From: Hyphomicrobium sulfonivorans
GTDB taxonomy: Bacteria; Pseudomonadota; Alphaproteobacteria; Rhizobiales; Hyphomicrobiaceae
DNA length: 64,000 bases
Reading direction: 5' to 3'
NCBI RefSeq assembly: GCF_013306565.1
Contig: NZ_PZPO01000001.1
Span: forward strand, 496,001 to 560,000
The notes beneath the pieces were generated by a model that saw only the letters and a program-made list of their open reading frames with translations, had not been told where the DNA came from and ran no database searches. Made by a program: the position numbers and the translations under genes. Shown piece after piece: positions 1 to 64,000 of the stretch; positions within the stretch are counted from its first letter, which is position 1, and the number at the start of each line of letters is the position of its first letter.

Positions 1-1
1 A

Positions 2-2596
2 GTCAGCGGGGCTGCAGGTTATTTCCATCACCGTGCGATTTTGTGTCTGTCTGCCGCTTTGCTAGCAGGTGCGCCCGGCGCAGTGACGCCTGCAATGGCT
101 CAGTCCACACAGAGCACCACCAAAAGCTTTTCCATTCCTGCCGGCTCACTGACAAGCGCGCTGAATTCGTTTGCGGCACAATCGGGCCTGCAAATCCTGT
201 TCGACGCCAGCCTTGCCAATGGCAAGTCCACGACTGGCGCTTCAGGATCGCTTACGCCCAATCAGGCGCTGTCGAACATTCTCGCTGGCACCGGCATCAC
301 CTATCGCTACACCGGCCAGTCGACCATCACGCTTGATGGTCCCGGCTCGACCAACACCGGCGCCAATATCGATGGCGCGATTGCTCTCGACACAATCGAT
401 GTAGGCGGTGGACAGAGCTCGGCAGCCAACGCCGACACGCCCTATGAAACGCCGGGCTCAACCTCATTCATCACATCCTCGCAGATCGAGCGCTTTCCCA
501 GCACAACAGCCGGCGACATCTTCAAGAACACGCCCGGCGTTATCTCTGCGATGAACCACAACGGTTCGTCTATCGACGTCAACATTCGCGGCATGCAAGG
601 CATGAACCGTGTGAAGGTAACGATCGATGGTACGCAGCAGACCACCTCGACATGGCGTGGATACCTTGGCGCCGACGATCGCACCTATGTTGACCCTGAC
701 TTCATCAGCGGCGTGAGCATCGAAAAGGGACCTGCAGGTGGCGCGGCAGGCGCAGGCGCGAACGCCGGCGTTGTCGAGTTCAGCACCATTGGCGTCAATG
801 ATATTCTGCTGCCGGGAAAAACTGAAGGTGTTCGCCTGCGCATGGGCACCAACGACAACGCAACCAGCAACATTCGCGAGAATGCGTTCGATCAGAGCAC
901 CGACGCACCCGGGCTGCTTGATTTCGAGAACAAGACCGGAAGTGCAGCCTTTGCCGCCACGCGCGAGAATTTCGATGTTCTTGTCGCGGTCGCGAAAAGA
1001 AAGCGCGGCAATTATTTCGCCGGCAAAAACGGCCCAACCGAATACCGCACCTTCGATGGTTGGGCTTCCCCACTCTCATACACCAAGCCCGGCGAAGAGG
1101 TGTTCAACAGCTCTGAGGAATCGTTTTCGGCACTGGCCAAAGCAACCATTCGACTGGATGAAGAACAAACTCTCGATATCGGCTACCAGCGATTCTCAAG
1201 CATGTTTGGCGAAACGATCGGCAGCATGCTGGTAACGGGCGACCATGTGTTCCGGCAGCTGCCACTCGCCCATGCGGAAGTTGACACATACACAGCGCGA
1301 TATCGCTGGAATCCGCAAAGCGACCTGATTGATCTGCGCGCAAACGCCTGGGCTACTGACGTGCAGTCGAGAACCGTATCTGTCGGACCTGCTGTCTATG
1401 TGCCTCCATTCCTCACTCCAGAGATGAGACCACCCGCACGCGACACCCGATACTCGGAGACCTGGACCTACGGCGCCGATATCTCCAATACGAGCCTTCT
1501 TGATACCGCAATCGGCAATCTCAAACTCGGTTACGGAGCCGCCTACACGCTGGAGGATACCAAAGGCAGGCCATACCTAAGCGCGCGAGGATACGCGACC
1601 GAAATTGGTGTTCCGCTGCAGGGCAGTGTCGGCACCAGAGAAGTAGCCCGCGCGTTTCTGGACGGCGAGTGGAAAGCAAGCGAATGGCTGAAGTTCAATG
1701 GCGGTCTGCGCTATGACTACTTCAGCATCGAAGACAAAGGCGGGACGCGCGTCTGGGGAAGCGGCAACAATGTGCACACCGCGGTGTACGCCGACAAAAG
1801 CGGTAGCCGCCTGAACCCGATGGCAAGCGTTACCGTAACGCCGCTAGATGGTCTTCAGTTTTATGCCCAATACGAAGAAGGGTTCCGTCCACCCAGCCTG
1901 CGGGAAACCATCGGCAGCGATTCCACCCTCGCACCCAATCCGGCATTGGAGCCCGAGCTGGCGAAGAATTGGGAGTTCGGCGTCAACTACCTGAAGGATG
2001 GTCTGCTGGCCGACAACGACAAAACCCGCTTCAAGTTCGCCTACTTCCGCAACAGCTACGAAAACTATATCGCCCGCGTCCCAAATCCCAACATTGGCCC
2101 AGGGCTGCCGTTCTACAGCGTCGACAACATCGCAACCGCGCGCTTCAACGGCTTTGAGGCCATGGCGGAGTATGACATCGGCTACTTCTTCGCGCAGGCA
2201 TCGCTCACCTACTACACAGACTTTGAGTTCTGCAAAACCAAGTCGATCTGTGCATCCGCCAATCTGCCCAATGACTATGCGGCTAATCACCTGCCACCGG
2301 AGATCTCACGCAGCCTTACACTCGGCGTGCGGTTGTTCGATGAAAAGCTCGTTGTCGGCGGCCGCGTCATTGACGTAGGCAAACGCATGGGACCGTTGCC
2401 GGTCAGCGCTCAACAAACCAACTTCTGGGTCCCCTACACTGTGTATGACGGATTTGCCTCATACGAGTTCAATGACAATACGACCTTCTCGCTGAACGTC
2501 GAAAATCTGACCAACCGTTATTACGTCGACGCACTTAACGGCTGGATGCCTTCACCAGGGCGCACCGTGCGTCTCGGCATGACTGCGAAGTTCTGA
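2..2596 (+). CDS. TonB-dependent outer-membrane receptor with signalling (STN) domain, 5'-truncated by window edge
   Basis: Outer-membrane gated transporter, probably for heme or another iron compound. The frame is open to the left edge and no good start is visible, so the gene begins upstream; the residues before the AMA-QS site look like the end of a signal peptide. After it come an STN secretin/TonB short N-terminal domain (from FSIPAGSLTSAL to about 65 residues later), a TonB-box-like TIDV, a plug domain (TPGVISAMNHNGSSIDVNIRG) and a beta-barrel ending in terminal Phe (GMTAKF). FRPPSLRE followed by NPAL resembles the FRAP/NPNL region of heme receptors, but no His lies between them, unlike the receptor at 9271. 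The STN domain implies signalling to a FecR-type partner. No adjacent fecIR belongs to it in view, so it may share the 11.7-13.2 kb pair. Confidence 0.9.
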   Translation, partial: VSGAAGYFHHRAILCLSAALLAGAPGAVTPAMAQSTQSTTKSFSIPAGSLTSALNSFAAQSGLQILFDASLANGKSTTGASGSLTPNQALSNILAGTGITYRYTGQSTITLDGPGSTNTGANIDGAIALDTIDVGGGQSSAANADTPYETPGSTSFITSSQIERFPSTTAGDIFKNTPGVISAMNHNGSSIDVNIRGMQGMNRVKVTIDGTQQTTSTWRGYLGADDRTYVDPDFISGVSIEKGPAGGAAGAGANAGVVEFSTIGVNDILLPGKTEGVRLRMGTNDNATSNIRENAFDQSTDAPGLLDFENKTGSAAFAATRENFDVLVAVAKRKRGNYFAGKNGPTEYRTFDGWASPLSYTKPGEEVFNSSEESFSALAKATIRLDEEQTLDIGYQRFSSMFGETIGSMLVTGDHVFRQLPLAHAEVDTYTARYRWNPQSDLIDLRANAWATDVQSRTVSVGPAVYVPPFLTPEMRPPARDTRYSETWTYGADISNTSLLDTAIGNLKLGYGAAYTLEDTKGRPYLSARGYATEIGVPLQGSVGTREVARAFLDGEWKASEWLKFNGGLRYDYFSIEDKGGTRVWGSGNNVHTAVYADKSGSRLNPMASVTVTPLDGLQFYAQYEEGFRPPSLRETIGSDSTLAPNPALEPELAKNWEFGVNYLKDGLLADNDKTRFKFAYFRNSYENYIARVPNPNIGPGLPFYSVDNIATARFNGFEAMAEYDIGYFFAQASLTYYTDFEFCKTKSICASANLPNDYAANHLPPEISRSLTLGVRLFDEKLVVGGRVIDVGKRMGPLPVSAQQTNFWVPYTVYDGFASYEFNDNTTFSLNVENLTNRYYVDALNGWMPSPGRTVRLGMTAKF

Positions 2597-2603
2597 GCCC
2601 GCT

Positions 2604-2637
2604 AACGACCGGCGGCGGCTACTAAGCCGCCGTCGTT
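2604..2637 (+). terminator. Stem-loop after the first receptor gene
   Basis: Inverted repeat a few bases after the stop codon: AACGAC...GGCGGCT pairs with AGCCGCCGTCGTT, with a 4-nt bulge in the left arm. No clear T-run follows, so this may be a rho-dependent or mRNA-stabilising hairpin rather than a classical terminator. Confidence 0.4.
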
Positions 2638-2998
2638 ACTCCGCTCAAGCGCGCAATTGTGCTGATCGCCATTGCGCGTTCCGGCGGACTACTGGCCCAC
2701 TTGGCCCGTCCTGCGCCGCATCCTGCCAGCGGTATTACCACCTATGCCTGCGTAAGCCGCTCCGGCCACTCGCGTGCGGGCCAAGCGCCATCCTGCATAC
2801 GCATGCGCCACTGCGCACAATGATGCCGGCAAGCCACAACCTCCGATTTCAATACTACCCTCGTAATTTTTTTCGTCTTTCCGGGCTGCGGAGCTGAAAA
2901 TCCGGCTGTCTCGAACGTCTTATTCAATAGAGGGGCCACGAGGCGGCCCGCTTTTCCAAATGCAGGCCGTCTTTTCGAACAGGGAAACGAGACACACG
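2638..2998. other. Intergenic region upstream of heme oxygenase
   Basis: About 360 bases with no convincing gene on either strand. It must carry the promoter of the heme-oxygenase operon. I looked for a Fur, Irr or RirA-type iron box and saw no clear match. A short AT-richer stretch near 2860-2880 is the only compositional change. Confidence 0.5.
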
Positions 2999-3625
2999 AT
3001 GACGACGACTTTGACTGACGCACCGAAGGCAGAAACGCCAAGCAGGGCCAAGGACCTGCGGGCAGCCACCCACGGTGCCCACGACCGGCTAGACAAGCGC
3101 ATCATGGCCGCCGCGCCATTCGCTGATCGCGCCCGCTACGGTCGTTTCCTGCTGGTGCAGCACGCGTTTCATCGCGACATCGACGCTCTCTATGACAACA
3201 CGATGCTCGATGGCCTGCTGCCCGATCTACCTGGGCGCCGTCGCCTTGGCCAGATCCAGACGGACCTCACTGATCTCGGCATCGCCATTCCTGCCATCGA
3301 CACTGAGCCGCACTTTGCTGCCGGCGCGGATGTGGATCTGCCTTCAGCTCTCGGCTGGCTTTATGTTGCAGAGGGTTCCAATCTCGGTGCCGCTTTCCTG
3401 CTGAAGGAAGCAGTGAAGCTGGAACTCAACGAAGGCTTCGGCGCCCGCCATCTGGCTGGTGCTCCGGAAGGGCGCGGCCTGCACTGGCGCACTTTCACCG
3501 CCGCGCTCGACGCCGTCACGCTGTCGGACGCAGAGAATGAGCGCGTGATCGCCAACGCCGTCGCCGCATTCGACCGCGTGCGTGGCCTCGTCGACGATCT
3601 TATGCCGCTGCCGGAAGCGGCCTGA
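2999..3625 (+). CDS. Heme oxygenase, biliverdin-producing (bacterial HemO/PigA-like)
   Basis: Cytoplasmic enzyme that opens heme to biliverdin, CO and Fe2+, releasing iron from imported heme. At about 208 residues it has the usual bacterial length. It shows the N-terminal LRAATHGAHDRLD segment, whose second His (about residue 28) fits the proximal heme ligand, and the distal-helix signature AEGSNLGAAFL near residue 125. I chose the ATG at 2999 over the in-frame ATG at 2960 because AGGGAAACGAG lies just before it and homologues start close to this helix. Its place after a TonB receptor and before tonB/exbBD supports a heme-iron role. Confidence 0.88.
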   Translation: MTTTLTDAPKAETPSRAKDLRAATHGAHDRLDKRIMAAAPFADRARYGRFLLVQHAFHRDIDALYDNTMLDGLLPDLPGRRRLGQIQTDLTDLGIAIPAIDTEPHFAAGADVDLPSALGWLYVAEGSNLGAAFLLKEAVKLELNEGFGARHLAGAPEGRGLHWRTFTAALDAVTLSDAENERVIANAVAAFDRVRGLVDDLMPLPEAA

Positions 3626-3649
3626 GCTCAGGAGGCCGGGCTGCACCGC

Positions 3650-3841
3650 ATGATGTCGACCATGTCCAAATCACCCATCCATCAAACCACGCCGGCAACA
3701 CAGCCTGCGCGGCAATCGATGGGGTTTGGCGTGGGGAGCGCTGCGGCCACTCCAGAAATACGGGGGAAGCGCAACCGCACGCGCTTCCCTCAGAACAGGA
3801 CTACCGTTTTTTCGCAATCGTCTGCGTTCGGAGCAATGTAA
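3650..3841 (+). CDS. Possible small ORF coupled to the next gene (unknown)
   Basis: A 63-codon frame, rich in Ser, Thr, Gln and Arg, with no recognised domain. In its favour are GGAGG about 14 bases upstream and a stop that overlaps the next start as TAATG, which would allow translational coupling. Against it, the composition is unremarkable and there is no hydrophobic or conserved-looking segment. I checked it against HemP, the small heme-uptake protein often found here, and saw no match. Confidence 0.3.
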   Translation: MMSTMSKSPIHQTTPATQPARQSMGFGVGSAAATPEIRGKRNRTRFPQNRTTVFSQSSAFGAM

Positions 3842-4236
3842 TGCGCATCGGCATCAAGAGCATCCTGTCGAGCTATTTGCCGCCTGCAAAGGCCCAGGCA
3901 GATCTATCAGGGCTGAGCGCATCGCCCCGCAGCAACGGGCTGCACGCGCGGCGATTGCTGGACGAAACGACATTGCTTCTCAATGACGAAATCGCGCGCC
4001 TTGGCGCCCGTGGCACCATTTTCCTTACGCGCTGCGATGACGGACGTTTCGGCGCCATCATTGCCGACAATCTCAATCTGGCGATGACGCGCGCGGATAT
4101 CCGCGACGGCAAGGAAACAGTGATCGGCCTGATGGATGCGGGATTTCTGCCCCATCTGCGCGCCTCCGCAAAAGCAACTGTTTCCTGCATCGACAACACA
4201 ACACCAACCACTGCACCGCAGCGTGCCCTGTCCTGA
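3841..4236 (+). CDS. Hypothetical protein in heme-uptake operon
   Basis: A 131-residue protein of unknown function without signal peptide or membrane segment. The central part (FLTRCDDGRFGAIIADNL) looks like a small alpha/beta fold. The C-terminal 20 residues are low-complexity Thr/Pro. The start overlaps the preceding frame's stop (TAATG). Its place between heme oxygenase and the Rrf2/exbB/exbD/tonB genes suggests a role in heme or iron handling, which is guilt by association only. Confidence 0.6.
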   Translation: MRIGIKSILSSYLPPAKAQADLSGLSASPRSNGLHARRLLDETTLLLNDEIARLGARGTIFLTRCDDGRFGAIIADNLNLAMTRADIRDGKETVIGLMDAGFLPHLRASAKATVSCIDNTTPTTAPQRALS

Positions 4237-4291
4237 ACAATCAGCAGCAGCGGCACGGCATACGGCAATCGAACTTCAGGCATCGGCAGGC

Positions 4292-4696
4292 ATGACGCGA
4301 ATTCCATACCTCTGTCTCGGCTGGTTGATGGTCGCCTTTGGCGTCATTGGCGTCTTTCTGCCGCTGATGCCGACGACCGTATTCCTGATCCTCGCCAGCT
4401 GGTTTTTCGCCCGCTCGTCACCGCGGCTTGAAGCCTGGCTGCACAACCACCCCCGTTTCGGCTCCACCCTGCGCGCGTGGAACGAAAGCGGCGCCATTCC
4501 CGTCGGCGCAAAGGCCATGGCCTGCGTCGGCATGGCGGTCGGCTTCGCTGTATTTCTCGTTGGCGCCCATCCGGATCTCTGGTTGGCGCTGTGTGTCGCG
4601 GGCTTCTTTATCGCATCGGCCGCGTACGTCGTTTCACGGCCGACACCCGCAAAATTTGCCCTCGATCAAACGAAGGACAATCTCCCATGCTGCTAA
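4292..4696 (+). CDS. DUF454 (YbaN-like) inner-membrane protein
   Basis: Small integral membrane protein of about 134 residues. It has the DUF454 signature: an N-terminal hydrophobic hairpin GVIGVFLPLMPTTVFLILA, then an amphipathic segment with W-x-HNHP-F-type spacing (LEAWLHNHPRFG), then two further membrane helices. The ATG at 4292 begins right before the first membrane segment; upstream frame-open sequence lacks family character. The biochemical role is not established for the family. Members often sit beside heme oxygenase or heme-uptake genes, as here. The end overlaps the Rrf2 gene by 10 bases, so the two are probably co-transcribed. Confidence 0.85.
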   Translation: MTRIPYLCLGWLMVAFGVIGVFLPLMPTTVFLILASWFFARSSPRLEAWLHNHPRFGSTLRAWNESGAIPVGAKAMACVGMAVGFAVFLVGAHPDLWLALCVAGFFIASAAYVVSRPTPAKFALDQTKDNLPCC

Positions 4697-5208
4697 CTCG
4701 GCAATCGCAGATCGCGATCGGCATCCTTGTTGCCTGCGCGCGCTCTGCTGACCGTTATCTGCTGACTTTCGAAGCGGCATCGGGAACCGGAGCCAGCAAA
4801 GAGCACGCGGCCAAGATCGCGCACCTGCTGCGCCGCGCCGGATTCGTCACTTCGGTGCGCGGCCGCAACGGCGGCATCGGCCTTGCCCGGCCCGCGCGCC
4901 AGATCTCGATTGGCGAGGTGCTGCGCCATACACAGCCGGAAATTTCGCGCGTCGACCGCCAGGACGTTCTCGGCGGCCCGAACGAAGCGGGTTTTGATGG
5001 TACCGGTGCGACTGCCCTCGCCAGCATCATTGAAACCGGCTGGGCCAGCTTCATCAGCCTGATGAACCGCTTCACGATTGCCGACCTGCTGGTTGAGCAG
5101 CCGCCGCTGCGCCTCGCCTGCCAAGATTGCCGCCTGTCCAAGGCAGCCTCCCCCGTCGCTCTGTCAACCGAGAGTCTCGAAGCTCATGCAGCCCACCTCC
5201 ATGGCTAA
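4687..5208 (+). CDS. Rrf2-family transcriptional regulator lacking the canonical Fe-S cysteines
   Basis: About 173 residues. The N-terminal winged helix is typical of Rrf2 proteins: a MLLTRQSQIAIGILV start, a KIAHLLRRAGFV recognition region and the wing RGRNGGIGLARPA. The family includes the iron regulator RirA and the Fe-S regulator IscR, which use three Cys in the segment after the wing. Here that segment (DVLGGPNEAGFDGTG) has no Cys. The only others are one near residue 17 and a CQDC pair near the C-terminus. The gene lies inside the heme operon, overlapping its neighbours at both ends, so it may regulate the operon, but through a changed or absent cluster. Confidence 0.85.
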   Translation: MLLTRQSQIAIGILVACARSADRYLLTFEAASGTGASKEHAAKIAHLLRRAGFVTSVRGRNGGIGLARPARQISIGEVLRHTQPEISRVDRQDVLGGPNEAGFDGTGATALASIIETGWASFISLMNRFTIADLLVEQPPLRLACQDCRLSKAASPVALSTESLEAHAAHLHG

Positions 5209-6409
5209 CGGCAACACGTCACCACGCCGCGCCCCCCGTAAAAGCTTGACGGCAGCATTCCTGTGCCTGCTCGCCTGCGGTTTCGTCGGCAGCATCGCCA
5301 TTGACACAGCGCGCGCGCAGGAGAGTGCGCCGTCCTACGGCGCTGAAGCTGTGCAGCCGGTTCCAGCCGCAACAGATGGGCCAGCAACTGCGCTGTCGCC
5401 GTCCTCGCCGCCTGAAGCCAGCGCTGAATCCGCTGGTGCGGATGCACAGCCCACACCAGACGGCGCGCAACCCGGTCTCTCGACCGCTGCCGGCGAAGGT
5501 CTCGGCACCGTCGGCGCAAGCCAGCCCGCTGACAGCGCCTTGCCCACACCCGCTAGCCAAGCTGCCAACAATCCAGTCTTGCCCCACAATCTGTCGCCAT
5601 GGGGCATGTTCATGGCCGCCGACATCGTCGTTAAGGCGGTGATGATTGGCCTGGCTATCGCATCCTTCGCCACCTGGACCGTTTGGTTGGCCAAGGCATT
5701 CGAACTCTCGGTTGCCAAGCGCCGCGTCCGCCGCACGTTCAAGCGCCTGCGCTCTGCAGCGTCGCTGAGCGAAGCACTGGACTTCGTTCGTCGTACGCGG
5801 GGCACCGGGGCCTATCTCGTCCGGGAAGCCGCCGAGGAAATGCGCGCATCGCAAGCACTGATCGACTACGGCGAGGGTGCCGACGGCATCAAGGAGCGCG
5901 TCACCTCGCGGCTTTCGCGCGTCGAGGCCGATGCCGGTCGCCGTCTCACGCGCGGCACAGGCCTGCTGGCAACCATCGGTGCCACAGCTCCCTTCGTAGG
6001 TCTGTTCGGCACCGTGTGGGGCATCATGAATTCGTTCATCGGCATCGCGGAAACCAAGACGACCAATCTGGCCGTCGTTGCACCGGGCATCGCCGAAGCT
6101 CTGCTCGCAACCGCCATCGGTCTGGTGGCGGCCATTCCCGCCGTCATCATTTACAACAACTTTGCCCGCTCGATTGCCGGCTATCGGCTGCAGTTGGCGA
6201 ACACATCCGCGTTGATCGAACGGCTGGTTAGCCGCGACCTCGACTTCAACCGTATGCAGCGCGAGCACCAGCAAGCTGCGGCTACCGGTTATTCCTCTTC
6301 CAGCACCGCTCAGGCCATCAACGCTGGCGCTGCTCCCCATGCCACCCCTGGCAACCTCGGAGCACCAGTGTCGGGCTCCGGCGCTGGAACAGCTTTTGCT
6401 GCGGAGTAA
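5186..6409 (+). CDS. exbB: ExbB, TonB-system proton channel subunit, with N-terminal extension
   Basis: Inner-membrane MotA/TolQ/ExbB proton-channel protein that powers TonB. The first ~45 residues form a signal peptide (SLTAAFLCLLACGFVGSIA...ARAQ), followed by an Ala/Pro/Ser-rich periplasmic stretch of about 90 residues. The three-helix ExbB core follows: MAADIVVKAVMIGLAIA, then TGLLATIGATAPFVGLFGTVWG (family signature), then ATAIGLVAAIPAVIIYN. Long periplasmic N-termini of this kind occur in a subset of alphaproteobacterial ExbB. The start is ATG 5186 or ATG 5201; both overlap the end of the Rrf2 gene. ExbB rather than TolQ because exbD and tonB follow and no tolA/tolB is present. Confidence 0.92.
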   Translation: MQPTSMANGNTSPRRAPRKSLTAAFLCLLACGFVGSIAIDTARAQESAPSYGAEAVQPVPAATDGPATALSPSSPPEASAESAGADAQPTPDGAQPGLSTAAGEGLGTVGASQPADSALPTPASQAANNPVLPHNLSPWGMFMAADIVVKAVMIGLAIASFATWTVWLAKAFELSVAKRRVRRTFKRLRSAASLSEALDFVRRTRGTGAYLVREAAEEMRASQALIDYGEGADGIKERVTSRLSRVEADAGRRLTRGTGLLATIGATAPFVGLFGTVWGIMNSFIGIAETKTTNLAVVAPGIAEALLATAIGLVAAIPAVIIYNNFARSIAGYRLQLANTSALIERLVSRDLDFNRMQREHQQAAATGYSSSSTAQAINAGAAPHATPGNLGAPVSGSGAGTAFAAE

Positions 6410-6415
6410 TCATCC

Positions 6416-7000
6416 ATGGCTGGCAGTCTTAACGCGCGCGATGACAGCGACGAACTCGACGTCAATCACGAGATCAACGTCACGCCGTTCATCGACGTGA
6501 TGCTGGTGCTGCTGATCATCTTCATGGTGGCGGCACCGCTCTCGACCGTTGACGTGGCAGTCGATCTGCCTGCCTCTAACGCGCAGCCGACACCGCGCCC
6601 CAACGAGCCCATTTTCGTGACGGTGAAATCGGACCTGACGCTTGCGTTCGGCAACGATCCAGTCACACGGACCGCGCTCAAAAGTGCGCTCGACACCAGA
6701 ACCAGCGGCAACACGGATGAGCGCATTTACGTGCGCGCCGATAAGACGGTCGACTTCGGCGACTTGATGGAGGTGATGAACGAGCTGCGCGCGGCGGGTT
6801 ATCTCAAGATCGGCCTCGTCGGTCTCGAAGCGCTGCCCGGTGCCGCACCGGCACCGACAAATCCGGCGGCAGCAGCAGCCGGCAGCAATCCGCTCAGCGT
6901 CTCGACACCTACACCTGCCAGCGAGGCTCCGGCAGCACCAGCCTCCCAAGCCACACCCGCATCAGTTCCAGCGTCTGCGCCAGCATCGGATTCACCTTGA
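6416..7000 (+). CDS. exbD: ExbD, TonB-system accessory protein with Ala/Pro-rich tail
   Basis: Inner-membrane partner of ExbB. The short cytoplasmic N-terminus leads into the signature NVTPFIDVMLVLLIIFMVAA, whose Asp in the single membrane helix is the proton-carrying residue. A periplasmic ExbD/TolR fold follows (YVRADKTVDFGDLMEVMNEL). After about residue 145 comes an unusual ~50-residue tail made almost wholly of Ala, Pro, Ser and Thr, which is not part of the usual ExbD fold. It starts 6 bases after exbB, and its stop TGA overlaps the tonB ATG by one base. Confidence 0.93.
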   Translation: MAGSLNARDDSDELDVNHEINVTPFIDVMLVLLIIFMVAAPLSTVDVAVDLPASNAQPTPRPNEPIFVTVKSDLTLAFGNDPVTRTALKSALDTRTSGNTDERIYVRADKTVDFGDLMEVMNELRAAGYLKIGLVGLEALPGAAPAPTNPAAAAAGSNPLSVSTPTPASEAPAAPASQATPASVPASAPASDSP

Positions 7001-8028
7001 TGGCATTGTCGCGTTTCACTTCTCCATGGGGTTCTCATCCCCAGGCAGGCATCTATACCGCCGACGACGGGCATCCCGAGCTATTCGAAGCCCTCGGCGA
7101 TGACGAAGAAGAGGCTGGCCTGCCCGGCGACCACGAGACGCGTCGCAAGCTGCTGATGCGCTGGACCGCATCTATGCTGTGCGTCGGCATGCTGCACGCT
7201 GGCACCGTCTATGCCGTTGTGTATTGGCCGCGCGAACAGGCACCGGCAGGTGAGCCGCCTGCAGCCGTAATGGTCGAACTGGCACCGGAGGCCGTGGCGC
7301 CGGACGTTCCAGAACAAGACGTCGCAGTCGGCATCCCGCAGGACAACGTCCAGCAACCGAGCGATCCGACAGAGGACGTCAAAGAACCGATCGAAGAAAC
7401 CAAGCTTGAGGAGCCGGTCAAGGAACCGGAAAAGACGGAGCCCCCGCCGGAGCCAATCGAAGAGCCGGTAATCGAAGAGGTCAAGCCCGAGAACGACAAC
7501 CCCGAGCTGGTCGAAAACGACAAGGCTGAAGCTATTCTGGAAGCGCCGGCAAAGCCGCAACCCGAGCAGGAAGAGCCGAAGGAAAAGCCGGAAGAGAAAG
7601 AACCGGAAAAAGAGGAAAAGCCCGAGCCGCCGAAGAAGAAGCCCAAGCCGAAACCCAAGCCGCAGCAGTCACCGACAGTCCCGACAGCTCCGAAGCCTTC
7701 GGATAAGAAAAACGCCAAGGTCAACGCTGCGCCTTCGTCCGGCACGGCATCTTCAGCGTCGATTGCGACGTGGCGCGGCACGGTAATCGCGCATCTCAAT
7801 CGCCTGAAGCGCTCACCCGGCGGCGCCCGAGGCACAGCGACTGTTGCGTTCAGTATCGATCGCAACGGCACCGTAAAGTCGGCGCGTCTGGTGCGTTCGT
7901 CGGGCAACTCTGCTCTCGACAAGGAGGCACTCGCGCTTGTCCGCCGCGCAAACCCGGTGCCACGGCCGCCAGCCAACGTGCCAGGCAATTCACTGCTGAT
8001 GACCGCTCCAGTACGCATCGGGAGATGA
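7000..8028 (+). CDS. tonB: TonB energy transducer
   Basis: Couples the ExbBD proton channel to outer-membrane receptors. From ATG 7000 (TGATG overlap with exbD) the protein has an unusually long cytoplasmic N-terminus of about 50 acidic residues, one membrane helix (MRWTASMLCVGMLHAGTVYAVVYW), a long Pro/Glu/Lys-rich periplasmic spacer (residues about 90-235, ending in KKKPKPKPKP), and a TonB C-terminal domain (TWRGTVIAHLNRLKR to the end) with GTATVAFSIDRNGTV. About 342 residues, longer than E. coli TonB because of both extensions. Forms one operon with exbB and exbD. Confidence 0.92.
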   Translation: MALSRFTSPWGSHPQAGIYTADDGHPELFEALGDDEEEAGLPGDHETRRKLLMRWTASMLCVGMLHAGTVYAVVYWPREQAPAGEPPAAVMVELAPEAVAPDVPEQDVAVGIPQDNVQQPSDPTEDVKEPIEETKLEEPVKEPEKTEPPPEPIEEPVIEEVKPENDNPELVENDKAEAILEAPAKPQPEQEEPKEKPEEKEPEKEEKPEPPKKKPKPKPKPQQSPTVPTAPKPSDKKNAKVNAAPSSGTASSASIATWRGTVIAHLNRLKRSPGGARGTATVAFSIDRNGTVKSARLVRSSGNSALDKEALALVRRANPVPRPPANVPGNSLLMTAPVRIGR

Positions 8029-8179
8029 CGCGTCGGCGCGACTAGAAATTTCCGAATGTTGATCGCTGGAAGCGGGAAACGGTGCGACTCGCAAACTTGA
8101 CGGCCAGCATCCGGCATCACCCCTCACCCACCTGCCTTCTTCGAAACCTGCGTAAGTTTAAGTTGTAGGAGTATGCGTC

Positions 8180-8851
8180 ATGTCAAATTATATCGCTTCA
8201 CGATCATTAAAAGGAGCGCCGCGTAATCACGCGCTTCCGCCCGTCGGCGCACCTGCGCCGTTCCACATGCACTCCAGCGCCCCGGCTTATGCATCCGGGC
8301 GCGCTCCTGCTGCCGCAGATACCGCTACCCTGCGCTCCTCGCACGCACTTATCCTAACGCCTCAGACACCTGCACCGCTGCTGACAGCGCTGCCCTGGAA
8401 ACTGCAGGCGTTGGCCGCCCTGCCGCTGGCCGCGGCACTCGCCCTTGCCGTGCTTGCACATTATGCGCCAGCCCGCGCACAGGAAGGCGAACCACCGCCG
8501 ATGGCCGGCGATGCACCTGCGCCGCTGCTTACAACGACACCAAAGGCAAATGCGCCCAAGAAGGCCGCCGCCGCGCCAAAGTCGCTCGCGCCATGGCGCC
8601 AGAAGCTGCTCACGCACATCAACAGCCACAAGCGCGGCTTCGCCGGTGGCGCGGGCACTGCTTCGGTCGCATTCAAGATCGATCGCAGCGGGAAGGTGCT
8701 CTCCACGCAGGTCGTCAAAAGCTCCGGCAACAAAGCGCTTGATGCCGAAGCCATGGCGCTGACGAAGCGCGCCAGCCCTGTGCCGCCACCGCCCGCCGAT
8801 GTGACCGGCAAAACCCTATTCCTGACGGTTCCCATTCGCTTTTCGAACTGA
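8180..8851 (+). CDS. Second TonB-like protein (short spacer)
   Basis: About 223 residues. An unusually long N-terminal segment of ~70 residues precedes one membrane helix (LQALAALPLAAALALAVLAHY), then a short Ala/Pro/Lys spacer and a TonB C-terminal domain (APWRQKLLTHINSHKR ... GTASVAFKIDRSGKV). The C-terminal domain is clearly related to that of the upstream tonB, so this is a paralogue. GTAGGAG lies upstream of ATG 8180. It is the last gene before the convergent receptor unit and could be the dedicated TonB for that receptor, as HasB serves HasR. That partner assignment is inference. Confidence 0.82.
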   Translation: MSNYIASRSLKGAPRNHALPPVGAPAPFHMHSSAPAYASGRAPAAADTATLRSSHALILTPQTPAPLLTALPWKLQALAALPLAAALALAVLAHYAPARAQEGEPPPMAGDAPAPLLTTTPKANAPKKAAAAPKSLAPWRQKLLTHINSHKRGFAGGAGTASVAFKIDRSGKVLSTQVVKSSGNKALDAEAMALTKRASPVPPPPADVTGKTLFLTVPIRFSN

Positions 8852-9193
8852 CCGTTACAGCACAGACAAGAACGTCGCTTACCTTCCTGACCAGCCTGCA
8901 ACGAACAAGTCACATCGAATTTCAGATCGAATAACTTTTAAGCACCGAAACTATTTCGCAATCCGGGGCTACCCGTCGGCACGCCCCGGAAATTTGTCTT
9001 CTCCTCACACGCAATCCCAACCGGCTCATCCTGCTGTGTCGAAGCACAACGGTGACCGACCGATTCAGCATAGAAGCGCTCTCGCCGTCGGCGCAGTTCC
9101 GTCGCACGCGGCTGCTGCCTCCTGCTTGCCTTGCTTCGTCTGACCAACGCTGGCGCGATGCATGCGCTGTTAGCTCAAACTCCCCACATACAA
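8852..9193. other. Intergenic region between convergent tonB-like gene and receptor
   Basis: About 340 bases without a credible gene on either strand. It separates the plus-strand tonB operon from the minus-strand receptor. No hemophore-like gene is present, although this is where one might be sought. The only structure I see is the terminator just beyond it. Confidence 0.5.
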
Positions 9194-9223
9194 AAAGGGT
9201 GCGCGAGATTTACCCGCGCACCC
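9194..9223 (-). terminator. Rho-independent terminator of the second receptor gene
   Basis: Perfect 9-bp stem GGGTGCGCG / CGCGCACCC around a 9-nt loop. On the minus strand it is followed by TTTTTG. It lies about 50 bases past the receptor stop codon. Confidence 0.8.
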
Positions 9224-9270
9224 CTGAAATTTTCCAGTTCCTATCGATGCTATATCGTCAGTGCATCGCC

Positions 9271-11619
9271 TCAAAACCTGAGACTGATGCCGCCCACCAC
9301 GCGTCGGCCAGGCCCGGCATCTCCGGTGTGCGATTTCAACGCCGGATGATACATGACGTCAGTCACGTTCTCGGCGTTGACGAACAAGTTGACGTTCTCG
9401 TTCGCCTGATAGTTGGCGTAGACGTCAAACAGCTTGTAGGCGTCGACGGTGAGCGGCGGACGGATCGGGAAACTCAGAATATTCGTGCGCAGCGATTCAC
9501 CGATCCAACGCATCTGGCCGCCAAGTGTCAGCTTCTTGTCGAAGAGACGCACGCCCAGATCTACGGTCAGATAATCTTCCGGGAGCAAACCGAGATCGCC
9601 GGCACCCGAGCCCGTATAGATGCCTTGCGGAAGCAGAATGTCAGTGGTCGTGTACGAGACATTCGCATAGGCAACGCCCACATCATAACTGCCCTGCAGC
9701 TCAACGCCGGATATCGGCGTCACACCGGGAAGGTTCGTGAACTGGATGCGAAATGTGTTGAAGTCGGTGATGTCGAACGCGACGTAATCACGAATATCGC
9801 TCTGGAAATAGTTCGCTTTGAAGCGGAAACTATCATCCGCCAGCAGCAATCCATCCTTGCGGATATTGACGCCCGCTTCCCAGCCCTTGCTGCGCTCGCC
9901 CCTTAGATTTGGGTTGGCGTGAGCGCCGTTTCTGGTGCCGTGTGCGCCGGGGAACATCGTTTCGGATACACTCGGCGGCCGGAACGAATGTTCATACGTG
10001 CCATAGAGCTGCAGCCAGTCCAACGGGGTTACCGCGACGGTCAGCTTCGGGCTCCAGGCGCTTGCGCTGTTTTCGATTTCGACGCCGGGCGCAGCAGGAA
10101 ACAGAAACGCCTCGCTCGTTCCGGTAATGGCGTAATAGTCGTATTTCAGACCACCAATGACCTCCAGCATCTTCCAGTTCAGGCGCGCCGAAGCGAATGC
10201 ACCGGCTACATCCTGCTGGCCGGGAGCAACGCTGAGCAGCACGCTGCCGCCATTGTCGACCTCATCGCGATAGTAGGCGGCGCCGTAATCGAACGTGACC
10301 GCCGCGGCATCGGAAAGCGCGACACGGCTGGTGTTCGTAACATCAACACCCAGGCCCTTGTTCTGCACCGGCGCGTTTTGGCCGTTGATGTTCGATGTGA
10401 AGGTGGCCTCAGTCACGTTGTAGTAGGCGTTGACGCGCAGATCCACGAGATCGCTGTTCGGAACAAACCGATACTTCGCCGTGTAGGTCTGATTTTCGAT
10501 CGGGAAACTTGCCCCGGTCAGGGTGGTGTCGTTGTCATACCAGACCGCGCCAAGGCTAAGCCGATGCGGCTGGTTCTCACCAAAGTTGAGCTTGGCAACG
10601 CCTGACGTCAGATCTTCCGCCGTACCGTTGGCCACCTTGCCGTCACCGTCACGATAATCATTCGATCCACGATGGCTGACAGCGATGCTGGCGCTGGTAT
10701 TTTCACGCCGTATAGCGCCCGCCGACATAACGGAAGCGTTGTAGCCGTTGGTTCCGACGCGGATCGTTTCCAACAGACCCCAGTCGCGGCCCGGCATAAG
10801 AATGTCATCTACATCGAGCGTGCGGAAATTGGCCGATCCGGCCAGCGCACCAACACCCGAAGCGCCGATAACAGAGCCACGCGCAATGTCCACGCCAGCC
10901 AGCAGCGATGGATCGACAAACGCGTTGCCGCCATTCATTCCATGCCCGAAAACGCGGAAGTTCTGCCGGACGCCATCGATCATCATGTTGACGCGGTTGA
11001 AGCCTTCAAATCCGCGGATATTCACGGCAATACCGGCTGAAGATTCCGCCATGCGCGTGAACGCGCCGGGGGTTGAACGCAGCGCGTTGTCAACGTTGCC
11101 GCCAAACTTCTCGGCGATGTCCTGGCCGGTTACAACGCTGACACCCGCCGGCGTTGCGTAAACCTGATCTGGATTGCCTTCCCACGAATTGCTCTGCCCA
11201 CCGCTCACATCGATCGTATCAAGAGCAATCGCGCCATCAACGCTTGCACCGGCCTGATTGCCGCCTGCATTGGGATCGGCGATCGTTACTGTTGTGCCGC
11301 TGCTGGAATATGTCAGACCGCTGCCCGCCAGCAACATGCCCAAAGCCTGATAGGGCTCATAGGCGCCCGACAGTCCGCCCGTTGAGCGCCCCTGCAGCAC
11401 GCCGCCCGATGCAAGCAGCTTCAACCCCGATGCCTGCGCCCACTTTGTCAGCGCCGACCCGAGGCTGCCCGCCGGAATGTTGTAAGAAACCGAATTGGAC
11501 GCGGTCTGCGCCTGCGCCCCCGGCGCCGTTGCCACCACCGCCGTCGCCGCGCAGCATCCGAGCAACGCCGCACGCAATACGTTCATCAATGCCGATCGCT
11601 CGGCAATACGCATACTCAT
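9271..11619 (-). CDS. TonB-dependent heme/hemoglobin receptor with signalling domain (HasR-like)
   Basis: Outer-membrane receptor of about 782 residues. Signal peptide (LRAALLGCCAATAVVATAPGAQAQ), STN signalling domain (SYNIPAGSLGSALTKWA onward), TonB-box-like TIDV, plug domain (STPGAFTRMAESSAGIAVNI), beta-barrel, terminal Phe (GGISLRF). Heme-receptor motifs are clear: FRPPSVSE, then a loop containing two His, then NPNLRGE, matching the FRAP...NPNL region in which heme receptors place a ligand His. GGGGGA stands 4 bases before ATG 11619; a further ATG is at 11613. Downstream of fecI and fecR, it should signal heme through FecR to the sigma factor. Confidence 0.9.
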   Translation of the reverse strand: MSMRIAERSALMNVLRAALLGCCAATAVVATAPGAQAQTASNSVSYNIPAGSLGSALTKWAQASGLKLLASGGVLQGRSTGGLSGAYEPYQALGMLLAGSGLTYSSSGTTVTIADPNAGGNQAGASVDGAIALDTIDVSGGQSNSWEGNPDQVYATPAGVSVVTGQDIAEKFGGNVDNALRSTPGAFTRMAESSAGIAVNIRGFEGFNRVNMMIDGVRQNFRVFGHGMNGGNAFVDPSLLAGVDIARGSVIGASGVGALAGSANFRTLDVDDILMPGRDWGLLETIRVGTNGYNASVMSAGAIRRENTSASIAVSHRGSNDYRDGDGKVANGTAEDLTSGVAKLNFGENQPHRLSLGAVWYDNDTTLTGASFPIENQTYTAKYRFVPNSDLVDLRVNAYYNVTEATFTSNINGQNAPVQNKGLGVDVTNTSRVALSDAAAVTFDYGAAYYRDEVDNGGSVLLSVAPGQQDVAGAFASARLNWKMLEVIGGLKYDYYAITGTSEAFLFPAAPGVEIENSASAWSPKLTVAVTPLDWLQLYGTYEHSFRPPSVSETMFPGAHGTRNGAHANPNLRGERSKGWEAGVNIRKDGLLLADDSFRFKANYFQSDIRDYVAFDITDFNTFRIQFTNLPGVTPISGVELQGSYDVGVAYANVSYTTTDILLPQGIYTGSGAGDLGLLPEDYLTVDLGVRLFDKKLTLGGQMRWIGESLRTNILSFPIRPPLTVDAYKLFDVYANYQANENVNLFVNAENVTDVMYHPALKSHTGDAGPGRRVVGGISLRF

Positions 11620-11717
11620 ACTGTCCCCCACGCGCCGGTACGATCCGGCCTACAAAGGGAAAGACGCTGGACTCAAAAAACCTGACACCGATCGAATAGA
11701 TTTTTCGGCTCTGATTT

Positions 11718-12644
11718 TCATTCAGCGCGGGAAATCACCGTCACCAGCGGCAGCCGCGTCACACGCACCGGCAGCGCGTGCTCCAGCGCATCGAAGAATG
11801 CGCCGAGATCGTCCGTGCTGAACACACCCGTCACCGGCAGCTGCTTCAGCTCCGCATCGGTGAAGATCACCGCACCGTGCTCATAACGCTCCATGTCTTC
11901 CAGAACGTCGCCCAACGGGCGATTGTCGAACACCAGTTCGCCCCGCTGCCAGGCGGTGATCGAAGCGGTATCGACCGCAGCGACCTTCCCCAGCCCATCT
12001 GCCCGGCTGTAATCGACGCCATAGCCGACCGACACATCCACGCTCTGCGCGTTCATCATGCCGACGCGCACCGCATGCTCGGTCACAGCAACGCTTACAT
12101 CGGCCTCATCGATACGCACGTTGAACGCGGTGCCCAGCGCCTGCACGTCGCCGCCCTGCGCCTCAACGACGAACGGACGGGCAGGATTTGGCGCCACGGT
12201 TACGTAAATCTGGCCATCGCGCAGCTTGATGCGGCGTTCGTCATTCGAAAACTCAACGTCGAAACTGGTGACGGAATCGAGCACCACGGCGCTGCCATCC
12301 GCCAGATGCACTGTGCGGCGCTCGCCTATCCCGGTGGCTTCATCCGCCAGCCACTGATTGGAGCGGCCCAGCATACCCGAATAGGCTGCGGTGCCGAGCA
12401 GGGCGACCATCAACACCAGCGCGCCAGAAATCTTGCGCGATTTCTTGCCCGCCAGCGCTGGACCGAGCCGGCTCCACATCGCCTCGGCGCGCTCAGCCGC
12501 AGCGCGCTGCTCAGCACTGGCCGCCTTCCAGTCGTGATAAAGGTGCCAGTCCTGGTCGGTCTCTTCGCCCGAATGCAAACGCACCAGCCATGCCAGCGCC
12601 TCCTCGGTGAGAGCATCGAGCGAGCCTGCGCCTTGATCAGTCAT
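11718..12644 (-). CDS. fecR: FecR-family anti-sigma regulator
   Basis: Inner-membrane protein that relays receptor occupancy to the ECF sigma factor. The N-terminal cytoplasmic DUF4880-type sigma-binding segment (EEALAWLVRLHSGE ... WKAASAEQRAAAERAEAMW) is followed by one membrane helix near residues 75-95 (ISGALVLMVALLGTAAYSGML) and the periplasmic FecR domain (RRTVHLADGSAVVLDSVTSF ... GTAFNVRI). A C-terminal STN-contacting region ends the protein (NRPLGDVLEDMERYE). The start is ATG 12644, or ATG 12662 six codons earlier. It sits between fecI and the receptor, all reading leftward. Confidence 0.92.
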   Translation of the reverse strand: MTDQGAGSLDALTEEALAWLVRLHSGEETDQDWHLYHDWKAASAEQRAAAERAEAMWSRLGPALAGKKSRKISGALVLMVALLGTAAYSGMLGRSNQWLADEATGIGERRTVHLADGSAVVLDSVTSFDVEFSNDERRIKLRDGQIYVTVAPNPARPFVVEAQGGDVQALGTAFNVRIDEADVSVAVTEHAVRVGMMNAQSVDVSVGYGVDYSRADGLGKVAAVDTASITAWQRGELVFDNRPLGDVLEDMERYEHGAVIFTDAELKQLPVTGVFSTDDLGAFFDALEHALPVRVTRLPLVTVISRAE

Positions 12645-12722
12645 TCGGGTTTGCTGCCGCATGCGTCATCTATCTTTCAAGACGTTGCAGCGACGAGAGT
12701 TGACAGCGTGGGCGCGACAAAA

Positions 12723-13247
12723 TCAGCGTCCCGCCTGCATCAGCCTGATGGCGCAATGGCTGAGCGCCTTCATGATGTACTTGTTGACCATGCTGGGCGA
12801 GACATCGAGCCTGCGCGCAATTTCAGCGTGGGTCATCTGCTCCACGCGGTTGAGCACTAGCGCCAGCCGCTGGTTCTTCGGCAGCTCGTTCAGCGCCTGC
12901 ATGAAAATGCGATACTCTTCGCGCGCCGAAAGCTGATGCTCCACCGATGGCGTCGGGTCGGCCAGTTCAGCCGCTACATCGTCCAACGATGCCATGCGGC
13001 CGCGACGGCGATCACGCCGCCCCAGATCCAAAATGAGATTGCTGGCGATGCGCCACAGGAAAAAGCGCGGCGCTTCCGGTGCCTCACGCGCCGTGCGTGT
13101 GTGCGCGATGTAACGCACGAACGCATCCTGCACCACGTCGGAAGAAGCTTCGCTGTCACGCAGCCGACCGTACGCGAACGCGCCGAGATCGCGATGATAG
13201 AGCCGAAACAGGCGATCAAAATCGTTGGCGGCTGGCTGCAAGGTCAT
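12723..13247 (-). CDS. fecI: FecI-like ECF sigma factor
   Basis: RNA polymerase sigma factor of about 174 residues from ATG 13247. Region 2 is visible (FDRLFRLYHRDLGAFAYGRL ... DVVQDAFVRYIAH, then FLWRIASNLILDLGRRDRRR), followed by region 4 (LNELPKNQRLALVLNRVEQM with helix-turn-helix THAEIARRLDVSPSMVNKYI). An upstream in-frame extension to 13343 lacks sigma-factor character and was left out. It is expected to transcribe the receptor operon when freed by FecR. The gap to fecR is about 80 bases. Confidence 0.92.
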   Translation of the reverse strand: MTLQPAANDFDRLFRLYHRDLGAFAYGRLRDSEASSDVVQDAFVRYIAHTRTAREAPEAPRFFLWRIASNLILDLGRRDRRRGRMASLDDVAAELADPTPSVEHQLSAREEYRIFMQALNELPKNQRLALVLNRVEQMTHAEIARRLDVSPSMVNKYIMKALSHCAIRLMQAGR

Positions 13248-13695
13248 AACACTGGACACTGACACTAGTCGGACTGCGTTGAAGCGCGCCGCGGCCAAGC
13301 GTGGCGTATAAAATCCCCTAACGCCCCAGCTCGCTGTGCTCAACGGCGATGATTTAGACCCGCTCTAAAGGCTTGCCCCTGCGTTGCCGGAAACTGGACG
13401 TTAATCGTCATGTTTCGGCGTATTTGCTGAGTTGCGCGGTGTTTGGCTCGGCAGCGGCGGCGCGAACGCCGATTGCATTCCTCTCGCCCGGTGTTGCGCG
13501 CGCATCACAGATTCAGGCTGAGCGGCGGAGGCACTGACGCCGGGATTCAGCGTCCCCTTTATTGTTGCGCCGATGTGGGATTTTGCAAGCCGTCCCGCAC
13601 CCTTCTGCACACATGCAGGAAGGTCTAACCCCGTAGTTTTACAAGGATTTTGAGGCGTTCTGGGATGTCGTGAAAAGTGGTGGGCTAAGCCGATC
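13248..13695. other. Intergenic region upstream of fecI
   Basis: About 450 bases between fecI and tRNA-Ser with no convincing coding sequence. Frames on both strands here are short and Arg/Pro-rich, typical of non-coding GC-rich DNA. It should contain the fecI promoter and any iron-responsive operator; none was clear by eye. Confidence 0.5.
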
Positions 13696-13785
13696 TGGCG
13701 GAGAGGGTGGGATTTGAACCCACGATACCCTTGCGAGTATGCCGCATTTCGAGTGCGGTGCTTTCAGCCACTCAGCCACCTCTCC
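13696..13785 (-). tRNA. tRNA-Ser (anticodon CGA)
   Basis: On the minus strand the 7-bp acceptor stem is GGAGAGG/CCTCTCC, the anticodon stem-loop is CCGCA-CTCGAAA-TGCGG (anticodon CGA, reading UCG), and the T-arm contains GGGTTCAAATCCC. A long variable arm (CATACTCGCAAGGGTATC) marks a class II tRNA. The discriminator is G, and CCA is encoded in the DNA (13696-13698). Confidence 0.97.
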
Positions 13786-14091
13786 TGACCTTGGGGGGCG
13801 CTGAAATGATGGACAGCATGGCCGCCGCATCAGAGCACCCCGGAGATCGGAACGGTGCTCTTAAGAGAAACGCACGCCCCTGACAAGCCTCTAACTGCAT
13901 CCGGGCGTGGGAATGCCATCAAGCCGATGGCCTCAGGTCCTGCCGACCCCGTGCCGACGATATAGGGGCGCCTGCGCTCACCGCAGCATTGACAGCCGTC
14001 CGCGCGACAGGGGCCATCAGCCCCTTCGCTTTAATCGGCGGAAACAATCAATGGAAATGCCGACGTTTTGGCAAAACCAGTCGACCGCAAA
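13786..14091. other. Intergenic region right of tRNA-Ser
   Basis: About 300 bases that should hold the tRNA promoter. I see no gene, no direct repeat of the tRNA 3' end and no integrase nearby, so nothing suggests an integrated element at this tRNA. Confidence 0.5.
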
Positions 14092-14277
14092 TCAGGCCAT
14101 TGGCAGCCCAAAGACGCCCCACACTTCACCAACGACATTTCCGAACAGAAACGCCGTCCAAAGATAGAGACCAACGCCGGCCCACCAGTTGCGATCATGC
14201 GCGCCGACCACATCGCGCACTTTTGTATAGCCGCTCATTGCGCCGTCGAGCGCCATCGCTTTCAACGCTTCCGCCAT
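14092..14277 (-). CDS. Small membrane protein, unknown
   Basis: A 61-residue protein from ATG 14277 with a good ribosome site (GGAGGGCAGGGAA directly upstream). The first half is polar (HDRNWWAGVG). The second half is one membrane helix, LYLWTAFLFGNVVGEVWGVF. No family recognised. The strong Shine-Dalgarno and the clean hydrophobic segment make it likely to be real. Confidence 0.6.
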   Translation of the reverse strand: MAEALKAMALDGAMSGYTKVRDVVGAHDRNWWAGVGLYLWTAFLFGNVVGEVWGVFGLPMA

Positions 14278-14309
14278 TTCCCTGCCCTCCAGCAATGCGA
14301 AGTCAATTA

Positions 14310-14326
14310 TTAACCGATAAGGTTAA
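14310..14326. promoter_or_regulatory. Inverted repeat TTAACC-N5-GGTTAA
   Basis: Perfect 6-bp arms around GATAA in the AT-rich patch just upstream of the small membrane-protein gene. It has the look of an operator for a dimeric regulator. The half-site spacing (9 between TTAA boxes) does not fit the CtrA consensus (7). Confidence 0.4.
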
Positions 14327-14537
14327 CACCTTGCAAATACGTGATTTGTTCGCGGGCATCAATTGCATCTTGTGATGCATATGCGCCGGCTAATCACACC
14401 ACGCCAACCGCAAGTAATGCACAGGCCAACGCCACCATGTGCATAGCGGGCAAAACGAAAAGGGGCGGATTGGTGACGACATTTCGGCGTGCTACCAAAA
14501 TCAGGCGTCACCGCTCGAAATGGGATGAGGTGGTAAA

Positions 14538-15095
14538 TTGAAAGCGTATTGTCTTGTTTTTGTAATTGCTCTGGGATCACTTCCGGCAGCAGCTCATGAA
14601 TTGCCGCAAACTGGTAATGCGTCGCGTGCAAGCGAAATAGAATTGGCTCAACCGGGCAGTTTCCACTGGACCGATGCCGAGAGCCCTGCAACCAACGATT
14701 ACGGACCAGTGTCGGCATCAGCCGGCCCACAGAAAAGCGCGCCAGCACAGGCAGCTATGGCGCAGATGCGCGCTGAAACCGCCCGCATCCTGCGGGACGC
14801 GAACGCCAACGCAACGCGCGTTTCCCGCATCCGCTATGACCTCCACGTGACCTGTGTGGTCGAGCAGGTTGAGGCTGAGCCCGATCTGGCTGCTGCCGGC
14901 TCACAGGTAAACGCCGCCATGCCCTGGATCTGGAGCGTTCAGCATACCTCGAACCAGGCCGAAATGTCTGAAACCGCCACGGTCGAGGTTTGCGAAGTCG
15001 ACTACACGCGCCGGGTCCGCTCGTTCGCCGACGAAAACCCGGCGGCGGCCTCCCCGGACATGGTTGGCTTCCAGGTGGCATTTCCAGCCGATTGA
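14538..15095 (+). CDS. Predicted secreted protein, unknown
   Basis: 185 residues. The likely start is TTG at 14538 with GATGAGG well placed upstream. The N-terminus is a signal peptide (YCLVFVIALGSLPAAAHE, cut near residue 20). The mature part is Ala/Glu/Ser-rich; its C-terminal half contains two Cys (VTCVVEQVE and VEVCEVDY) that could form a periplasmic disulfide. No family recognised. It stands alone on its strand, flanked by minus-strand small genes. Confidence 0.65.
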   Translation: MKAYCLVFVIALGSLPAAAHELPQTGNASRASEIELAQPGSFHWTDAESPATNDYGPVSASAGPQKSAPAQAAMAQMRAETARILRDANANATRVSRIRYDLHVTCVVEQVEAEPDLAAAGSQVNAAMPWIWSVQHTSNQAEMSETATVEVCEVDYTRRVRSFADENPAAASPDMVGFQVAFPAD

Positions 15096-15285
15096 CGATC
15101 GCGATCCTTCCGGTCTCTCGGGGATTGCGAACAGCGGAGCGCGTCGGAGCCTTAGCGGGGTGACTCCGGCGCGTTGCGCATTTTGGAAAGGCTGCCTGCC
15201 AGACAGCTAGCCTCAAACCCGACCGGGTCCGGCGTTACCCAAACTGCCAAACTGGCGGACATTGTCGGACTGTCGGCTTGAACGG

Positions 15286-15498
15286 CTAGCTAGAGCGGCG
15301 CTTGCGCGACCAGTAGATGGCGAAAATCCCCATCCACAACAGCAGGGCCAGCACGTCCAGCAGCGTAGAAAGCTCCTGCACCGCGCGCTGCCACGGCTGA
15401 TCGGGCGCGCCCAGCCAGATGGCTGCACTCGCTATAACACCGGCCACAAGGCACAGGCCGGTCATCCCCCAAAACAATCTCACGGTGCGGCGCGTCAT
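15286..15498 (-). CDS. Small two-helix membrane protein, unknown
   Basis: About 70 residues from ATG 15498 (MTRRTVRLF). It has two hydrophobic segments, FWGMTGLCLVAGVIASAAIW and LLDVLALLLWMGIFAIYW, separated by a short polar loop, and a basic C-terminus (SRKRRSS) on the expected cytoplasmic side. No family recognised and no operon partner evident. Confidence 0.6.
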   Translation of the reverse strand: MTRRTVRLFWGMTGLCLVAGVIASAAIWLGAPDQPWQRAVQELSTLLDVLALLLWMGIFAIYWSRKRRSS

Positions 15499-15556
15499 GC
15501 CGACACTATAGCGCACCGCACCATGATCCGCGATGGCCGCCGTGCATCACAAATGT

Positions 15557-16339
15557 TTACACGTCGCGGAACACAGCATCCTGTACAACCAGCCGCCCCA
15601 ACAGAGGGTGACAAAGCTGCAGTCCGAAATCGAAACTGCCGTCGCCGCGATCGCGATGCACGATGCACATCCGCCCCGGCTGCAGAAACTTCGGCAGCGT
15701 GAACCGCCAGCGACCAGCCTCCAGAAAGTAGTCAGCCGATCGGAACACCAGCGCCCGATCTTCCACGGTCACGCGCAAAGTCATGCCAATGCCGCAGCCG
15801 ACATATTCCTCCAGCCCGGTCGGCCCCTGAAAACGCTTGGCGGAGTGGATCGCCTGCGGAAAGCTGCCTGGACGGTTGTAGATCCGCAGCCAGGTCTGGC
15901 CACCCAGCAGCGGGTTCTCGCTGACGACAACCGCCGCCGGACCGGTCGCGCCGTCAACCAGCGGCAGCGGCGCACCAATCAACCGCGCCATCCACGCCAG
16001 CACGCGCCCCGCCCGCGAAAGCCGCGTCGACAGCACTTGCCCGCGATAGATCGCCGTTTCATCGGCCCCGAGCCGCTTGGAGAACCTGCGCTGTACAGCG
16101 GCCGGCAATTCGCTCCACGCAGCGTCGCCCACCAGCTGCCGGAAACGCGGATCGCCGGCTGGCCCGACAGCTTCGCCAACAACTGGCGGCGTCGGAGAGG
16201 CGGCGGGAGCAGAACCGGCGAACGGCCCCGCAGCGCGCTTGACTACTGCGGGCGCGATCGGCAGCGACACCGACACACCGTGCAGCAGCGCGGACTTCGG
16301 CATCTGTGGCTGTGCCTCCGACCCAACAATCCGCTGCAT
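15557..16339 (-). CDS. DUF4166 domain protein
   Basis: About 260 residues from ATG 16339, preceded by GGGAGGGGATC. The C-terminal ~190 residues match the DUF4166 pattern: LPAAVQRRFSKRL, then RLIGAPLPL, then TWLRIYNRP, then an EYVGCGIGM and LEAGRWRFTLPKFLQPG series. The Ala/Pro-rich N-terminus is a linker. DUF4166 proteins have no settled function and are sometimes fused to saccharopine-dehydrogenase-like domains. It starts 16 bases after the stop of the regulator upstream, so the two form an operon. Confidence 0.75.
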   Translation of the reverse strand: MQRIVGSEAQPQMPKSALLHGVSVSLPIAPAVVKRAAGPFAGSAPAASPTPPVVGEAVGPAGDPRFRQLVGDAAWSELPAAVQRRFSKRLGADETAIYRGQVLSTRLSRAGRVLAWMARLIGAPLPLVDGATGPAAVVVSENPLLGGQTWLRIYNRPGSFPQAIHSAKRFQGPTGLEEYVGCGIGMTLRVTVEDRALVFRSADYFLEAGRWRFTLPKFLQPGRMCIVHRDRGDGSFDFGLQLCHPLLGRLVVQDAVFRDV

Positions 16340-16355
16340 GGCGATCCCCTCCCGA

Positions 16356-16943
16356 TTAAGTCCTGCGCGCGCGGCGCTCCGGCTTTTTAGCGTCCTTGCC
16401 ACCGACGAAGCGCGCGATGGCTCCGCCCATGCGTATAAGCTTCAACAGCGTTGGCCCCGGCAGACGGATGATCTCGTTGAAGCCGCGATCCACCGTCTCA
16501 GCGAAGTCATGCATCGCCGCCAGGCGCTTGCGCACGGTCGGCGAAATCGAAGTGTCAGCCTCTGCGTCGCTCATGCAGTTGCGCAGCACGTCCAGCGCGG
16601 GATCGAGCTCCCTGGCCTTGCGGCCCAGCGCAATGCGGCGGACCATTTCGAACATGTCGACTTCCGCCTCGTAGTGATCGCGCCGATCCCCCATCACATG
16701 CACGCGCCGTATGAGATTCCACCCCAACAGCTCACGCAGACTGTTCGAGACGTTCGAACGGGCCATGGCGAGCCGCTCGGCTATTTCCTCGGCGGTCAGC
16801 GGATCGTCGCTGAGATAGAGCAGCGCATGGATCTGAGCGACGGACCGGTTCACACCCCAGGCCGTTCCCATCTCGCCCCAGTGCAGAACGAAGCGCTCCA
16901 CCGGACCGGATACACCACCGCTTGTTTCGTTAATTTCTGTCAT
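16356..16943 (-). CDS. GbsR/MarR-type transcriptional regulator
   Basis: About 195 residues. The N-terminus GPVERFVLHWGEMGTAWGVN is characteristic of GbsR-type regulators. A winged helix-turn-helix follows (DPLTAEEIAERLAMARSNVSNSLRELL ... WNLIRRVHVMGDRRDHYEAE). The C-terminal helical part ends in a basic tail. ATG 16943 is the likely start, but it lies at the centre of a perfect 22-bp palindrome and has no clear Shine-Dalgarno; GTG codons at 16961 and 17000 are alternatives. It probably represses itself and the DUF4166 gene behind it. Confidence 0.82.
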   Translation of the reverse strand: MTEINETSGGVSGPVERFVLHWGEMGTAWGVNRSVAQIHALLYLSDDPLTAEEIAERLAMARSNVSNSLRELLGWNLIRRVHVMGDRRDHYEAEVDMFEMVRRIALGRKARELDPALDVLRNCMSDAEADTSISPTVRKRLAAMHDFAETVDRGFNEIIRLPGPTLLKLIRMGGAIARFVGGKDAKKPERRARRT

Positions 16944-16953
16944 GACAGAAATT
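16932..16953. promoter_or_regulatory. Perfect 22-bp palindrome over the regulator start codon
   Basis: The core TTTCTGTCATGACAGAAA is flanked by AA and TT to give a 22-base perfect palindrome centred on the ATG of the GbsR/MarR-like gene. A palindrome of this length on a MarR-type gene is a strong autoregulatory operator candidate. In RNA it could also hide the start codon. Confidence 0.7.
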
Positions 16954-17184
16954 TGCGACACAAAAGAACTGCCGTCAATGGGCTCAGGCCTGCGCTGCAC
17001 GCAACCCTTCTTTGCCAGGCACCCAGGCCGGCCTCAGTATCGCCTGGCTGCCGACATCCTAGTTGCCCCGATGTGCTCCGCGAAACGCCGCCGGTTGGTC
17101 ACCCAAAAGGCTTGCCGTGGTCTTGTTCGCGCCATCTGCCTGCGTTCTTTGCTCCGCCGGAACGATTGATCGACGGAGACGAAT

Positions 17185-18591
17185 GTGGACGCGTTGCTTG
17201 CCGCAATCGGGCGATTGCTAGCCAGTCCGGGCTTCAAGTTCTTTCTGATTTGCGGCCTGATATTGCTGCTGGGAATTCCGCTGCTGATCGTGTGGGGCCT
17301 CACCAGCGAACGCGAGCAACGCGCGGCGGAGGTCCGTCGCACGGTGGCGCAGGAATGGGGCGACTCTCAATACATCGACGGCCCGTTGCTGGTCGTTCCT
17401 TACACAATGAAGCGCGTGACCGGCGAAGGCGACAAGCGTATCGAGGAAATCGTCGAGCGGCGCGCGATCTTCCTGCCCAAATCACTGGCGATCACCGGCG
17501 ACACATCCACCAAAACTCTGCACCGATCGATCTACGACGTCGCCGTCTATTCAAGCGTGTTGAATTTCACCGGCGCATTCTCCGCGCCGGAGATCGCCGA
17601 AGCGACAAGCGAAGCGCTGGAAGTCCGCTGGCGCGATGCCATTCTGGCCGTTGCCGTCAGGGATGTTTCCGGCCTGAAGGATGCCGCATCGCTGATCATC
17701 AACAACAGCGACAAACTGGACTTTGAACCCAGCATCGGCATCCCAAGAATGATGGGTGGCGGCATCCATGTGCGCCTTGCCGATGTATCGGGGCTGTTCG
17801 ACGGCGCAGCAGTCGCTAACGGCCATGCCAGCGGCATCAAACCGTTCAGCTTCAAGTTTGCGCTCACGCTCAACGGCTCATCCGAGCTGAAGTTTGCTCC
17901 GCTGGCTCAGGAAACAACCGTCGCGATCAAATCCGATTGGCGCGACCCAAGCTTCACCGGCGGCTTTCTGCCCACCGAGCGGCACATCAGCGCCGATGGC
18001 TTCTCGGCCGAATGGCAGGTGCCACATCTTGCGCGCAGCGTACCGCAGGCCTGGAGCCTCAATGACCATGAGTTCGAGCGTATGAAGCCCTACGCGTTCG
18101 GTGTGCGCTTCATGGTGCCGGTCGATTTCTATCAGGTCATCAGCCGCGCGCTGAAATACGCCACCATGTTTCTCGGCACCGCTTTCATGGCCGTGTTTCT
18201 GCTGGAGTTGCGTTCCAGGCGGCAGGTGCATCCGGTGCAATATCTGTTCGTTGGCCTGTCGATGGTGTTTTTCTATGTGCTGCTGTTATCGCTGGCGGAA
18301 CACATCGGCTTCCTGAAAGCCTACATCGCCGCATCGCTCGCCACCGGAGGACTGCTCAGTGCCTATGTTGCACGCGTGCAGAACAGCATGAGCAAAGGAC
18401 TCCTCATGGGCGGCGTGTTCCTGGGCATTTATGGGCTGCTGTATCTCATCCTGCAGCTTGAGGACTATGCGCTGCTGGCCGGAGCGATCGCAGGCTTCGT
18501 CATCCTGGCAACGGTCATGTTCGCAACGCTGAAAGTCGATTGGTCCGGCGCTGCATCGAAGGCGATCACGGCGTCACCGGCGCAACCCTAG
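17185..18591 (+). CDS. creD: CreD family inner-membrane protein
   Basis: 468 residues; GTG start with GGAGAC just upstream. One N-terminal membrane helix (FKFFLICGLILLLGIPLLIVW), a large periplasmic part carrying SEREQRAAEVRRTVAQEWG and GPLLVVPYT (typical CreD sequences), and five or so C-terminal helices (LGTAFMAVFLLELRS onward). In enterobacteria creD belongs to the CreBC regulon and affects envelope and beta-lactam responses. No creBC genes are visible here. It is transcribed divergently from the GbsR-like gene. Confidence 0.9.
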   Translation: MDALLAAIGRLLASPGFKFFLICGLILLLGIPLLIVWGLTSEREQRAAEVRRTVAQEWGDSQYIDGPLLVVPYTMKRVTGEGDKRIEEIVERRAIFLPKSLAITGDTSTKTLHRSIYDVAVYSSVLNFTGAFSAPEIAEATSEALEVRWRDAILAVAVRDVSGLKDAASLIINNSDKLDFEPSIGIPRMMGGGIHVRLADVSGLFDGAAVANGHASGIKPFSFKFALTLNGSSELKFAPLAQETTVAIKSDWRDPSFTGGFLPTERHISADGFSAEWQVPHLARSVPQAWSLNDHEFERMKPYAFGVRFMVPVDFYQVISRALKYATMFLGTAFMAVFLLELRSRRQVHPVQYLFVGLSMVFFYVLLLSLAEHIGFLKAYIAASLATGGLLSAYVARVQNSMSKGLLMGGVFLGIYGLLYLILQLEDYALLAGAIAGFVILATVMFATLKVDWSGAASKAITASPAQP

Positions 18592-18634
18592 ACCAATCCA
18601 CCGGAAGGCCGCGCAGCAGTCAGCCGTGCGGCCT

Positions 18635-19651
18635 TCAGACTGCAAGTTCCAGCGGCGCGGTGGCAGGCAACACCGTATCGGCCTGCGGCTCGAACCCTTG
18701 CGCAACAAGCCGGCCCTGCCGCGCATCCGCGATCATCACCAGCCGCGTATTCCAGTTGAGGATCGGCGGACGCAGCCACGCGAACCGCGTATCCATCTCG
18801 GTGCTCACACCGTGCATCCCACACGCTCGCCCCGGACTGTCATTGCCGCGCGCTAACCCGCGCCAGCCGGGTGCCTGCCAATGGTTGGCCGCTGTGGTGT
18901 TTCCCTCATGCACGCGCGCATCGGTTTCGGTGCGTTCAATCACCGCCGTTTCGTGCGCGTTGATGCCCGCGATTGAAAAGATGGCCGGCGCGCAGATGGG
19001 GCTTTCAGCCAGCAGCCGTTTGGCTTCTGCGAAATCCGCGGCCGTCTCGAACACGCGCCGCAGCAGCTGCGCCGGCGTGGGATGGTTCAGCCGCCATACT
19101 CGCGCTCGCCCCAGCGCCCAATCGAGATGGAACAGCCCTGTGTGCTGGCGCATCGGCGCCTGATTGAGCGCTGCTGAAAAACGCCCCGGCGCCATCGCCT
19201 GCAGCACGCCGGTGTAGCCCGGCCAGGTCAGCGCCACGAACGGCCCGACGCTGCCGCCCACCACGTGGGCCGCGAGCACATACCGGCCGAGGCCACCTGT
19301 AACCCAGTCGAGCACCCGCACAAGCCGGGCGCTGCGCCCATCTGGCGAAGGGGCCACGCGGCACGTGCAGCCCCACTCATAATTGACCGAGAGAAAATAG
19401 GCGCCGGGCCGCCCCAATCGTTCGGCGATAGCGTCGATTTCCGGCAGCAGCGCGTTGCCCTGTTTCACCAGCCAGCGGCGGGATACGGCATCCAGCGCCC
19501 GCAGCGTGCGTTGCGACACGCCCGCGGTTGCGCAGTCCATCAGCGCATGCGCCCGCGCCTCATGCTGCTGCAGCGTCTCAAGTGGAAAGGCCGTGCCCGC
19601 CTGCACGACCGGGATCCCCGGCAGTCCCACCCTCCCCTCGAATGCATTCAT
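18635..19651 (-). CDS. Ntn-hydrolase-like protein (acid ceramidase / C45 acyltransferase type)
   Basis: About 338 residues from ATG 19651, no signal peptide. The segment VNYEWGCTCRVAP (Cys95 and Cys97), followed about 14 residues later by LVRVLDW, resembles the nucleophile region of acid-ceramidase/NAAA-like and C45 Ntn hydrolases, where Cys-Thr begins the mature chain and an Arg-x-Leu-Asp-Trp-type motif follows. A second region (GNTTAANHWQAPGW ... GMHGVSTEMDTRF) fits the later part of that fold. Such enzymes cleave or transfer N-acyl groups. The substrate cannot be told. Assignment is by motif only. Confidence 0.65.
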   Translation of the reverse strand: MNAFEGRVGLPGIPVVQAGTAFPLETLQQHEARAHALMDCATAGVSQRTLRALDAVSRRWLVKQGNALLPEIDAIAERLGRPGAYFLSVNYEWGCTCRVAPSPDGRSARLVRVLDWVTGGLGRYVLAAHVVGGSVGPFVALTWPGYTGVLQAMAPGRFSAALNQAPMRQHTGLFHLDWALGRARVWRLNHPTPAQLLRRVFETAADFAEAKRLLAESPICAPAIFSIAGINAHETAVIERTETDARVHEGNTTAANHWQAPGWRGLARGNDSPGRACGMHGVSTEMDTRFAWLRPPILNWNTRLVMIADARQGRLVAQGFEPQADTVLPATAPLELAV

Positions 19652-19991
19652 CGAGCGCCCCAATCGGCAGCGGCTAACGGTTGCATCAACCAACCTTTTG
19701 AACTTCTGAGCAATTATCGCTATCGCAGATCAGGACGGTACTATATTTGGGCGCGACCGGCTTCGCTGCAACCGGCCGCCCGGCACCAAGCGAGGCGGAT
19801 CGATCCGTTCACTTTGGAACCGATTGACAACTAGCTCATATTCTAGGATAAACCCGCCTTCTCGCGCACCCTTAACCGGGGGCGCGCAACGCGCTGCCCG
19901 AGGCCTGTTCGCCCGTCTTTCGAGGCGATCTTATAAAGACCGCAGCTAGCCTGCGGCGCCATAGGGCGCGGAAAATGCTGAAGGAATAGCT
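19652..19991. other. Upstream region and leader of rplU
   Basis: About 340 bases without a gene. The last 60 bases contain two short hairpins in series: CCGCAG/CTGCGG at 19940-19956 and GCGCC/GGCGC at 19956-19969, which share a base and so could be alternatives. They lie just before the rplU ribosome site (GAAGGA). This may be a ribosomal-protein leader, but the stems are short. Confidence 0.4.
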
Positions 19992-20303
19992 ATGTACGCT
20001 GTCATCAAGACGGGCGGCAAGCAGTACCGTGTTGCTGCTGACGACGTCATCAAAATCGAGAAGATCGCCGGCGAGGCCGGTTCGGATGTCGAGTTCACCG
20101 AGGTTCTGCTCATCGGTGGCGACAACCCCAAGATCGGCACCCCGCTGGTTTCCGGCGCCAAGGTCGTTGCCGAGTTCGTTGAAGAAACCCGCGGCCCGAA
20201 GGTCATCTCCTTCAAGAAGCGCCGCCGCAAGAATTCCCGCCGCAAGCGCGGCCACCGCCAGGATCTCGTCAAGATCCGCATCAAGAGCATCATCGGCGCC
20301 TGA
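19992..20303 (+). CDS. rplU: 50S ribosomal protein L21
   Basis: 103 residues, the usual length. Starts MYAVIKTGGKQYRV and has the basic C-terminal FKKRRRKNSRRKRGHRQ segment followed by KIRIKSI, diagnostic of bL21, a large-subunit 23S rRNA-binding protein. GAAGGA precedes ATG. It is followed by rpmA after 31 bases, the conserved rplU-rpmA pair. Confidence 0.98.
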   Translation: MYAVIKTGGKQYRVAADDVIKIEKIAGEAGSDVEFTEVLLIGGDNPKIGTPLVSGAKVVAEFVEETRGPKVISFKKRRRKNSRRKRGHRQDLVKIRIKSIIGA

Positions 20304-20334
20304 GGCAGCCGCTCGGAATTTGAGGATTTGAACG

Positions 20335-20607
20335 ATGGCACAAAAGAAAGCAGGCGGTTCAACTAGGAACGGCCGCGACTCACACTCCAAACGCCTTGGC
20401 GTAAAGCGCTACGGCGGCGAGCACGTCATTCCCGGTAACATCCTTTGCCGCCAGCGTGGCACCAAGTGGCACCCCGGCAACGGCGTTGGAATGGGCACGG
20501 ATCACACGATCTTCGCCGTTGTCGAAGGCAGCGTCGAGTTCAAGACCAAGAGCAACGGCCGCACCTACATCTCGGTGCGCGAGATTGTTGCTGAGGCTGC
20601 GGAGTAA
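20335..20607 (+). CDS. rpmA: 50S ribosomal protein L27
   Basis: 90 residues. The N-terminus [20 protein letters not shown] reaches the peptidyl-transferase centre in bL27, and the core [19 protein letters not shown] is diagnostic. The N-terminus has no cleavable extension of the Firmicutes type. A strong terminator follows, so rplU-rpmA form a closed unit. Confidence 0.98.
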
Positions 20608-20634
20608 AATCCGCGCCGATTGCTGAGCTTTACG

Positions 20635-20662
20635 AAGGGGGATGCGCTGCGTCCCCCTTTTT
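20635..20662 (+). terminator. Rho-independent terminator after rpmA
   Basis: 8-bp stem AAGGGGGA / TCCCCCTT with a 9-nt loop, followed by TTTTT. Confidence 0.9.
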
Positions 20663-20739
20663 GCTCAACTGGACATCCGTTTCCATTCGTCACCGTGGCA
20701 CTCCAGCTGGTACGCCACGTTCATCCTCGGAGCGCCCCT

Positions 20740-22310
<1,571 letters not shown>

Positions 22311-22438
22311 AAGAGTCGCAGCCCTAGCCAAGCCAAGCGCTAACCGCCGTGCGCAATGGCTCGCCCGCCCGCGCGACCTGCAAAAAATATCGCATTCAGA
22401 TCATGAGCCGGCAAACGTTGCATGTCGGATCATGCTGA

Positions 22439-22468
22439 GGCTGACAACCCCATAGGGTTGCATCAGCC
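22439..22468. other. Strong stem-loop in obgE to GGDEF/EAL intergenic region
   Basis: GGCTGA-CAACCC pairs with GGGTTG-CA-TCAGCC around the tetraloop CATA: 12 bp with one 2-nt bulge. No T-run follows on either strand, so it is not a simple terminator. It lies in a 270-base gap with no gene. Confidence 0.5.
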
Positions 22469-22583
22469 ATCGGCGACATGTCCGTTGATTTATCGCCCCA
22501 CATTAACAAAGCGCTCACCGCGATACCTCCGCCCAGGCGTAGAATTACCGCTTGTTCAACTCCGGCAGCAATAATGCCGGAAT

Positions 22584-24854
22584 ATGGAATTTGCGAGCCA
22601 TCGCAGGACCGAGCAGTTGTCGCATCGAAGTACCGCTTTCGTGACCTTTCCGATCGTCGCCCTGGCGGTCGCGTCGCTTGCTGTGGTCATGGCATCGCTG
22701 CTTATCGGTGCGCGGGAAGCTGACAACATAGCCTTGCTGCGCCAGCGCGAGACGATCCAGCATGCCATCAGGCAACACGGACACAGCCTCGCACGCGAAT
22801 TACGTCCGCAGACGATCTGGACCGACGCGTTTGAAAGGACGAAGGCCCGCGACACGGCCTGGATGCAGAACTTTTACGGCAGCTATCTAGGCCGCCTGTT
22901 GGGCTACGATCGCCTGTACGTGCTGGATGAAAAAGATGCTCCGATCTTTGGCTATGATCCAGAGGCGCAGGGCAGCCTGAACTTCGCCGATATTGGTGGT
23001 CAGTTGGATGACCTTGTGCGTGCCGCGCGCGCGCCGCAACAGATGGCGGAATACAACCCAATCGTCACCAGGATCACGCTTGGAAATGGCAAATCCGCCG
23101 AGCACGTCGCCGTGGCGGACACCCGGAACATCGATGGGCGGCCGTCAACCGTCGTTGTCTCCACTGTGATGCCCGACAAAGGGCGCGTGGTGGAAATGCA
23201 GGACGGCGAACCGCCGATGCTGCTTGTTGCGGTGGAAAATCTGGACAAGATTTTCACTGCGGAACTGGGCAAAGCGTTCGGCTACGAGAGCATGCGATGG
23301 GAAGGAGCCTCCGCCGGCGTCATGCCTGCAGCAACGCTTGGCGCCGAAAACACGACAAGTCAGGACATCTTCACCCGCGAAGGGGCAACAGTCGGAAAAC
23401 TGCTGTGGCTTAACAAGCGTCCCAGCGCTGAATTTATCCGCCGCGTGATTCCAGGGCTTCTTCTGGCTCTGGTGATGATCAGTTTGCTTACGTATTTGCT
23501 GATTTCGTGGGGCCGCCGCCATGCGCACACGCTGCTTCAAAGCGAAGAGCATGCAAAGCTTGCCGCGCGCACCGACGGCCTGACGCAACTTCCCAACCGC
23601 ATGGCCCTGCGCGAACGTCTGCCTCGGATGTTGCGTCTCACCCAGAATGACCGAAACACGTTGGCCGTCCTGGAAATCGACATCAATCAGTTCAAGGCCA
23701 TCAACGATGCCTTTGGCAGCGTTATCGGTGACGCGGTGTTGATTGCAACCAGTCGTCGCCTTGCAAAACTGCTACCGGACAAATCGTTAATCGCCCGTCT
23801 GGACGGGGCAACCTTCGTGATTGTTGCGCCCGGACTAGGCCCGGATCAGGCCCATAAACTGGCCAACGATGCAATCGCTGCGATTGCCGAGCCCTACATT
23901 CTGGAGGGTGGCACCCGAGTCTTCGCCACGGCATCAGCCGGCTATGCGATCGGTCCGACGGACGGTCGCGGCGGCGATGAACTGCTGCGCCGGGCCAATC
24001 TGGCACTCGACAAATCAAAGCAGGCCGGCGTTGAGCGTGCATTGGCATTCACGCCCGAGATGGATGCCGAGGCTACCTATCGGCACATGCTTGAGATGGC
24101 CCTGCGCGATGCGGTGGCGGACGGAACGATCAGCGTGCTCTATCAGCCGTTGATGGACGCATCCGGGCACCACGTACTCGGCGTCGAGGCGCTGGCGCGG
24201 TGGTCTGATCCAACACTCGGCCCTGTGTCGCCGGAAATATTCATTCCGCTGGCCGAAGAAACCGGTGTGATCCAGGAAATCGGCAAACACGTGCTGCGCA
24301 GCGCGCTGCAAGACGGCAAAATGTGGCCGCACATAAACGTCGCCGTCAACGTATCGGCTTCGCAGATCCACCACGGCGACGTCGTCGAAGTTGTACGGGA
24401 CGTTCTCAATGAAACTCAGTTCCCAGCTCAACGGCTTGAGATCGAACTGACCGAGAGCGTGCTGCTGGCCGACGAAAAGCGCGCCAACGAACAAATGCGA
24501 GGGCTGCAAAATCTGGGCGTCAAAGTGGCCCTCGACGATTTCGGCACCGGCTATTCAAGCCTCTCCTATCTGCGCCGTTTCGGATTTGACAAATTAAAGA
24601 TCGACCGCAGCTTCATTGAAAGCGCCGGCGCGCCGCAGGATAGTACCGTCATTCTCGCTTCAATCATCAAGCTCGGTCAGGATCTGGATCTGACCATCAC
24701 GGCGGAAGGCGTTGAAACCGAACAGCAGCGCCGTTGGCTGCAGCATTCCGGCTGTCATCAGCTCCAGGGCTATCTGTTCTCACGCCCGATCACCGCTGAC
24801 GAAATGACAGCATTCCTGGCCGATCACGCGCAGAAGAACGCCGTCGCGAGTTGA
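22584..24854 (+). CDS. Membrane CHASE4-like/GGDEF/EAL c-di-GMP protein, GGDEF degenerate
   Basis: 756 residues. Membrane helix at about 20-42, periplasmic CHASE4-like sensor (about 43-280; TIWTDAFERTKARDTAWMQN), second helix (IPGLLLALVMISLLTYLLISW), GGDEF domain (about 330-495), EAL domain (about 505-750). The catalytic GGDEF motif is replaced by DGATF (407-411), so cyclase activity is unlikely. The EAL domain keeps EALARW (E535), DDFGTGYSSL, KIDRSFI and EGVETE, so it should cleave c-di-GMP. An inner-membrane phosphodiesterase with a GGDEF-derived regulatory domain is the best reading. It stands alone in its operon. Confidence 0.92.
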   Translation: MEFASHRRTEQLSHRSTAFVTFPIVALAVASLAVVMASLLIGAREADNIALLRQRETIQHAIRQHGHSLARELRPQTIWTDAFERTKARDTAWMQNFYGSYLGRLLGYDRLYVLDEKDAPIFGYDPEAQGSLNFADIGGQLDDLVRAARAPQQMAEYNPIVTRITLGNGKSAEHVAVADTRNIDGRPSTVVVSTVMPDKGRVVEMQDGEPPMLLVAVENLDKIFTAELGKAFGYESMRWEGASAGVMPAATLGAENTTSQDIFTREGATVGKLLWLNKRPSAEFIRRVIPGLLLALVMISLLTYLLISWGRRHAHTLLQSEEHAKLAARTDGLTQLPNRMALRERLPRMLRLTQNDRNTLAVLEIDINQFKAINDAFGSVIGDAVLIATSRRLAKLLPDKSLIARLDGATFVIVAPGLGPDQAHKLANDAIAAIAEPYILEGGTRVFATASAGYAIGPTDGRGGDELLRRANLALDKSKQAGVERALAFTPEMDAEATYRHMLEMALRDAVADGTISVLYQPLMDASGHHVLGVEALARWSDPTLGPVSPEIFIPLAEETGVIQEIGKHVLRSALQDGKMWPHINVAVNVSASQIHHGDVVEVVRDVLNETQFPAQRLEIELTESVLLADEKRANEQMRGLQNLGVKVALDDFGTGYSSLSYLRRFGFDKLKIDRSFIESAGAPQDSTVILASIIKLGQDLDLTITAEGVETEQQRRWLQHSGCHQLQGYLFSRPITADEMTAFLADHAQKNAVAS

Positions 24855-24916
24855 CGCGCGTTTGCGTCGCAGCCGTCCCCATAAGGCTATATTCAGACGT
24901 TCGGCTCGAATAAGCC

Positions 24917-26524
24917 ATGACCGACGCCGCTGGCGTTGAGGCAAGGACACCACCAAGCATGAGCAATCAGTACGACGCCATTGTCATCGGTGCGGGTTTG
25001 GGCGGATTGACCGCCGCCGCCACGCTTGCGAAAGCAGGGTGCCGCACGCTCCTGATTGAGCGCAACTATGGTGTCGGCGGCGCTGCTTCCACGTATAAAG
25101 CCGGCGACGTGACAATTGAAGCATCGCTGCACGAGACGACTGATCCCCATTCGCCGATCGATCCCAAGCACGCCGCGCTGGCGGCGCTCGACGTCACCGA
25201 CAAAGTGCAATGGATCGCTGCCGGATCGATCTACGATGTGCGCGGTGGCCCGATTGGCCCGTCGTTCGTTCTGCCAACAGGCATCAGCGCTGCACGCGAT
25301 GCACTCGTCGACCGCTTCCCTTCACTCCGCGTCGGCATCACTGACCTGCTCGGCGACATGGAGCGCATCACCACCAGCATCGGCACCTTGAGCCAGCATC
25401 AAGGCGCGCTGTCAGATCCGCTGCTCACCATCGATGCGCTGAAGGATCTTGGTCCCGCTGTTACGGGTTGGCGACGTTCGCTGTCGCAGCAGCTTCAACG
25501 CACACTTGGCGACAACGAAGCCGCCAAGTGTGCCATCGCCGCCAACATGCTTTTTTGGCACGATGATCCGGACAGTCTGTGGTGGATTCTGTTCGCGCTC
25601 GCTCAGGGCGGCAACATCGCCTCCGGCATCCGCTTCGTGCATGGCGGCTCGCAGCGGCTCAGCAACGCGCTGGCTAAATCCATGCGCGGCGCAGGCGGAC
25701 AGCTTCTGCTGCGTCGGACGGTGACGCAGATCCTGTTCGACGACAGCGGCGCGCCGGTCGGCGTTGTCCACGAAGGCAAGCAGGGCGGTGATCCCGTCGA
25801 GGTACGCGCGCCAATCGTCGTCAGCGGCGTTGCGCCGTCCATCATGGCACCCATGCTGCCCAACGGCACACGCGAGCGCTTCATGGCGCCGTATGCCAGT
25901 TCGCCGTTGTCGATCTCGCTGTTCACCGCAACCTTCGGCATGGCGCAGCCGCCCGCCCATTTCGGGCTCGGCTCCTACACAACCATGTTGCTGCCGGAAT
26001 GGATGCGATCGCTCGCCGATTATCGCCGCAGTGCGGATCTTCTGGCCGCCATGCCAGGCGAGGCCATGCCGCCGCTGGCGATTGCAAACTATTCCGCCAT
26101 CGACAGTGGCCTCGGCGGTCCGCCGTATTCGCTGTCGGTCATTGGCGTGGATCGCATGGCCAACTGGCACGGACTCGATGCTGAAAGCTACGAGGCCAAG
26201 CGCGCAGCATGGAAACAGGCGATCATCCAGTCGCTCGACCGCACCTACCCCGGCTTCGCCAGCGCCGTTGAAACGTCGGTGTTCAACACCGCTGCTTCCA
26301 TCAATTCCTATCTCGGCGCTCCGCAAGGCGCTGTCTATGGCTTCGCGCCGCTGCCGCCATCAACGCCGATCTGGCACGGGTCGGCGCGCACCCCGCGCAC
26401 GGCCATCGACCGGCTGTTTCTCAGTTCTGCCTACGGTGGCTACGGCGGCTACAGCGGCGCGATCTGGAGTGGCGCAACCGCGGCCAGACAGGCGCTCGCC
26501 GCCCTATCGGTTAGCAAAAAATAG
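24917..26524 (+). CDS. FAD-dependent oxidoreductase of the phytoene desaturase / carotenoid isomerase type
   Basis: About 535 residues. N-terminal FAD-binding Rossmann motif DAIVIGAGLGGLTAAATLAK, then LLIERNYGVGGAAST, typical of CrtI/CrtISO/RetSat-like amine-oxidase-fold proteins. The C-terminal FAD motif region is GGYGGYSGAIWSG. No crt or isoprenoid genes are nearby, so the substrate is unknown; similar lone genes are often called NAD(P)/FAD-dependent oxidoreductase. The start may be ATG 24917, or ATG 24959 (MSNQYDAIVIG), which is preceded by AAGGA and is the more usual distance from the FAD motif. Confidence 0.8.
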   Translation: MTDAAGVEARTPPSMSNQYDAIVIGAGLGGLTAAATLAKAGCRTLLIERNYGVGGAASTYKAGDVTIEASLHETTDPHSPIDPKHAALAALDVTDKVQWIAAGSIYDVRGGPIGPSFVLPTGISAARDALVDRFPSLRVGITDLLGDMERITTSIGTLSQHQGALSDPLLTIDALKDLGPAVTGWRRSLSQQLQRTLGDNEAAKCAIAANMLFWHDDPDSLWWILFALAQGGNIASGIRFVHGGSQRLSNALAKSMRGAGGQLLLRRTVTQILFDDSGAPVGVVHEGKQGGDPVEVRAPIVVSGVAPSIMAPMLPNGTRERFMAPYASSPLSISLFTATFGMAQPPAHFGLGSYTTMLLPEWMRSLADYRRSADLLAAMPGEAMPPLAIANYSAIDSGLGGPPYSLSVIGVDRMANWHGLDAESYEAKRAAWKQAIIQSLDRTYPGFASAVETSVFNTAASINSYLGAPQGAVYGFAPLPPSTPIWHGSARTPRTAIDRLFLSSAYGGYGGYSGAIWSGATAARQALAALSVSKK

Positions 26525-26660
26525 GGATGTCGCGTGTTAGATCGCCCTCGACCCGGATGATCTCCGAGGACGTTGGCGAATTTATCCGCCCACCTGCATC
26601 CGCGTCACCATCGGCTCGCCATTTGGGCCGCGCCAACAACCGCGAATGCAGGACAAAGAC

Positions 26661-27221
26661 ATGGCAAACACCCCCGGATTGCGCTCAAAGCTGCATCAGA
26701 GCTGGGGCTGGCTTCTGGCCTTAGGCCTAGTGCTGACGCTGTTCGGCTTTCTTATTCTCACGACGCCGATGGGCGTTGTGACAGCCTCACTCACAACCGA
26801 GATCTGGATCGCTGCGGCGATGGTTGCGGCCGGTGTGTTCCAGTTGATGCATGGCCTGCGTTCCGGTGACTGGAGCCATGCTCCCTGGCAGATGCTGGGC
26901 GGCGCCATCTTCATTCTCGGCGGTATCCTGATTTTCGTCTATCCGACGCTCGGCCTGCTTTCGCTGACCATGATCGTCGCCGCGACGCTGGTGGCGCAGG
27001 GCATCACCTCGCTGATGGTGGGCGGCGGCATGACGAACGTAGGCAGCCGCCGCTGGTTGATCCTGTCAGCCGTGATTTCCATCGTTGCCGGCCTGCTGAT
27101 CCTGTTCGATCTGCCGTCGTCCGCGGGCTGGACGCTCGGCACCATCGTTGGCGCAGCATTGCTGCTGCAGGGCGTCAGCCTCACTCTGCTGGCTCTTGAA
27201 GTCCGCCGTTCCGCAGACTGA
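26661..27221 (+). CDS. HdeD-family (DUF308) membrane protein
   Basis: About 186 residues from ATG 26661 (AGGAC upstream). Six membrane helices in three repeated pairs: GWLLALGLVLTLFGFLIL, IWIAAAMVAAGVFQLMHGL, MLGGAIFILGGILIF, LLSLTMIVAATLVAQGI, WLILSAVISIVAGLLILF, TIVGAALLLQGVSLTLLAL. This is the DUF308/HdeD arrangement. HdeD contributes to acid resistance in E. coli; a stress role here is inference. Confidence 0.85.
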   Translation: MANTPGLRSKLHQSWGWLLALGLVLTLFGFLILTTPMGVVTASLTTEIWIAAAMVAAGVFQLMHGLRSGDWSHAPWQMLGGAIFILGGILIFVYPTLGLLSLTMIVAATLVAQGITSLMVGGGMTNVGSRRWLILSAVISIVAGLLILFDLPSSAGWTLGTIVGAALLLQGVSLTLLALEVRRSAD

Positions 27222-27284
27222 CACACGATAAGCGGCGCGCGCAGATTTACGCGCGTGCCGCCCGCCAACCATCCCGTATTTTGC

Positions 27285-27887
27285 TCAATCCGCCTGCGCG
27301 AGCCACACCGTATGGCCGCCGCACTGCGGATCATTTTCCGTATGCACCAGCACCGTGAAGCCGTTCGCGCTTAGCAGGCTGCGATATACCTCCGCCGCAA
27401 GACTCGCGTGATACAGCGAGCGGCCGTAAATCTCACCGATCGCTTCACCATGTGACGGACCGGACGTGTAAAGCAGCAGTCCGCGCGGCGCGATATGCTG
27501 CGCGAAAATCGGAAACATCGCCCGCTGCGCGTCCGCTTCCAGATGGAAGAAACTATCCCACGCAATGATAGCATCGAAGCGCTGGCCAAGATCCAGCGTG
27601 CGCATATCGGCGACGATCCAATTCATCTGCGGAAACTTGTCGGCACAGATCTGCACCATCGCCTCCGCACCATCGACGCCCGTCAAGCGGCAGCCGCGCT
27701 CGATCAGGTAACGCGCGATCGGATCGCCCGAACCGCAGCCGACATCCAACACGTGGGGCGCTGTTGCTTCGAGGCCGGCGATCAGCCGATCGAGATACGG
27801 CCGCTCCATCAGCCGCTCGCCCGCCCGGCCGCGGTCCATGTCCCACGCCTGCGCATTGGCCTCATAGATGTCCAGAACCTCAGCCAT
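27285..27887 (-). CDS. Class I SAM-dependent methyltransferase
   Basis: About 200 residues from ATG 27887, preceded by GAGGGGCGG. SAM-binding motif I is HVLDVGCGSGDPIARYL; motif II is the acidic GVDGAEAMV; post-motif FDAIIAWDSFFHL places it with small-molecule methyltransferases of the UbiE/Tam type. No specificity is evident. A longer frame to 27983 adds only a basic low-complexity stretch. Divergent from proB. Confidence 0.85.
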   Translation of the reverse strand: MAEVLDIYEANAQAWDMDRGRAGERLMERPYLDRLIAGLEATAPHVLDVGCGSGDPIARYLIERGCRLTGVDGAEAMVQICADKFPQMNWIVADMRTLDLGQRFDAIIAWDSFFHLEADAQRAMFPIFAQHIAPRGLLLYTSGPSHGEAIGEIYGRSLYHASLAAEVYRSLLSANGFTVLVHTENDPQCGGHTVWLAQAD

Positions 27888-28019
27888 CGTCCGCCCCTCT
27901 GTTTCCGGTTTTCCCTGGGGCCGTCCTTTTCCGGCGCTCACCCCCGCCCCTGACCGTTTTCCGGGCATTGAGCCGGGCTGCAACTACCGCGACGGTCCGG
28001 CACAATTAGGGTGCTGGGA

Positions 28020-28076
28020 GGGCTATCTGGCGTGCGGAGACTACCGCTCAGGCCCCGACTGGGCTATCAGGCGTGC
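28020..28076. repeat. 16-bp direct repeat pair upstream of proB
   Basis: GGGCTATCTGGCGTGC (28020-28035) and GGGCTATCAGGCGTGC (28061-28076) match at 15 of 16 positions, 41 bp apart start to start, close to four helical turns. A shorter ACTACCGC also occurs twice (27983 and 28040). It lies between the divergent methyltransferase and proB genes. Confidence 0.5.
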
Positions 28077-28096
28077 CGGAACCCCTGATACGGCGG

Positions 28097-29266
28097 ATGG
28101 CCGCGCAAAACATGGCACACAAAGAACAAGCCAACGCAATTCCGGTACGCAGCGAATGGACGGCCGCGCGCCGCATCGTTGTGAAGATCGGCTCAGCCCT
28201 TCTGACCGATCGCGACACCGGTGCGCTGAAGGCCGAATGGCTGTCATCCATGCTCGATGACGTCGCCGAGCTGACTGCCCAGGGCAAAGAGGTGGTTCTG
28301 GTCTCGTCCGGCGCCATCGCCCAGGGCCGCCACACCCTGAAGCTGCCCAAGGGCGCGCTGGAGCTGGAACAGAGCCAGGCCGCCGCCGCCGTGGGCCAGA
28401 TCAGTCTGGCGCATGCCTATCAGGACATGGCGCGCGCGCGTGGATTGATCGCCGCGCAAATCCTGCTCACGCTGGGCGACACCGAAGAACGCCGCCGCTA
28501 CTTGAACGCGCGCCGCACTATCGAAACACTGCTGGAGCTGAAGGCGCTGCCGGTGGTGAACGAGAACGACACCGTCGCCACCACCGAGATCCGCTATGGC
28601 GACAATGATCGCCTGTCGGCGCGCGTGGCATCGATGGTGTCGGCTGACTGCCTTGTGCTGCTGTCGGACATCGACGGCCTTTATACCGCTCCGCCGCAGC
28701 AAAACGCGAACGCGGTGCGGCTGGATGTTGTCACTGCCATCACGGCCGACATCGAGGCCATGGCGGGCGATGCCGGCACCGAGCTTTCCAAGGGCGGTAT
28801 GCGCACCAAGGTCGAGGCTGGCAAGATCGCCCTCGGCGCTGGCACGCACATGGTCATCGCCAGCGGAAAGGTGCTGCACCCACTGCGCTCCATCTCCGAA
28901 GGCGCGCCGTGCACATGGTTCCTCGCCCACTCCGATCCGAGAACCGCCCGCAAGCGCTGGATCGCCGGACAGCTCGAACCGAAAGGCCAGGTGCATGTCG
29001 ATGCCGGTGCCGAGCAGGCGCTGGCAGCCGGCAAAAGCCTGCTTCCGGCGGGCGTGGTACGAATTGACGGCAACTTCGACCGCGGCGACGCTGTTATCAT
29101 CCGTGCACCCGATGGCCGCGAACTGGGCCGTGGGCTGGTGTCATACGCCCGCCCGGACGCCGAACAGATCATTGGCAAGAAAAGTGCGGAGATCGCCACT
29201 ATATTAGGGGTGTCGCGCTGCGATGAGCTGATCCACCGCGACGACATGGCCTTGCATCGCACCTGA
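28097..29266 (+). CDS. proB: Glutamate 5-kinase
   Basis: About 389 residues. Phosphorylates glutamate in the first step of proline synthesis. The amino-acid kinase domain begins [13 protein letters not shown] and shows [30 protein letters not shown] and [17 protein letters not shown]-terminal PUA domain ([14 protein letters not shown] ... [14 protein letters not shown]) follows. The start is uncertain among GTG 28073, ATG 28097 and ATG 28112; none has a strong ribosome site. It is followed by proA. Confidence 0.96.
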
Positions 29267-29296
29267 TGGATGCACCAGACCGGATTGAACACGACA

Positions 29297-30583
29297 ATGA
29301 ACAAGCCCGAGCGCATGGATACTGCCACTGAAGACGCGATGCTGGAGTTGGGGCGCCGTGCCCGCGCTGCCGCGCACCTGCTGTCTCTCGCCAGCCCGGA
29401 AGCCAAGAACAACGCCCTCATCGCCGCCGCCGAAGCGCTGCGCGCCGCCACGCCGGAAATCCTTGCCGCCAACGTGAAGGACATTGAAGCCGCGCGCGCT
29501 GCTGGCCGCCCGGAATCCTTCATCGATCGCCTGCTGCTGAACGAAAAGCGCATCAACGCCATGGCCGACGGCATCGCCGAGATCGCCAAGCTGGCCGATC
29601 CGATCGGCACCGTGCTGGCCGAATGGCAGCGTCCCAACGGCCTGCGCTTCCAGCGCGTGCGCGTGCCGCTTGGCGTCATCGGCATCATTTACGAGAGCCG
29701 TCCGAACGTAACCGCTGATGCGGGCGCGCTGGCGCTCAAGGCCGGCAACGCTGCCATTCTGCGTGGCGGTTCGGAAAGCATTCACTCCTCGCGCGTCATC
29801 CATGCGGCGCTGGTTGCTGGCCTCAAGACAGCTGGCCTGCCGGAAGCGGCCATCTCGCTGGTACCGACGCCCGATCGCGCCGCTGTCGGCATGATGCTGA
29901 CCGGCCTCAACGGCACCGTTGACGTCATCGTTCCGCGCGGCGGCAAAAGCCTTGTCGAGCGCGTGCAGAATGAAGCGCGCGTGCCCGTGTTCGCGCATCT
30001 GGAAGGCCTGTGTCACACCTACGTCGATCGCAACGCCGATCTGGCGATGGCCGTCGATATCGTGCTGAACGCCAAGATGCGGCGCACCGGCGTTTGCGGC
30101 GCCACCGAAACGCTGCTGGTCGACAGCGGCGCACCGGCCGCGTTCATGCCCACGCTGGTGAAGGCGCTGCTGGATGCAGGCTGCGAAGTGCGCGGCGACA
30201 CCGCAACACAGCAGGCTGACGCCCGCGTGAAGCCCGCCGCCGATGCTGATTGGTCCACCGAATACCTCGACGCCATCATCTCCGCCCGCGAGGTTGACGG
30301 CATCGATGGCGCGCTGGCGCACATCGCCCGTTACAGCACGCAGCACACCGACGCCATCGTCACCAACGACGCCGACACCGCAGCGCGTTTCCAGCGTGAA
30401 GTGGATTCCGCCATCGTCGTGCACAACGCTTCAACGCAGTTTGCCGACGGCGGCGAGTTTGGCTTCGGCGGTGAAATCGGCATCGCCACCGGCAAGATGC
30501 ATGCACGGGGTCCGGTCGGCGTTGAGCAGCTTACAAGCTTCAAATACGTGGTAATGGGTAACGGCCAGACGCGTCCTTCATAA
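29297..30583 (+). CDS. proA: Gamma-glutamyl phosphate reductase
   Basis: About 428 residues. Reduces glutamyl-5-phosphate with NADPH to glutamate semialdehyde, the step after ProB. The aldehyde-dehydrogenase-like fold shows [39 protein letters not shown], the catalytic Cys in [15 protein letters not shown], and [23 protein letters not shown]. The start is ATG 29297; ATG 29270, nearer the proB stop, is an alternative. Co-transcribed with proB. Confidence 0.97.
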
Positions 30584-30652
30584 GCACGTCAGGCCCCCAG
30601 CGCTGCGAACCGAAGGCCATTGGCAAAACCAATACAAAAGGAACAAGGTGCA

Positions 30653-30874
30653 ATGCTGCGTTCTTTGAGCCTCATGATTGCTGCGCTGATTGCTGCCCCC
30701 GCACTTACCGTCAACGCTGACGCGCGCCCCCAAAAGGCCGTGCGCAATCACGCGCCGCCGGTGAAGGATTGCACGCGCATCAACGGTCGCTCTGGCTATT
30801 ACGGCAACCCATGGTGCACGCCATCCCAGCAGCGCGCATGGGATCGCGCCACCTCACGGCGCGGTCGCCGCTGA
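30653..30874 (+). CDS. Small secreted protein, unknown
   Basis: 73 residues with GGAACAAGG upstream of ATG 30653. The signal peptide is MLRSLSLMIAALIAAPALTV, cut near NADA-RP. The mature part is a short basic protein with two Cys (DCTRINGRSGYYGNPWCTP) and an Arg-rich end. No family recognised. Confidence 0.6.
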   Translation: MLRSLSLMIAALIAAPALTVNADARPQKAVRNHAPPVKDCTRINGRSGYYGNPWCTPSQQRAWDRATSRRGRR

Positions 30875-30912
30875 CCATCCCATCCAACATCGAAGCAACC
30901 CCGAGGCACGCC

Positions 30913-31914
30913 ATGATCAACGCATGGGCCGCAACGGCCGCAAAGCAGAAGCTTGAGCCCTTCAGCTACGATCCCGGACCCATCGGCGCCGAGGAAGTGG
31001 AGATCGCGGTTGAGCACTGCGGCCTGTGTCATTCCGATCTTTCGGTCATCAACAATGAGTGGGGCATTACCTCATTTCCGGTCGTGCCCGGTCATGAAGT
31101 CATCGGCCGCGTCGTCGCTGTCGGACCGCAGGCAAAGGGCGTCAAGGTTGGCGACCGTGTCGGCCTCGGCTGGAGCGCGCAAAGCTGTCTCCACTGCCAC
31201 CCCTGCCTTGATGGCGATCAGCATCTCTGCGCCGAAGTCGTGCCGACCATCGTCGGCCACCATGGTGGCTTTGCCGATCGCGTGCGCGCGCAGTGGCCAT
31301 GGGTCGTCAAAATTCCAGACGGGCTTTCCGCCGCCGATGCCGGCCCGTTGATGTGCGGCGGCATCACCGTATTTGCACCACTGTCAGAATTCGACATCAA
31401 GCCCACATCGCGCGTTGGCGTTGTCGGCATCGGTGGGCTTGGCCACCTTGCGGTGAAGTTCGCCAACGCCTGGGGCTGCGAGGTTACGGCCTTCACATCA
31501 ACGGACTCTAAGGCGGATGAAGCGCGCAGCTTCGGCGCACACAACGTCGTCAACACGCGCAATGCCGACGATCTGAAAAGTCTGGCCGGCAAACTCGATC
31601 TGCTCATCGTCACCGTAAACGTGCCGCTGGACTGGCGCGCAATGCTCGGCACTCTCGGCCCGAAAGGCCGTCTGCATGTCGTCGGTGCGGTTCTCAAGCC
31701 GATCCCGGTGATGGCGTTCGATCTGATCTCGCAGCAAAAAAGCGTATCCGGCTCGCCCACTGGCTCCCCCGTCACGATCAGCGACATGCTGGAATTCGCG
31801 GCGCGCCACAACATCCTTCCTCAAACCGAACATTTCCCGATTGCGCGCGTGAACGACGCCATCGAACATCTGGTCGCCGGCAAGGCGCGCTACCGCGTCG
31901 TGCTCGACATGTGA
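30913..31914 (+). CDS. Zinc-dependent NAD(P) alcohol dehydrogenase (YahK/CAD-like)
   Basis: 333 residues. Medium-chain dehydrogenase. The catalytic zinc site is HCGLCHSD with GHEVIGR. The structural zinc Cys set is SCLHCHPCLDGDQHLC. The dinucleotide motif is GVVGIGGLGHLAVKFA. The order and sequence fit the cinnamyl/aldehyde-reducing CAD and YahK branch, generally NADPH-dependent aldehyde reductases. The start is ATG 30913 (MINAWAATAA). The natural substrate is unknown. A bidirectional terminator separates it from the convergent PRC-barrel gene. Confidence 0.92.
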   Translation: MINAWAATAAKQKLEPFSYDPGPIGAEEVEIAVEHCGLCHSDLSVINNEWGITSFPVVPGHEVIGRVVAVGPQAKGVKVGDRVGLGWSAQSCLHCHPCLDGDQHLCAEVVPTIVGHHGGFADRVRAQWPWVVKIPDGLSAADAGPLMCGGITVFAPLSEFDIKPTSRVGVVGIGGLGHLAVKFANAWGCEVTAFTSTDSKADEARSFGAHNVVNTRNADDLKSLAGKLDLLIVTVNVPLDWRAMLGTLGPKGRLHVVGAVLKPIPVMAFDLISQQKSVSGSPTGSPVTISDMLEFAARHNILPQTEHFPIARVNDAIEHLVAGKARYRVVLDM

Positions 31915-31944
31915 GCTCAGCGCCGCACCAGCAGCTCGCACACA

Positions 31945-31976
31945 AAAACGCGCGGCGGTTTCCCGTCGCGCGTTTT
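31945..31976. terminator. Bidirectional terminator between convergent genes
   Basis: 14-bp stem AAAACGCGCGGCGG / CCGTCGCGCGTTTT (one G:T) with loop TTTC. The A/T-rich ends give a U-run on both strands. It lies between the alcohol dehydrogenase (+) and the PRC-barrel gene (-). Confidence 0.88.
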
Positions 31977-31995
31977 ATGCATTCAGATGCAGCCG

Positions 31996-32511
31996 TTACT
32001 TCCGCCACTCAGGCAGCGACGGCAATTGCTCTTCCGTCATATTGACGACGAGTCGGCCGTCCTTCAGCTGCACATCGCCAATTTCCAGAATGGCCTCACG
32101 GCTACCGATGCCGAGAAGACCGCCATGCTCGATCACAAGCCCGCGCACAGTGCCCGTTCCATCGATCACGACAGCTTCAACCTCCGCAATCTTGCGGCCG
32201 GTGCTGTCGTAGATGTCCATGTCTTCGACATCATCGACCGATGCGTTGAGCTGCGGCACGATCATGTCATCGTTTTCAGCTTCGCGCATACCAGATGCAG
32301 GGGCCGCTGCTTGCGATCCCATTGAAGGAGATGTTGTGGAAGGAGTTGTTGTAGCGCCCCGATCGGAAGCCGATGGCGTTGTTGATGGTGGTGGCGCCAT
32401 CCGATCAGTCTGCGTGCCTGAAGGCTCGGTTGTCTGGGACGGTGCATCCTGCGCAAACGCAGGCGCTGCCATTAGGGCAAGCACTGCCAGCGTGCTAATT
32501 CCTGCTTTCAT
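31996..32511 (-). CDS. Exported PRC-barrel domain protein
   Basis: 171 residues from ATG 32511 with AGGAG upstream. Signal peptide (ISTLAVLALMAAPAFAQ), then a Ser/Thr/Pro low-complexity linker (residues about 22-85), then a PRC-barrel-like domain (DDVEDMDIYDSTGRKIAEVE ... GLVIEHGGLLGIGSREAIL). Periplasmic PRC-barrel proteins of this kind are common in Rhizobiales, often tied to stress; function not established. Confidence 0.8.
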   Translation of the reverse strand: MKAGISTLAVLALMAAPAFAQDAPSQTTEPSGTQTDRMAPPPSTTPSASDRGATTTPSTTSPSMGSQAAAPASGMREAENDDMIVPQLNASVDDVEDMDIYDSTGRKIAEVEAVVIDGTGTVRGLVIEHGGLLGIGSREAILEIGDVQLKDGRLVVNMTEEQLPSLPEWRK

Positions 32512-32571
32512 CTGACTACTCCTGAACTCAACTATCAACAGTCACAACGCGTTCAGGCGCCATTCGTTTCT

Positions 32572-33060
32572 TTACTCGTCGCTTGTTACGCGCCCAGGCG
32601 CCTCATAGGCAATGTAGCGAACGATTTTCCATTTACCGTCTGCCCCCTTGCGCATCACATCCATGCCCGGCTCCACCGACGTCACCGTCTGCCCGTTCGG
32701 CAGCGTCACCGTCAGCGTCCATGTGAGCCGGACAACCGCCATGTCTCCCTCAACGATCACTTCGCGGATGTTCAGTCCGTATGAATATCGGCGCCCGCTA
32801 TCTGACAGCGAACGCTTGAGCCGGTCGCATATGTCCGCGTAATCCCGCTCCGGATAACCGCGAAAATCATACTTCAGATCGGTCGAGAACAAATCGCACA
32901 CGGCGTCCGCTTTTCCCGCATTGAAGTCGCGCGTCCATTGCGTCAGCGCGGCGTTCACTTCCTCTTCGCCATCTAGTTTCGGCTCTGCCATCACTGGCAC
33001 CGCCAACAACATGGATGCCAACATTCCCACGATCGACCGCCGTGCGCGTTTCTTTTTCAT
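32572..33060 (-). CDS. Exported NTF2-like (SnoaL/DUF4440-type) protein
   Basis: About 162 residues from ATG 33060. Signal peptide (RRSIVGMLASMLLAVPVMAE), then an NTF2-like cone fold: ALTQWTRDFNAGKADAVCDLFS, DGDMAVVRLTWTLTVTLPNG-type strands and DGKWKIVRYIAYE. It begins one base after the stop of the beta-lactamase-fold gene upstream, so the pair is co-translated. The ligand is unknown; the conserved pairing suggests a joint periplasmic role. Confidence 0.78.
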   Translation of the reverse strand: MKKKRARRSIVGMLASMLLAVPVMAEPKLDGEEEVNAALTQWTRDFNAGKADAVCDLFSTDLKYDFRGYPERDYADICDRLKRSLSDSGRRYSYGLNIREVIVEGDMAVVRLTWTLTVTLPNGQTVTSVEPGMDVMRKGADGKWKIVRYIAYEAPGRVTSDE

Positions 33061-33061
33061 T

Positions 33062-34075
33062 TCAACTTTGCGCCTGTGTGATTTTGTCATGAACCTTGGT
33101 CAGCACGCTTGAAACGCTTTTGACATATGCGGCCACGGTCTTGTCCTGTGGTCCGTCGGCATCGTTCCAGTTCACAATGAACGAGAATGTCACCGGCACC
33201 GTGCGCACCATCATCTGGCCGCCGATGGCCATGCAGTGGAAGCCGTTCCAGTCAATGGAACCGCCCTTGCCATACGCCGCCGTTCCCGCAGGCACGGATG
33301 CAACGATGCCATCGGCCATTGCTGAAATGCGACGGAATTCGGCCAGCGTCTCGGGCTGCTTGAAAAACGCGCCGCTCAAAGCGCGCTTATAGTAGTCGAC
33401 CAGTTGCGAAGCCGGCGTCGCCATCGTCGAAACGTCATTCAACGCCGGGCGATATTTCGAGGTATCTGCCTTGTCGTTTTGAACGATTTCACTCAGCGCC
33501 TTCCAGCCCAGATCGACACCTGGCTGCGATCCGGTGAGATACGAGAAAAACTTCCGCGTTGAATCAGGGATGCGCACATCCTTCAGCCCCGCGTCCGCAA
33601 TGAATTTGCGTACGCGCTCGGCGCCAACGCGATTCATGATGGCGTCCGTCGCGGTGTTGTCGCTGTGTGCGATCATCGCCTCCAGCACATATCGTGCCGC
33701 GATGGTTCCTGAGACATGTTCATAGACAGGGCCGCTCAACGCGCGATTGCTGTCATCAATAGCAAGCTGCTCAGCCTCATCCTGCCGGCCAGCTTCCAGT
33801 TCTTGCAGGTATGCCGCAAGCACAAAGGTCTTGAAGCAACTGCCGCAGAACAGCGCTGCATCGGCGTTGTATGATGCACGCCATGGCTGGTCAGCATGAT
33901 CCACATCGATCTGCGCGCCCTTCACGCCGGGGAGAGCCAGAAATGGCGCCAGCACACGCGGGATGGCGCCACCGCCGGCACTGCCGACCACCGATGCCGC
34001 AGACGCTCCCTTGTCAGAAAGCGCTGCAATAGCAGCCGCACCCACCGCCGAACCCAGGAACTGGCGCCTGCGCAT
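33062..34075 (-). CDS. Tat-exported serine beta-lactamase-fold protein, no Glu166 equivalent
   Basis: About 337 residues from ATG 34075. The N-terminus MRRRQFLGSAVGAAAIAAL is a twin-arginine signal. The class A active-site motifs are present in order and spacing: SCFK (S79-K82), SDN (138-140) and KGG (270-272). The omega-loop region where class A enzymes have ExxLN (here around DSTRKFFSYL) shows no Glu, so ordinary penicillin deacylation is doubtful. It may be a penicillin-binding or esterase-type relative. Calling it a resistance enzyme would be unsafe. It is in an operon with the NTF2-like gene. Confidence 0.82.
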   Translation of the reverse strand: MRRRQFLGSAVGAAAIAALSDKGASAASVVGSAGGGAIPRVLAPFLALPGVKGAQIDVDHADQPWRASYNADAALFCGSCFKTFVLAAYLQELEAGRQDEAEQLAIDDSNRALSGPVYEHVSGTIAARYVLEAMIAHSDNTATDAIMNRVGAERVRKFIADAGLKDVRIPDSTRKFFSYLTGSQPGVDLGWKALSEIVQNDKADTSKYRPALNDVSTMATPASQLVDYYKRALSGAFFKQPETLAEFRRISAMADGIVASVPAGTAAYGKGGSIDWNGFHCMAIGGQMMVRTVPVTFSFIVNWNDADGPQDKTVAAYVKSVSSVLTKVHDKITQAQS

Positions 34076-34385
34076 TTGTTTCCTCCCGAACGCGCAGCGC
34101 AATGCGCGCGCAGCAAGAGCAATGACAGAGCAATTGTCACCGGGCCGTTACCGAAGTTGCATGGCGAATGCGCGCATACACCGCCGAGAGCGGAGGCGAT
34201 GAAAAGCGCTTAATTTGCGGCAGTTTGGAACCAACATCGTCCGGGTGGCTTTGCTCATCGTTCAACTCTTTCAATCGCTAAAGCCGCAAAACAGGCTACA
34301 GTGCCGGCACGGCTCCGCTTCATGCAAACCATGACGGCCGCTTTCCCCGAAGCCCGATCGAAATTCGCCCATGCAGCCCACCTGA

Positions 34386-35027
34386 ATGTCGTATCCAGCC
34401 CCGCACGCAACCAACCGCTCCATCGTCCCACCGCTTGCCTTTGCCGGTGAGCGCATCGGGCTGATGGGCGGCACGTTCAATCCACCCCATGAAGGCCATC
34501 TGGCGTGCGCTGAGACGGCCCTGCGCAGACTGCAGCTCAATCGCCTGTGGTGGATGGTGACGCCGGGCAATCCGCTCAAGCAGAACGATGGCCTGCCAAC
34601 ACTTGAGCAGCGCATCGCCGCCAGCCGCAGCCTCACCCGCAACGATCCGCGCATCGTCGTCACCGGATTCGAGCAAGGCCTTTCTGCGCGCTATACGTTC
34701 AGCACCCTGCGCTATCTCAAGCAGCACATGCCGGGCGTGCGCTTCGTCTGGATTATGGGCGCTGACAATCTGGTCGGCTTCAACCGCTGGCAGAACTGGC
34801 GCGGCATCGCAAATCTGGTGCCGATCGCGATCGTTGATCGGCCGGGCTGGCGACACGCGGCACTCGCCTCGCCCGCCGCCCGTGCACTCGCCCGTTTTCG
34901 CCTGCCCGAATCCCGCGCCGCCCTGCTGCCGATGGCAGATCCGCCCTCGTGGGCCTTCCTGACGACGCGCCTTTCGGAGCTGTCCTCAACCTCGCTGCGC
35001 ACCCCTTCCGATGACGCAACGCCATGA
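34386..35027 (+). CDS. nadD: Nicotinate-nucleotide adenylyltransferase
   Basis: 213 residues. Adenylates nicotinate mononucleotide in NAD synthesis. Nucleotidyltransferase motif GLMGGTFNPPHEGHL near residue 25, MVTPGNPLKQ, FVWIMGADNLVGFNRWQNW, and the C-terminal STSLRTP in place of the usual ISSTxIR. The order nadD-rsfS-rlmH is the conserved alphaproteobacterial one. Confidence 0.96.
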   Translation: MSYPAPHATNRSIVPPLAFAGERIGLMGGTFNPPHEGHLACAETALRRLQLNRLWWMVTPGNPLKQNDGLPTLEQRIAASRSLTRNDPRIVVTGFEQGLSARYTFSTLRYLKQHMPGVRFVWIMGADNLVGFNRWQNWRGIANLVPIAIVDRPGWRHAALASPAARALARFRLPESRAALLPMADPPSWAFLTTRLSELSSTSLRTPSDDATP

Positions 35028-35246
35028 ATTAAAAATGTTTTCGTCGAACCGACCCTAACCGTACCAGAACCTTTACATCCATTAACTATTGCTGAAACCG
35101 CTGATCGCACCGTATGCTCCACATAGCGGCTGGCAGATGCTGACCGTTGAAGAGCGTATACGGCGCACTATCTGTGAGAGTTGAATAGCGCTCCGTAGCG
35201 CAAGCTCCCGGTTGGAGCGCCACGAGAAAGGGATGACTGGCACACG

Positions 35247-35660
35247 ATGCGAACCGCGCTTGAGGGAGCCCACAGTGGCCCGCCTCATGCCGATCCCCTC
35301 CCTGACGGGCGGGATGCGGCAGACCTGCTGAAACAGATCGTTTTCTGGCTCGATGAGGCCAAGGCCGAGAACATCGTAACCATCGATCTGGCAGGAAAGT
35401 CTTCAATCGGTGATTTTATGGTCGTCGCCACTGGCGGATCAGATCGTCATGTTAGCGCCATCTCCGAACAGCTTTCCCGCAAGCTGAAAGAAGGCGGCAG
35501 CGCTAGCGTGCGCACCGAAGGGCGTCAAACCAGCGATTGGGTTCTGGTCGATACCGGTGACATCATCGTCCACATCTTCCGTCAGGAAGTGCGCGAGTTC
35601 TACAACCTGGAAAAAATGTGGTCAGCCGATCGGCCGGAAGAGCCGAAAACGGCGCACTGA
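35247..35660 (+). CDS. rsfS: Ribosomal silencing factor RsfS
   Basis: 137 residues. Binds L14 on the large subunit and blocks subunit joining in starvation. Family signature: IVFWLDEAKAENIVTIDLAG, GDFMVVATGGSDRHVSAI, TEGRQTSDWVLVDTGDIIVH, FYNLEKMW. It has a longer N-terminus (about 25 residues) than E. coli RsfS. A strong terminator follows. Confidence 0.96.
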   Translation: MRTALEGAHSGPPHADPLPDGRDAADLLKQIVFWLDEAKAENIVTIDLAGKSSIGDFMVVATGGSDRHVSAISEQLSRKLKEGGSASVRTEGRQTSDWVLVDTGDIIVHIFRQEVREFYNLEKMWSADRPEEPKTAH

Positions 35661-35666
35661 TGCGAC

Positions 35667-35690
35667 AAGGGGCGGAAACGCCCCTTTTTT
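35667..35690 (+). terminator. Rho-independent terminator after rsfS
   Basis: 8-bp stem AAGGGGCG / CGCCCCTT with a GAAA tetraloop, running into TTTTTT. It separates nadD-rsfS from rlmH, which must then have its own promoter or depend on readthrough. Confidence 0.92.
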
Positions 35691-35879
35691 GTTTGGCCTG
35701 CGCAGCCACCGGCTACGGCTCTGTCGCCAATCACACCGGATGCGCGACGACAAGAGTTGCGTCTACTTCGGCGGCGTTTCATCTACGGGCAGGCGATGCC
35801 CAGCGACGAACTGATTGCGGTGAAGCATGTCACGCTCCGCCCGCGCCGGCCCATCTCCCTAGTTAGGCCCTCTGCTATT

Positions 35880-36359
35880 ATGCGACTGACCGTTGCCGCT
35901 GTCGGACGGCTTAAAGATGCCGAACGCGAACTCGTCGAGCGTTATGCGAAGCGCTTCGACCCCACCGCGCGCCCACTCGGGCTCGGCCCGCTGACCATCC
36001 ACGAATTGAACGAAAGCCGCGCCGGCTCGGCTGACGCGCGCAAGGCGGACGAAGCCACCCGACTGCTGAAAGTCGCCGGTCCGACCACGCCCCGCGTCGT
36101 TCTTGATGAGCATGGCAAAACGCTATCCAGCGAAGCGTTCGCAGCCTGGATCGGACAGCAGCGCGATGGCGGCTGCAAGACGCTGGCCTTCCTAATTGGT
36201 GGGCCCGACGGGCACGGCAGCGAGACCCTTACCGGCGCCGCCTTGAAGCTCTCGCTCGGGCCAATGACCCTGCCGCACGGGCTGGCGCGGGCTGTTCTTG
36301 TCGAGCAGCTCTATCGTGTCGCGACCATTCTGGCCGGCCACCCCTATCATCGCAGCTGA
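35880..36359 (+). CDS. rlmH: 23S rRNA pseudouridine-1915 N3-methyltransferase RlmH
   Basis: 159 residues from ATG 35880 (MRLTVAAVGRLKDAERELVERY). SPOUT-type enzyme with the C-terminal knot motifs FLIGGPDGHG and LSLGPMTLPHGLARAVLVEQLYR and the family ending GHPYHR. Earlier in-frame starts lie in non-homologous sequence. Confidence 0.96.
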   Translation: MRLTVAAVGRLKDAERELVERYAKRFDPTARPLGLGPLTIHELNESRAGSADARKADEATRLLKVAGPTTPRVVLDEHGKTLSSEAFAAWIGQQRDGGCKTLAFLIGGPDGHGSETLTGAALKLSLGPMTLPHGLARAVLVEQLYRVATILAGHPYHRS

Positions 36360-36645
36360 ACGCGACGATGCCAAACGAGCCGGCATCCAATGCCGCACCA
36401 AGCGCCGTGCAACAAATTTTTCCGCATGCGTACAACTCTGCATGCGCGAATGACTGCGCGCCAATGCCGTTGAAAATCCGGCATTTTCTTTCGCAAGGAG
36501 TGGCTGCGAAAGTCACTGATTAACACAATCTAACTTTGCGTCGGATACCCCGAACAATCCATTTTATCGAAGTTTCATGGCTTTCGGCGACTGTGGTCAT
36601 ACAGCCTCGGCACGTTAGCCGACATCTGACTTCGGAGGGAATGCC
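36360..36645. other. Intergenic region after rlmH
   Basis: About 285 bases without a gene. It has a 7-bp hairpin CGCATGC/GCATGCG at 36423-36446 with no T-run. AT-richer sequence near 36510-36580 probably contains the promoter of the glycine-rich protein gene. Confidence 0.45.
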
Positions 36646-37089
36646 ATGGCGAAATTTTACACTGCGCTGTCGGCCTGCTGCGGCGCGGCGCTCGCTGTTG
36701 CAGCACTTACAATGACTGCCGAGGGCCGCGGCGGCGGTGGCTTCGGTGGCGGACACGGCGGCTTTAGTGGTGGTTTCAACGGCCCCCATGCCGGCGGATT
36801 TGAACCGCGCCCTGGCGGCGGCGGTTATGGTCCGGTTGGTCCCGGCGGTGTCGAACGCGGCTATCGCCCCGGTGGTCCTGGCTACGGCCCCGTTCCCGGT
36901 CGCCGCAATCCCTATGCGATGGGCGCAGTGCCGTTCATCAGCATGGATTATAATGACCTGCTGCAAACGCCGCCGAACAATACTGGCTCGCGCCTCCCCA
37001 ACGACTGCAACTATCTTTATGCGCGCGCAATCGAAGCTGGCACCCCCGATATGTGGCGCCTATTCAACGACTGCGCACACAACCGCTAA
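36646..37089 (+). CDS. Exported glycine-rich protein, unknown
   Basis: 147 residues, GGAGGGAA ribosome site. Signal peptide (ALSACCGAALAVAALTMTAEG), then Gly-rich repeats with Phe, His, Tyr and Pro (residues about 28-92), then a compact C-terminal part with two Cys (LPNDCNYLYARAIEAG and RLFNDCAHNR). Possibly an envelope or surface protein. No family recognised. Closed by a strong terminator, so it is monocistronic. Confidence 0.7.
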   Translation: MAKFYTALSACCGAALAVAALTMTAEGRGGGGFGGGHGGFSGGFNGPHAGGFEPRPGGGGYGPVGPGGVERGYRPGGPGYGPVPGRRNPYAMGAVPFISMDYNDLLQTPPNNTGSRLPNDCNYLYARAIEAGTPDMWRLFNDCAHNR

Positions 37090-37137
37090 CACTTCTTAAT
37101 CACTGCCGACGCCAAGGACGGACGATAGTCCTCCCTC

Positions 37138-37190
37138 GCGCAGAAGGTCCGCCCGCATCAACGGGCGTTCTTTCTGCGCATTTTTTTTTT
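37138..37190 (+). terminator. Rho-independent terminator with T10 tract
   Basis: Outer stem GCGCAGAA / TTCTGCGC, inner stem GCCCG / CGGGC, followed by ten T. It closes the glycine-rich protein transcript. Confidence 0.9.
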
Positions 37191-37468
37191 GCGCAGGCCA
37201 TATCCAATATCCATTGAATTACCCGGCGTTGCAGCGCTCCGCACCAATCGTTTGCACTGTGAGTTTATTCATCTGCACGCCAATCAAGCTTGATTATCTG
37301 TCTAAGCATGACGGGATAATTCATTGTTAGCATTAGCATCCTATAGTCCAACACATGACGGATTGATCAGCGCTGCTGGCGCCATCAATTGGCATGATGC
37401 CACCCCCGTTATGCCGGTGCGAGCCCGGTATGTTGTCCGCTAATCCGCGAACAAGGGGCCGCCCGCAC
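37191..37468. other. Upstream region of the chemotaxis operon
   Basis: About 280 relatively AT-rich bases with no gene. It should hold the promoter for the che operon. No sigma-54 or other known consensus was clear by eye. Confidence 0.5.
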
Positions 37469-39343
37469 ATGGTGCTCGCCAATTTGAAAGTCTCCCGCAA
37501 ACTGGCGGTGGGGCTGATGTGTGTTCTCGTCGCTTTTGCCGTCACGGGGACCGCATTCTTTTTCACCCTTCTTTCTATTGAACGCGCAAACGAGGAAGTG
37601 ACTTCGGCCTCAAGCCTTAGCAAGCACCTCGTTTCGGCAACTGCCGCTATCTATGATGAGCAACAGGCCATCATGGACAATGCCGGCTCAGCTGCAATGC
37701 AGGCCGCTGGCCAGCGCTTCAGCGAACAGTTGATCTCCGCGCGCAACATCATCGCTCACAATCCGGCGCATGCAGCCATCGCGGCTGACATCGATGCGAT
37801 GGACAAGAATGTTGCCAGCTGGCGTCGCTTGGCCGGCATGGGCGACTACACAAACAGCAGCGCCATTTCAGCGTTCGCTAGTGCGCGAGCCTCTTCGGAA
37901 GCAGCGAAAAACGATGCCAATGTGTGGCTCGACAACGCCCAGGCGAACCTCAGCGAAGCACTTTACTATTCGCGCGCCACTCAGATGATCGGCAGCCTGC
38001 TGGCCATCGCCATGGCTCTCGTTTCTGGCTGGTGGATGTCACGCATGATTGCGCATCCGATCGGTCAGATCACGGGCGCCGTCACCGGACTTGCTGCGGG
38101 CAACAACAATGTTCAGGTTCCTGAACTTAACCGCACCGACGAAATCGGCCTGATGGCCACGGCGGTGGAAAGCTTCAAGCGCGCTGCGATCGAAAAGAAG
38201 CGCCTTGAGGATGAAACCGCTGCTGCTGCTGCTGCCGCCGAAGAAGCGCGCGTGAAGCAGGAAGCCGAGAGCCAGTTCTATGTGGACGCGCACAACACGT
38301 TCATGCGCGACTTCTCGAATGCGCTTGAGCGCCTCTCTAAGGGTGACCTGACCTTCCGTCTCAACACGCCCTTCACTGAGGACTACGAGAAGATCCGTCA
38401 CGACTTCAACACGACGGCATCCAGCCTGCAGGAAGCAGTCCTCACGATTGCATCCAGCACCCAGGCGATCCGCTTTGCCACCAACGAAATCTCTACCGCT
38501 GCCGACGATCAGTCGCGTCGCACGGCTCAGCAGGCTGCCAGCCTTGAAGAGACCGCTGCCGCTCTCGACCAGATCACTGCAACGGTGAACAAGACGGCTG
38601 AAGGCGCAGGCCACGCCCGTGAAGTGGTGGCTTCCGCGAAGTCGGACGCTGAGAAGAGCGATGAAGTCGTTCGCAAGGCGATTTCTTCGATGGGCGACAT
38701 CGAGCGTTCTTCGCAGCAGATCAGCCACATCATCGGCGTCATCGACGAGATTGCCTTCCAGACCAATCTTCTCGCACTGAACGCGGGCGTTGAAGCTGCC
38801 CGTGCCGGTGAAGCTGGACGCGGTTTTGCGGTCGTTGCATCGGAAGTGCGAGCACTGGCACAGCGCTCCGCGGAAGCTGCCAAGGAGATCAAGGGCCTCA
38901 TCTCCGCTTCGACCAAGCAGGTCGAGCAGGGTGTGGACCTCGTCGGCCAGATGGGCCAGGCGCTCGAACGCATCATGACCGAGGTTACGGAGATCAACAC
39001 GATCGTCTCCGAAATCGCGGCCGGTGCCAAGGAGCAGGCTGTCGGCCTTCAGGAGATCAACACTGGCGTCGGCCAGATGGATCAGGTCACCCAGCAGAAC
39101 GCTGCCATCGTCGAAGAGACAACTGCCGCCAGCCACGGTCTATCGCGTGAGATCGAAAAGCTGATGGACCTCGTTGGTCGCTTCGAGACGGGGCAGGATC
39201 TCAATATGGATCGGCCTGCACGGGATTCCCGCCCGGCTCAGAAGACCCACACAGCACTGAAGACTGTTTCGGTTCGCGGCGTCCCCGCAGCCGTGCGCAA
39301 GCTGGAGGCCATTGCCAATGAGCAGGACTGGGAAGAGTTCTAG
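37469..39343 (+). CDS. mcp: Methyl-accepting chemotaxis protein with C-terminal DWEEF tether
   Basis: About 624 residues from ATG 37469. Membrane helix 1 (about 12-34), periplasmic helical sensor of about 135 residues, helix 2 (about 173-193), HAMP, a coiled coil and probably a second HAMP (LERLSKGDLTFRLNTPF), then the signalling domain with hairpin tip IDEIAFQTNLLALNAGVEAARAGEAGRGFAVVA. The chain ends in DWEEF, matching the xWxxF pentapeptide that tethers CheR and CheB in enteric receptors. It opens the che operon, the position of icpA in Sinorhizobium, but here the receptor is membrane-bound. Signal sensed is unknown. Confidence 0.95.
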   Translation: MVLANLKVSRKLAVGLMCVLVAFAVTGTAFFFTLLSIERANEEVTSASSLSKHLVSATAAIYDEQQAIMDNAGSAAMQAAGQRFSEQLISARNIIAHNPAHAAIAADIDAMDKNVASWRRLAGMGDYTNSSAISAFASARASSEAAKNDANVWLDNAQANLSEALYYSRATQMIGSLLAIAMALVSGWWMSRMIAHPIGQITGAVTGLAAGNNNVQVPELNRTDEIGLMATAVESFKRAAIEKKRLEDETAAAAAAAEEARVKQEAESQFYVDAHNTFMRDFSNALERLSKGDLTFRLNTPFTEDYEKIRHDFNTTASSLQEAVLTIASSTQAIRFATNEISTAADDQSRRTAQQAASLEETAAALDQITATVNKTAEGAGHAREVVASAKSDAEKSDEVVRKAISSMGDIERSSQQISHIIGVIDEIAFQTNLLALNAGVEAARAGEAGRGFAVVASEVRALAQRSAEAAKEIKGLISASTKQVEQGVDLVGQMGQALERIMTEVTEINTIVSEIAAGAKEQAVGLQEINTGVGQMDQVTQQNAAIVEETTAASHGLSREIEKLMDLVGRFETGQDLNMDRPARDSRPAQKTHTALKTVSVRGVPAAVRKLEAIANEQDWEEF

Positions 39344-39644
39344 AACTGGAACGAGAAGGACAGCCAAGAAGCGGCTGCAGCTCCCGGAAGTTCTCGATCT
39401 GACGGCAGCAGCCCCTCTGGCCCAGTCCTTCATCACTCGCCGTGGCGCCGATCTCACCATCGACGCCAGTCAGGTTCGCCGGGTTGGTGCGCAGTGCATG
39501 CAGGTTCTGCTTGCCGCTGCCACCACCTGGAAGACTGACGGCAAGAAACTGAGTCTGGAAAAGCCAACGGAAGAATTCCTGGAAGGGTCACACCTTCTAG
39601 GACTCCGACTTGAAGACGACCTGGCAGTAGGGGAGCCGGTTTGA
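39318..39644 (+). CDS. cheS: STAS-domain chemotaxis protein, CheS-like
   Basis: About 108 residues from ATG 39318, overlapping the receptor gene by 26 bases. After a basic start (SSRTGTRRTAKKRLQ) it has a STAS fold: LPEVLDLTAAAPLAQSFI, LTIDASQVRRVGAQCMQVLLAA, KKLSLEKPTEEFLEGSHLLGL. In rhizobial che operons this position holds CheS, which helps CheA drain phosphate from the sink CheY1. Size and place fit that role. The assignment rests on synteny and fold, not strong sequence identity. Confidence 0.75.
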   Translation: MSRTGKSSRTGTRRTAKKRLQLPEVLDLTAAAPLAQSFITRRGADLTIDASQVRRVGAQCMQVLLAAATTWKTDGKKLSLEKPTEEFLEGSHLLGLRLEDDLAVGEPV

Positions 39645-40009
39645 TGACAAAAACAATTCTCACCGTCGATGATTCCCGCACCATGCGTGAAATGCTGCTG
39701 CTTGCATTGCAGGAAGCGGGTTTCAACGTGCTGCAGGCGGAAGACGGCATGATGGGGCTGGAGGTTCTGAAGGACCGCCAGGCCGATGTCATCATCACCG
39801 ACATCAACATGCCGCGTCTGGATGGCTTCGGCTTCATCGAACATGTGCGCCGTGATTCAACGCATCGTGCCGTCCCCATTCTCGTGCTCACCACTGAAAG
39901 CGACGCCGAGAAAAAGAGCCGCGCACGCAGTGCAGGTGCCACGGGCTGGATCGTGAAGCCTTTCCATCCGGTCAAGCTCGTCGACGCCATCCGTCGCGTT
40001 TCGGCCTGA
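39644..40009 (+). CDS. cheY1: CheY response regulator (first of two)
   Basis: 121 residues, a single receiver domain: DDSRTMREM acidic pair, phospho-acceptor Asp in IITDINMPRLDGFGF, Thr in LVLTTES, and Lys in WIVKPFHP. Its ATG overlaps the STAS stop (TGATG). In two-CheY rhizobial systems the copy next to cheA acts as a phosphate sink. That role is inferred from order. Confidence 0.93.
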   Translation: MTKTILTVDDSRTMREMLLLALQEAGFNVLQAEDGMMGLEVLKDRQADVIITDINMPRLDGFGFIEHVRRDSTHRAVPILVLTTESDAEKKSRARSAGATGWIVKPFHPVKLVDAIRRVSA

Positions 40010-40038
40010 TAAACTTCTGACTTCGAGGCAGCAGCGAT

Positions 40039-42321
40039 ATGGATTCGCTTCGACAAATATTCTTCCAGGAATGCGAGGAACAGCTCGCCGAACTGGAATC
40101 GGGACTGCTCGAAATCGAGGGCGGCAGCGAAGATCCTGAGATCGTCAACGCCGTTTTCCGTGCGGTGCACTCAATCAAGGGCGGCGCAGGTGCGTTCGCT
40201 CTTGAGGATCTGGTGCGCTTCGCACACGTCTTCGAGACCGTTCTCGATGAAGTGCGCAAGGGCCGCCTCAGCACCGCATCACCGGTGACGGAAACCTTGC
40301 TGCGAGCGGCTGACGTACTGGCTGACCTCGTGCGCGTTGCACGGGATGGCGGCAACGTGAATGAGGAGCGCATTCACACTTCGGCCGATGAGCTGGCCGC
40401 GCTGTCTGGTGCACCTATTGGCGCAAACGCCGAGCCGGAAGAAGAAGTCAGCTTCGAAGATTTCGGGTTCACGCCGGTCGCGATGGATTTCCCGGTGTTT
40501 GATGACATCGCTGTCGTCGATACTGTCTCCGTCGAAGCCGAAGCAGAGCCTGACGCAACGACCTACACCATCTCCTTCCGTCCTCACCCCGGCCTCTACA
40601 CCAACGCCAACGAACCTGTCGTGCTTCTGCGCGAGCTTTCGCGCCTCGGCGATGCGCAGATCGTTTGCGACACTAGCACCATTCCGACGCTGGAAGAACT
40701 TGAGGCCGAGGGATCGTATCTCGCCTGGACAATCACGCTGACGACGACGCACGAAGAAGACGACGTCCGCTCGATCTTCGAGTTTGTCGATGGCGATTGC
40801 GATCTTGAAATCATCACCGGCAATGCCGCAAGCAGCAATGACGAACCCGCTGGCGTCGATGATGATATCGCCGCTCTGCTGGCCCGCGTGCGCGGTGAGT
40901 TCACCGAACCGGTCGACGAAAGCGCCTCTCCAGCAGCATCTGCCGCAGACGTCGTCGTAGGCTTAGCCGGCAGCGCAACGGCTGAAACCGCAGCTGCAGC
41001 AATCCCAAGCACGCCAATCATTGAAGCTGAAGCAGCCAAGCCGACGCCGGAAGCAGCCAAGACACCGCCCCCTGCCAAGGCCGAAAAAGCCGCTGGCTCG
41101 GAGGCACCGTCTACGAACCAGACCATTCGCGTTGATCTCGATCGCGTCGATCGCCTGATGAACCTCGTCGGCGAACTCGTGATCAATCAGGCGATGCTTT
41201 CCCAGCGCCTGACCGACGCCGGGCTGGCCCGCGACTCCGAATTTGCAACCGGCCTCGATGAATTCGAGCAGCTTACGCACGACATTCAGGAAGGCGTGAT
41301 GGCCATCCGCGCGCAGCCGGTTAAATCGGTGTTCCAGCGCATGCCGCGCCTCGTGCGCGAAGTGGCCGCCATCACCGGCAAGAAGGTGCGCCTGGTCACG
41401 GAAGGCGAAGACACAGAGGTCGACAAAACCGTTATCGAACGGCTGGCCGATCCGCTGACGCACATGATCCGCAACGCGATCGACCACGGCCTGGAATCAC
41501 CCGAGAAGCGCCTCGCCGCCGGCAAGCGCGAAGAAGGTCTGGTGCGTCTTTCCGCCAGCCATCGCTCCGGCCGTATCGTCATCGACATCGCCGACGACGG
41601 CGCCGGCATCAATCGCCAGCGTGTGCGCGCGATCGCCGAAGAGAAGGGGCTCATTCAGCCCAACGCTCAGCTCACCGATGAGGAAGTCGACAACCTCATC
41701 TTCCTGCCGGGCTTCTCGACTGCATCAACCGTTTCGGACATTTCCGGACGCGGTGTCGGCATGGACGTTGTCAAAAAGTCCATTCAGGCACTCGGCGGTC
41801 GCGTCTCGATCACATCCCGCCCCGGCGAAGGATCAACCTTCACGCTCAGCCTGCCGCTAACGCTTGCGGTTCTGTACGGAATGGTCGTCACCGTAGCGGA
41901 GCAGACGCTGGTCGTACCGCTGACCTCCATCGTTGAAACGCTGAAACCCAAGGCAGGCGACATTCACGGCTTCGGCGGCGACTCCCGCGTCATCTCGATG
42001 CGCAACAACTTCCTGCCGCTGATCGACGTTGGGCGCGAGCTTGGCTATCGCAGCCAGCCTGCCGATCCAGGCGCTGGTGTTGCATTGCTGGTCGAATCCG
42101 ATGGCGGCGCCCACAGCGCTCTGATGGTCGATGCCATTCAGGGCCAACGCCAGATCGTCATCAAAAGCCTTGAAGAAAATTACGGCCGCGTTCCAGGCGT
42201 CGCCGCCGCAACCATTCTTGGCGATGGTCGCGTGGCGCTGATCCTTGACGTCGATGCAATCGTCGCTGCTTCCCGCACGGGAGCCAGCAATTCAGAAACC
42301 GCCTTTGCCCTTGCAGGTTAG
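40039..42321 (+). CDS. cheA: CheA chemotaxis sensor kinase
   Basis: 760 residues. P1 phosphotransfer domain with His44 in [14 protein letters not shown]2-like CheY/CheB-docking domain is at about 170-265 ([18 protein letters not shown] ... [15 protein letters not shown]). After an Ala/Pro linker come P3 dimerisation ([19 protein letters not shown]), P4 ATPase (N box [13 protein letters not shown]1 DDGAGI, G2 GRGVGMDVV) and P5 CheW-like (about 610-755). Autophosphorylates under receptor control and feeds CheY and CheB. Confidence 0.97.
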
Positions 42322-42325
42322 TCCT

Positions 42326-42811
42326 ATGAACGCTTTCAGCGCTGCTCTTGTCCAGGAAAAGCACACCGGCCCTGCTCGCGAACTCATCGCGTTCGCCGTC
42401 GGCCAGCAGGAGTTCTGCATCGACGTCATGGCGGTGCGTGAAATCCGCGGCTGGACGCCGGCAACGGTACTGCCGCACTCGCAGTCCTACGTTCGCGGTG
42501 TCATCAATCTGCGTGGCGCCGTTCTGCCCATCATCGATCTGGCGGTGCGGCTCGGCTTCCCGCCTGTCGACGCGATGGGGCGGCACGTCATCATCGTCGT
42601 CAAGGTGCGCAGCCAGGTCGTCGGCCTGCTCGTCGATGCAGTATCGGACATTCTCACCGTTACGGATGCCGAAATGCTGCCGCCGCCGGATGTCGCGTCG
42701 GACATGGCCAAGCATTTCGTGTGCGGCCTGCTTGGCATAGACGGACGGATGATCAGCATTCTGTCAGTTGAAAACGTGCTGCCTGAGCGCGAGGACGGAG
42801 AAGCGGCATGA
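42326..42811 (+). CDS. cheW: CheW coupling protein
   Basis: 161 residues. SH3-like scaffold linking receptor tips to Che[55 protein letters not shown] 42326 lies 4 bases after the cheA stop; an earlier start inside cheA is unlikely. It overlaps cheR by ATGA. Confidence 0.96.
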
Positions 42812-43707
42812 AGCCGGCAGTGGCACGCTCATCCTTGCGTCGGGAAGCCAGTCTGATCGATGGCGAGTTCGCGTTCACGCAGGACGATTACCGCCAGATT
42901 GCGGACATCGCCTACAATGACGCGGGCATCGACCTCGGTGACTCGAAGGCCAGTCTTGTCTATTCGCGGCTCGCCAAGCGTCTGCGCACGCTGCAGCTTG
43001 AGAGCTTCCGCAATTACTGCGCGCTGCTGTCACGCGACGAAGGCCGCGAGGAACGCCAGCAGATGGTGGCTGCTCTCACCACCAACGTCACGCGCTTCTT
43101 CCGCGAGCCGCATCACTTCGAACACCTGAGAACGCAGGTGCTGCCGAACCTCGTCAAGTCGGTGCGTGCCGGCAAGCCGATGCGCATCTGGTCAGCCGCG
43201 TGTTCCAGCGGTGAAGAGCCTTACTCTATCGCGCTTTCAATCCTTGCGGCCATGCCCGATGCGGCTTCGCACAACGTGCGCGTGCTGGCGACGGATATCG
43301 ATCCGAACGTGCTGCACAAGGGCGACACGGGCATTTACAGCGACTCCGCCATGGCGTCGGTGCCCAAGGAAGCGCGCAATCGCTGGTTCAGCCCTACCAC
43401 AGATGCAGCAGGCAACCGCGCGTGGAGCGCAGGGCCGGAGCTGCGCAAGATCGTTACTTTCAAAAAGCTCAACCTCATCGGCCAATGGCCGATGCGCGGC
43501 CCGTTCGACGCCATCTTCTGCCGCAACGCGCTCATCTATTTCAAGGAAGATACGCAGGTCGACATCTGGTGCCGCTTCGTGCCGCTGCTTGCGCCGGGCG
43601 CTTACCTTTACATCGGCCACTCCGAGCGTCTCTTCGGCGAAGCCGCGCCGTACTACGTCAACGAAGCCATCACAACGTATCGTCTTGCGGAGGCCGCCAC
43701 GCCATGA
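42808..43707 (+). CDS. cheR: CheR receptor methyltransferase
   Basis: 299 residues. Methylates receptor glutamates using SAM. N-domain ([18 protein letters not shown]), [16 protein letters not shown] site [30 protein letters not shown] and the end GHSERLFG. The beta-subdomain loop (about [20 protein letters not shown]) is similar in length to that of pentapeptide-binding enteric CheR, in keeping with the DWEEF tail on the operon's receptor. Confidence 0.96.
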
Positions 43708-44777
43708 GCCCCGTCCGCGTTCTCGTTGTCGATGATTCCGCCACCATGCGTGGTTTGATCTCGCTCGCGCTGCGGCGTGATCCCGAGATCGAAGTTGTTG
43801 GCACTGCCAGCAATCCCATGACCGCGCGTGACGCGATCAAGGCGCATAATCCTGACGTCATCACGCTCGACGTCGAAATGCCGGGCATGAACGGTCTGGA
43901 GTTTCTGGAGAAAATCGTTCGTCTGCGCCCGATGCCCGTCATCATGGTTTCGAATCTTACCGGTGAAGGAACCGAAACAGCCATCGAGGCGATGCAGATT
44001 GGCGCTGTGGATTGCATCGCCAAACCGCAGCCCGGTGATGTGCAGCCGTTCGCGGAACTGCCCGGCAAGGTGAAAGCTGCCGCAGGCGTGCGCGTGCGTC
44101 CGCGTGCGGCTGGCACCGCAGCCGAAAGCAAGTCCTCCGCGACCGGTGAGCGCCGTCGCCCGATGCTGGCATCCTATGAGCCGGACGGTCGCGTCATTGC
44201 CATCGGCTCGTCAACGGGGGGCGTCGAAGCGCTTTCGACACTGATTGCTCAGCTTCCCGAGAACTGCCCGCCGATCATGATCGTGCAGCACATGCCGCCC
44301 GATTTCACCGCCAGCCTCGCCACACGCCTGGATCGCCTTTATGCGCCCAAGGTTGTCGAGGCAAAGGACGGCATGCCGATTGAAGTTGGGCATGTCTACA
44401 TTGCTCCCGGCGGCCCGAAGCATCTCGAATTACAGGATCGATCCGGGTTGCGCTGCCATCTTGTCGGTGGCGGACCGGTGAACGGTCACTCGCCATCGGC
44501 GGATGTGCTGTTCAAATCGGTCGCGCAGACCGTCAAGGGCGATGCCATCGGCATCATTCTCACCGGCATGGGGCGTGATGGTGCCCAGGGCCTGCTTGAA
44601 ATGCGCGACGCCGGAGCGCGAACCATCGGCCAGGATGAGGCTTCAAGCCTGATCTACGGCATGCCCCGTGCGGCTTTCGAAATCGGTGCTGTCGAACGCC
44701 AGTTACCCCTAGATCGCATCGCAAACGCAGCTCTCGTCATGACCAACCTGCGCGGTCGCCAAGGTAGGGAGAACTAA
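43704..44777 (+). CDS. cheB: CheB receptor methylesterase/deamidase
   Basis: 357 residues. N-terminal receiver (DDSATMRG, Asp in [13 protein letters not shown]), an Ala/Arg linker at about 125-160, then the esterase domain: Ser in [12 protein letters not shown], His in [12 protein letters not shown], and Asp in [13 protein letters not shown], the catalytic triad. The start overlaps the cheR stop (ATGA). Removes methyl groups added by CheR and is phosphorylated by CheA. Confidence 0.96.
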
Positions 44778-44779
44778 AA

Positions 44780-45169
44780 ATGTCACTCGCAGACCAACTG
44801 AAGATCCTCATCGTCGATGACACAACTACAAGCCGCATGCTGGTGCGTGACGGCTTGCAGGAGATCGGCATCAAGAACATCTCGTTCGCATCCGATGGCG
44901 AGCAGGGCCTGAAGCACGTCATGACCCAGCAGACGCATCTGGTCATTTCCGACTTCAACATGCCGAAGCTTGATGGCCTGGGTCTGCTGCGCGCAATCCG
45001 TCAGCACGGTCCGATCCAGAAGACGCCGTTCATCATGCTGACCGGCAAGGGCGACAAGGAACTTGTCCAGAAAGCCATTCAGTTCGGCATCAACAACTAC
45101 CTGACCAAGCCGTTCACCGTACCAGCACTGAAGGGCGCCCTTGAGGCAGTGGTCGGAAAGCTGTCATGA
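44780..45169 (+). CDS. cheY2: CheY response regulator (second)
   Basis: 129 residues. Receiver with [10 protein letters not shown], Asp in [17 protein letters not shown], Thr in IMLTGKGD, and Lys in [16 protein letters not shown]. In two-CheY systems the copy after cheB is usually the one that binds the flagellar motor. Starts 2 bases after cheB and overlaps cheD. Confidence 0.94.
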
Positions 45170-45702
45170 CGAACACGCTCTGCGCCCGCAAGCATGTCAT
45201 GGAAGGCCAGTTCCACGTCTCGGACGATCCTAATCTCGTCCTGACCACGGTGCTCGGTTCTTGCGTGGCCGCTTGCGTGCGCGATCCCGTGGCGCGCATC
45301 GGAGGCATGAATCATTTTCTTCTGCCTGGCGATGCCGATCGGCTGCAATCGCGCGATGCCGAGCGTTACGGGGTGCATCTTATGGAGCTGCTCGTAAACG
45401 GACTGATGGCCCGAGGGGCACAGCGCAACCGGCTGGAAGCCAAGTTGTTCGGCGGCGCGCGCACAATTTTCAAAAGCTCCGATATTGGCGCGATGAATGC
45501 CGAATTTGCTCAACGCTTTTTGAAGACTGAAGGCATTAGCCTGGTCGGCAAGAGTCTCGGTGGGTCAAGCGGTCGCCGACTTGAATATTGGCCCGTCAGC
45601 GGGCGCGCACGGCAAAACTTTGTTGGCGATGCCGTTCCATTGGCGCCGCGTCCTGCACCTGTTGCTCCGCCGATGCCCGATGGTGATCTGGAGCTGTTCT
45701 GA
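45166..45702 (+). CDS. cheD: CheD receptor glutamine deamidase
   Basis: 178 residues. The catalytic Cys-His pair sits in [13 protein letters not shown] and [26 protein letters not shown] and [17 protein letters not shown] are typical CheD motifs. Its start overlaps the cheY2 stop (ATGA). The C-terminal tail, Pro-rich and ending GDLELF, extends beyond the usual fold. Confidence 0.95.
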
Positions 45703-45738
45703 AAGGCGGGCCGCAAACGGGCCCTGTGTGTGAGTGAA

Positions 45739-46113
45739 ATGAAAAACGAGAACACCGCGCCAAGCGAGCCAACCTCCATCCCGACGCTGTTGAGCGTCGT
45801 CAGCGATGAATTGAATTTTCTCGCCACCGATGTTGAGCGCCTGCACGACATCGTAGAGCTGCCCGGCGTGCGCGATTCACTGCGCCAGGCCCAGTGCTTC
45901 AATGTTCTGCAGGGCATCGATCACATCACCCAGAATCTGGCGGGGCTTGCCGACTTCCTGAAAACGGTGGCGGAATCCGCTCCGCCCGCATGGCAGATCG
46001 ACACCCGCGCAGCATGCGATGTCGTCCTGCTGGCTTCCCTGTGTGAGCGCCTCAAGCAACCGTCTCAGCCCCGCAAGGTGCACGCCGGGGGTGACGAATG
46101 CGAGTTTTTCTGA
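45739..46113 (+). CDS. cheT: CheT-like protein, candidate CheY phosphatase
   Basis: About 124 residues from ATG 45739 (GTG 45730 also possible). Mostly helical. Residues 61-65 read DHITQ, a DxxxQ motif on a predicted helix as in CheZ-type phosphatases, and the chain ends in acidic-aromatic DECEFF, recalling the CheY-binding C-terminus of CheZ. In Sinorhizobium the gene after cheD is cheT, described as CheZ-like with this motif. Position and motif agree, so function is inferred with moderate confidence. A short hairpin GGGCC/GGCCC lies between cheD and this gene. Confidence 0.72.
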   Translation: MKNENTAPSEPTSIPTLLSVVSDELNFLATDVERLHDIVELPGVRDSLRQAQCFNVLQGIDHITQNLAGLADFLKTVAESAPPAWQIDTRAACDVVLLASLCERLKQPSQPRKVHAGGDECEFF

Positions 46114-46634
46114 GCCGCGGCTCGCGCCCTCATTCCTTCACGGAAGTACTTGAAAGCGTCTCACGCGCCGCTGGCATCGATCTTGGCGACAGCGAGAAAG
46201 GCCCGCGCTCTGTCTTCAGGCGCGCAGCCGCAACCTTCAATCGTTTGTCGGACTGGCAGCCGCATCAGAACGCAGCCGGCACCCATCGCCGCGCCAATGC
46301 TTCCCATCACGCTGCCGGTACTAAGTTCGACGCCGAAACGATGGAGCGCTTCGCTTCTCCCTCGTATCACATCCATGAATATCTGCAGCATCAGGACGGA
46401 CGACGCGCCGCCAGCGTTACACCTGCGCGCAGCATCGATCCGAAAATTGTTGCGCGGGAATTGCGCATCACAACCCGCATGTCCGTAACGGATCTGACGC
46501 GTCTGCGCCGTACATTTGCGCTCGCCAATCACCCCGATCGGCTGGCTGAGACCGAACGTGAGATTGCAACGCGCCGCATGATGATTGCCAATGAACTGAT
46601 CGACGATGCCATGAAGAAGCGCGCAACGCGCTGA
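46098..46634 (+). CDS. J-domain-like protein at the end of the che operon
   Basis: 178 residues, overlapping the CheT-like gene by 16 bases. The first ~110 residues are basic and low in complexity. The C-terminal ~50 resemble the helix II-HPD-helix III part of a J domain: TDLTRLRRTFALANHPDRLA (HPD 145-147), then EREIATRRMMIANELIDDAM. A J domain activates DnaK-type ATPases. Related short J-like proteins occur in rhizobial motility clusters. No other family recognised. Confidence 0.72.
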   Translation: MRVFLSRGSRPHSFTEVLESVSRAAGIDLGDSEKGPRSVFRRAAATFNRLSDWQPHQNAAGTHRRANASHHAAGTKFDAETMERFASPSYHIHEYLQHQDGRRAASVTPARSIDPKIVARELRITTRMSVTDLTRLRRTFALANHPDRLAETEREIATRRMMIANELIDDAMKKRATR

Positions 46635-46777
46635 GCGCATTTACACGCTGCGACACTACATGCAGCGCCTGCCACCGAAATACAGAAAATTTGAACGATC
46701 GATTTGAGGCAAACCCAACACCTCTTCAATATGATCGGGGGCAAATCAAAGCGTAAGAGTCAAAGGTTCAATCAACG

Positions 46778-46966
46778 ATGGCCGCCGATGGAAATATTGC
46801 GCTCCTTGCAGAGCGTCGCGACCGTATTCGCGAGTGGCTATCGGAGCAGCCAGAAAACGCCGACGCTGACCAGAAGCATCTCGATTCCGGCAGCTCCGAG
46901 CGAGCCTATTGGCATCACGGTTATCAAGCAGCAATCGACGATGTGCTGAAGCTTCTCACACGCTGA
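46778..46966 (+). CDS. Small acidic helical protein, unknown
   Basis: 62 residues from ATG 46778: RRDRIREWLSEQPENADADQ, then YWHHGYQAAIDDVLKLLTR. It looks like two amphipathic helices. The ribosome site is weak. It overlaps the convergent GIY-YIG-like gene by 11 bases at the 3' ends. Probably real on composition, but no function can be given. Confidence 0.5.
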   Translation: MAADGNIALLAERRDRIREWLSEQPENADADQKHLDSGSSERAYWHHGYQAAIDDVLKLLTR

Positions 46967-47306
46967 AGATCCGGCAGCGCGGGCATTCCCAGCGCGTGCC
47001 CTTGCATCGTCCGGGATGGATGCGATTGCCCGGCGGGCTGAAGTCGTGGAACAACTCGCATTCTTTCTCGAATGCCGCCTGCGCCGTTCCGAAGAATGTG
47101 AACTTGAACATCGCGTCCGAACCGATGCACTCGCGCAACTTGCTTGCCACATCGCTGTCCGATCGGCCGATATGCCTAACCTGAAAGTTGCCCATGCGGT
47201 CCATGCGTCCCAACGCGTAGACACCCGCGGACCGGCGCGCAACAGCACCATCGATGCCTTCGAAGCTAAGCCGGTAAGGGCCCAACAGCCCCATCTTTCC
47301 TGCCAT
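46956..47306 (-). CDS. GIY-YIG-like single-domain protein
   Basis: About 116 residues from ATG 47306 with AGGGG upstream. GVYALG followed by RHIGRSDSDVASKLREC resembles the GIY...YIG strands and the following Arg helix of GIY-YIG nucleases, and FEKECELFHDF carries a conserved-looking Glu. The C-terminus, GTRWECPRCRIF, holds a CxxC that could bind zinc with an earlier Cys. Whether it cuts DNA is unknown. It lies between the che and flagellar regions. Confidence 0.6.
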   Translation of the reverse strand: MAGKMGLLGPYRLSFEGIDGAVARRSAGVYALGRMDRMGNFQVRHIGRSDSDVASKLRECIGSDAMFKFTFFGTAQAAFEKECELFHDFSPPGNRIHPGRCKGTRWECPRCRIFSV

Positions 47307-47356
47307 CACGTCTGCCCCTGATCTCGTTCCGCAAAGATGCGCACCATCACTTCGCT

Positions 47357-47929
47357 TCAGCCCGCGCAAAACTGGCGCGCTTCATCCGTCCACTCGCCAA
47401 AACCCGTCGTCACCATGCGCTTGATAACCCGGCACACATAGGCCTTTTGCGCCGGAAAATTCTTCGGCCCGGCGTGATAACGCGCGATGGCCATCGTCCA
47501 CGTTCCTTCGCGCTCTTTCAACTCGCTGAGAAACCGCGCCGCATAAGCTACGTTCTTTTCCGGATCGAACATCTCTTCCAGCGAGTCAAACTTGCGACCG
47601 TGATACCGGTGATTGATCTGCATGCAGCCAACATCGATATAACGCGCGCCCTGCCCCTGCGCCTTCTCAATGGCCGCGAGCGCTTCAGCCTTACTCAGGT
47701 TGTAGAGCGCGCGACCGTCGACGTTGATCGCATACGGCGTCAGCCTCCCGTTCTGGCCGGACTCCGTCAAACCGACAGCATAAAGCATTCCCAGCGGCAC
47801 GTTATGCAGCGCCGCCGCGCGCACCAGCTCCTGCTCGCAAACGTTCATAGGCGAGCCATCAGCCAGCGCTGCCGTGTTAAAGATAAAGCCCGCCAGAAGA
47901 GCGATGAGCGGAAGCCTCATTGCCATCAT
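47357..47929 (-). CDS. Exported lytic transglycosylase (SLT), flagellar-cluster associated
   Basis: About 190 residues; start ATG 47929 or 47920, overlapping the end of fliK by 44-53 bases. Signal peptide (LPLIALLAGFIFNTAALADG), then an SLT fold: ALHNVPLGMLYAVGLTESG with the catalytic Glu, YIDVGCMQINHRYHG, FDPEKNVAYAARFL, IARYHAGPKN. Cleaves peptidoglycan. In alphaproteobacteria, whose FlgJ lacks a muramidase domain, such an enzyme beside fliK is a good candidate to open the wall for the rod. Confidence 0.85.
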   Translation of the reverse strand: MMAMRLPLIALLAGFIFNTAALADGSPMNVCEQELVRAAALHNVPLGMLYAVGLTESGQNGRLTPYAINVDGRALYNLSKAEALAAIEKAQGQGARYIDVGCMQINHRYHGRKFDSLEEMFDPEKNVAYAARFLSELKEREGTWTMAIARYHAGPKNFPAQKAYVCRVIKRMVTTGFGEWTDEARQFCAG

Positions 47930-49340
47930 TCCGATTTGCCTGTCCGCCTTGGTTGCCTGCCTCATCCCAGGAGTCACCACGCCCCGATTGGCGCTGATGT
48001 TCCGAAGCACCCGATTGGGATTGCCAGGAAGATTGCGATTGCGGTTGTCCGCCGCTCTGCTGGCCAAACTGTTGCGACGTCCCATTGCGATCGCCTTCCA
48101 CAACCCGGATCGATGTTGCGTCAACGGCATATCCAGCCGAGCGCAGCAGCTTCGACAACGTGTCCTGATCGTTACGGATCAGCTCCGCCGTGTCGCTGCG
48201 CGATGCCTCGACATGCACCGTCAGCCCCTCGTTCTTCAGCTCCATGCGAACCGTAACGGTTCCCATATCGGCGGGCTGGAGCTGGATCTGCAGCACCTTC
48301 AGCACCGGCTTTGGCGTTGCGGGATCTGCTTCACCGGCCATATGTCTGGAAAACACCGGATCAGCCGCGATGCCTGCGCCGATACGATCGGCCACCTGTT
48401 GCGCAGGCCGCATCCCAGCCGTTGCGAGTTCATCGACAACAGGCAGAACGCCTTCAAGTGCGCCAGTGGCGGAAGCATCAACAGCGCCATCGCCCTCCGG
48501 CGCTTGCGGCATAACGGGCGGGAAGTGTGCTTCCTGCCGCATCACCTCAGCGCGCAATGCCTGTCGCGGAGCGAGTGCAGTTTCCGCAACGGCTTCCGGT
48601 GCTACGGCGGCGGCATCAAGCGGACTATCTGCTACCGCCCCCGGCATGGCGACTGCTTCCGCCGCGCCGGACTTGTTCCGACCACCGATTGCAAAATTTC
48701 CGGCTCCCAACCGCGCAGCATCCACATCCGCGCCAGCTTCAGTGCCAAGATCGGATGTGACCGCAGAGCCGCCGCTGTTATTGAACACACTCGCAATACG
48801 AGCCAATGCCGCCTGCGCGCCCTGTCTGGCGGCTACGTCCGTCGGTCTTGCTCCGCTATCCGTGCCGTCGCCATCGCTAGAATTTGCAGCCCGGTTGGCC
48901 TGTCCGCTCTGCGCGGCGGCAATAACGGCCGCCAGCTCACTTGCGGCCGCGGCAAGCGCGGTCTGAGAACCGCCAGCCAAGGGTTGCTGATAGTCGGGCT
49001 GACCTCCTGCTACGCCATCGGCAACGACATTCTCCAGCGCATCTTCAATCTGCGCTAAAAACTGTCGGGTCGCATCGCCGCTGCCAGCTGCTGCAGTCGG
49101 CGCAATCCCGCCCCGAGCGCCTGCACCCGTTGCAGCATTCGATCGCTTGCCCGCGTCCGCTGCGCCAGCGCCAGATTTTTCACCTTTGCCGTTGCCGTTT
49201 TGAACATCTGACAGCACGTCGCCGAATCCCCCGCTGGCCGACTGCTCGCCGCCCTTGGCGCTGTTTCCCCGCACAGCAGAAACCGCATTCGCCGTTGCTG
49301 CGCCGGCCGAGCTGGATGCAACGTTACCTGGTGTTGTCAT
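47877..49340 (-). CDS. fliK: Flagellar hook-length control protein FliK
   Basis: 487 residues. Long Ala/Gly/Ser-rich N-terminal ruler region, then the globular FliK C-terminal domain (LKVLQIQLQPADMGTVTVRM ... ELIRNDQDTLSKLLRSAGY), then a Gln/Ser/Gly-rich tail. The ruler measures hook length and its C-domain switches FlhB specificity. The ATG overlaps the motC stop (TAATG). Confidence 0.9.
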   Translation of the reverse strand: MTTPGNVASSSAGAATANAVSAVRGNSAKGGEQSASGGFGDVLSDVQNGNGKGEKSGAGAADAGKRSNAATGAGARGGIAPTAAAGSGDATRQFLAQIEDALENVVADGVAGGQPDYQQPLAGGSQTALAAAASELAAVIAAAQSGQANRAANSSDGDGTDSGARPTDVAARQGAQAALARIASVFNNSGGSAVTSDLGTEAGADVDAARLGAGNFAIGGRNKSGAAEAVAMPGAVADSPLDAAAVAPEAVAETALAPRQALRAEVMRQEAHFPPVMPQAPEGDGAVDASATGALEGVLPVVDELATAGMRPAQQVADRIGAGIAADPVFSRHMAGEADPATPKPVLKVLQIQLQPADMGTVTVRMELKNEGLTVHVEASRSDTAELIRNDQDTLSKLLRSAGYAVDATSIRVVEGDRNGTSQQFGQQSGGQPQSQSSWQSQSGASEHQRQSGRGDSWDEAGNQGGQANRNDGNEASAHRSSGGLYL

Positions 49341-50530
49341 TATGGAGTCCCATTCAACAGCTCGTCCGCGCGCGCCATCGCGGCTTCAGCATTGCCGACA
49401 ATCGGCAGCTCCTCAACCGGCTGCCCGTTGTCAGCGGCGTCCGATGCGGGCTGCGGCTGTGCAGCTTGAGCCTGCGCTACGGTCGGCGACTTGGCAATTG
49501 CGCGCGCAACGGCGAATGCCGCATTAAGCAACGCTTCTTCGCGCACACCCAGCTTCGAACGATCGATCGACCAGAGCGCGCGCGCACCTTCGTCATGCTG
49601 ATCTGTTACCAGCAGCGCTGACGCTTCGAACAGACGCATCCGGGTCGCAAACATCGGATGCGTCTGCGCATCTATCGCGGCAAGCCGAGCTGCAAAACGC
49701 ACGATTTCCACGTTGGCGCGGACAATGCCTTCCTCGGCCAGCGCGAGACAGGTATGCGTGCGCACTTCATCCGGCAAATCGCGCAGCATTTCCTCAATCA
49801 CTGACAGTCGCTGCTCATTGACAGGATAGCCGCGCCCAACGACCTCGGCGGCAAACTGACGTTCGAATGTGCGCGCGAATATGGAGTTGCCGAAGCGACG
49901 GAAGTACTGCGACGAGAGAACCTCAAAGATAGCGAGCTCATTCATGCGCGCGGCCAGGATCGCTTGCCGCCGCAAAGCCGACTCTTCCACGATTGTGCCC
50001 GGCGCAATAACGCGCGCGCGATCAAACAGCGCAAACGCCTTACTCTGATCTTCGCTCACTGTAAGCACAGCGCGAACCAAGGCAACGTGACCGCCGATCG
50101 TGCGATCAAGCCCTTCGACATCTACACCTGAAAGAAGCTCCAGCGCTTCCTTGTCCGCCCGGTCGCTGTATGCCAGCGCACCCCGAACGAGACGATCCAG
50201 CCCCGCCAGATCGACCTTCGTTTCAATAAGTCGACGCAGGATGGTCGGATCGCCGCCACTCAAAACATAGATCACGGCAGCGCGCAGATTGCGCTCCTGC
50301 GACCAGACAGCAGTGTCTACACTGTTCAGCGCTTCGGCCAGTTCAGCCATGCGCTTGCGCTGTTCAATGCGCGACGTCTGTCCATCGGTTGCTGAGCTGT
50401 TCTGTACATTCTGCAGCTCACGCACCAGCTCATAGGGCTGTCGTTGCGCTGCCATCGCCTGCGCCGAAAAACCCATCAGCGGCAACAGTATGGCAGTCAA
50501 CGCAACCGACCGGAGCAGGCGACCACGCAT
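49340..50530 (-). CDS. motC: MotC, periplasmic motility protein
   Basis: 396 residues. Signal peptide (SVALTAILLPLMGFSAQAMAAQ) followed by a wholly helical periplasmic protein (YELVRELQNVQNSSA ... EEALLNAAFAVARAIAKS). In rhizobia MotC binds MotB and is needed for flagellar rotation, with MotE as its chaperone. MotE is also in this window (62272-63204). It is placed between motB and fliK with 1- to 4-base overlaps. Confidence 0.88.
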   Translation of the reverse strand: MRGRLLRSVALTAILLPLMGFSAQAMAAQRQPYELVRELQNVQNSSATDGQTSRIEQRKRMAELAEALNSVDTAVWSQERNLRAAVIYVLSGGDPTILRRLIETKVDLAGLDRLVRGALAYSDRADKEALELLSGVDVEGLDRTIGGHVALVRAVLTVSEDQSKAFALFDRARVIAPGTIVEESALRRQAILAARMNELAIFEVLSSQYFRRFGNSIFARTFERQFAAEVVGRGYPVNEQRLSVIEEMLRDLPDEVRTHTCLALAEEGIVRANVEIVRFAARLAAIDAQTHPMFATRMRLFEASALLVTDQHDEGARALWSIDRSKLGVREEALLNAAFAVARAIAKSPTVAQAQAAQPQPASDAADNGQPVEELPIVGNAEAAMARADELLNGTP

Positions 50531-51723
50531 CAGCGGTCTCCCTTGAGCAGCAGTATCTCGACGCGGCGATTTTCGCCCGCGGTCGGATCAGCCGCGTTCT
50601 TCAGGTCATTATCCGCGTGACCCTCGATCCGCCGGAAGCGGTCATCGGGCACACCACCACGCGTCAGCATGTAATACGCCATCTGTGCGCGCGCAGTTGA
50701 AAGCCGCCAATTGTCGTTGCGATCCGAGCGAAACTGCAGGCTGTCGGTGTGACCGCGAATGACGATCGGCTCAGCGCGCGCCTGCAGCAGCGTGCCAATG
50801 CGCTCCAGCAGCACAACTAGTTCCGGGGTCGGCCGCACCGACGACACGCCGAACATTTCAAATTCGGCATTGTCGCTGATGTTGATCAGCACGCCTTCCG
50901 GTGTTTCGGTGACCTGTATTCCCGGAATGGACGGAAACCCTGCGTCGTCGACAGTTTTCTCGATCAGGCGTGCAAGCTGCTGAGGGTTACCGGTGCGTGC
51001 CGCTTCCTGCATCTGAGCGGAGCTGAGTGCAGCTTCACCGCCATCTGCCGAAGCCGCTGCGCCTTCCTGCGTGCCTGCATCGCTACTTTGATTACCGGCG
51101 CGCGCGCCTCGTCCGCTGCCATCAGGTCCGCCGCGGGCTGCCTCAGCCGCATCCACCATCGGCGATTGCCGTTCAGGAGTTGCACGCGCCGATGCTTCAA
51201 GGCCCGGATCGGGCTCGAATGGATCGCGAAAACCCATTGCGGAACGATCGCCCGAAGCATTCCCGTGCAGAGACGTGTTGCCCTCTTTGCGTGCGTCTAC
51301 GGATTTGGCGATCTCTTCGAGTACTTCGTACGGGTTGCCGAGCAGCGTTATCTCGCCGTTCTTGGTCTCTTCCGCCTCGCTTACGCGCGATTCGCCTTTT
51401 ACGTCGGTGTCCGACGGTGTCCCCGAACCGCGCTCGCGTGCGCCTTCCGGCTGCATCGTGAAAACGCCTTTCGGCTTGGTTGAAGCATCGCTCATCCGCA
51501 TCGGATTGAAATAGTTCGCGACGCCGCTAATCGTCTTCTCGTCGGAAATGCCGATCAGCCACATGACCAGAAAGAAGGCCATCAGCGCCGTCATGAAGTC
51601 GGCGTGCGCAATTTTCCACACGCCGCCCTTGTGTGGCTCGTCGTGGTCGCCGCCCCGCCGCTTGATGATCACAAGCTCTTGCTGGGTGGTATCGTCCTGT
51701 CCGTCTGCCTGGCTACCATTCAT
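50530..51723 (-). CDS. motB: MotB flagellar stator protein
   Basis: 397 residues. Single membrane helix with the proton-binding Asp42 in HADFMTALMAFFLVMW, a long low-complexity periplasmic linker (about 75-250), and a C-terminal OmpA-like peptidoglycan-binding domain (IVIRGHTDSLQFRSDRND ... EGHADNDLKNAADPTAGENR). MotA is not in the window. Overlaps motC (ATGA). Confidence 0.95.
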   Translation of the reverse strand: MNGSQADGQDDTTQQELVIIKRRGGDHDEPHKGGVWKIAHADFMTALMAFFLVMWLIGISDEKTISGVANYFNPMRMSDASTKPKGVFTMQPEGARERGSGTPSDTDVKGESRVSEAEETKNGEITLLGNPYEVLEEIAKSVDARKEGNTSLHGNASGDRSAMGFRDPFEPDPGLEASARATPERQSPMVDAAEAARGGPDGSGRGARAGNQSSDAGTQEGAAASADGGEAALSSAQMQEAARTGNPQQLARLIEKTVDDAGFPSIPGIQVTETPEGVLINISDNAEFEMFGVSSVRPTPELVVLLERIGTLLQARAEPIVIRGHTDSLQFRSDRNDNWRLSTARAQMAYYMLTRGGVPDDRFRRIEGHADNDLKNAADPTAGENRRVEILLLKGDR

Positions 51724-52334
51724 TCTGTCGACACCAGAACTTCTTCAAGCCATGTCGCTATGCGCGTTTCCAGCACCGACGTGCCAGCCTTCACTGTAAG
51801 CTCGATGCTATCGGCTGGCGTAAAGACCAGCGCTTCGGCAATGGCCTGCGGCAGCCCGTTGCGCACCGCTTCAAACGTATCGGCTGGTCCGGCAATCTCG
51901 ATTTTCAAACCCGGATTTGCCGCGGCAAGCTCTCTGACGGTAGTGCATATTTCGCTTACGGCGCGCATCAAAACCGCTTCAGCCAGGAATGGCCGCAGCA
52001 CCTGTGCAACCGCATCCCCGACCTGCTGACCGTACTGCTGCAAAGCATCGGCGAACTTTGCCGACAGCGCCGAAGTTTCTTCGCACCACTCCGCGCGCGC
52101 CGCTGCCAAAGAAGCTTCAAACTCTGTGCGCTGCTGTTCCATGCGTGCATCGGCCGTCGCTTCGACAGCCTGGCGCCCCTCGACAAGCCCCCTGGCATAG
52201 GCCTCATCAAGCTTCGCCTCCCAATCAAGCTCATCAACAACCGACATAACCGGGGCGAGCACAGGGCTCGCCACCGGTTGCGGAAGTTCGCTCGCGAACT
52301 CGACAAGGAAGTTGGCTATCGGGACAGCACTCAC
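51720..52334 (-). CDS. fliH: FliH-like flagellar export regulator
   Basis: About 204 residues. The likely start is GTG 52334, whose GTGA overlaps the fliF stop; a GTG at 52358 would overlap further. Helical N-terminus with YARGLVEG, a GxxxG-like stretch, and a C-terminal part (IEIAGPADTFEAVRNGLPQA) as in FliH/YscL proteins, which bind the export ATPase FliI. Weaker similarity than its neighbours, so the name leans on context. Confidence 0.75.
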   Translation of the reverse strand: MSAVPIANFLVEFASELPQPVASPVLAPVMSVVDELDWEAKLDEAYARGLVEGRQAVEATADARMEQQRTEFEASLAAARAEWCEETSALSAKFADALQQYGQQVGDAVAQVLRPFLAEAVLMRAVSEICTTVRELAAANPGLKIEIAGPADTFEAVRNGLPQAIAEALVFTPADSIELTVKAGTSVLETRIATWLEEVLVSTE

Positions 52335-54016
52335 GTCGTCACGCTCCCGCGCAGCCACTGCTTAAGGATCGTAACGGCCTGATCCTCGTCATACTCGATA
52401 ATCTGTTCGAGGCGCTTCTGCGGATTGCGATTGATCTTGCTGGTGAGGTCTCCGATCAGATCCGGCTCGCCATCGTCCATCGCAAACGGCATGCCCCCGC
52501 CTGCAAACGCCATATCACCCCCACCGAACGACGGTGAAAATGCCGGCGCAATCTGCGGCTCGAACGGCAGGTCGCTCGTCACGGAGGCAACAGCAGCCGG
52601 TGCTGCGATCGGCTGATACTCCAGTAGCATCCGCGTTGCCGGACGCAGACCGAACCACACCAAAATCATCGCCGCACCAAGCACCGCCAGCGCCTTGATG
52701 AAGGTGCCCATCTCACCCATCAGGAAGTCCGTCACCCCCGGACCCGGCAGCGGCTCAAGCATCTCGCCATGCGGCATGAACTCAACCGCCGCCACCGTGA
52801 TGCGATCACCGCGTTCGGTATCAGCGCCGGTTGCGGAAGCGACGATGTTCTCAACTTCCTTCAGCTTGGCAGCGATGGCGTCCGGCGCCGCGCCTTCGCC
52901 GAGCAACATTTCCAGACGCTTGCGGTTCAAGACCACCGCAACTGTCAACGCGTCGATGCGATATCCATCACTGACGGTCGACATCACCTTCGAGTTGGCC
53001 TCGTAGTTCTTCAGCTCTTCCTTGCGCTCGCTGGCGCGGGCAGAGCTGCTGTCGCCACCTGTCTGCGGCTGCTCTGCCGGAATGTTCTGCTCCACGCCGA
53101 CAGGCTGCGAATTGCCTGCATCCCGCGCGTTGCTCTTTTCCTTGATCGTGCGACGCGAGCGTTCAAAGCGCGAATTCGGATCGTACGTTGTTTCGTTGAT
53201 CTGGCGCTTGTCGATGTTGAGACGCGCAGCAACGCTGATCTGAAAGTTGTCGATGCCGATATAAGGCGCCAACGTCTGGCTGACATTCTGCTTCAGCTCG
53301 TTCGCAACCGTACGCTCAAGCTCCAGCATCTTCGTCGGCGCCGCATTGAAGGCACCTTCTCCGCCGGCCAGCACCGTGCCGTCCGTGCTCAACACGCGAA
53401 CCTGGTCAACGGTCAGGCCCGGTACCGCAGCCGCCACCAGATGACGAATGGCCTGGGATGAGTTGAACTCTGAAGTGGAATCGGCCCGGATCACCACCGA
53501 TGCAGAAGGCTTCTGCGTGCTGCGCCGGAACGAACCTGTATCCGCCATCACGATGTGCACACGCGCCGCGCGCACACCCTTCATGCCCTGAATGGTGCGA
53601 CTAATCTCGCCCTCCAGCGCACGGACACGCGTGATCTCCTGCATGAACGATGTCAGGCCGATCGCGCCCATCTTGTCGAACAGCTCATAGCCCGCGCTGG
53701 CGCTGCTCGGCAGACCTTTTTCCGCCAGCAGCATGCGCGCACGAGAAGCCTGTCCCGGATGGACAAGCACAGCCGTGCCTTCAGGATTCACATCGAATGA
53801 AATGCCGCTTTCCTGCAGCGCTGCACCGATGCGGGCGGCATCCTGCGGCTCAAGTCCCGCATACAGCGTCTCGAAGTCAGGACGGCTGAGATAGTAGCTG
53901 CTAAGTCCAACGGCGCTGAATACAGCCAGCCCTACCAGGCCCAGCACCGCAAGGCGCCGTGGGCCGAGAGCCAAAAGGTTGTCGCGCAGTTGCTTGAGCT
54001 GTTCGCTCCAGTTCAT
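52331..54016 (-). CDS. fliF: Flagellar MS-ring protein FliF
   Basis: 561 residues. N-terminal helix (LAVLGLVGLAVFSAVGLSSYYL), YscJ-like ring domains (FETLYAGLEPQDAARIGAAL; GYELFDKMGAIGLTSFMQEI; VRAARVHIVMAD), second helix near 445 (ALAVLGAAMILVWFGLRPAT) and a C-terminal FliG-binding tail (KRLEQIIEYDEDQAVTILKQ). It is the membrane base of the motor and the first gene of the fliF-fliH-motB-motC-fliK unit. Confidence 0.97.
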   Translation of the reverse strand: MNWSEQLKQLRDNLLALGPRRLAVLGLVGLAVFSAVGLSSYYLSRPDFETLYAGLEPQDAARIGAALQESGISFDVNPEGTAVLVHPGQASRARMLLAEKGLPSSASAGYELFDKMGAIGLTSFMQEITRVRALEGEISRTIQGMKGVRAARVHIVMADTGSFRRSTQKPSASVVIRADSTSEFNSSQAIRHLVAAAVPGLTVDQVRVLSTDGTVLAGGEGAFNAAPTKMLELERTVANELKQNVSQTLAPYIGIDNFQISVAARLNIDKRQINETTYDPNSRFERSRRTIKEKSNARDAGNSQPVGVEQNIPAEQPQTGGDSSSARASERKEELKNYEANSKVMSTVSDGYRIDALTVAVVLNRKRLEMLLGEGAAPDAIAAKLKEVENIVASATGADTERGDRITVAAVEFMPHGEMLEPLPGPGVTDFLMGEMGTFIKALAVLGAAMILVWFGLRPATRMLLEYQPIAAPAAVASVTSDLPFEPQIAPAFSPSFGGGDMAFAGGGMPFAMDDGEPDLIGDLTSKINRNPQKRLEQIIEYDEDQAVTILKQWLRGSVTT

Positions 54017-54100
54017 TGCTTCCCCGGCGGTTACGAATCCGGCCTATGATTTGCCGTCGTAACCTTTCGGGGGGAACCTTGCGCGAGACGTTCCAATGAG

Positions 54101-54131
54101 TGAGCCAGCCCCGTTTCCGGAAGCTGGCTCA
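54101..54131 (-). terminator. Stem-loop after the first flagellin gene
   Basis: 9-bp arms TGAGCCAGC / GCTGGCTCA with a 13-nt loop, 24 bases past the stop of the flagellin at 54155. No U-run, so termination may be incomplete. Confidence 0.5.
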
Positions 54132-54154
54132 TTCAATTCATGCCAGTTGTGGCC

Positions 54155-55093
54155 TTACCGGAACAGGCTCAGGATGCTCTGGCTGGAGCTGTTGGCGATC
54201 GACAGCGCCTGAATGCCAAGTTGCTGCTTCACCTGCAGCGCCTGCAAACGGGTTGATTCGGCATTCATGTCAGCGTCAACGAGCTGGCTGATGCCGCTTT
54301 CGATCGAGTTCTTGAGGCTCGAAACGAACGACTGCTGGATGTCGATACGCGCCTTGGCAGCACCCAGAGTGGTGGCGCCGGCAGCCATCTCGGTGATCGC
54401 ACGGTCCGAACCCTTGATGTAGCCATCAAGCGTTGCAAGGTCAGCCGTGCTGTCGGTCAGCGCCGAGATATTGATGTTAGCGATCGAGAACGTGCCGGCG
54501 GCATCAACCGCGCCGGTCGTGGCGTTACGGTTCGTGTCCAGAATGCCCTTCGCACCGGCAGCGGAATCGAACAGCTTCATCGAACTCGTCTCGATCGAGA
54601 TCGACTGAACCGAGATCGAACCGCCCGTACGGGCAATCGACGACACAACTTTCTTGGTCGAGTTATAGCCGGCAGCGGAAGAATCGACCGAAAGCCAGTT
54701 CTGGCCCTGCAGCGTGGCAGCGTCGGCCATGCCCTTGAGCTGCGACTGAAGTTCGGTGATTTCGGTCTGGATCTTGCCACGATCAAGACCGGGCTGAGCG
54801 GCAGCAACCAGCTTGTCCTTGATCTTCGATACGATGTTCTTGGCTTCGTCCATTGCCGTGTAAGCAACGTCGACGAAAGCTGCGCCAAGGCCGAGCGCGT
54901 CCTGCACCGTCGAGAGGGAAGAGTTGTCCGAACGCAGCGTGGTTGCGATCGACCAGTAAGCAGCGTTATCGGCTGCAGTGTTGACGCGCATGCCGGTAGA
55001 AATACGGCTCTGCGTCTGCGTCAATGCAGAGTTAGTGGACGTGAGAGAGCGGAGCGCCGTCATCGCGGCAACGTTGGTATTGATACTCGCCAT
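54155..55093 (-). CDS. fla: Flagellin paralogue 1 (short variable region)
   Basis: 312 residues. Conserved N-terminus (MASINTNVAAMTALRSLTST; STGMRVNTAADNAAYWSIAT) and C-terminus (QLGIQALSIANSSSQSILSL) form the D0/D1 coiled coil; the surface-exposed middle (about 165-215) is short. Its ends group with paralogues 2 and 3 (TTLRSD, AAFVDVAYTAMDE), but its short middle resembles paralogue 5. Exported filament subunit. Has its own structured leader at 55094-55190. Confidence 0.97.
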   Translation of the reverse strand: MASINTNVAAMTALRSLTSTNSALTQTQSRISTGMRVNTAADNAAYWSIATTLRSDNSSLSTVQDALGLGAAFVDVAYTAMDEAKNIVSKIKDKLVAAAQPGLDRGKIQTEITELQSQLKGMADAATLQGQNWLSVDSSAAGYNSTKKVVSSIARTGGSISVQSISIETSSMKLFDSAAGAKGILDTNRNATTGAVDAAGTFSIANINISALTDSTADLATLDGYIKGSDRAITEMAAGATTLGAAKARIDIQQSFVSSLKNSIESGISQLVDADMNAESTRLQALQVKQQLGIQALSIANSSSQSILSLFR

Positions 55094-55190
55094 TGTGTGT
55101 CCCTGCGAACGAGATACTGGGGGGACATACCGGACCAGCCGGTATGACAGTTCGGCATCATGCCTTTGGGTTCACGATACCCAACCTGTC
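55094..55190 (-). ncRNA. Structured flagellin leader 1
   Basis: Three stems as RNA on the minus strand. The outer stem is CTGTC/GACAG (55186-90 with 55146-50), enclosing hairpin TTGGGT/ACCCAA (55166-84). Hairpin 2 is ATACCGG/CCGGTAT (55127-45). Stem 3 pairs TGTCCC with the Shine-Dalgarno GGGACA (55122-27 with 55098-103). The invariant GGCATGATGCC lies inside the outer stem. Confidence 0.75.
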
Positions 55191-55367
55191 ATCACACAAC
55201 ACATATCCGATGAACTCTTGCGCGCGCCCTAACGACCAGGTCGCAACGTGCATACAATCGATGCGTCAAATACTCCGCTGATAATGTGCCTAATGATATC
55301 GCAACACGATTATTCGCGGCGGCGCACCAAACATGCAGCAGCGCTTCAAATCAGTTCACACGCAAAC

Positions 55368-55404
55368 AAAAAAGAAGGCCAAGCCCTGGAGGAGCTCGAC
55401 CTTC
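55368..55404 (-). terminator. Rho-independent terminator of flagellin 2
   Basis: 11-bp stem GAAGGCCAAGC / GCTCGACCTTC (two G:U pairs in the minus-strand RNA), then six U. Very similar in sequence to the terminator at 56619. Confidence 0.85.
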
Positions 55405-55441
55405 AGAAGTTAGGCGTCTGAAACGTGTAAGCGACGTAAGT

Positions 55442-56407
55442 TTAACGGAACAAACTCAGGATGCTCTGGCTTGAGCTGTTAGCAATCGCCAGTGCCTGAA
55501 TGCCAAGCTGCTGCTTCACCTGCAGTGCTTGCAAGCGTGTAGACTCAGCATTCATGTCAGCGTCCACAAGCTGGCTGATGCCGCTTTCGATCGAGTTTTT
55601 GAGGCTCGACACAAACGACTGCTGAATATCAATTCGCGCTTTAGCTGCACCTAGCGTGGTGGCGCCTGCAGCCATTTCGCTGATCGCGAGATCGGCGGCT
55701 TTGATATAACCATCGAGCGTCGCAAGATGGGCGGCGCTATCCGTCAACGTAGAGATGTTCATTGTCGACAGACGGAAATCCGTCGCAGCTGGTGTACCCG
55801 GCTGCGTTGCGTGTCGTTCACCGGTCGTTCCATCACGATACGCGTCGATAATGCCCACGCCATCGTCTTGCGTGCTGGCGTCAAACAGCACCATCGAAGA
55901 CGTATCGATAGAGATCGACTGCACCGAAATGCTGCCGCCAGACCGCGCAATCGAAGACACGATCTTCTTCGTTGCGTTGTAACCGGCCGCCTCGGAGTCA
56001 ACCGACAGCCAGTTCTGGCCCTGCAGCGTTGCAGCGTCAGACATGCCCTTGAGCTGTGACTGCAGTTCGGTGATTTCAGTCTGGATTTTTCCACGATCAA
56101 GTCCGGGCTGGGCGGCAGCGACCAGCTTGTCCTTGATCTTGGTCATGATGTTCTTGGCTTCGTCCATCGCCGTATAGGCGACATCGACGAAAGCTGCGCC
56201 GAGACCGAGCGCGTCCTGCACCGTCGAAAGCGACGAGCTGTCGGAGCGCAGTGTGGTTGCAATCGACCAGTAAGCTGCGTTGTCAGCAGCAGTGTTGACG
56301 CGCATGCCTGTCGAAATACGACTTTGTGTCTGAACAAGAGAAGAATTGGTCGCGGTGAGAGCACGCAGCGCCGTCATCGCGGCGACGTTGGTATTGATAC
56401 TTGCCAT
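55442..56407 (-). CDS. fla: Flagellin paralogue 2 (long variable region)
   Basis: 321 residues, with the same conserved ends as paralogue 1 and a 9-residue longer variable middle (GIIDAYRDGTTGERHATQPG) shared with paralogues 3 and 4. It differs from the others by ATNSSLVQTQSR near residue 20. Rhizobial filaments are built from several such subunits. Which of the five is principal cannot be read from sequence. Separate leader (56408-56507) and terminator make it an independent unit. Confidence 0.97.
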   Translation of the reverse strand: MASINTNVAAMTALRALTATNSSLVQTQSRISTGMRVNTAADNAAYWSIATTLRSDSSSLSTVQDALGLGAAFVDVAYTAMDEAKNIMTKIKDKLVAAAQPGLDRGKIQTEITELQSQLKGMSDAATLQGQNWLSVDSEAAGYNATKKIVSSIARSGGSISVQSISIDTSSMVLFDASTQDDGVGIIDAYRDGTTGERHATQPGTPAATDFRLSTMNISTLTDSAAHLATLDGYIKAADLAISEMAAGATTLGAAKARIDIQQSFVSSLKNSIESGISQLVDADMNAESTRLQALQVKQQLGIQALAIANSSSQSILSLFR

Positions 56408-56507
56408 CAGGCTGTCCCTTCAAACGCAATACTTGCGGGACATACCGGGTCATGACCGGCATGACAGTCCGGCATCATGCCCTTGGGTTCGTTTGACCCA
56501 ACCTGTC
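56408..56507 (-). ncRNA. Structured flagellin leader 2
   Basis: Same fold. Outer stem CTGTC/GACAG (56503-07 with 56463-67), inner TTGGGT/ACCCAA (56483-88, 56496-501), hairpin 2 ATACCGG/CCGGCAT with one G:U (56442-62), and stem 3 TGTCCC/GGGACA (56437-42 with 56413-18) holding the ribosome site. Confidence 0.75.
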
Positions 56508-56618
56508 ATGCACGAACATTTAGCTTTGAGCGTTTGCAAGCCGCCTAAAGAAACTCTTCAACTCTTATCTATCTGCCTGAAACAACCGTCGCCGACGCGG
56601 GCTGATGAAAAAACAATT

Positions 56619-56655
56619 AAAAAGAAAGCCAAGCCCTGGGAGGAGCTTGGCTTTC
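56619..56655 (-). terminator. Rho-independent terminator of flagellin 3
   Basis: Perfect 11-bp stem GAAAGCCAAGC / GCTTGGCTTTC with a 10-nt loop, then UUUUU on the minus strand. Confidence 0.9.
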
Positions 56656-56680
56656 AATAGGCAGGCATCTGCTGTCCGGA

Positions 56681-57646
56681 TTAACGGAACAGGCTCAGGA
56701 TGCTCTGGCTGGAGCTGTTGGCGATCGACAGCGCCTGGATGCCAAGCTGCTGCTTGACCTGCAGTGCCTGCAAGCGGGTCGACTCTGCATTCATATCAGC
56801 GTCGACCAGCTGGCTGATGCCGCTCTCGATCGAGTCCTTCAAGCTGGAAACAAATGACTGCTGAATGTCGATGCGTGCCTTGGCAGCACCTAGCGTTGTC
56901 GCGCCGGCGGTCATCTCAGTGATTGCGCGATCAGCGCCCTTGATGAAGCCGTCGAGCGTTGCCTGATCCGCAGTGCTGTCGGTCAGCGTCGAGATATTGA
57001 TGTCCGACAGACGGAAGTCCGTCGCAGCCGGGGTAGCAGGCTGGGTGGCATAGCGCACGCCGGTGGTGCCGTCGCGATATGCGTCGATGATGCCAACTCC
57101 GGCGACAGCCGCGTTGGAGTCGAACATGATCATCGAGCTGGTATTGATCGAAATCGACTGCACATTGATGGTGCCACCAGAACGCGCGATCGACGAAACA
57201 ACCTGCTTCGACGCGTTATAGCCTGCTGCAGACGAGTCAACCGAAAGCCAGTTCTGGCCCTGCAGACTGGCAGCGTCGCCGATGCCCTTCAACTGAGACT
57301 GCAGTTCGGTGATTTCGGTCTGGATCTTCGCGCGGTCAAGGCCCGGCTGAGCGGCAGCGACCAGCTTGTCCTTGATCTTGGTCATGATGTTCTTGGCTTC
57401 GTCCATCGCCGTATAGGCGACATCGACGAAAGCTGCGCCGAGACCGAGCGCGTCCTGCACCGTCGAAAGCGACGAGCTATCCGAGCGAAGCGTGGTCGCG
57501 ATCGACCAGTACGCGGCGTTGTCGGCGGCGGTGTTGACGCGCAGGCCGGTAGAAATGCGGTTTTGCGTCTGCTCAAGCGCAGAGTTCGTGGAGGTAAGAG
57601 AGCGCAGCGCCGTCATAGCGGCAACGTTGGTATTGATACTCGCCAT
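56681..57646 (-). CDS. fla: Flagellin paralogue 3 (long variable region)
   Basis: 321 residues from ATG 57646. An in-frame ATG at 57703 would read through the structured leader and is rejected, because all paralogues start MASINTN. The conserved ends belong to the 1-3 group; the variable middle (GIIDAYRDGTTGVRYATQPA) is of the long type. C-terminal QSFVSSLKDSIESGISQLV is intermediate between the two end groups. Confidence 0.97.
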   Translation of the reverse strand: MASINTNVAAMTALRSLTSTNSALEQTQNRISTGLRVNTAADNAAYWSIATTLRSDSSSLSTVQDALGLGAAFVDVAYTAMDEAKNIMTKIKDKLVAAAQPGLDRAKIQTEITELQSQLKGIGDAASLQGQNWLSVDSSAAGYNASKQVVSSIARSGGTINVQSISINTSSMIMFDSNAAVAGVGIIDAYRDGTTGVRYATQPATPAATDFRLSDINISTLTDSTADQATLDGFIKGADRAITEMTAGATTLGAAKARIDIQQSFVSSLKDSIESGISQLVDADMNAESTRLQALQVKQQLGIQALSIANSSSQSILSLFR

Positions 57647-57746
57647 TAGAGTGTCCCTTGGGATGACCTGTTTACAATCGGGACATGCCGGTCTCACCGG
57701 CACAACAGTTCGGCATCATGCCCTTGGGTTCGTGGCCCAACCTGTC
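57647..57746 (-). ncRNA. Structured flagellin leader 3
   Basis: Outer stem CTGT/ACAG (57742-45 with 57705-08), inner TTGGG/CCCAA (57724-40), hairpin 2 TGCCGGT/ACCGGCA (57686-702), stem 3 TGTCCC/GGGACA (57680-85 with 57652-57). Confidence 0.75.
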
Positions 57747-57875
57747 ATAGCCAATGCTTAATGATGAATACCTTGCATTCTAACTAACGCGGCGTCGCTT
57801 GACCGATGTTTCGACCGTGCGGCATTAACGCTCACAAAACGTACTGAACGAGACATAAACGGACGTCCAAATACG

Positions 57876-57910
57876 AAAAGGGCCAGACCTCTCAAGGATC
57901 CGGCCCTTTC
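57876..57910 (-). terminator. Rho-independent terminator of flagellin 4
   Basis: 8-bp stem AAAGGGCC / GGCCCTTT with a 17-nt loop, followed by a short U-run (UUUUCG) on the minus strand. Confidence 0.75.
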
Positions 57911-57932
57911 AATAATGTTCGTTGAGCGTGTT

Positions 57933-58898
57933 TTAGCGGAACAGGCTCAGGATGCTCTGGCTGGAGCTGTTGGCGATCGACAGCGCCTGGATGCCAAGCT
58001 GCTGCTTCACCTGCAGCGCCTGCAAGCGGGTCGACTCTTCGTTCATGTCAGCGTCGACGAGCTGGCTGATACCGCCCTCAAGCGCATCCTTCAGGCTCGA
58101 CACGAAGGTCTGCTGAATGTCGATGCGCGCCTTGGCGGCACCCAGTGCGGTTGCACCGGCTGCGAGTTCAGTGATCGCGCGATCCGCACCCTTGATGTAG
58201 CCATCGAGCGTCGCAAGATCGGCCGTGCTGTCGGTCAGCGCAGAGATGTTGATGCCGACGATGTTGAAGTCGGTAGCGGCAGGCGTGGCCGGCTGGGTTG
58301 GATAACGAATACCGGTGGTAGCGTTGCGGTATGCATCGAGAATGCCGACGCCTGCAACAGCCGCGTTCGAGTCAAACAACACCATCGACGACGTGTCGAT
58401 CGTGATCGTCTGCACCGAGATCGTGCCGGCAGCACGCGCAATCGACGAAACGATATTCTTCGATGCGTTATATCCGGGCGCTGACGAATCCACTGAAAGC
58501 CAGTTCTGGCCCTGCAGAGTTGCAGCGTCAGCCATGCCCTTCAGCTGCGCCTGCAGCTCGGTGATTTCAGTCTGGATCTTCGCGCGATCAAGACCAGGCT
58601 GCGCAGCAGCAACCAGCTTGTCCTTGATCTTGATGACAAGGTTCTTCGCCTCATCAAGCGCCGTATACGCCACGTCAACCGTCGCAGCGCCGAGGCCGAG
58701 AGCGTCCTGCACCGTCGAAAGCGCCGACGTGTCGGACTTCATGGTCGTGGCGATCGACCAGTAAGCTGCATTGTCGGCCGCCGTGTTAACGCGCAGACCG
58801 GTCGAAATACGATCCTGTGTGCGCGTGAGGGCGTCGTTAGTTGAAGTCAGAGAGCGCAGCGCGGTCATCGCTGCAATGTTCGTGTTGATACTAGCCAT
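57933..58898 (-). CDS. fla: Flagellin paralogue 4 (long variable region, second end group)
   Basis: 321 residues. The ends define a second group with paralogue 5 (LTRTQDRISTGLRV, TTMKSDTSALST, AATVDVAYTALDEAKNLVIK, DALEGGISQLVDADMNEEST), while the variable middle (GILDAYRNATTGIRYPTQPA) is the long type of paralogues 2 and 3. Own leader and terminator. Confidence 0.97.
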   Translation of the reverse strand: MASINTNIAAMTALRSLTSTNDALTRTQDRISTGLRVNTAADNAAYWSIATTMKSDTSALSTVQDALGLGAATVDVAYTALDEAKNLVIKIKDKLVAAAQPGLDRAKIQTEITELQAQLKGMADAATLQGQNWLSVDSSAPGYNASKNIVSSIARAAGTISVQTITIDTSSMVLFDSNAAVAGVGILDAYRNATTGIRYPTQPATPAATDFNIVGINISALTDSTADLATLDGYIKGADRAITELAAGATALGAAKARIDIQQTFVSSLKDALEGGISQLVDADMNEESTRLQALQVKQQLGIQALSIANSSSQSILSLFR

Positions 58899-59005
58899 TG
58901 GTGGCCTGTCCCTTAGAAAAATTGTTGCTCATGGGGACATGCCGGATCAATTCCGGCACGGCGTATCGGCATCATGCCCTTGGGCGAAAACCGCCCAACC
59001 CGCCG
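58899..59005 (-). ncRNA. Structured flagellin leader 4
   Basis: Outer stem is CGGCG/CGCCG (59001-05 with 58959-63), a full replacement of the GACAG/CTGTC pair of leaders 1 and 2. Inner hairpin TTGGGCG/CGCCCAA (58980-98), hairpin 2 TGCCGGA/TCCGGCA (58940-58), stem 3 TGTCCC/GGGACA (58934-39 with 58907-12). Confidence 0.78.
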
Positions 59006-59077
59006 TTGCATTACAGGCCTAGCAACCGATCACAAGAATCGTCGCTGATACGAAATACAAAAAGCCTTCGATAATTA

Positions 59078-59108
59078 CCTTGGCGCACGCAATAAATCAG
59101 CGCCAAGG
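59078..59108 (-). terminator. Probable terminator of flagellin 5
   Basis: Perfect 9-bp stem CCTTGGCGC / GCGCCAAGG with a 13-nt loop. The minus-strand downstream sequence is AU-rich (UAAUUAU) rather than a pure U-run. Confidence 0.6.
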
Positions 59109-59126
59109 CTAACCTTGCCGATCCTG

Positions 59127-60065
59127 TTACTTGAACAGGCTCAGGATGCTCTGGCTGGAGCTGTTGGCGATCGACAGCGCCTGGATGCCAAGCTGCTGCT
59201 TCACCTGCAGCGCCTGCAAGCGGGTCGACTCTTCATTCATGTCAGCGTCGACGAGCTGGCTGATACCGCCCTCAAGCGCGTCCTTCAGGCTGGCCACGAA
59301 GGTCTGCTGAATGTCGATGCGTGCCTTGGCAGCGCCCAGTGTCGTCGCGCCTGCAGCCAGATCGGTAATCGCGCGATCGGCACCCTTAATGTAGCCATCG
59401 AGGATGGCCATATGCGCGGTGCTGTCCGTCAACGCCGAGATGTTCAACGTTGCAATGTTGAACGTACCTGCCGGATCGACTACGCCGGTAGCTGCATCGC
59501 GCATCGAATCGAGAATGCCGGCAGCCGTAGCGCTGTTGTCGTACAGAACCATGCCAGCAGTGTTGATGGAAATGGTCTGCACCGAAATGGTGCCTGCGGC
59601 GCGCGCAATCGACGAAACCACCTGCTTGGTTGCAGTGTAGCCGGCCGCGGACGAATCCACCGAAAGCCAGTTCTGGCCTTGCAGGCTCGCTGCGTCGGCG
59701 ATGCCCTTCAACTGCGACTGCAGCTCGGTGATTTCCGTCTGAATCTTTTCGCGATCAAGACCGGGCTGTGCAGCAGCGACCAGCTTGTCCTTGATCTTGA
59801 TTACGAGGTTCTTCGCCTCATCAAGCGCCGTATAGGCGACATCGATGGTGGCTGCACCGAGACCCAGGGCATCCTGCACCGTCGAAAGCGCTGACGTGTC
59901 CGACTTCATGGTCGTAGCGATCGACCAGTAAGCCGCGTTATCAGCAGCCGTGCTGACGCGCAGACCGGTCGAAATACGATCCTGCGTGCGCGTGAGTGCA
60001 TCGTTGGTTGATGTCAGAGAGCGCAGCGCTGTCATTGCTGCGATGTTCGTATTGATACTAGCCAT
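59127..60065 (-). CDS. fla: Flagellin paralogue 5 (short variable region, second end group)
   Basis: 312 residues. Ends as in paralogue 4, but with a short middle (GILDSMRDAATGVVDPAGTF) like paralogue 1. It ends in Lys (LSLFK), where the other four end in Arg. It is the flagellin nearest fliP and first in transcription order. Confidence 0.97.
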   Translation of the reverse strand: MASINTNIAAMTALRSLTSTNDALTRTQDRISTGLRVSTAADNAAYWSIATTMKSDTSALSTVQDALGLGAATIDVAYTALDEAKNLVIKIKDKLVAAAQPGLDREKIQTEITELQSQLKGIADAASLQGQNWLSVDSSAAGYTATKQVVSSIARAAGTISVQTISINTAGMVLYDNSATAAGILDSMRDAATGVVDPAGTFNIATLNISALTDSTAHMAILDGYIKGADRAITDLAAGATTLGAAKARIDIQQTFVASLKDALEGGISQLVDADMNEESTRLQALQVKQQLGIQALSIANSSSQSILSLFK

Positions 60066-60175
60066 TTTGGAAGCCTGTCCCGAGGAGTTAGTGTTGCTTA
60101 TGGGACATGCCGGATCACCATTCCGGCACGGCGGCTCGGCATCATGCCCTTGAGCGGAAACCGCCCAACCCGCCG
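60066..60175 (-). ncRNA. Structured flagellin leader 5
   Basis: Outer stem CGGCG/CGCCG (60171-75 with 60129-33), inner hairpin TTGAGCGG/CCGCCCAA (60150-68, one G:U in RNA), hairpin 2 TGCCGGA/TCCGGCA (60108-28), stem 3 TGTCCC/GGGACA (60102-07 with 60076-81). Confidence 0.78.
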
Positions 60176-60243
60176 TGTGACGCTACTCAACCATCTACCG
60201 CTGAAGAACTGGTTAACGAAACGCAACCATTCGCTCAAAAAAG

Positions 60244-61038
60244 CTACACATAGGAGCGAATCAGACCGCCGACGAGCAAATTCCAGCCATCGATCAGAAC
60301 AAAAAACAGGATCTTGAACGGCAACGATATGATCGTTGGCGGCAACATCATCATGCCCATCGACATGGTCAAAGTTGCAACGATCATGTCGATCACGAGA
60401 AACGGCAGAACCATCAGAAACCCGATCTCAAAACCGCGCCGCAGTTCAGAGATCATGAAGGCCGGGATCAGAATCCGCAGCTCGATGTTTTCATCCGTTT
60501 GCGGCGGAGGTGGCGGGGGCGGCGTTTCAGTCTGCTCGCCTTGCGATCCATTTTGACGGGGCCACAGCCGTTCGTGCGCCAGATCGTAGAACAGCTTCAA
60601 ATCTTTGTCGCGCACGTTCGCCAGCATGAATGATCGAAACGGCGCTACGATTTGCGTAAAGGCTTCCTCTTCGCTGATCTTATTTTCAATGAGCGGAGCA
60701 ACACCGTTTTTCCAGGCCTTGTCGAATGTCGGCGTCATTACATACAGCGTCATGAACAGCGCCAGGCTGATCAGGATCAGGTTGGCCGGTGTTGTTTGCA
60801 GACCGATACCCGAGCGCAGAAAGGAAAGCGCTACAACGAACCGGGTAAAGCAGGTCACCATCACCAAAATGCCAGGCGCTATCGACAGCACCGTGATCAG
60901 CATCACGAACTGAATGATGCGGCCCGCGGCAGAGGCATCGCCCTGCGGCAACAGCTCCTCCAGGCTCGGCAGTGTTTGCGCCGCTGCGTGAACAGTCCCA
61001 AGACCGAGCAACAGCACAATCAGAAGGGCTCGCTTCAT
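60244..61038 (-). CDS. fliP: Flagellar export gate protein FliP
   Basis: 264 residues. Signal peptide (ALLIVLLLGLGTVHAAAQ), then the FliP core: VMLITVLSIAPGILVMVTCF, RFVVALSFLRSGIGLQTTPAN, a periplasmic domain with a Pro-run insert (residues about 175-185), and RRGFEIGFLMVLPFLVIDMIV with MGMMMLPP near the end. Forms the export gate with FliQ and FliR, which are not here. Overlaps fliL (ATGA). Confidence 0.97.
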   Translation of the reverse strand: MKRALLIVLLLGLGTVHAAAQTLPSLEELLPQGDASAAGRIIQFVMLITVLSIAPGILVMVTCFTRFVVALSFLRSGIGLQTTPANLILISLALFMTLYVMTPTFDKAWKNGVAPLIENKISEEEAFTQIVAPFRSFMLANVRDKDLKLFYDLAHERLWPRQNGSQGEQTETPPPPPPPQTDENIELRILIPAFMISELRRGFEIGFLMVLPFLVIDMIVATLTMSMGMMMLPPTIISLPFKILFFVLIDGWNLLVGGLIRSYV

Positions 61039-61544
61039 TCGACTATGAGCCCCTGGATAATGATTTCACGGACGTTGCCATCACTGCGCGCCCGCACCCG
61101 ATCATTCAGATCCTCACTGAGATGCTGAAAGCCGGACGCACCTTGAATGCGTTCAATCGGCACTGTGCGCAGAAAGGCAACGATGTCCTCCGTGATGCGG
61201 GCCACCAGCGCGTCAGCGTCATCAGGCACCACGTCGAACACCAGCGATGCTTCAATCCTGATCCACGTCGAACTGGAGCCGGCGAGATTGGTGACGATGG
61301 GCGTGAGCGGCCGCAGCTTGGAACTTTCCATCTTCAGTCGCTCGCCCAGATAACCGGCTGGCTTGGCTTGCTCGACAACCTCGGTCCCCGCTCCGCGCAA
61401 CAGCAGCTGCTGACCTAAAACGAATCCAACACCCGCCGCAGCCAGCGTCAACACAACGACAGCCAACAGGAAGTATCCGGTCGAAAGCGAAGACGACTTC
61501 TGGTCGTTTTCGGAAATCGTTTCATCCATGGCTGCTGCTGTCAT
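61035..61544 (-). CDS. fliL: Flagellar basal-body protein FliL
   Basis: About 169 residues; start ATG 61544, or 61529. One membrane helix (GYFLLAVVVLTLAAAGVGFVL) and a periplasmic stomatin-like FliL domain (LRPLTPIVTNLAGSSSTWIR ... LRTVPIERIQGASGFQHLSE). Surrounds and supports the stator. It starts 11 bases after the flgH stop. Confidence 0.93.
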   Translation of the reverse strand: MTAAAMDETISENDQKSSSLSTGYFLLAVVVLTLAAAGVGFVLGQQLLLRGAGTEVVEQAKPAGYLGERLKMESSKLRPLTPIVTNLAGSSSTWIRIEASLVFDVVPDDADALVARITEDIVAFLRTVPIERIQGASGFQHLSEDLNDRVRARSDGNVREIIIQGLIVE

Positions 61545-61555
61545 TTCCCAACCGG

Positions 61556-62275
61556 TTAGAACGGAGAGATATTGTCGACGAGCTGCTGACCCCACGGGGG
61601 CTGCTGCACTTCCATCAGACGTCCGCGGCCGCCATAAGCGATACGCGCTTCGGCAATTTTCTCATAGGCGATCGAATTGTCCGCCGAGATATCCAACGGC
61701 CGGATGATGCCCGCAACATTCAGAATACGCATCTCGAAATTGACGCGCACCTCCTGCGAGCCGCTAATCACGAGATTGCCGTTTGGCAGCACATCGGAGA
61801 CCACGGCCGCAACCAGCAGCTCGATCTTTTCAGACCGCTCGATGCCGCCTTCGCTTTTCGTCCGCGTCTTCGAGCCAGTGCCGATATCAAACGCGCCTTG
61901 ACCGCCTACTGCACCACCCGTTGATGCGAAATCGTAGGAATAGTCGAAGCCGAGCTCATTCGAAGCATCGCGCTTACGTTCAGAATCGTTGGCTATCGAC
62001 GCCTTGTCCTTGATCGAAATTCGCACTGTTACGGTGTCGCCGATACGCCGCGCACGCAGATCCGAGAACAGGTCCGCGCGCGAATCCTGCCAGATAGACG
62101 AGTTGCCTCGATAAACATTCTGCGGCGCAGCTTCCGTGATCATGGAGACGCGCTTGGGCACCATGCCGCTGCCGACCGGCGTCATGTGCGGCTCGCGATT
62201 GAAGTCACGCACATCAACAGCGCACGCGCCCATGATGGGCGCGACAATCAAGAGCACTGCAAGCCTTGCGATCAT
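61556..62275 (-). CDS. flgH: Flagellar L-ring lipoprotein FlgH
   Basis: 239 residues. Lipoprotein signal MIARLAVLLIVAPIMGAC with the lipobox Cys at 18. FlgH motifs include IWQDSRADLFSDLRARRIGDTV and LPNGNLVISGSQEVRVNFE. The outer-membrane bushing of the rod, partnered with FlgI. Overlaps motE by ATGA. Confidence 0.97.
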   Translation of the reverse strand: MIARLAVLLIVAPIMGACAVDVRDFNREPHMTPVGSGMVPKRVSMITEAAPQNVYRGNSSIWQDSRADLFSDLRARRIGDTVTVRISIKDKASIANDSERKRDASNELGFDYSYDFASTGGAVGGQGAFDIGTGSKTRTKSEGGIERSEKIELLVAAVVSDVLPNGNLVISGSQEVRVNFEMRILNVAGIIRPLDISADNSIAYEKIAEARIAYGGRGRLMEVQQPPWGQQLVDNISPF

Positions 62276-63204
62276 GATCTTCCCCCGCCTGGGTAGGCTT
62301 GCGCTGGCATTTCATCTACCGGCTGCGCAACACCCGGCGTCGGAGTGGAGGATGTCGGCCGACGCGGCGCTGCGACGGCTTTAGGTCTGCGGACGGAGCC
62401 AGCAATCGTGCCGGCAAGACGTGCAGCTTTTTCCGGTGCCATCTCGTTCAGAATCGCGCTGGCATTCTGCGGCTCCAGCTTCAGCAGCAGAGACGCCGCG
62501 GTTTCTTCATCCATCTCGACCAGCTGTGGCGCCGCGGAATCCGGCTCCATCTGCGCGTAGATGTTCACCAGCGAAGCATTGGCGCGCAGCAGGAACGCAT
62601 CGCGACGTTCCACCCAGCTGCGCAACTCCTGCGTCTTCTGTTCCAGCGTCGCAATCCGCTGCGCGACCTGCTGCTCCATTTCCGTCAGCTTCGAGCGCTG
62701 CACGGCAATGCGCGCGTCCGCCGCTGCGCTGGAAATGGCAACGCAGTATCCCTTCGCAAGATCGGAATTTGCATCGTCGACCGAGCCGGTCACGATCGGA
62801 TCGCCGACCATCTGCCCATCATCGTTGAACAGCCGCGCGCTTTCTTCCAACGGTGGTGGAACACGCGCGCCGCTGCTGGGAATCGATCCCGTGACGATTT
62901 CGTCGAACTCATCGATCGGCTCAGCTTTACCGCTGACAGGCGCAGCTGCGGCAACCGGCGGCTGCGGTTTCATCTTCGGCAATGGCGGCGAAGCTGCCGG
63001 CCTGGGCGCTGGAATAGAGCGAGCGGCACGGGCGAGCGCGCTAGACGGAGACAACCTCCCCGTGGCGGCATCCGTCGGCGCTTCATCAACCGACGCTGCC
63101 CATCCCATTTGCGCCGACGACGGCGACACGGTGCCGACCAATGCGATCCAGAGCACCGTCAGCGCCGCGCATGCAGCATATCGATCAACAGCGCTCATCA
63201 TCAT
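62272..63204 (-). CDS. motE: MotE-like flagellar chaperone
   Basis: 310 residues; three consecutive Met codons at the start, the first overlapping the flgI stop. Signal peptide (ACAALTVLWIALVGTVSPSSA), a long Pro/Ala-rich region (about 35-150), a coiled coil (KLTEMEQQVAQRIATLEQKT), then a MgtE-N-like segment (YAQMEPDSAAPQLVEMDEET ... LNEMAPEKAARLAGTI). The position flgI-motE-flgH-fliL-fliP is the rhizobial order, where MotE helps MotC fold. The Pro-rich region makes this copy large. Confidence 0.85.
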   Translation of the reverse strand: MMMSAVDRYAACAALTVLWIALVGTVSPSSAQMGWAASVDEAPTDAATGRLSPSSALARAARSIPAPRPAASPPLPKMKPQPPVAAAAPVSGKAEPIDEFDEIVTGSIPSSGARVPPPLEESARLFNDDGQMVGDPIVTGSVDDANSDLAKGYCVAISSAAADARIAVQRSKLTEMEQQVAQRIATLEQKTQELRSWVERRDAFLLRANASLVNIYAQMEPDSAAPQLVEMDEETAASLLLKLEPQNASAILNEMAPEKAARLAGTIAGSVRRPKAVAAPRRPTSSTPTPGVAQPVDEMPAQAYPGGGRS

Positions 63205-64000
63205 TGCACCACGAGGTCAGCTTGCAGCGCGCCGGCTGATTTGATTGCCTGAAGCACCGCGATAACGCCCTGCGGCTTGAGACCCATTCGATTCAGGCCG
63301 AGCACCAGCACATTCAGGTTTGTACCTTGAACGATGCGCAAGGCGCCGCCCTGCTCGAATGACGATATGTTGGTTTCCGGCGTCACGACTGTCTGGCCTT
63401 CGGAGAACGGCAACGGTTGCGACACCTGCGGAGTTTCCGTCACGGTCACGGTCAGATTTCCGTGACTGACTGCGACGGTCGAAATGGTCACGTCGCGACC
63501 GATAACGATCGTGCCTGTGCGTTCGTCAACGACCACGATCGCCGGCACATCCGGCTCGACTATCAATTCACCTATTTCCGCCATCAAACGCGTTGGCGAC
63601 ATGTTGGGTGGACGCTTCACTGCAACGCTGCGCAGATCGGCGGCGCGCGCAAGTTCCATTCCGAACCGATCGAGGCCATAGGCATTGATGGCATCGGAGA
63701 TGCGAATAGCCGTTGCAAAATCCGGGTTGCGCAGTTCAAGGCCCAGAAACTCGACTTCCAGGAACTGGCCCGGTGCCTCGCGCTCGACCAGCGCGCCGTT
63801 GGGAATGCGCGCCGAGGTCGGCACGTTCTGCGTCATCGTCTGGGCAGCGCCCGTGATTTGATACCCGGAAACTGTCAGCTGTCCCTGTGCTACCGCATAG
63901 ACCAGATTATCCGCGCCATGCAGCGCTGTCATGATCAGCGTGCCGCCCAGCAGCGATGTCGCATCGCCAAGCGATGAAACTGTAACGTCAATAGTGGTTC
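63201..64000 (-). CDS. flgI: Flagellar P-ring protein FlgI, truncated by window edge
   Basis: The C-terminal ~265 residues are visible; the frame is open to the right edge, where it reads IDVTVSSLGDATSLLGGTL, a typical FlgI sequence. Then LVYAVAQGQLTVSGY, the late domain (VVVDERTGTIVIGRDVTIST) and GLKPQGVIAVLQAIKSAGALQADL, the diagnostic FlgI C-terminus. The P ring sits in the peptidoglycan around the rod. An internal Met at 63932 is not the start. Confidence 0.96.
   Translation of the reverse strand, partial: TTIDVTVSSLGDATSLLGGTLIMTALHGADNLVYAVAQGQLTVSGYQITGAAQTMTQNVPTSARIPNGALVEREAPGQFLEVEFLGLELRNPDFATAIRISDAINAYGLDRFGMELARAADLRSVAVKRPPNMSPTRLMAEIGELIVEPDVPAIVVVDERTGTIVIGRDVTISTVAVSHGNLTVTVTETPQVSQPLPFSEGQTVVTPETNISSFEQGGALRIVQGTNLNVLVLGLNRMGLKPQGVIAVLQAIKSAGALQADLVVQ

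Follow-up and report, generated by a model that had tools for sequence, protein, structure and literature searches.

The five flagellin genes in the window, the 64,000 nt stretch of Hyphomicrobium sulfonivorans DNA analyzed here, are each preceded by a putative cis-acting RNA, roughly 100 nt in length, that would form a family of its own. Its fold, covariation, potential for pairing with the Shine-Dalgarno (SD) sequence, distribution, receptor-type targets and link to one clade of FlbT proteins (clade A) are supported directly. Judging from sequence comparisons, such leaders, present in many members of the Hyphomicrobiales, probably obey one of two kinds of FlbT, and the best reading (probability about 0.58) is of a default-off translational leader that clade-A FlbT would open.

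The five leaders and their common fold

The leader elements and their genes are listed below; genes 2 to 5 were assigned by likeness to gene 1.

55098..55192, minus strand: leader element 1 (P1 enclosing P2 and P3, then P4 and P5), flagellin 1; 97.5 bits
55098-55103, minus strand: SD GGGACA of leader 1; partner TGTCCC at 55121-55126
54155..55093, minus strand: flagellin gene 1, 312 aa; Pfam Flagellin_N and Flagellin_C
56413..56509, minus strand: leader element 2; 100.7 bits
55442..56407, minus strand: flagellin gene 2, 321 aa
57652..57748, minus strand: leader element 3; 80.6 bits
56681..57646, minus strand: flagellin gene 3
58907..59006, minus strand: leader element 4; 100.5 bits
57933..58898, minus strand: flagellin gene 4, 321 aa
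60076..60176, minus strand: leader element 5; 97.5 bits
59127..60065, minus strand: flagellin gene 5, 312 aa

Gene 3 starts at the ATG of MASINTN, not at a GTG further upstream in the mechanical ORF. The opposite strand also gives weak covariance-model matches, at 14.8–17.5 bits.

The original prediction placed five leaders with one common fold here, and this holds: all five are on the minus strand, 95–101 nt long, and have P1 through P5. P1 surrounds P2 and P3 (GGC-AUGAN-GCC) and is followed by a CCGG hairpin (P4) and then by P5, in which UGUCCC pairs with the SD sequence GGGACA in each flagellin leader. The putative leader stands directly before the flagellin genes, near the start codon; the predicted spacing of 4–10 nt from SD to ATG is correct, with gaps of 4, 5, 5, 8, and 10 nt when the leaders are counted one by one.

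Among these five sequences alone, standard pairs make up 97.2% of 144 pair cells, which none of 500 shuffles reached, and double changes occur in nine cells (shuffled mean 3.8, 0/500 as high). Five of the 29 pairs have a double change (24/500 shuffles as high), and further pair types are not raised (9, against a shuffled mean of 9.9; 443/500 as high). Covariation is limited to P1, P2, and P4. P3 and P5 are constant, and so give no covariation evidence at this level; support for P5 comes from relatives. The outer stem had been said to change on both arms, and P1 does covary, but one of its pairs in leader 4 is a G-A mismatch. The supposed shortening in leader 3 was mistaken, as all pairs are kept there, the outer two as G:U. 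Variation with pairing kept applies to the CCGG hairpin and to P2, but not to P3.

Folding-energy z-scores, in leader order, are -2.70, -2.25, -0.38, -1.81, and -1.77, not clearly unusual for all; single-sequence energies are weak evidence, and no conclusion is built on them. The minimum-energy fold of leader 2 deviated from the common one when the segment was cut inside P1, and with flanks included its predicted P5 pair probability is 0.87–0.97. In all five, predicted P5 pair probabilities are at least 0.9, the outermost pair excepted.

Covariation, distribution and receptor-linked copies

A covariance model built from the five leaders matched in 47 of 103 genomes of the same family, and its successor in 99 of 397 genomes of the order. 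The element is found before single flagellins and chemoreceptor genes, not only in duplicated arrays, so the duplicated setting matters less than had been thought.

The proposed selection on RNA structure is borne out by significant covariation beyond phylogeny in aligned relatives. The test was tree-based, with our own R-scape-like script (not R-scape itself), and E-values of the strongest pairs come from an exponential tail fit. In an all-pairs test on alignment A6 (131 relatives), 11 of 4656 pairs are significant and all 11 belong to the proposed structure; A5 gives 11 of 4950, each one a proposed pair, and fresh simulated alignments (five per set) give none. The case is carried by these two alignments and not by A4, where divergence is too small and only two pairs are significant. 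When only structural pairs of A6 are tested, the significant ones are 6/6 in P1, 7/7 in P2, 1/4 in P3, 2/6 in P4, and 2/6 in P5. By its covariation, the P1–P5 element would thus be classed as a structured cis-regulatory RNA.

The SD-pairing helix is kept in most relatives, with at least five of six P5 pairs in 117 of 130 rows, a count that rests on an alignment fitted to the covariance model; in some f23 rows (e.g., L268) the helix is weak, short or missing. One doubtful row (L023:726-845, E 0.009) was left out of the 130-row counts but kept in the 131-row covariation test. P5 variants change as a unit (UGUCCC/GGGACA in 65 of the 131 rows, UGUCCC/GGGGCA in 12, UGUUCC/GGAACA in 11). None of the six P5 pairs is significant in the all-pairs test on A6, and two are in the narrower structure-only test. 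With its SD strand predicted to be paired and the partner covarying to that extent, the element has the makings of an SD-sequestering leader.

It is very improbable that these are repeats acting at the level of DNA, as operators or recombination sites among the duplicated genes, and not RNA. Palindromic stems, tandemly copied genes and the weak opposite-strand matches would fit such repeats, but G:U cells outnumber A-C cells over all helices (179 versus 72), most strongly within P5 (45 versus 5), although P3 goes the other way (12 versus 17). The end of the helix also lies at a near-fixed distance upstream of the flagellin ATG: the start codon is 4–8 nt past P5 in 124 of 135 rows, the rows counted being those that fit a permissive flagellin pattern and have a start no more than 20 nt away. 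Finally, copies with altered stem sequences precede flagellins that stand alone as well as unlinked receptor genes.

Identity with the flg-Rhizobiales RNA motif (RF01736), which had been suggested, is refuted. At gathering (>55 bits) RF01736 has no match in the window, and an Rfam scan down to E ≤ 10 has none over any of the five leaders, its four chance-level matches (E 3–9.6) lying elsewhere; no Rfam 15 family matched the window at gathering or the leaders at E ≤ 10. RF01736 was also absent from the source genome and from 60 of 60 genomes of its family, and no control genome gave a match in either scan. The decisive scan is that of 32 element-positive genomes, six of which, all of them f35 genomes, exceed the cut-off; among the matches listed, none is at an element's place in genomes holding both. 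Both are cis-regulatory RNAs with several hairpins near flagellar genes in the same order, but RF01736 has another consensus, a length of 141, and other sites, and precedes an FlgE/F/G-type rod gene in the one case examined. That the leaders are diverged RF01736 members therefore has next to no chance of being right, and membership was rejected.

A sixth element, overlooked in the original prediction, precedes a chemoreceptor gene elsewhere in the window.

37355..37453, plus strand: sixth element, chemoreceptor gene leader; 30.0 bits, E 8e-4 with model R1
37469..39343, plus strand: methyl-accepting chemotaxis protein gene; MCPsignal 5.9e-52, HAMP 3.7e-9

With model R2 it scores 35.7 bits (E 0.003 across the whole genome). 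Its P2 is ATTGAT/ATCAAT in place of TTGGG/CCCAA, while the AUGA-loop and CCGG hairpins are kept. P5 is weak and the SD (AAGGGG) is predicted to be only partly paired, so that within the window the SD-pairing helix holds for the flagellin leaders but not fully for this one.

Other families too have the element ahead of receptor genes, several of the matches being weak (E 0.0002–0.07). In longer stretches of the receptor-linked loci, Pfam MCPsignal was found in 9/9; two receptor fragments stopped short of the signalling domain and so gave no Pfam family. In one genome (G332), a single contig has elements at four sites at least 0.6 Mb apart, ahead of three receptor genes and one flagellin, a scatter that calls for a trans-acting factor. 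A further match in G332, before a CheA-like ORF (L441, with CheW and HATPase), was poor and was left out of the count. Outside the window's genus, the first in-frame ATG of the receptor genes is 89–385 nt downstream of the element, and in Hyphomicrobium a short ORF lies between element and receptor; P5 therefore need not cover the receptor start, a point that slightly lowers confidence in the best reading.

Association with FlbT and proposed direction of control

The genome encodes an FlbT in the same flagellar cluster (G000:C6:577765-578136), and a hand comparison of two genome lists finds FlbT in 98 of the 99 element-positive genomes of the order. At least two FlbTs are present in 40/40 element-positive but only 5/28 element-negative genomes of nine genera, these being all genera with a positive genome having at least two FlbTs and a negative genome having FlbT; the count leaves out genera in which positive genomes have just one FlbT. 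A narrower count over five hand-picked genera gives 34/34 and 2/19. The FlbT tree, constructed without the Caulobacter protein, splits into two clades (support 100/100). All 34 element-linked FlbTs are in clade A, and the other holds 16/16 unlinked second FlbTs and 16/17 FlbTs of element-negative genomes; G021 has a clade-A FlbT and no element. Comparison of FlbT with solved structures gave no credible match (best E 0.94), and FlbT was not found in 80 named loci. The genomic association suggests the flagellin leader as a FlbT target. Since FlbT and the flagellin leaders are in one gene cluster, however, it may reflect co-inheritance of a flagellar type.

In the mechanism we favor, the element would control translation of flagellin, and probably also of some chemoreceptor mRNAs, in the Hyphomicrobiales. 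The upstream half would be the recognition part, with P1 closing a junction between P2, which varies, and the P3 hairpin, which hardly does, and the downstream half, P4 adjoining P5, would lock the flagellin SD in a helix; with the SD so held, the resting state would be off. Most likely clade-A FlbT would bind the recognition part and free the ribosome site, the outcome being filament and receptor protein made at the right assembly stage. Binding by FlbT, activation, and the opening of P5 are the steps we infer.

The same RNA and partner could work with the opposite sign, FlbT binding the leader and repressing or destabilizing the message up to completion of the hook. This is what has been reported for Caulobacter, where FlbT is said to repress together with the flagellin FljJ (PMC7591256, PMC3930126) and to promote degradation of the mRNA (PMC4347634). 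If the SD is hidden in the leader, a repressor could clamp it there. We consider this unlikely, as the Brucella FlbT is proposed to be an activator (PMC4347634, PMC9812332), the Bradyrhizobium one is reported to induce translation of LafA1 and LafA2 (PMC8429497), and flbT came up as a hit in an A. fabrum motility screen (PMC9812332); the element also pairs with a clade well separated from the order's other clade, on a tree that excludes the Caulobacter FlbT. A structured translational leader might instead answer to an sRNA, another protein, temperature or a small molecule, with FlbT a mere neighbor. The support for FlbT is genomic association throughout, clusters travel together, and G021 breaks the pairing; even so, the scattered G332 copies and the lack of any Rfam match leave this reading improbable, if not negligibly so.

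Returning to activation by clade-A FlbT, we offer a broader proposal tentatively, at somewhat less than even odds: that one RNA element is the shared trans-regulated handle of a post-transcriptional regulon of filament and chemoreceptors, co-evolved with one FlbT subfamily of two, and that the subfamily and its RNA set the sign of FlbT (activator here, repressor in Caulobacter). If true, this subfamily dependence would resolve the reported contradiction.

Comparison with known systems

In SD-sequestering leaders such as riboswitches, the SD is held by an upstream anti-SD strand. The element shares this SD/anti-SD principle, without matching an Rfam family. In Campylobacter, CsrA and FliW reportedly control flagellin leaders; there too flagellin translation is controlled via the leader, the difference being that here the GGA of the SD is in a stem.

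The closest likeness is to the FlbT-regulated flagellin 5' UTRs of Caulobacter, Bradyrhizobium lafA and, as proposed, Brucella fliC, which share the 5' UTR position, post-transcriptional control and an FlbT in the genome. For Caulobacter the likeness rests on published descriptions; for lafA, the same element precedes three lateral-size flagellins next to fliF in B. diazoefficiens SZCCT0423. FlbT has figured in the literature as a regulator of flagellin 5' UTRs since 2000; one review, in a table that leaves its motif blank, calls the mechanism unresolved, and the effects it gives for two organisms are of opposite sign (PMC4347634). Shared control of flagellins and chemotaxis is not new as an idea, Che proteins being described as controlled together with flagellins in the Caulobacter FlbT system (PMC9812332); the shared RNA element is new, and its copies before receptor genes suggest a post-transcriptional coupling of receptor synthesis to that of the filament. 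The available descriptions of FlbT-regulated 5' UTRs include no conserved structure; the present family is defined and covarying, has a helix at the SD, and goes with a single FlbT clade and with receptor genes among its targets. A candidate target that covaries and follows a single FlbT clade opens the question of FlbT mechanism to direct testing.

Leader fold and covariation

The five flagellin genes of the window form a tandem row on the minus strand, each preceded by the same folded leader. The common fold put forward in the original prediction was borne out, all five leaders carrying P1–P5:

P1: outer stem around P2 and P3, in all five leaders
P2: TTGGG..CCCAA, within P1
P3: GGCATGATGCC, within P1
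P4: CCGG hairpin
P5: TGTCCC, pairing with the Shine-Dalgarno (SD) sequence GGGACA 4–10 nt upstream of the ATG

Among these five leaders alone, 97.2% of the 144 pair cells hold standard pairs, double changes occur in 5 of 29 pairs, and P3 and P5 are invariant. The SD helix, the strongest claim of the original prediction, stood as far as pairing potential, which is present in all five (predicted pair probability at least 0.9 except for the outermost pair); P5 does not vary among them, and its covariation support comes from relatives. ORFs resembling fliF (52331–54016) and fliP (60244–61038), named by eye, lie on either side of the array on the same strand, and a FliF gene adjoins flagellins again in Bradyrhizobium locus L143.

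In alignment A4 (88 distinct rows) 94.1% of cells are paired, with 335 double-change cells vs. a shuffled mean of 93.5; for A5, drawn from the order and holding 82 distinct rows, the values are 92.3%, 377 and 108.1. Pairing falls to 29–44% in both when the partner is slid by 1–3 columns. Since kinship among rows inflates double-change counts, a tree-based, R-scape-like script was written. It compares G-test scores, after average-product correction, with null alignments that were simulated along a FastTree tree by moving the reconstructed substitutions to random positions. In A4, two of 3916 pairs were significant, both in P2. The covariation expected of a wider alignment of relatives was found in A5 (11 of 4950 pairs: four in P1, six in P2, one in P4) and in A6, 131 rows taken from both sets with 100 chosen sources (11 of 4656: five in P1, six in P2), all of them proposed pairs. 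Fresh simulated alignments, five per set, gave 0 significant pairs each. Restricting the A6 test to the 29 proposed pairs gave support for 6/6 in P1, 7/7 in P2, 1/4 in P3, 2/6 in P4 and 2/6 in P5, in alignments fitted to the covariance model and so biased in its favour.

P5 varies as a unit (UGUCCC/GGGACA in 65, UGUCCC/GGGGCA in 12 and UGUUCC/GGAACA in 11 of 131 rows), and 117 of 130 rows retain at least five of its six pairs. G:U cells outnumber A-C cells overall (179 vs. 72) and in P5 (45 vs. 5), P3 being the exception (12 vs. 17). The AUGA loop supplies the only unpaired letters conserved in 95% or more of rows, namely its U, G and final A; its first A, counted as paired though the fourth P3 pair is often broken, is kept in 99%. 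This loop would be the likeliest protein contact.

Distribution and relation to RF01736

Covariance model R1, built from the five window leaders, has matches in 47 of 103 family genomes and 13 of 25 genera (E<=0.01). For R2, built from 98 matches (88 distinct, forming A4), the figures across the order are 99 of 397 genomes and 38 of 141 genera (E<=0.001). Both searches used stricter filters and scored few candidates per genome, so weak copies may be hidden among the negatives. Scanning named genomes with a strict pattern found at least 119 stretches; among the 80 loci listed, 78 are from Hyphomicrobiales and two carry no taxonomic assignment (Bradyrhizobium 28, Hyphomicrobium 5, Aminobacter 3, Ensifer 2; also Sinorhizobium, Agrobacterium, Mesorhizobium and Microvirga). 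The window's whole genome has six elements, all inside the window (R2, E<=0.1, 150 of 2002 candidates scored).

The suggested identity with the flg-Rhizobiales RNA (RF01736) did not hold. At gathering score the sole Rfam match in the whole window is a tRNA, and the covariance-model scan of the five leaders matched no family even at E<=10. RF01736 was not found in 60 genomes of the same family and gave one match, below cut-off, among 121 genomes around G234, no positive control genome matching in either search. Among 32 genomes picked for holding the new element it scored above cut-off in six, all of family f35, and none of the matches listed lay at the place of the element. At L105, the single case read, RF01736 overlaps the beginning of a gene whose product has FlgE/F/G rod-protein domains, taken to be flgF. 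With no leader match and separate genomic places, RF01736 is ruled out and the two are distinct families; the element is a real, widespread structured leader family with no Rfam match, and an open-licence literature search returned no recognised description of it.

In five of the six f35 genomes (L105, 1501–1649; G427, G389, G346, G330 and G136) RF01736 lies within about 23 kb, on the same contig, of an FlbT other than the element-linked one. Judging from this arrangement, the second flagellar cluster may have an RNA of its own there.

Genes behind the element

The 88 distinct rows of A4 precede 68 flagellins and five receptors (window's genus); in the other 15, from Hyphomicrobium (g10, counted apart from the window's genus), no long gene starts directly behind the element. 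The script tally was 66 flagellin, 18 other and four none, the final counts being reassigned by reading. Seven of these 15 rows were read further: in six a receptor-type gene follows after about 200 nt, and in L068 a CheA-like ORF. The 82 rows of A5 precede 77 flagellins, four receptors and one flagellin-like protein, counted by reading (script tally 74 flagellin, six other, two none).

Pfam found MCPsignal in nine of ten full-length genes behind non-flagellin elements: G007 and G045 (window's genus), G076 and G077 (Hyphomicrobium), G283 and G468 (f23), and three of G332, whose element matches are scattered over one contig. Protoglobin accompanies it in both f23 genes and one of the G332 ones. 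The remaining gene, L441 of G332, is CheA-like, and the element ahead of it is a poor match. Receptor-linked matches outside Hyphomicrobiaceae are singly weak (E 0.0002–0.07), the first in-frame ATG lying 89–385 nt from the element, and gain credibility from the gene class. Only in the window's genus does the receptor start close behind the element (0–17 nt, five rows), as in the window:

37355–37453, plus strand: sixth element, its SD predicted to be only partly paired
37469–39343, plus strand: chemoreceptor gene, MCPsignal and HAMP (Pfam)

This receptor ends in DWEEF, and WEEF or WAEF end several other element-bearing receptors; such a tail resembles the tether of adaptation enzymes.

Receptor-linked elements in Hyphomicrobium have an ATG about 4–7 nt or less downstream (L023, L027, L049, L051, L052, L055, L057, L062, L065, L068, L075). 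In most rows this ATG opens a short ORF (about 42–54 aa) that shows little conservation by eye, around 200 nt upstream of the receptor gene, and could be a leader peptide, a relic or chance. About 15–40 nt upstream of most of these elements is a block like TCGTAAAC-AATTCGATAG-TTTGCC, similar to a sigma-28-type promoter; no such block was seen by eye ahead of the window's receptor leader. The gene behind the element at L294 (1001–1111) encodes a flagellin-like protein, diverged except for a retained AAYWSI motif; it may be a regulatory paralogue or a copy in decay.

Link to one FlbT clade and possible mechanism

FlbT and FlaF genes lie about 18 kb past the window's end. FlbT is present in 287 of 397 genomes of the order, in 98 of 99 element-positive vs. 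189 of 298 element-negative ones (lists compared by hand), the one exception, G212, being 86% complete. Motility itself accounts for part of this association. Nine genera have both an element-positive genome with at least two FlbTs and an element-negative genome bearing FlbT.

Genomes with at least two FlbTs in the nine genera
Genus; element-positive; element-negative
g120; 10/10; 0/3
g93; 11/11; 0/4
g130; 6/6; 0/1
g59; 5/5; 2/9
g140; 2/2; 0/2
g146; 2/2; 1/1
g105; 2/2; 2/6
g112; 1/1; 0/1
g104; 1/1; 0/1

A tree (IQ-TREE, 124 columns, midpoint root) was made from 70 of 80 FlbT matches and the window's own, 71 in all, leaving out G131, G300, G260, G023, G203, G348, G261, one of G313 and two of G404. 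Its deepest split has support of 100/100, with a bootstrap not fully settled. The element side (clade A) takes in every one of the 34 FlbTs encoded no more than about 33 kb from an element, three of four of unknown linkage and one from element-negative G021. The other side takes in each of the 16 second FlbTs that are unlinked, 16 of the 17 that come from element-negative genomes, and one of unknown linkage. As a negative control, 24 of the 30 flagellin loci fetched from element-negative genomes (13 genomes; four more had no flagellin match) were searched without filters, and the best match reached only E 0.12. G021 has a clade-A FlbT, yet no element in three of its four flagellin loci (L388, L397, L408) nor in the genome at E<=0.1, making it a natural test case for FlbT action without the element.

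One FlbT subfamily probably acts on the element. The analysis establishes the structure, the SD's pairing potential, the conservation, the gene classes and the link to one FlbT clade; we infer the transcription start, as well as binding, its direction and the opening of the leader. At rest the flagellin leader would be off, its SD held in the predicted P5; P4 directly abuts P5, so that a change above could reach it. FlbT would act as activator, since an off leader needs one and reports for this order give FlbT that role.

Caulobacter FlbT is reported to bind the 5' UTRs of flagellins and to act as a repressor (PMC3930126; PMC7591256), and Che proteins are mentioned as controlled along with flagellins (PMC9812332). 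The same source lists flbT among genes found in a motility screen of A. fabrum. For Brucella, FlbT is a proposed activator whose mechanism is described as unresolved (PMC4347634; PMC8781033), and the lateral flagellins LafA1 and LafA2 of Bradyrhizobium are reported to be translationally induced by FlbT (PMC8429497). In B. diazoefficiens SZCCT0423 (L143) the element stands before three flagellins adjoining fliF, and their length, about 300 aa, is the size given for the lateral system (PMC8429497).
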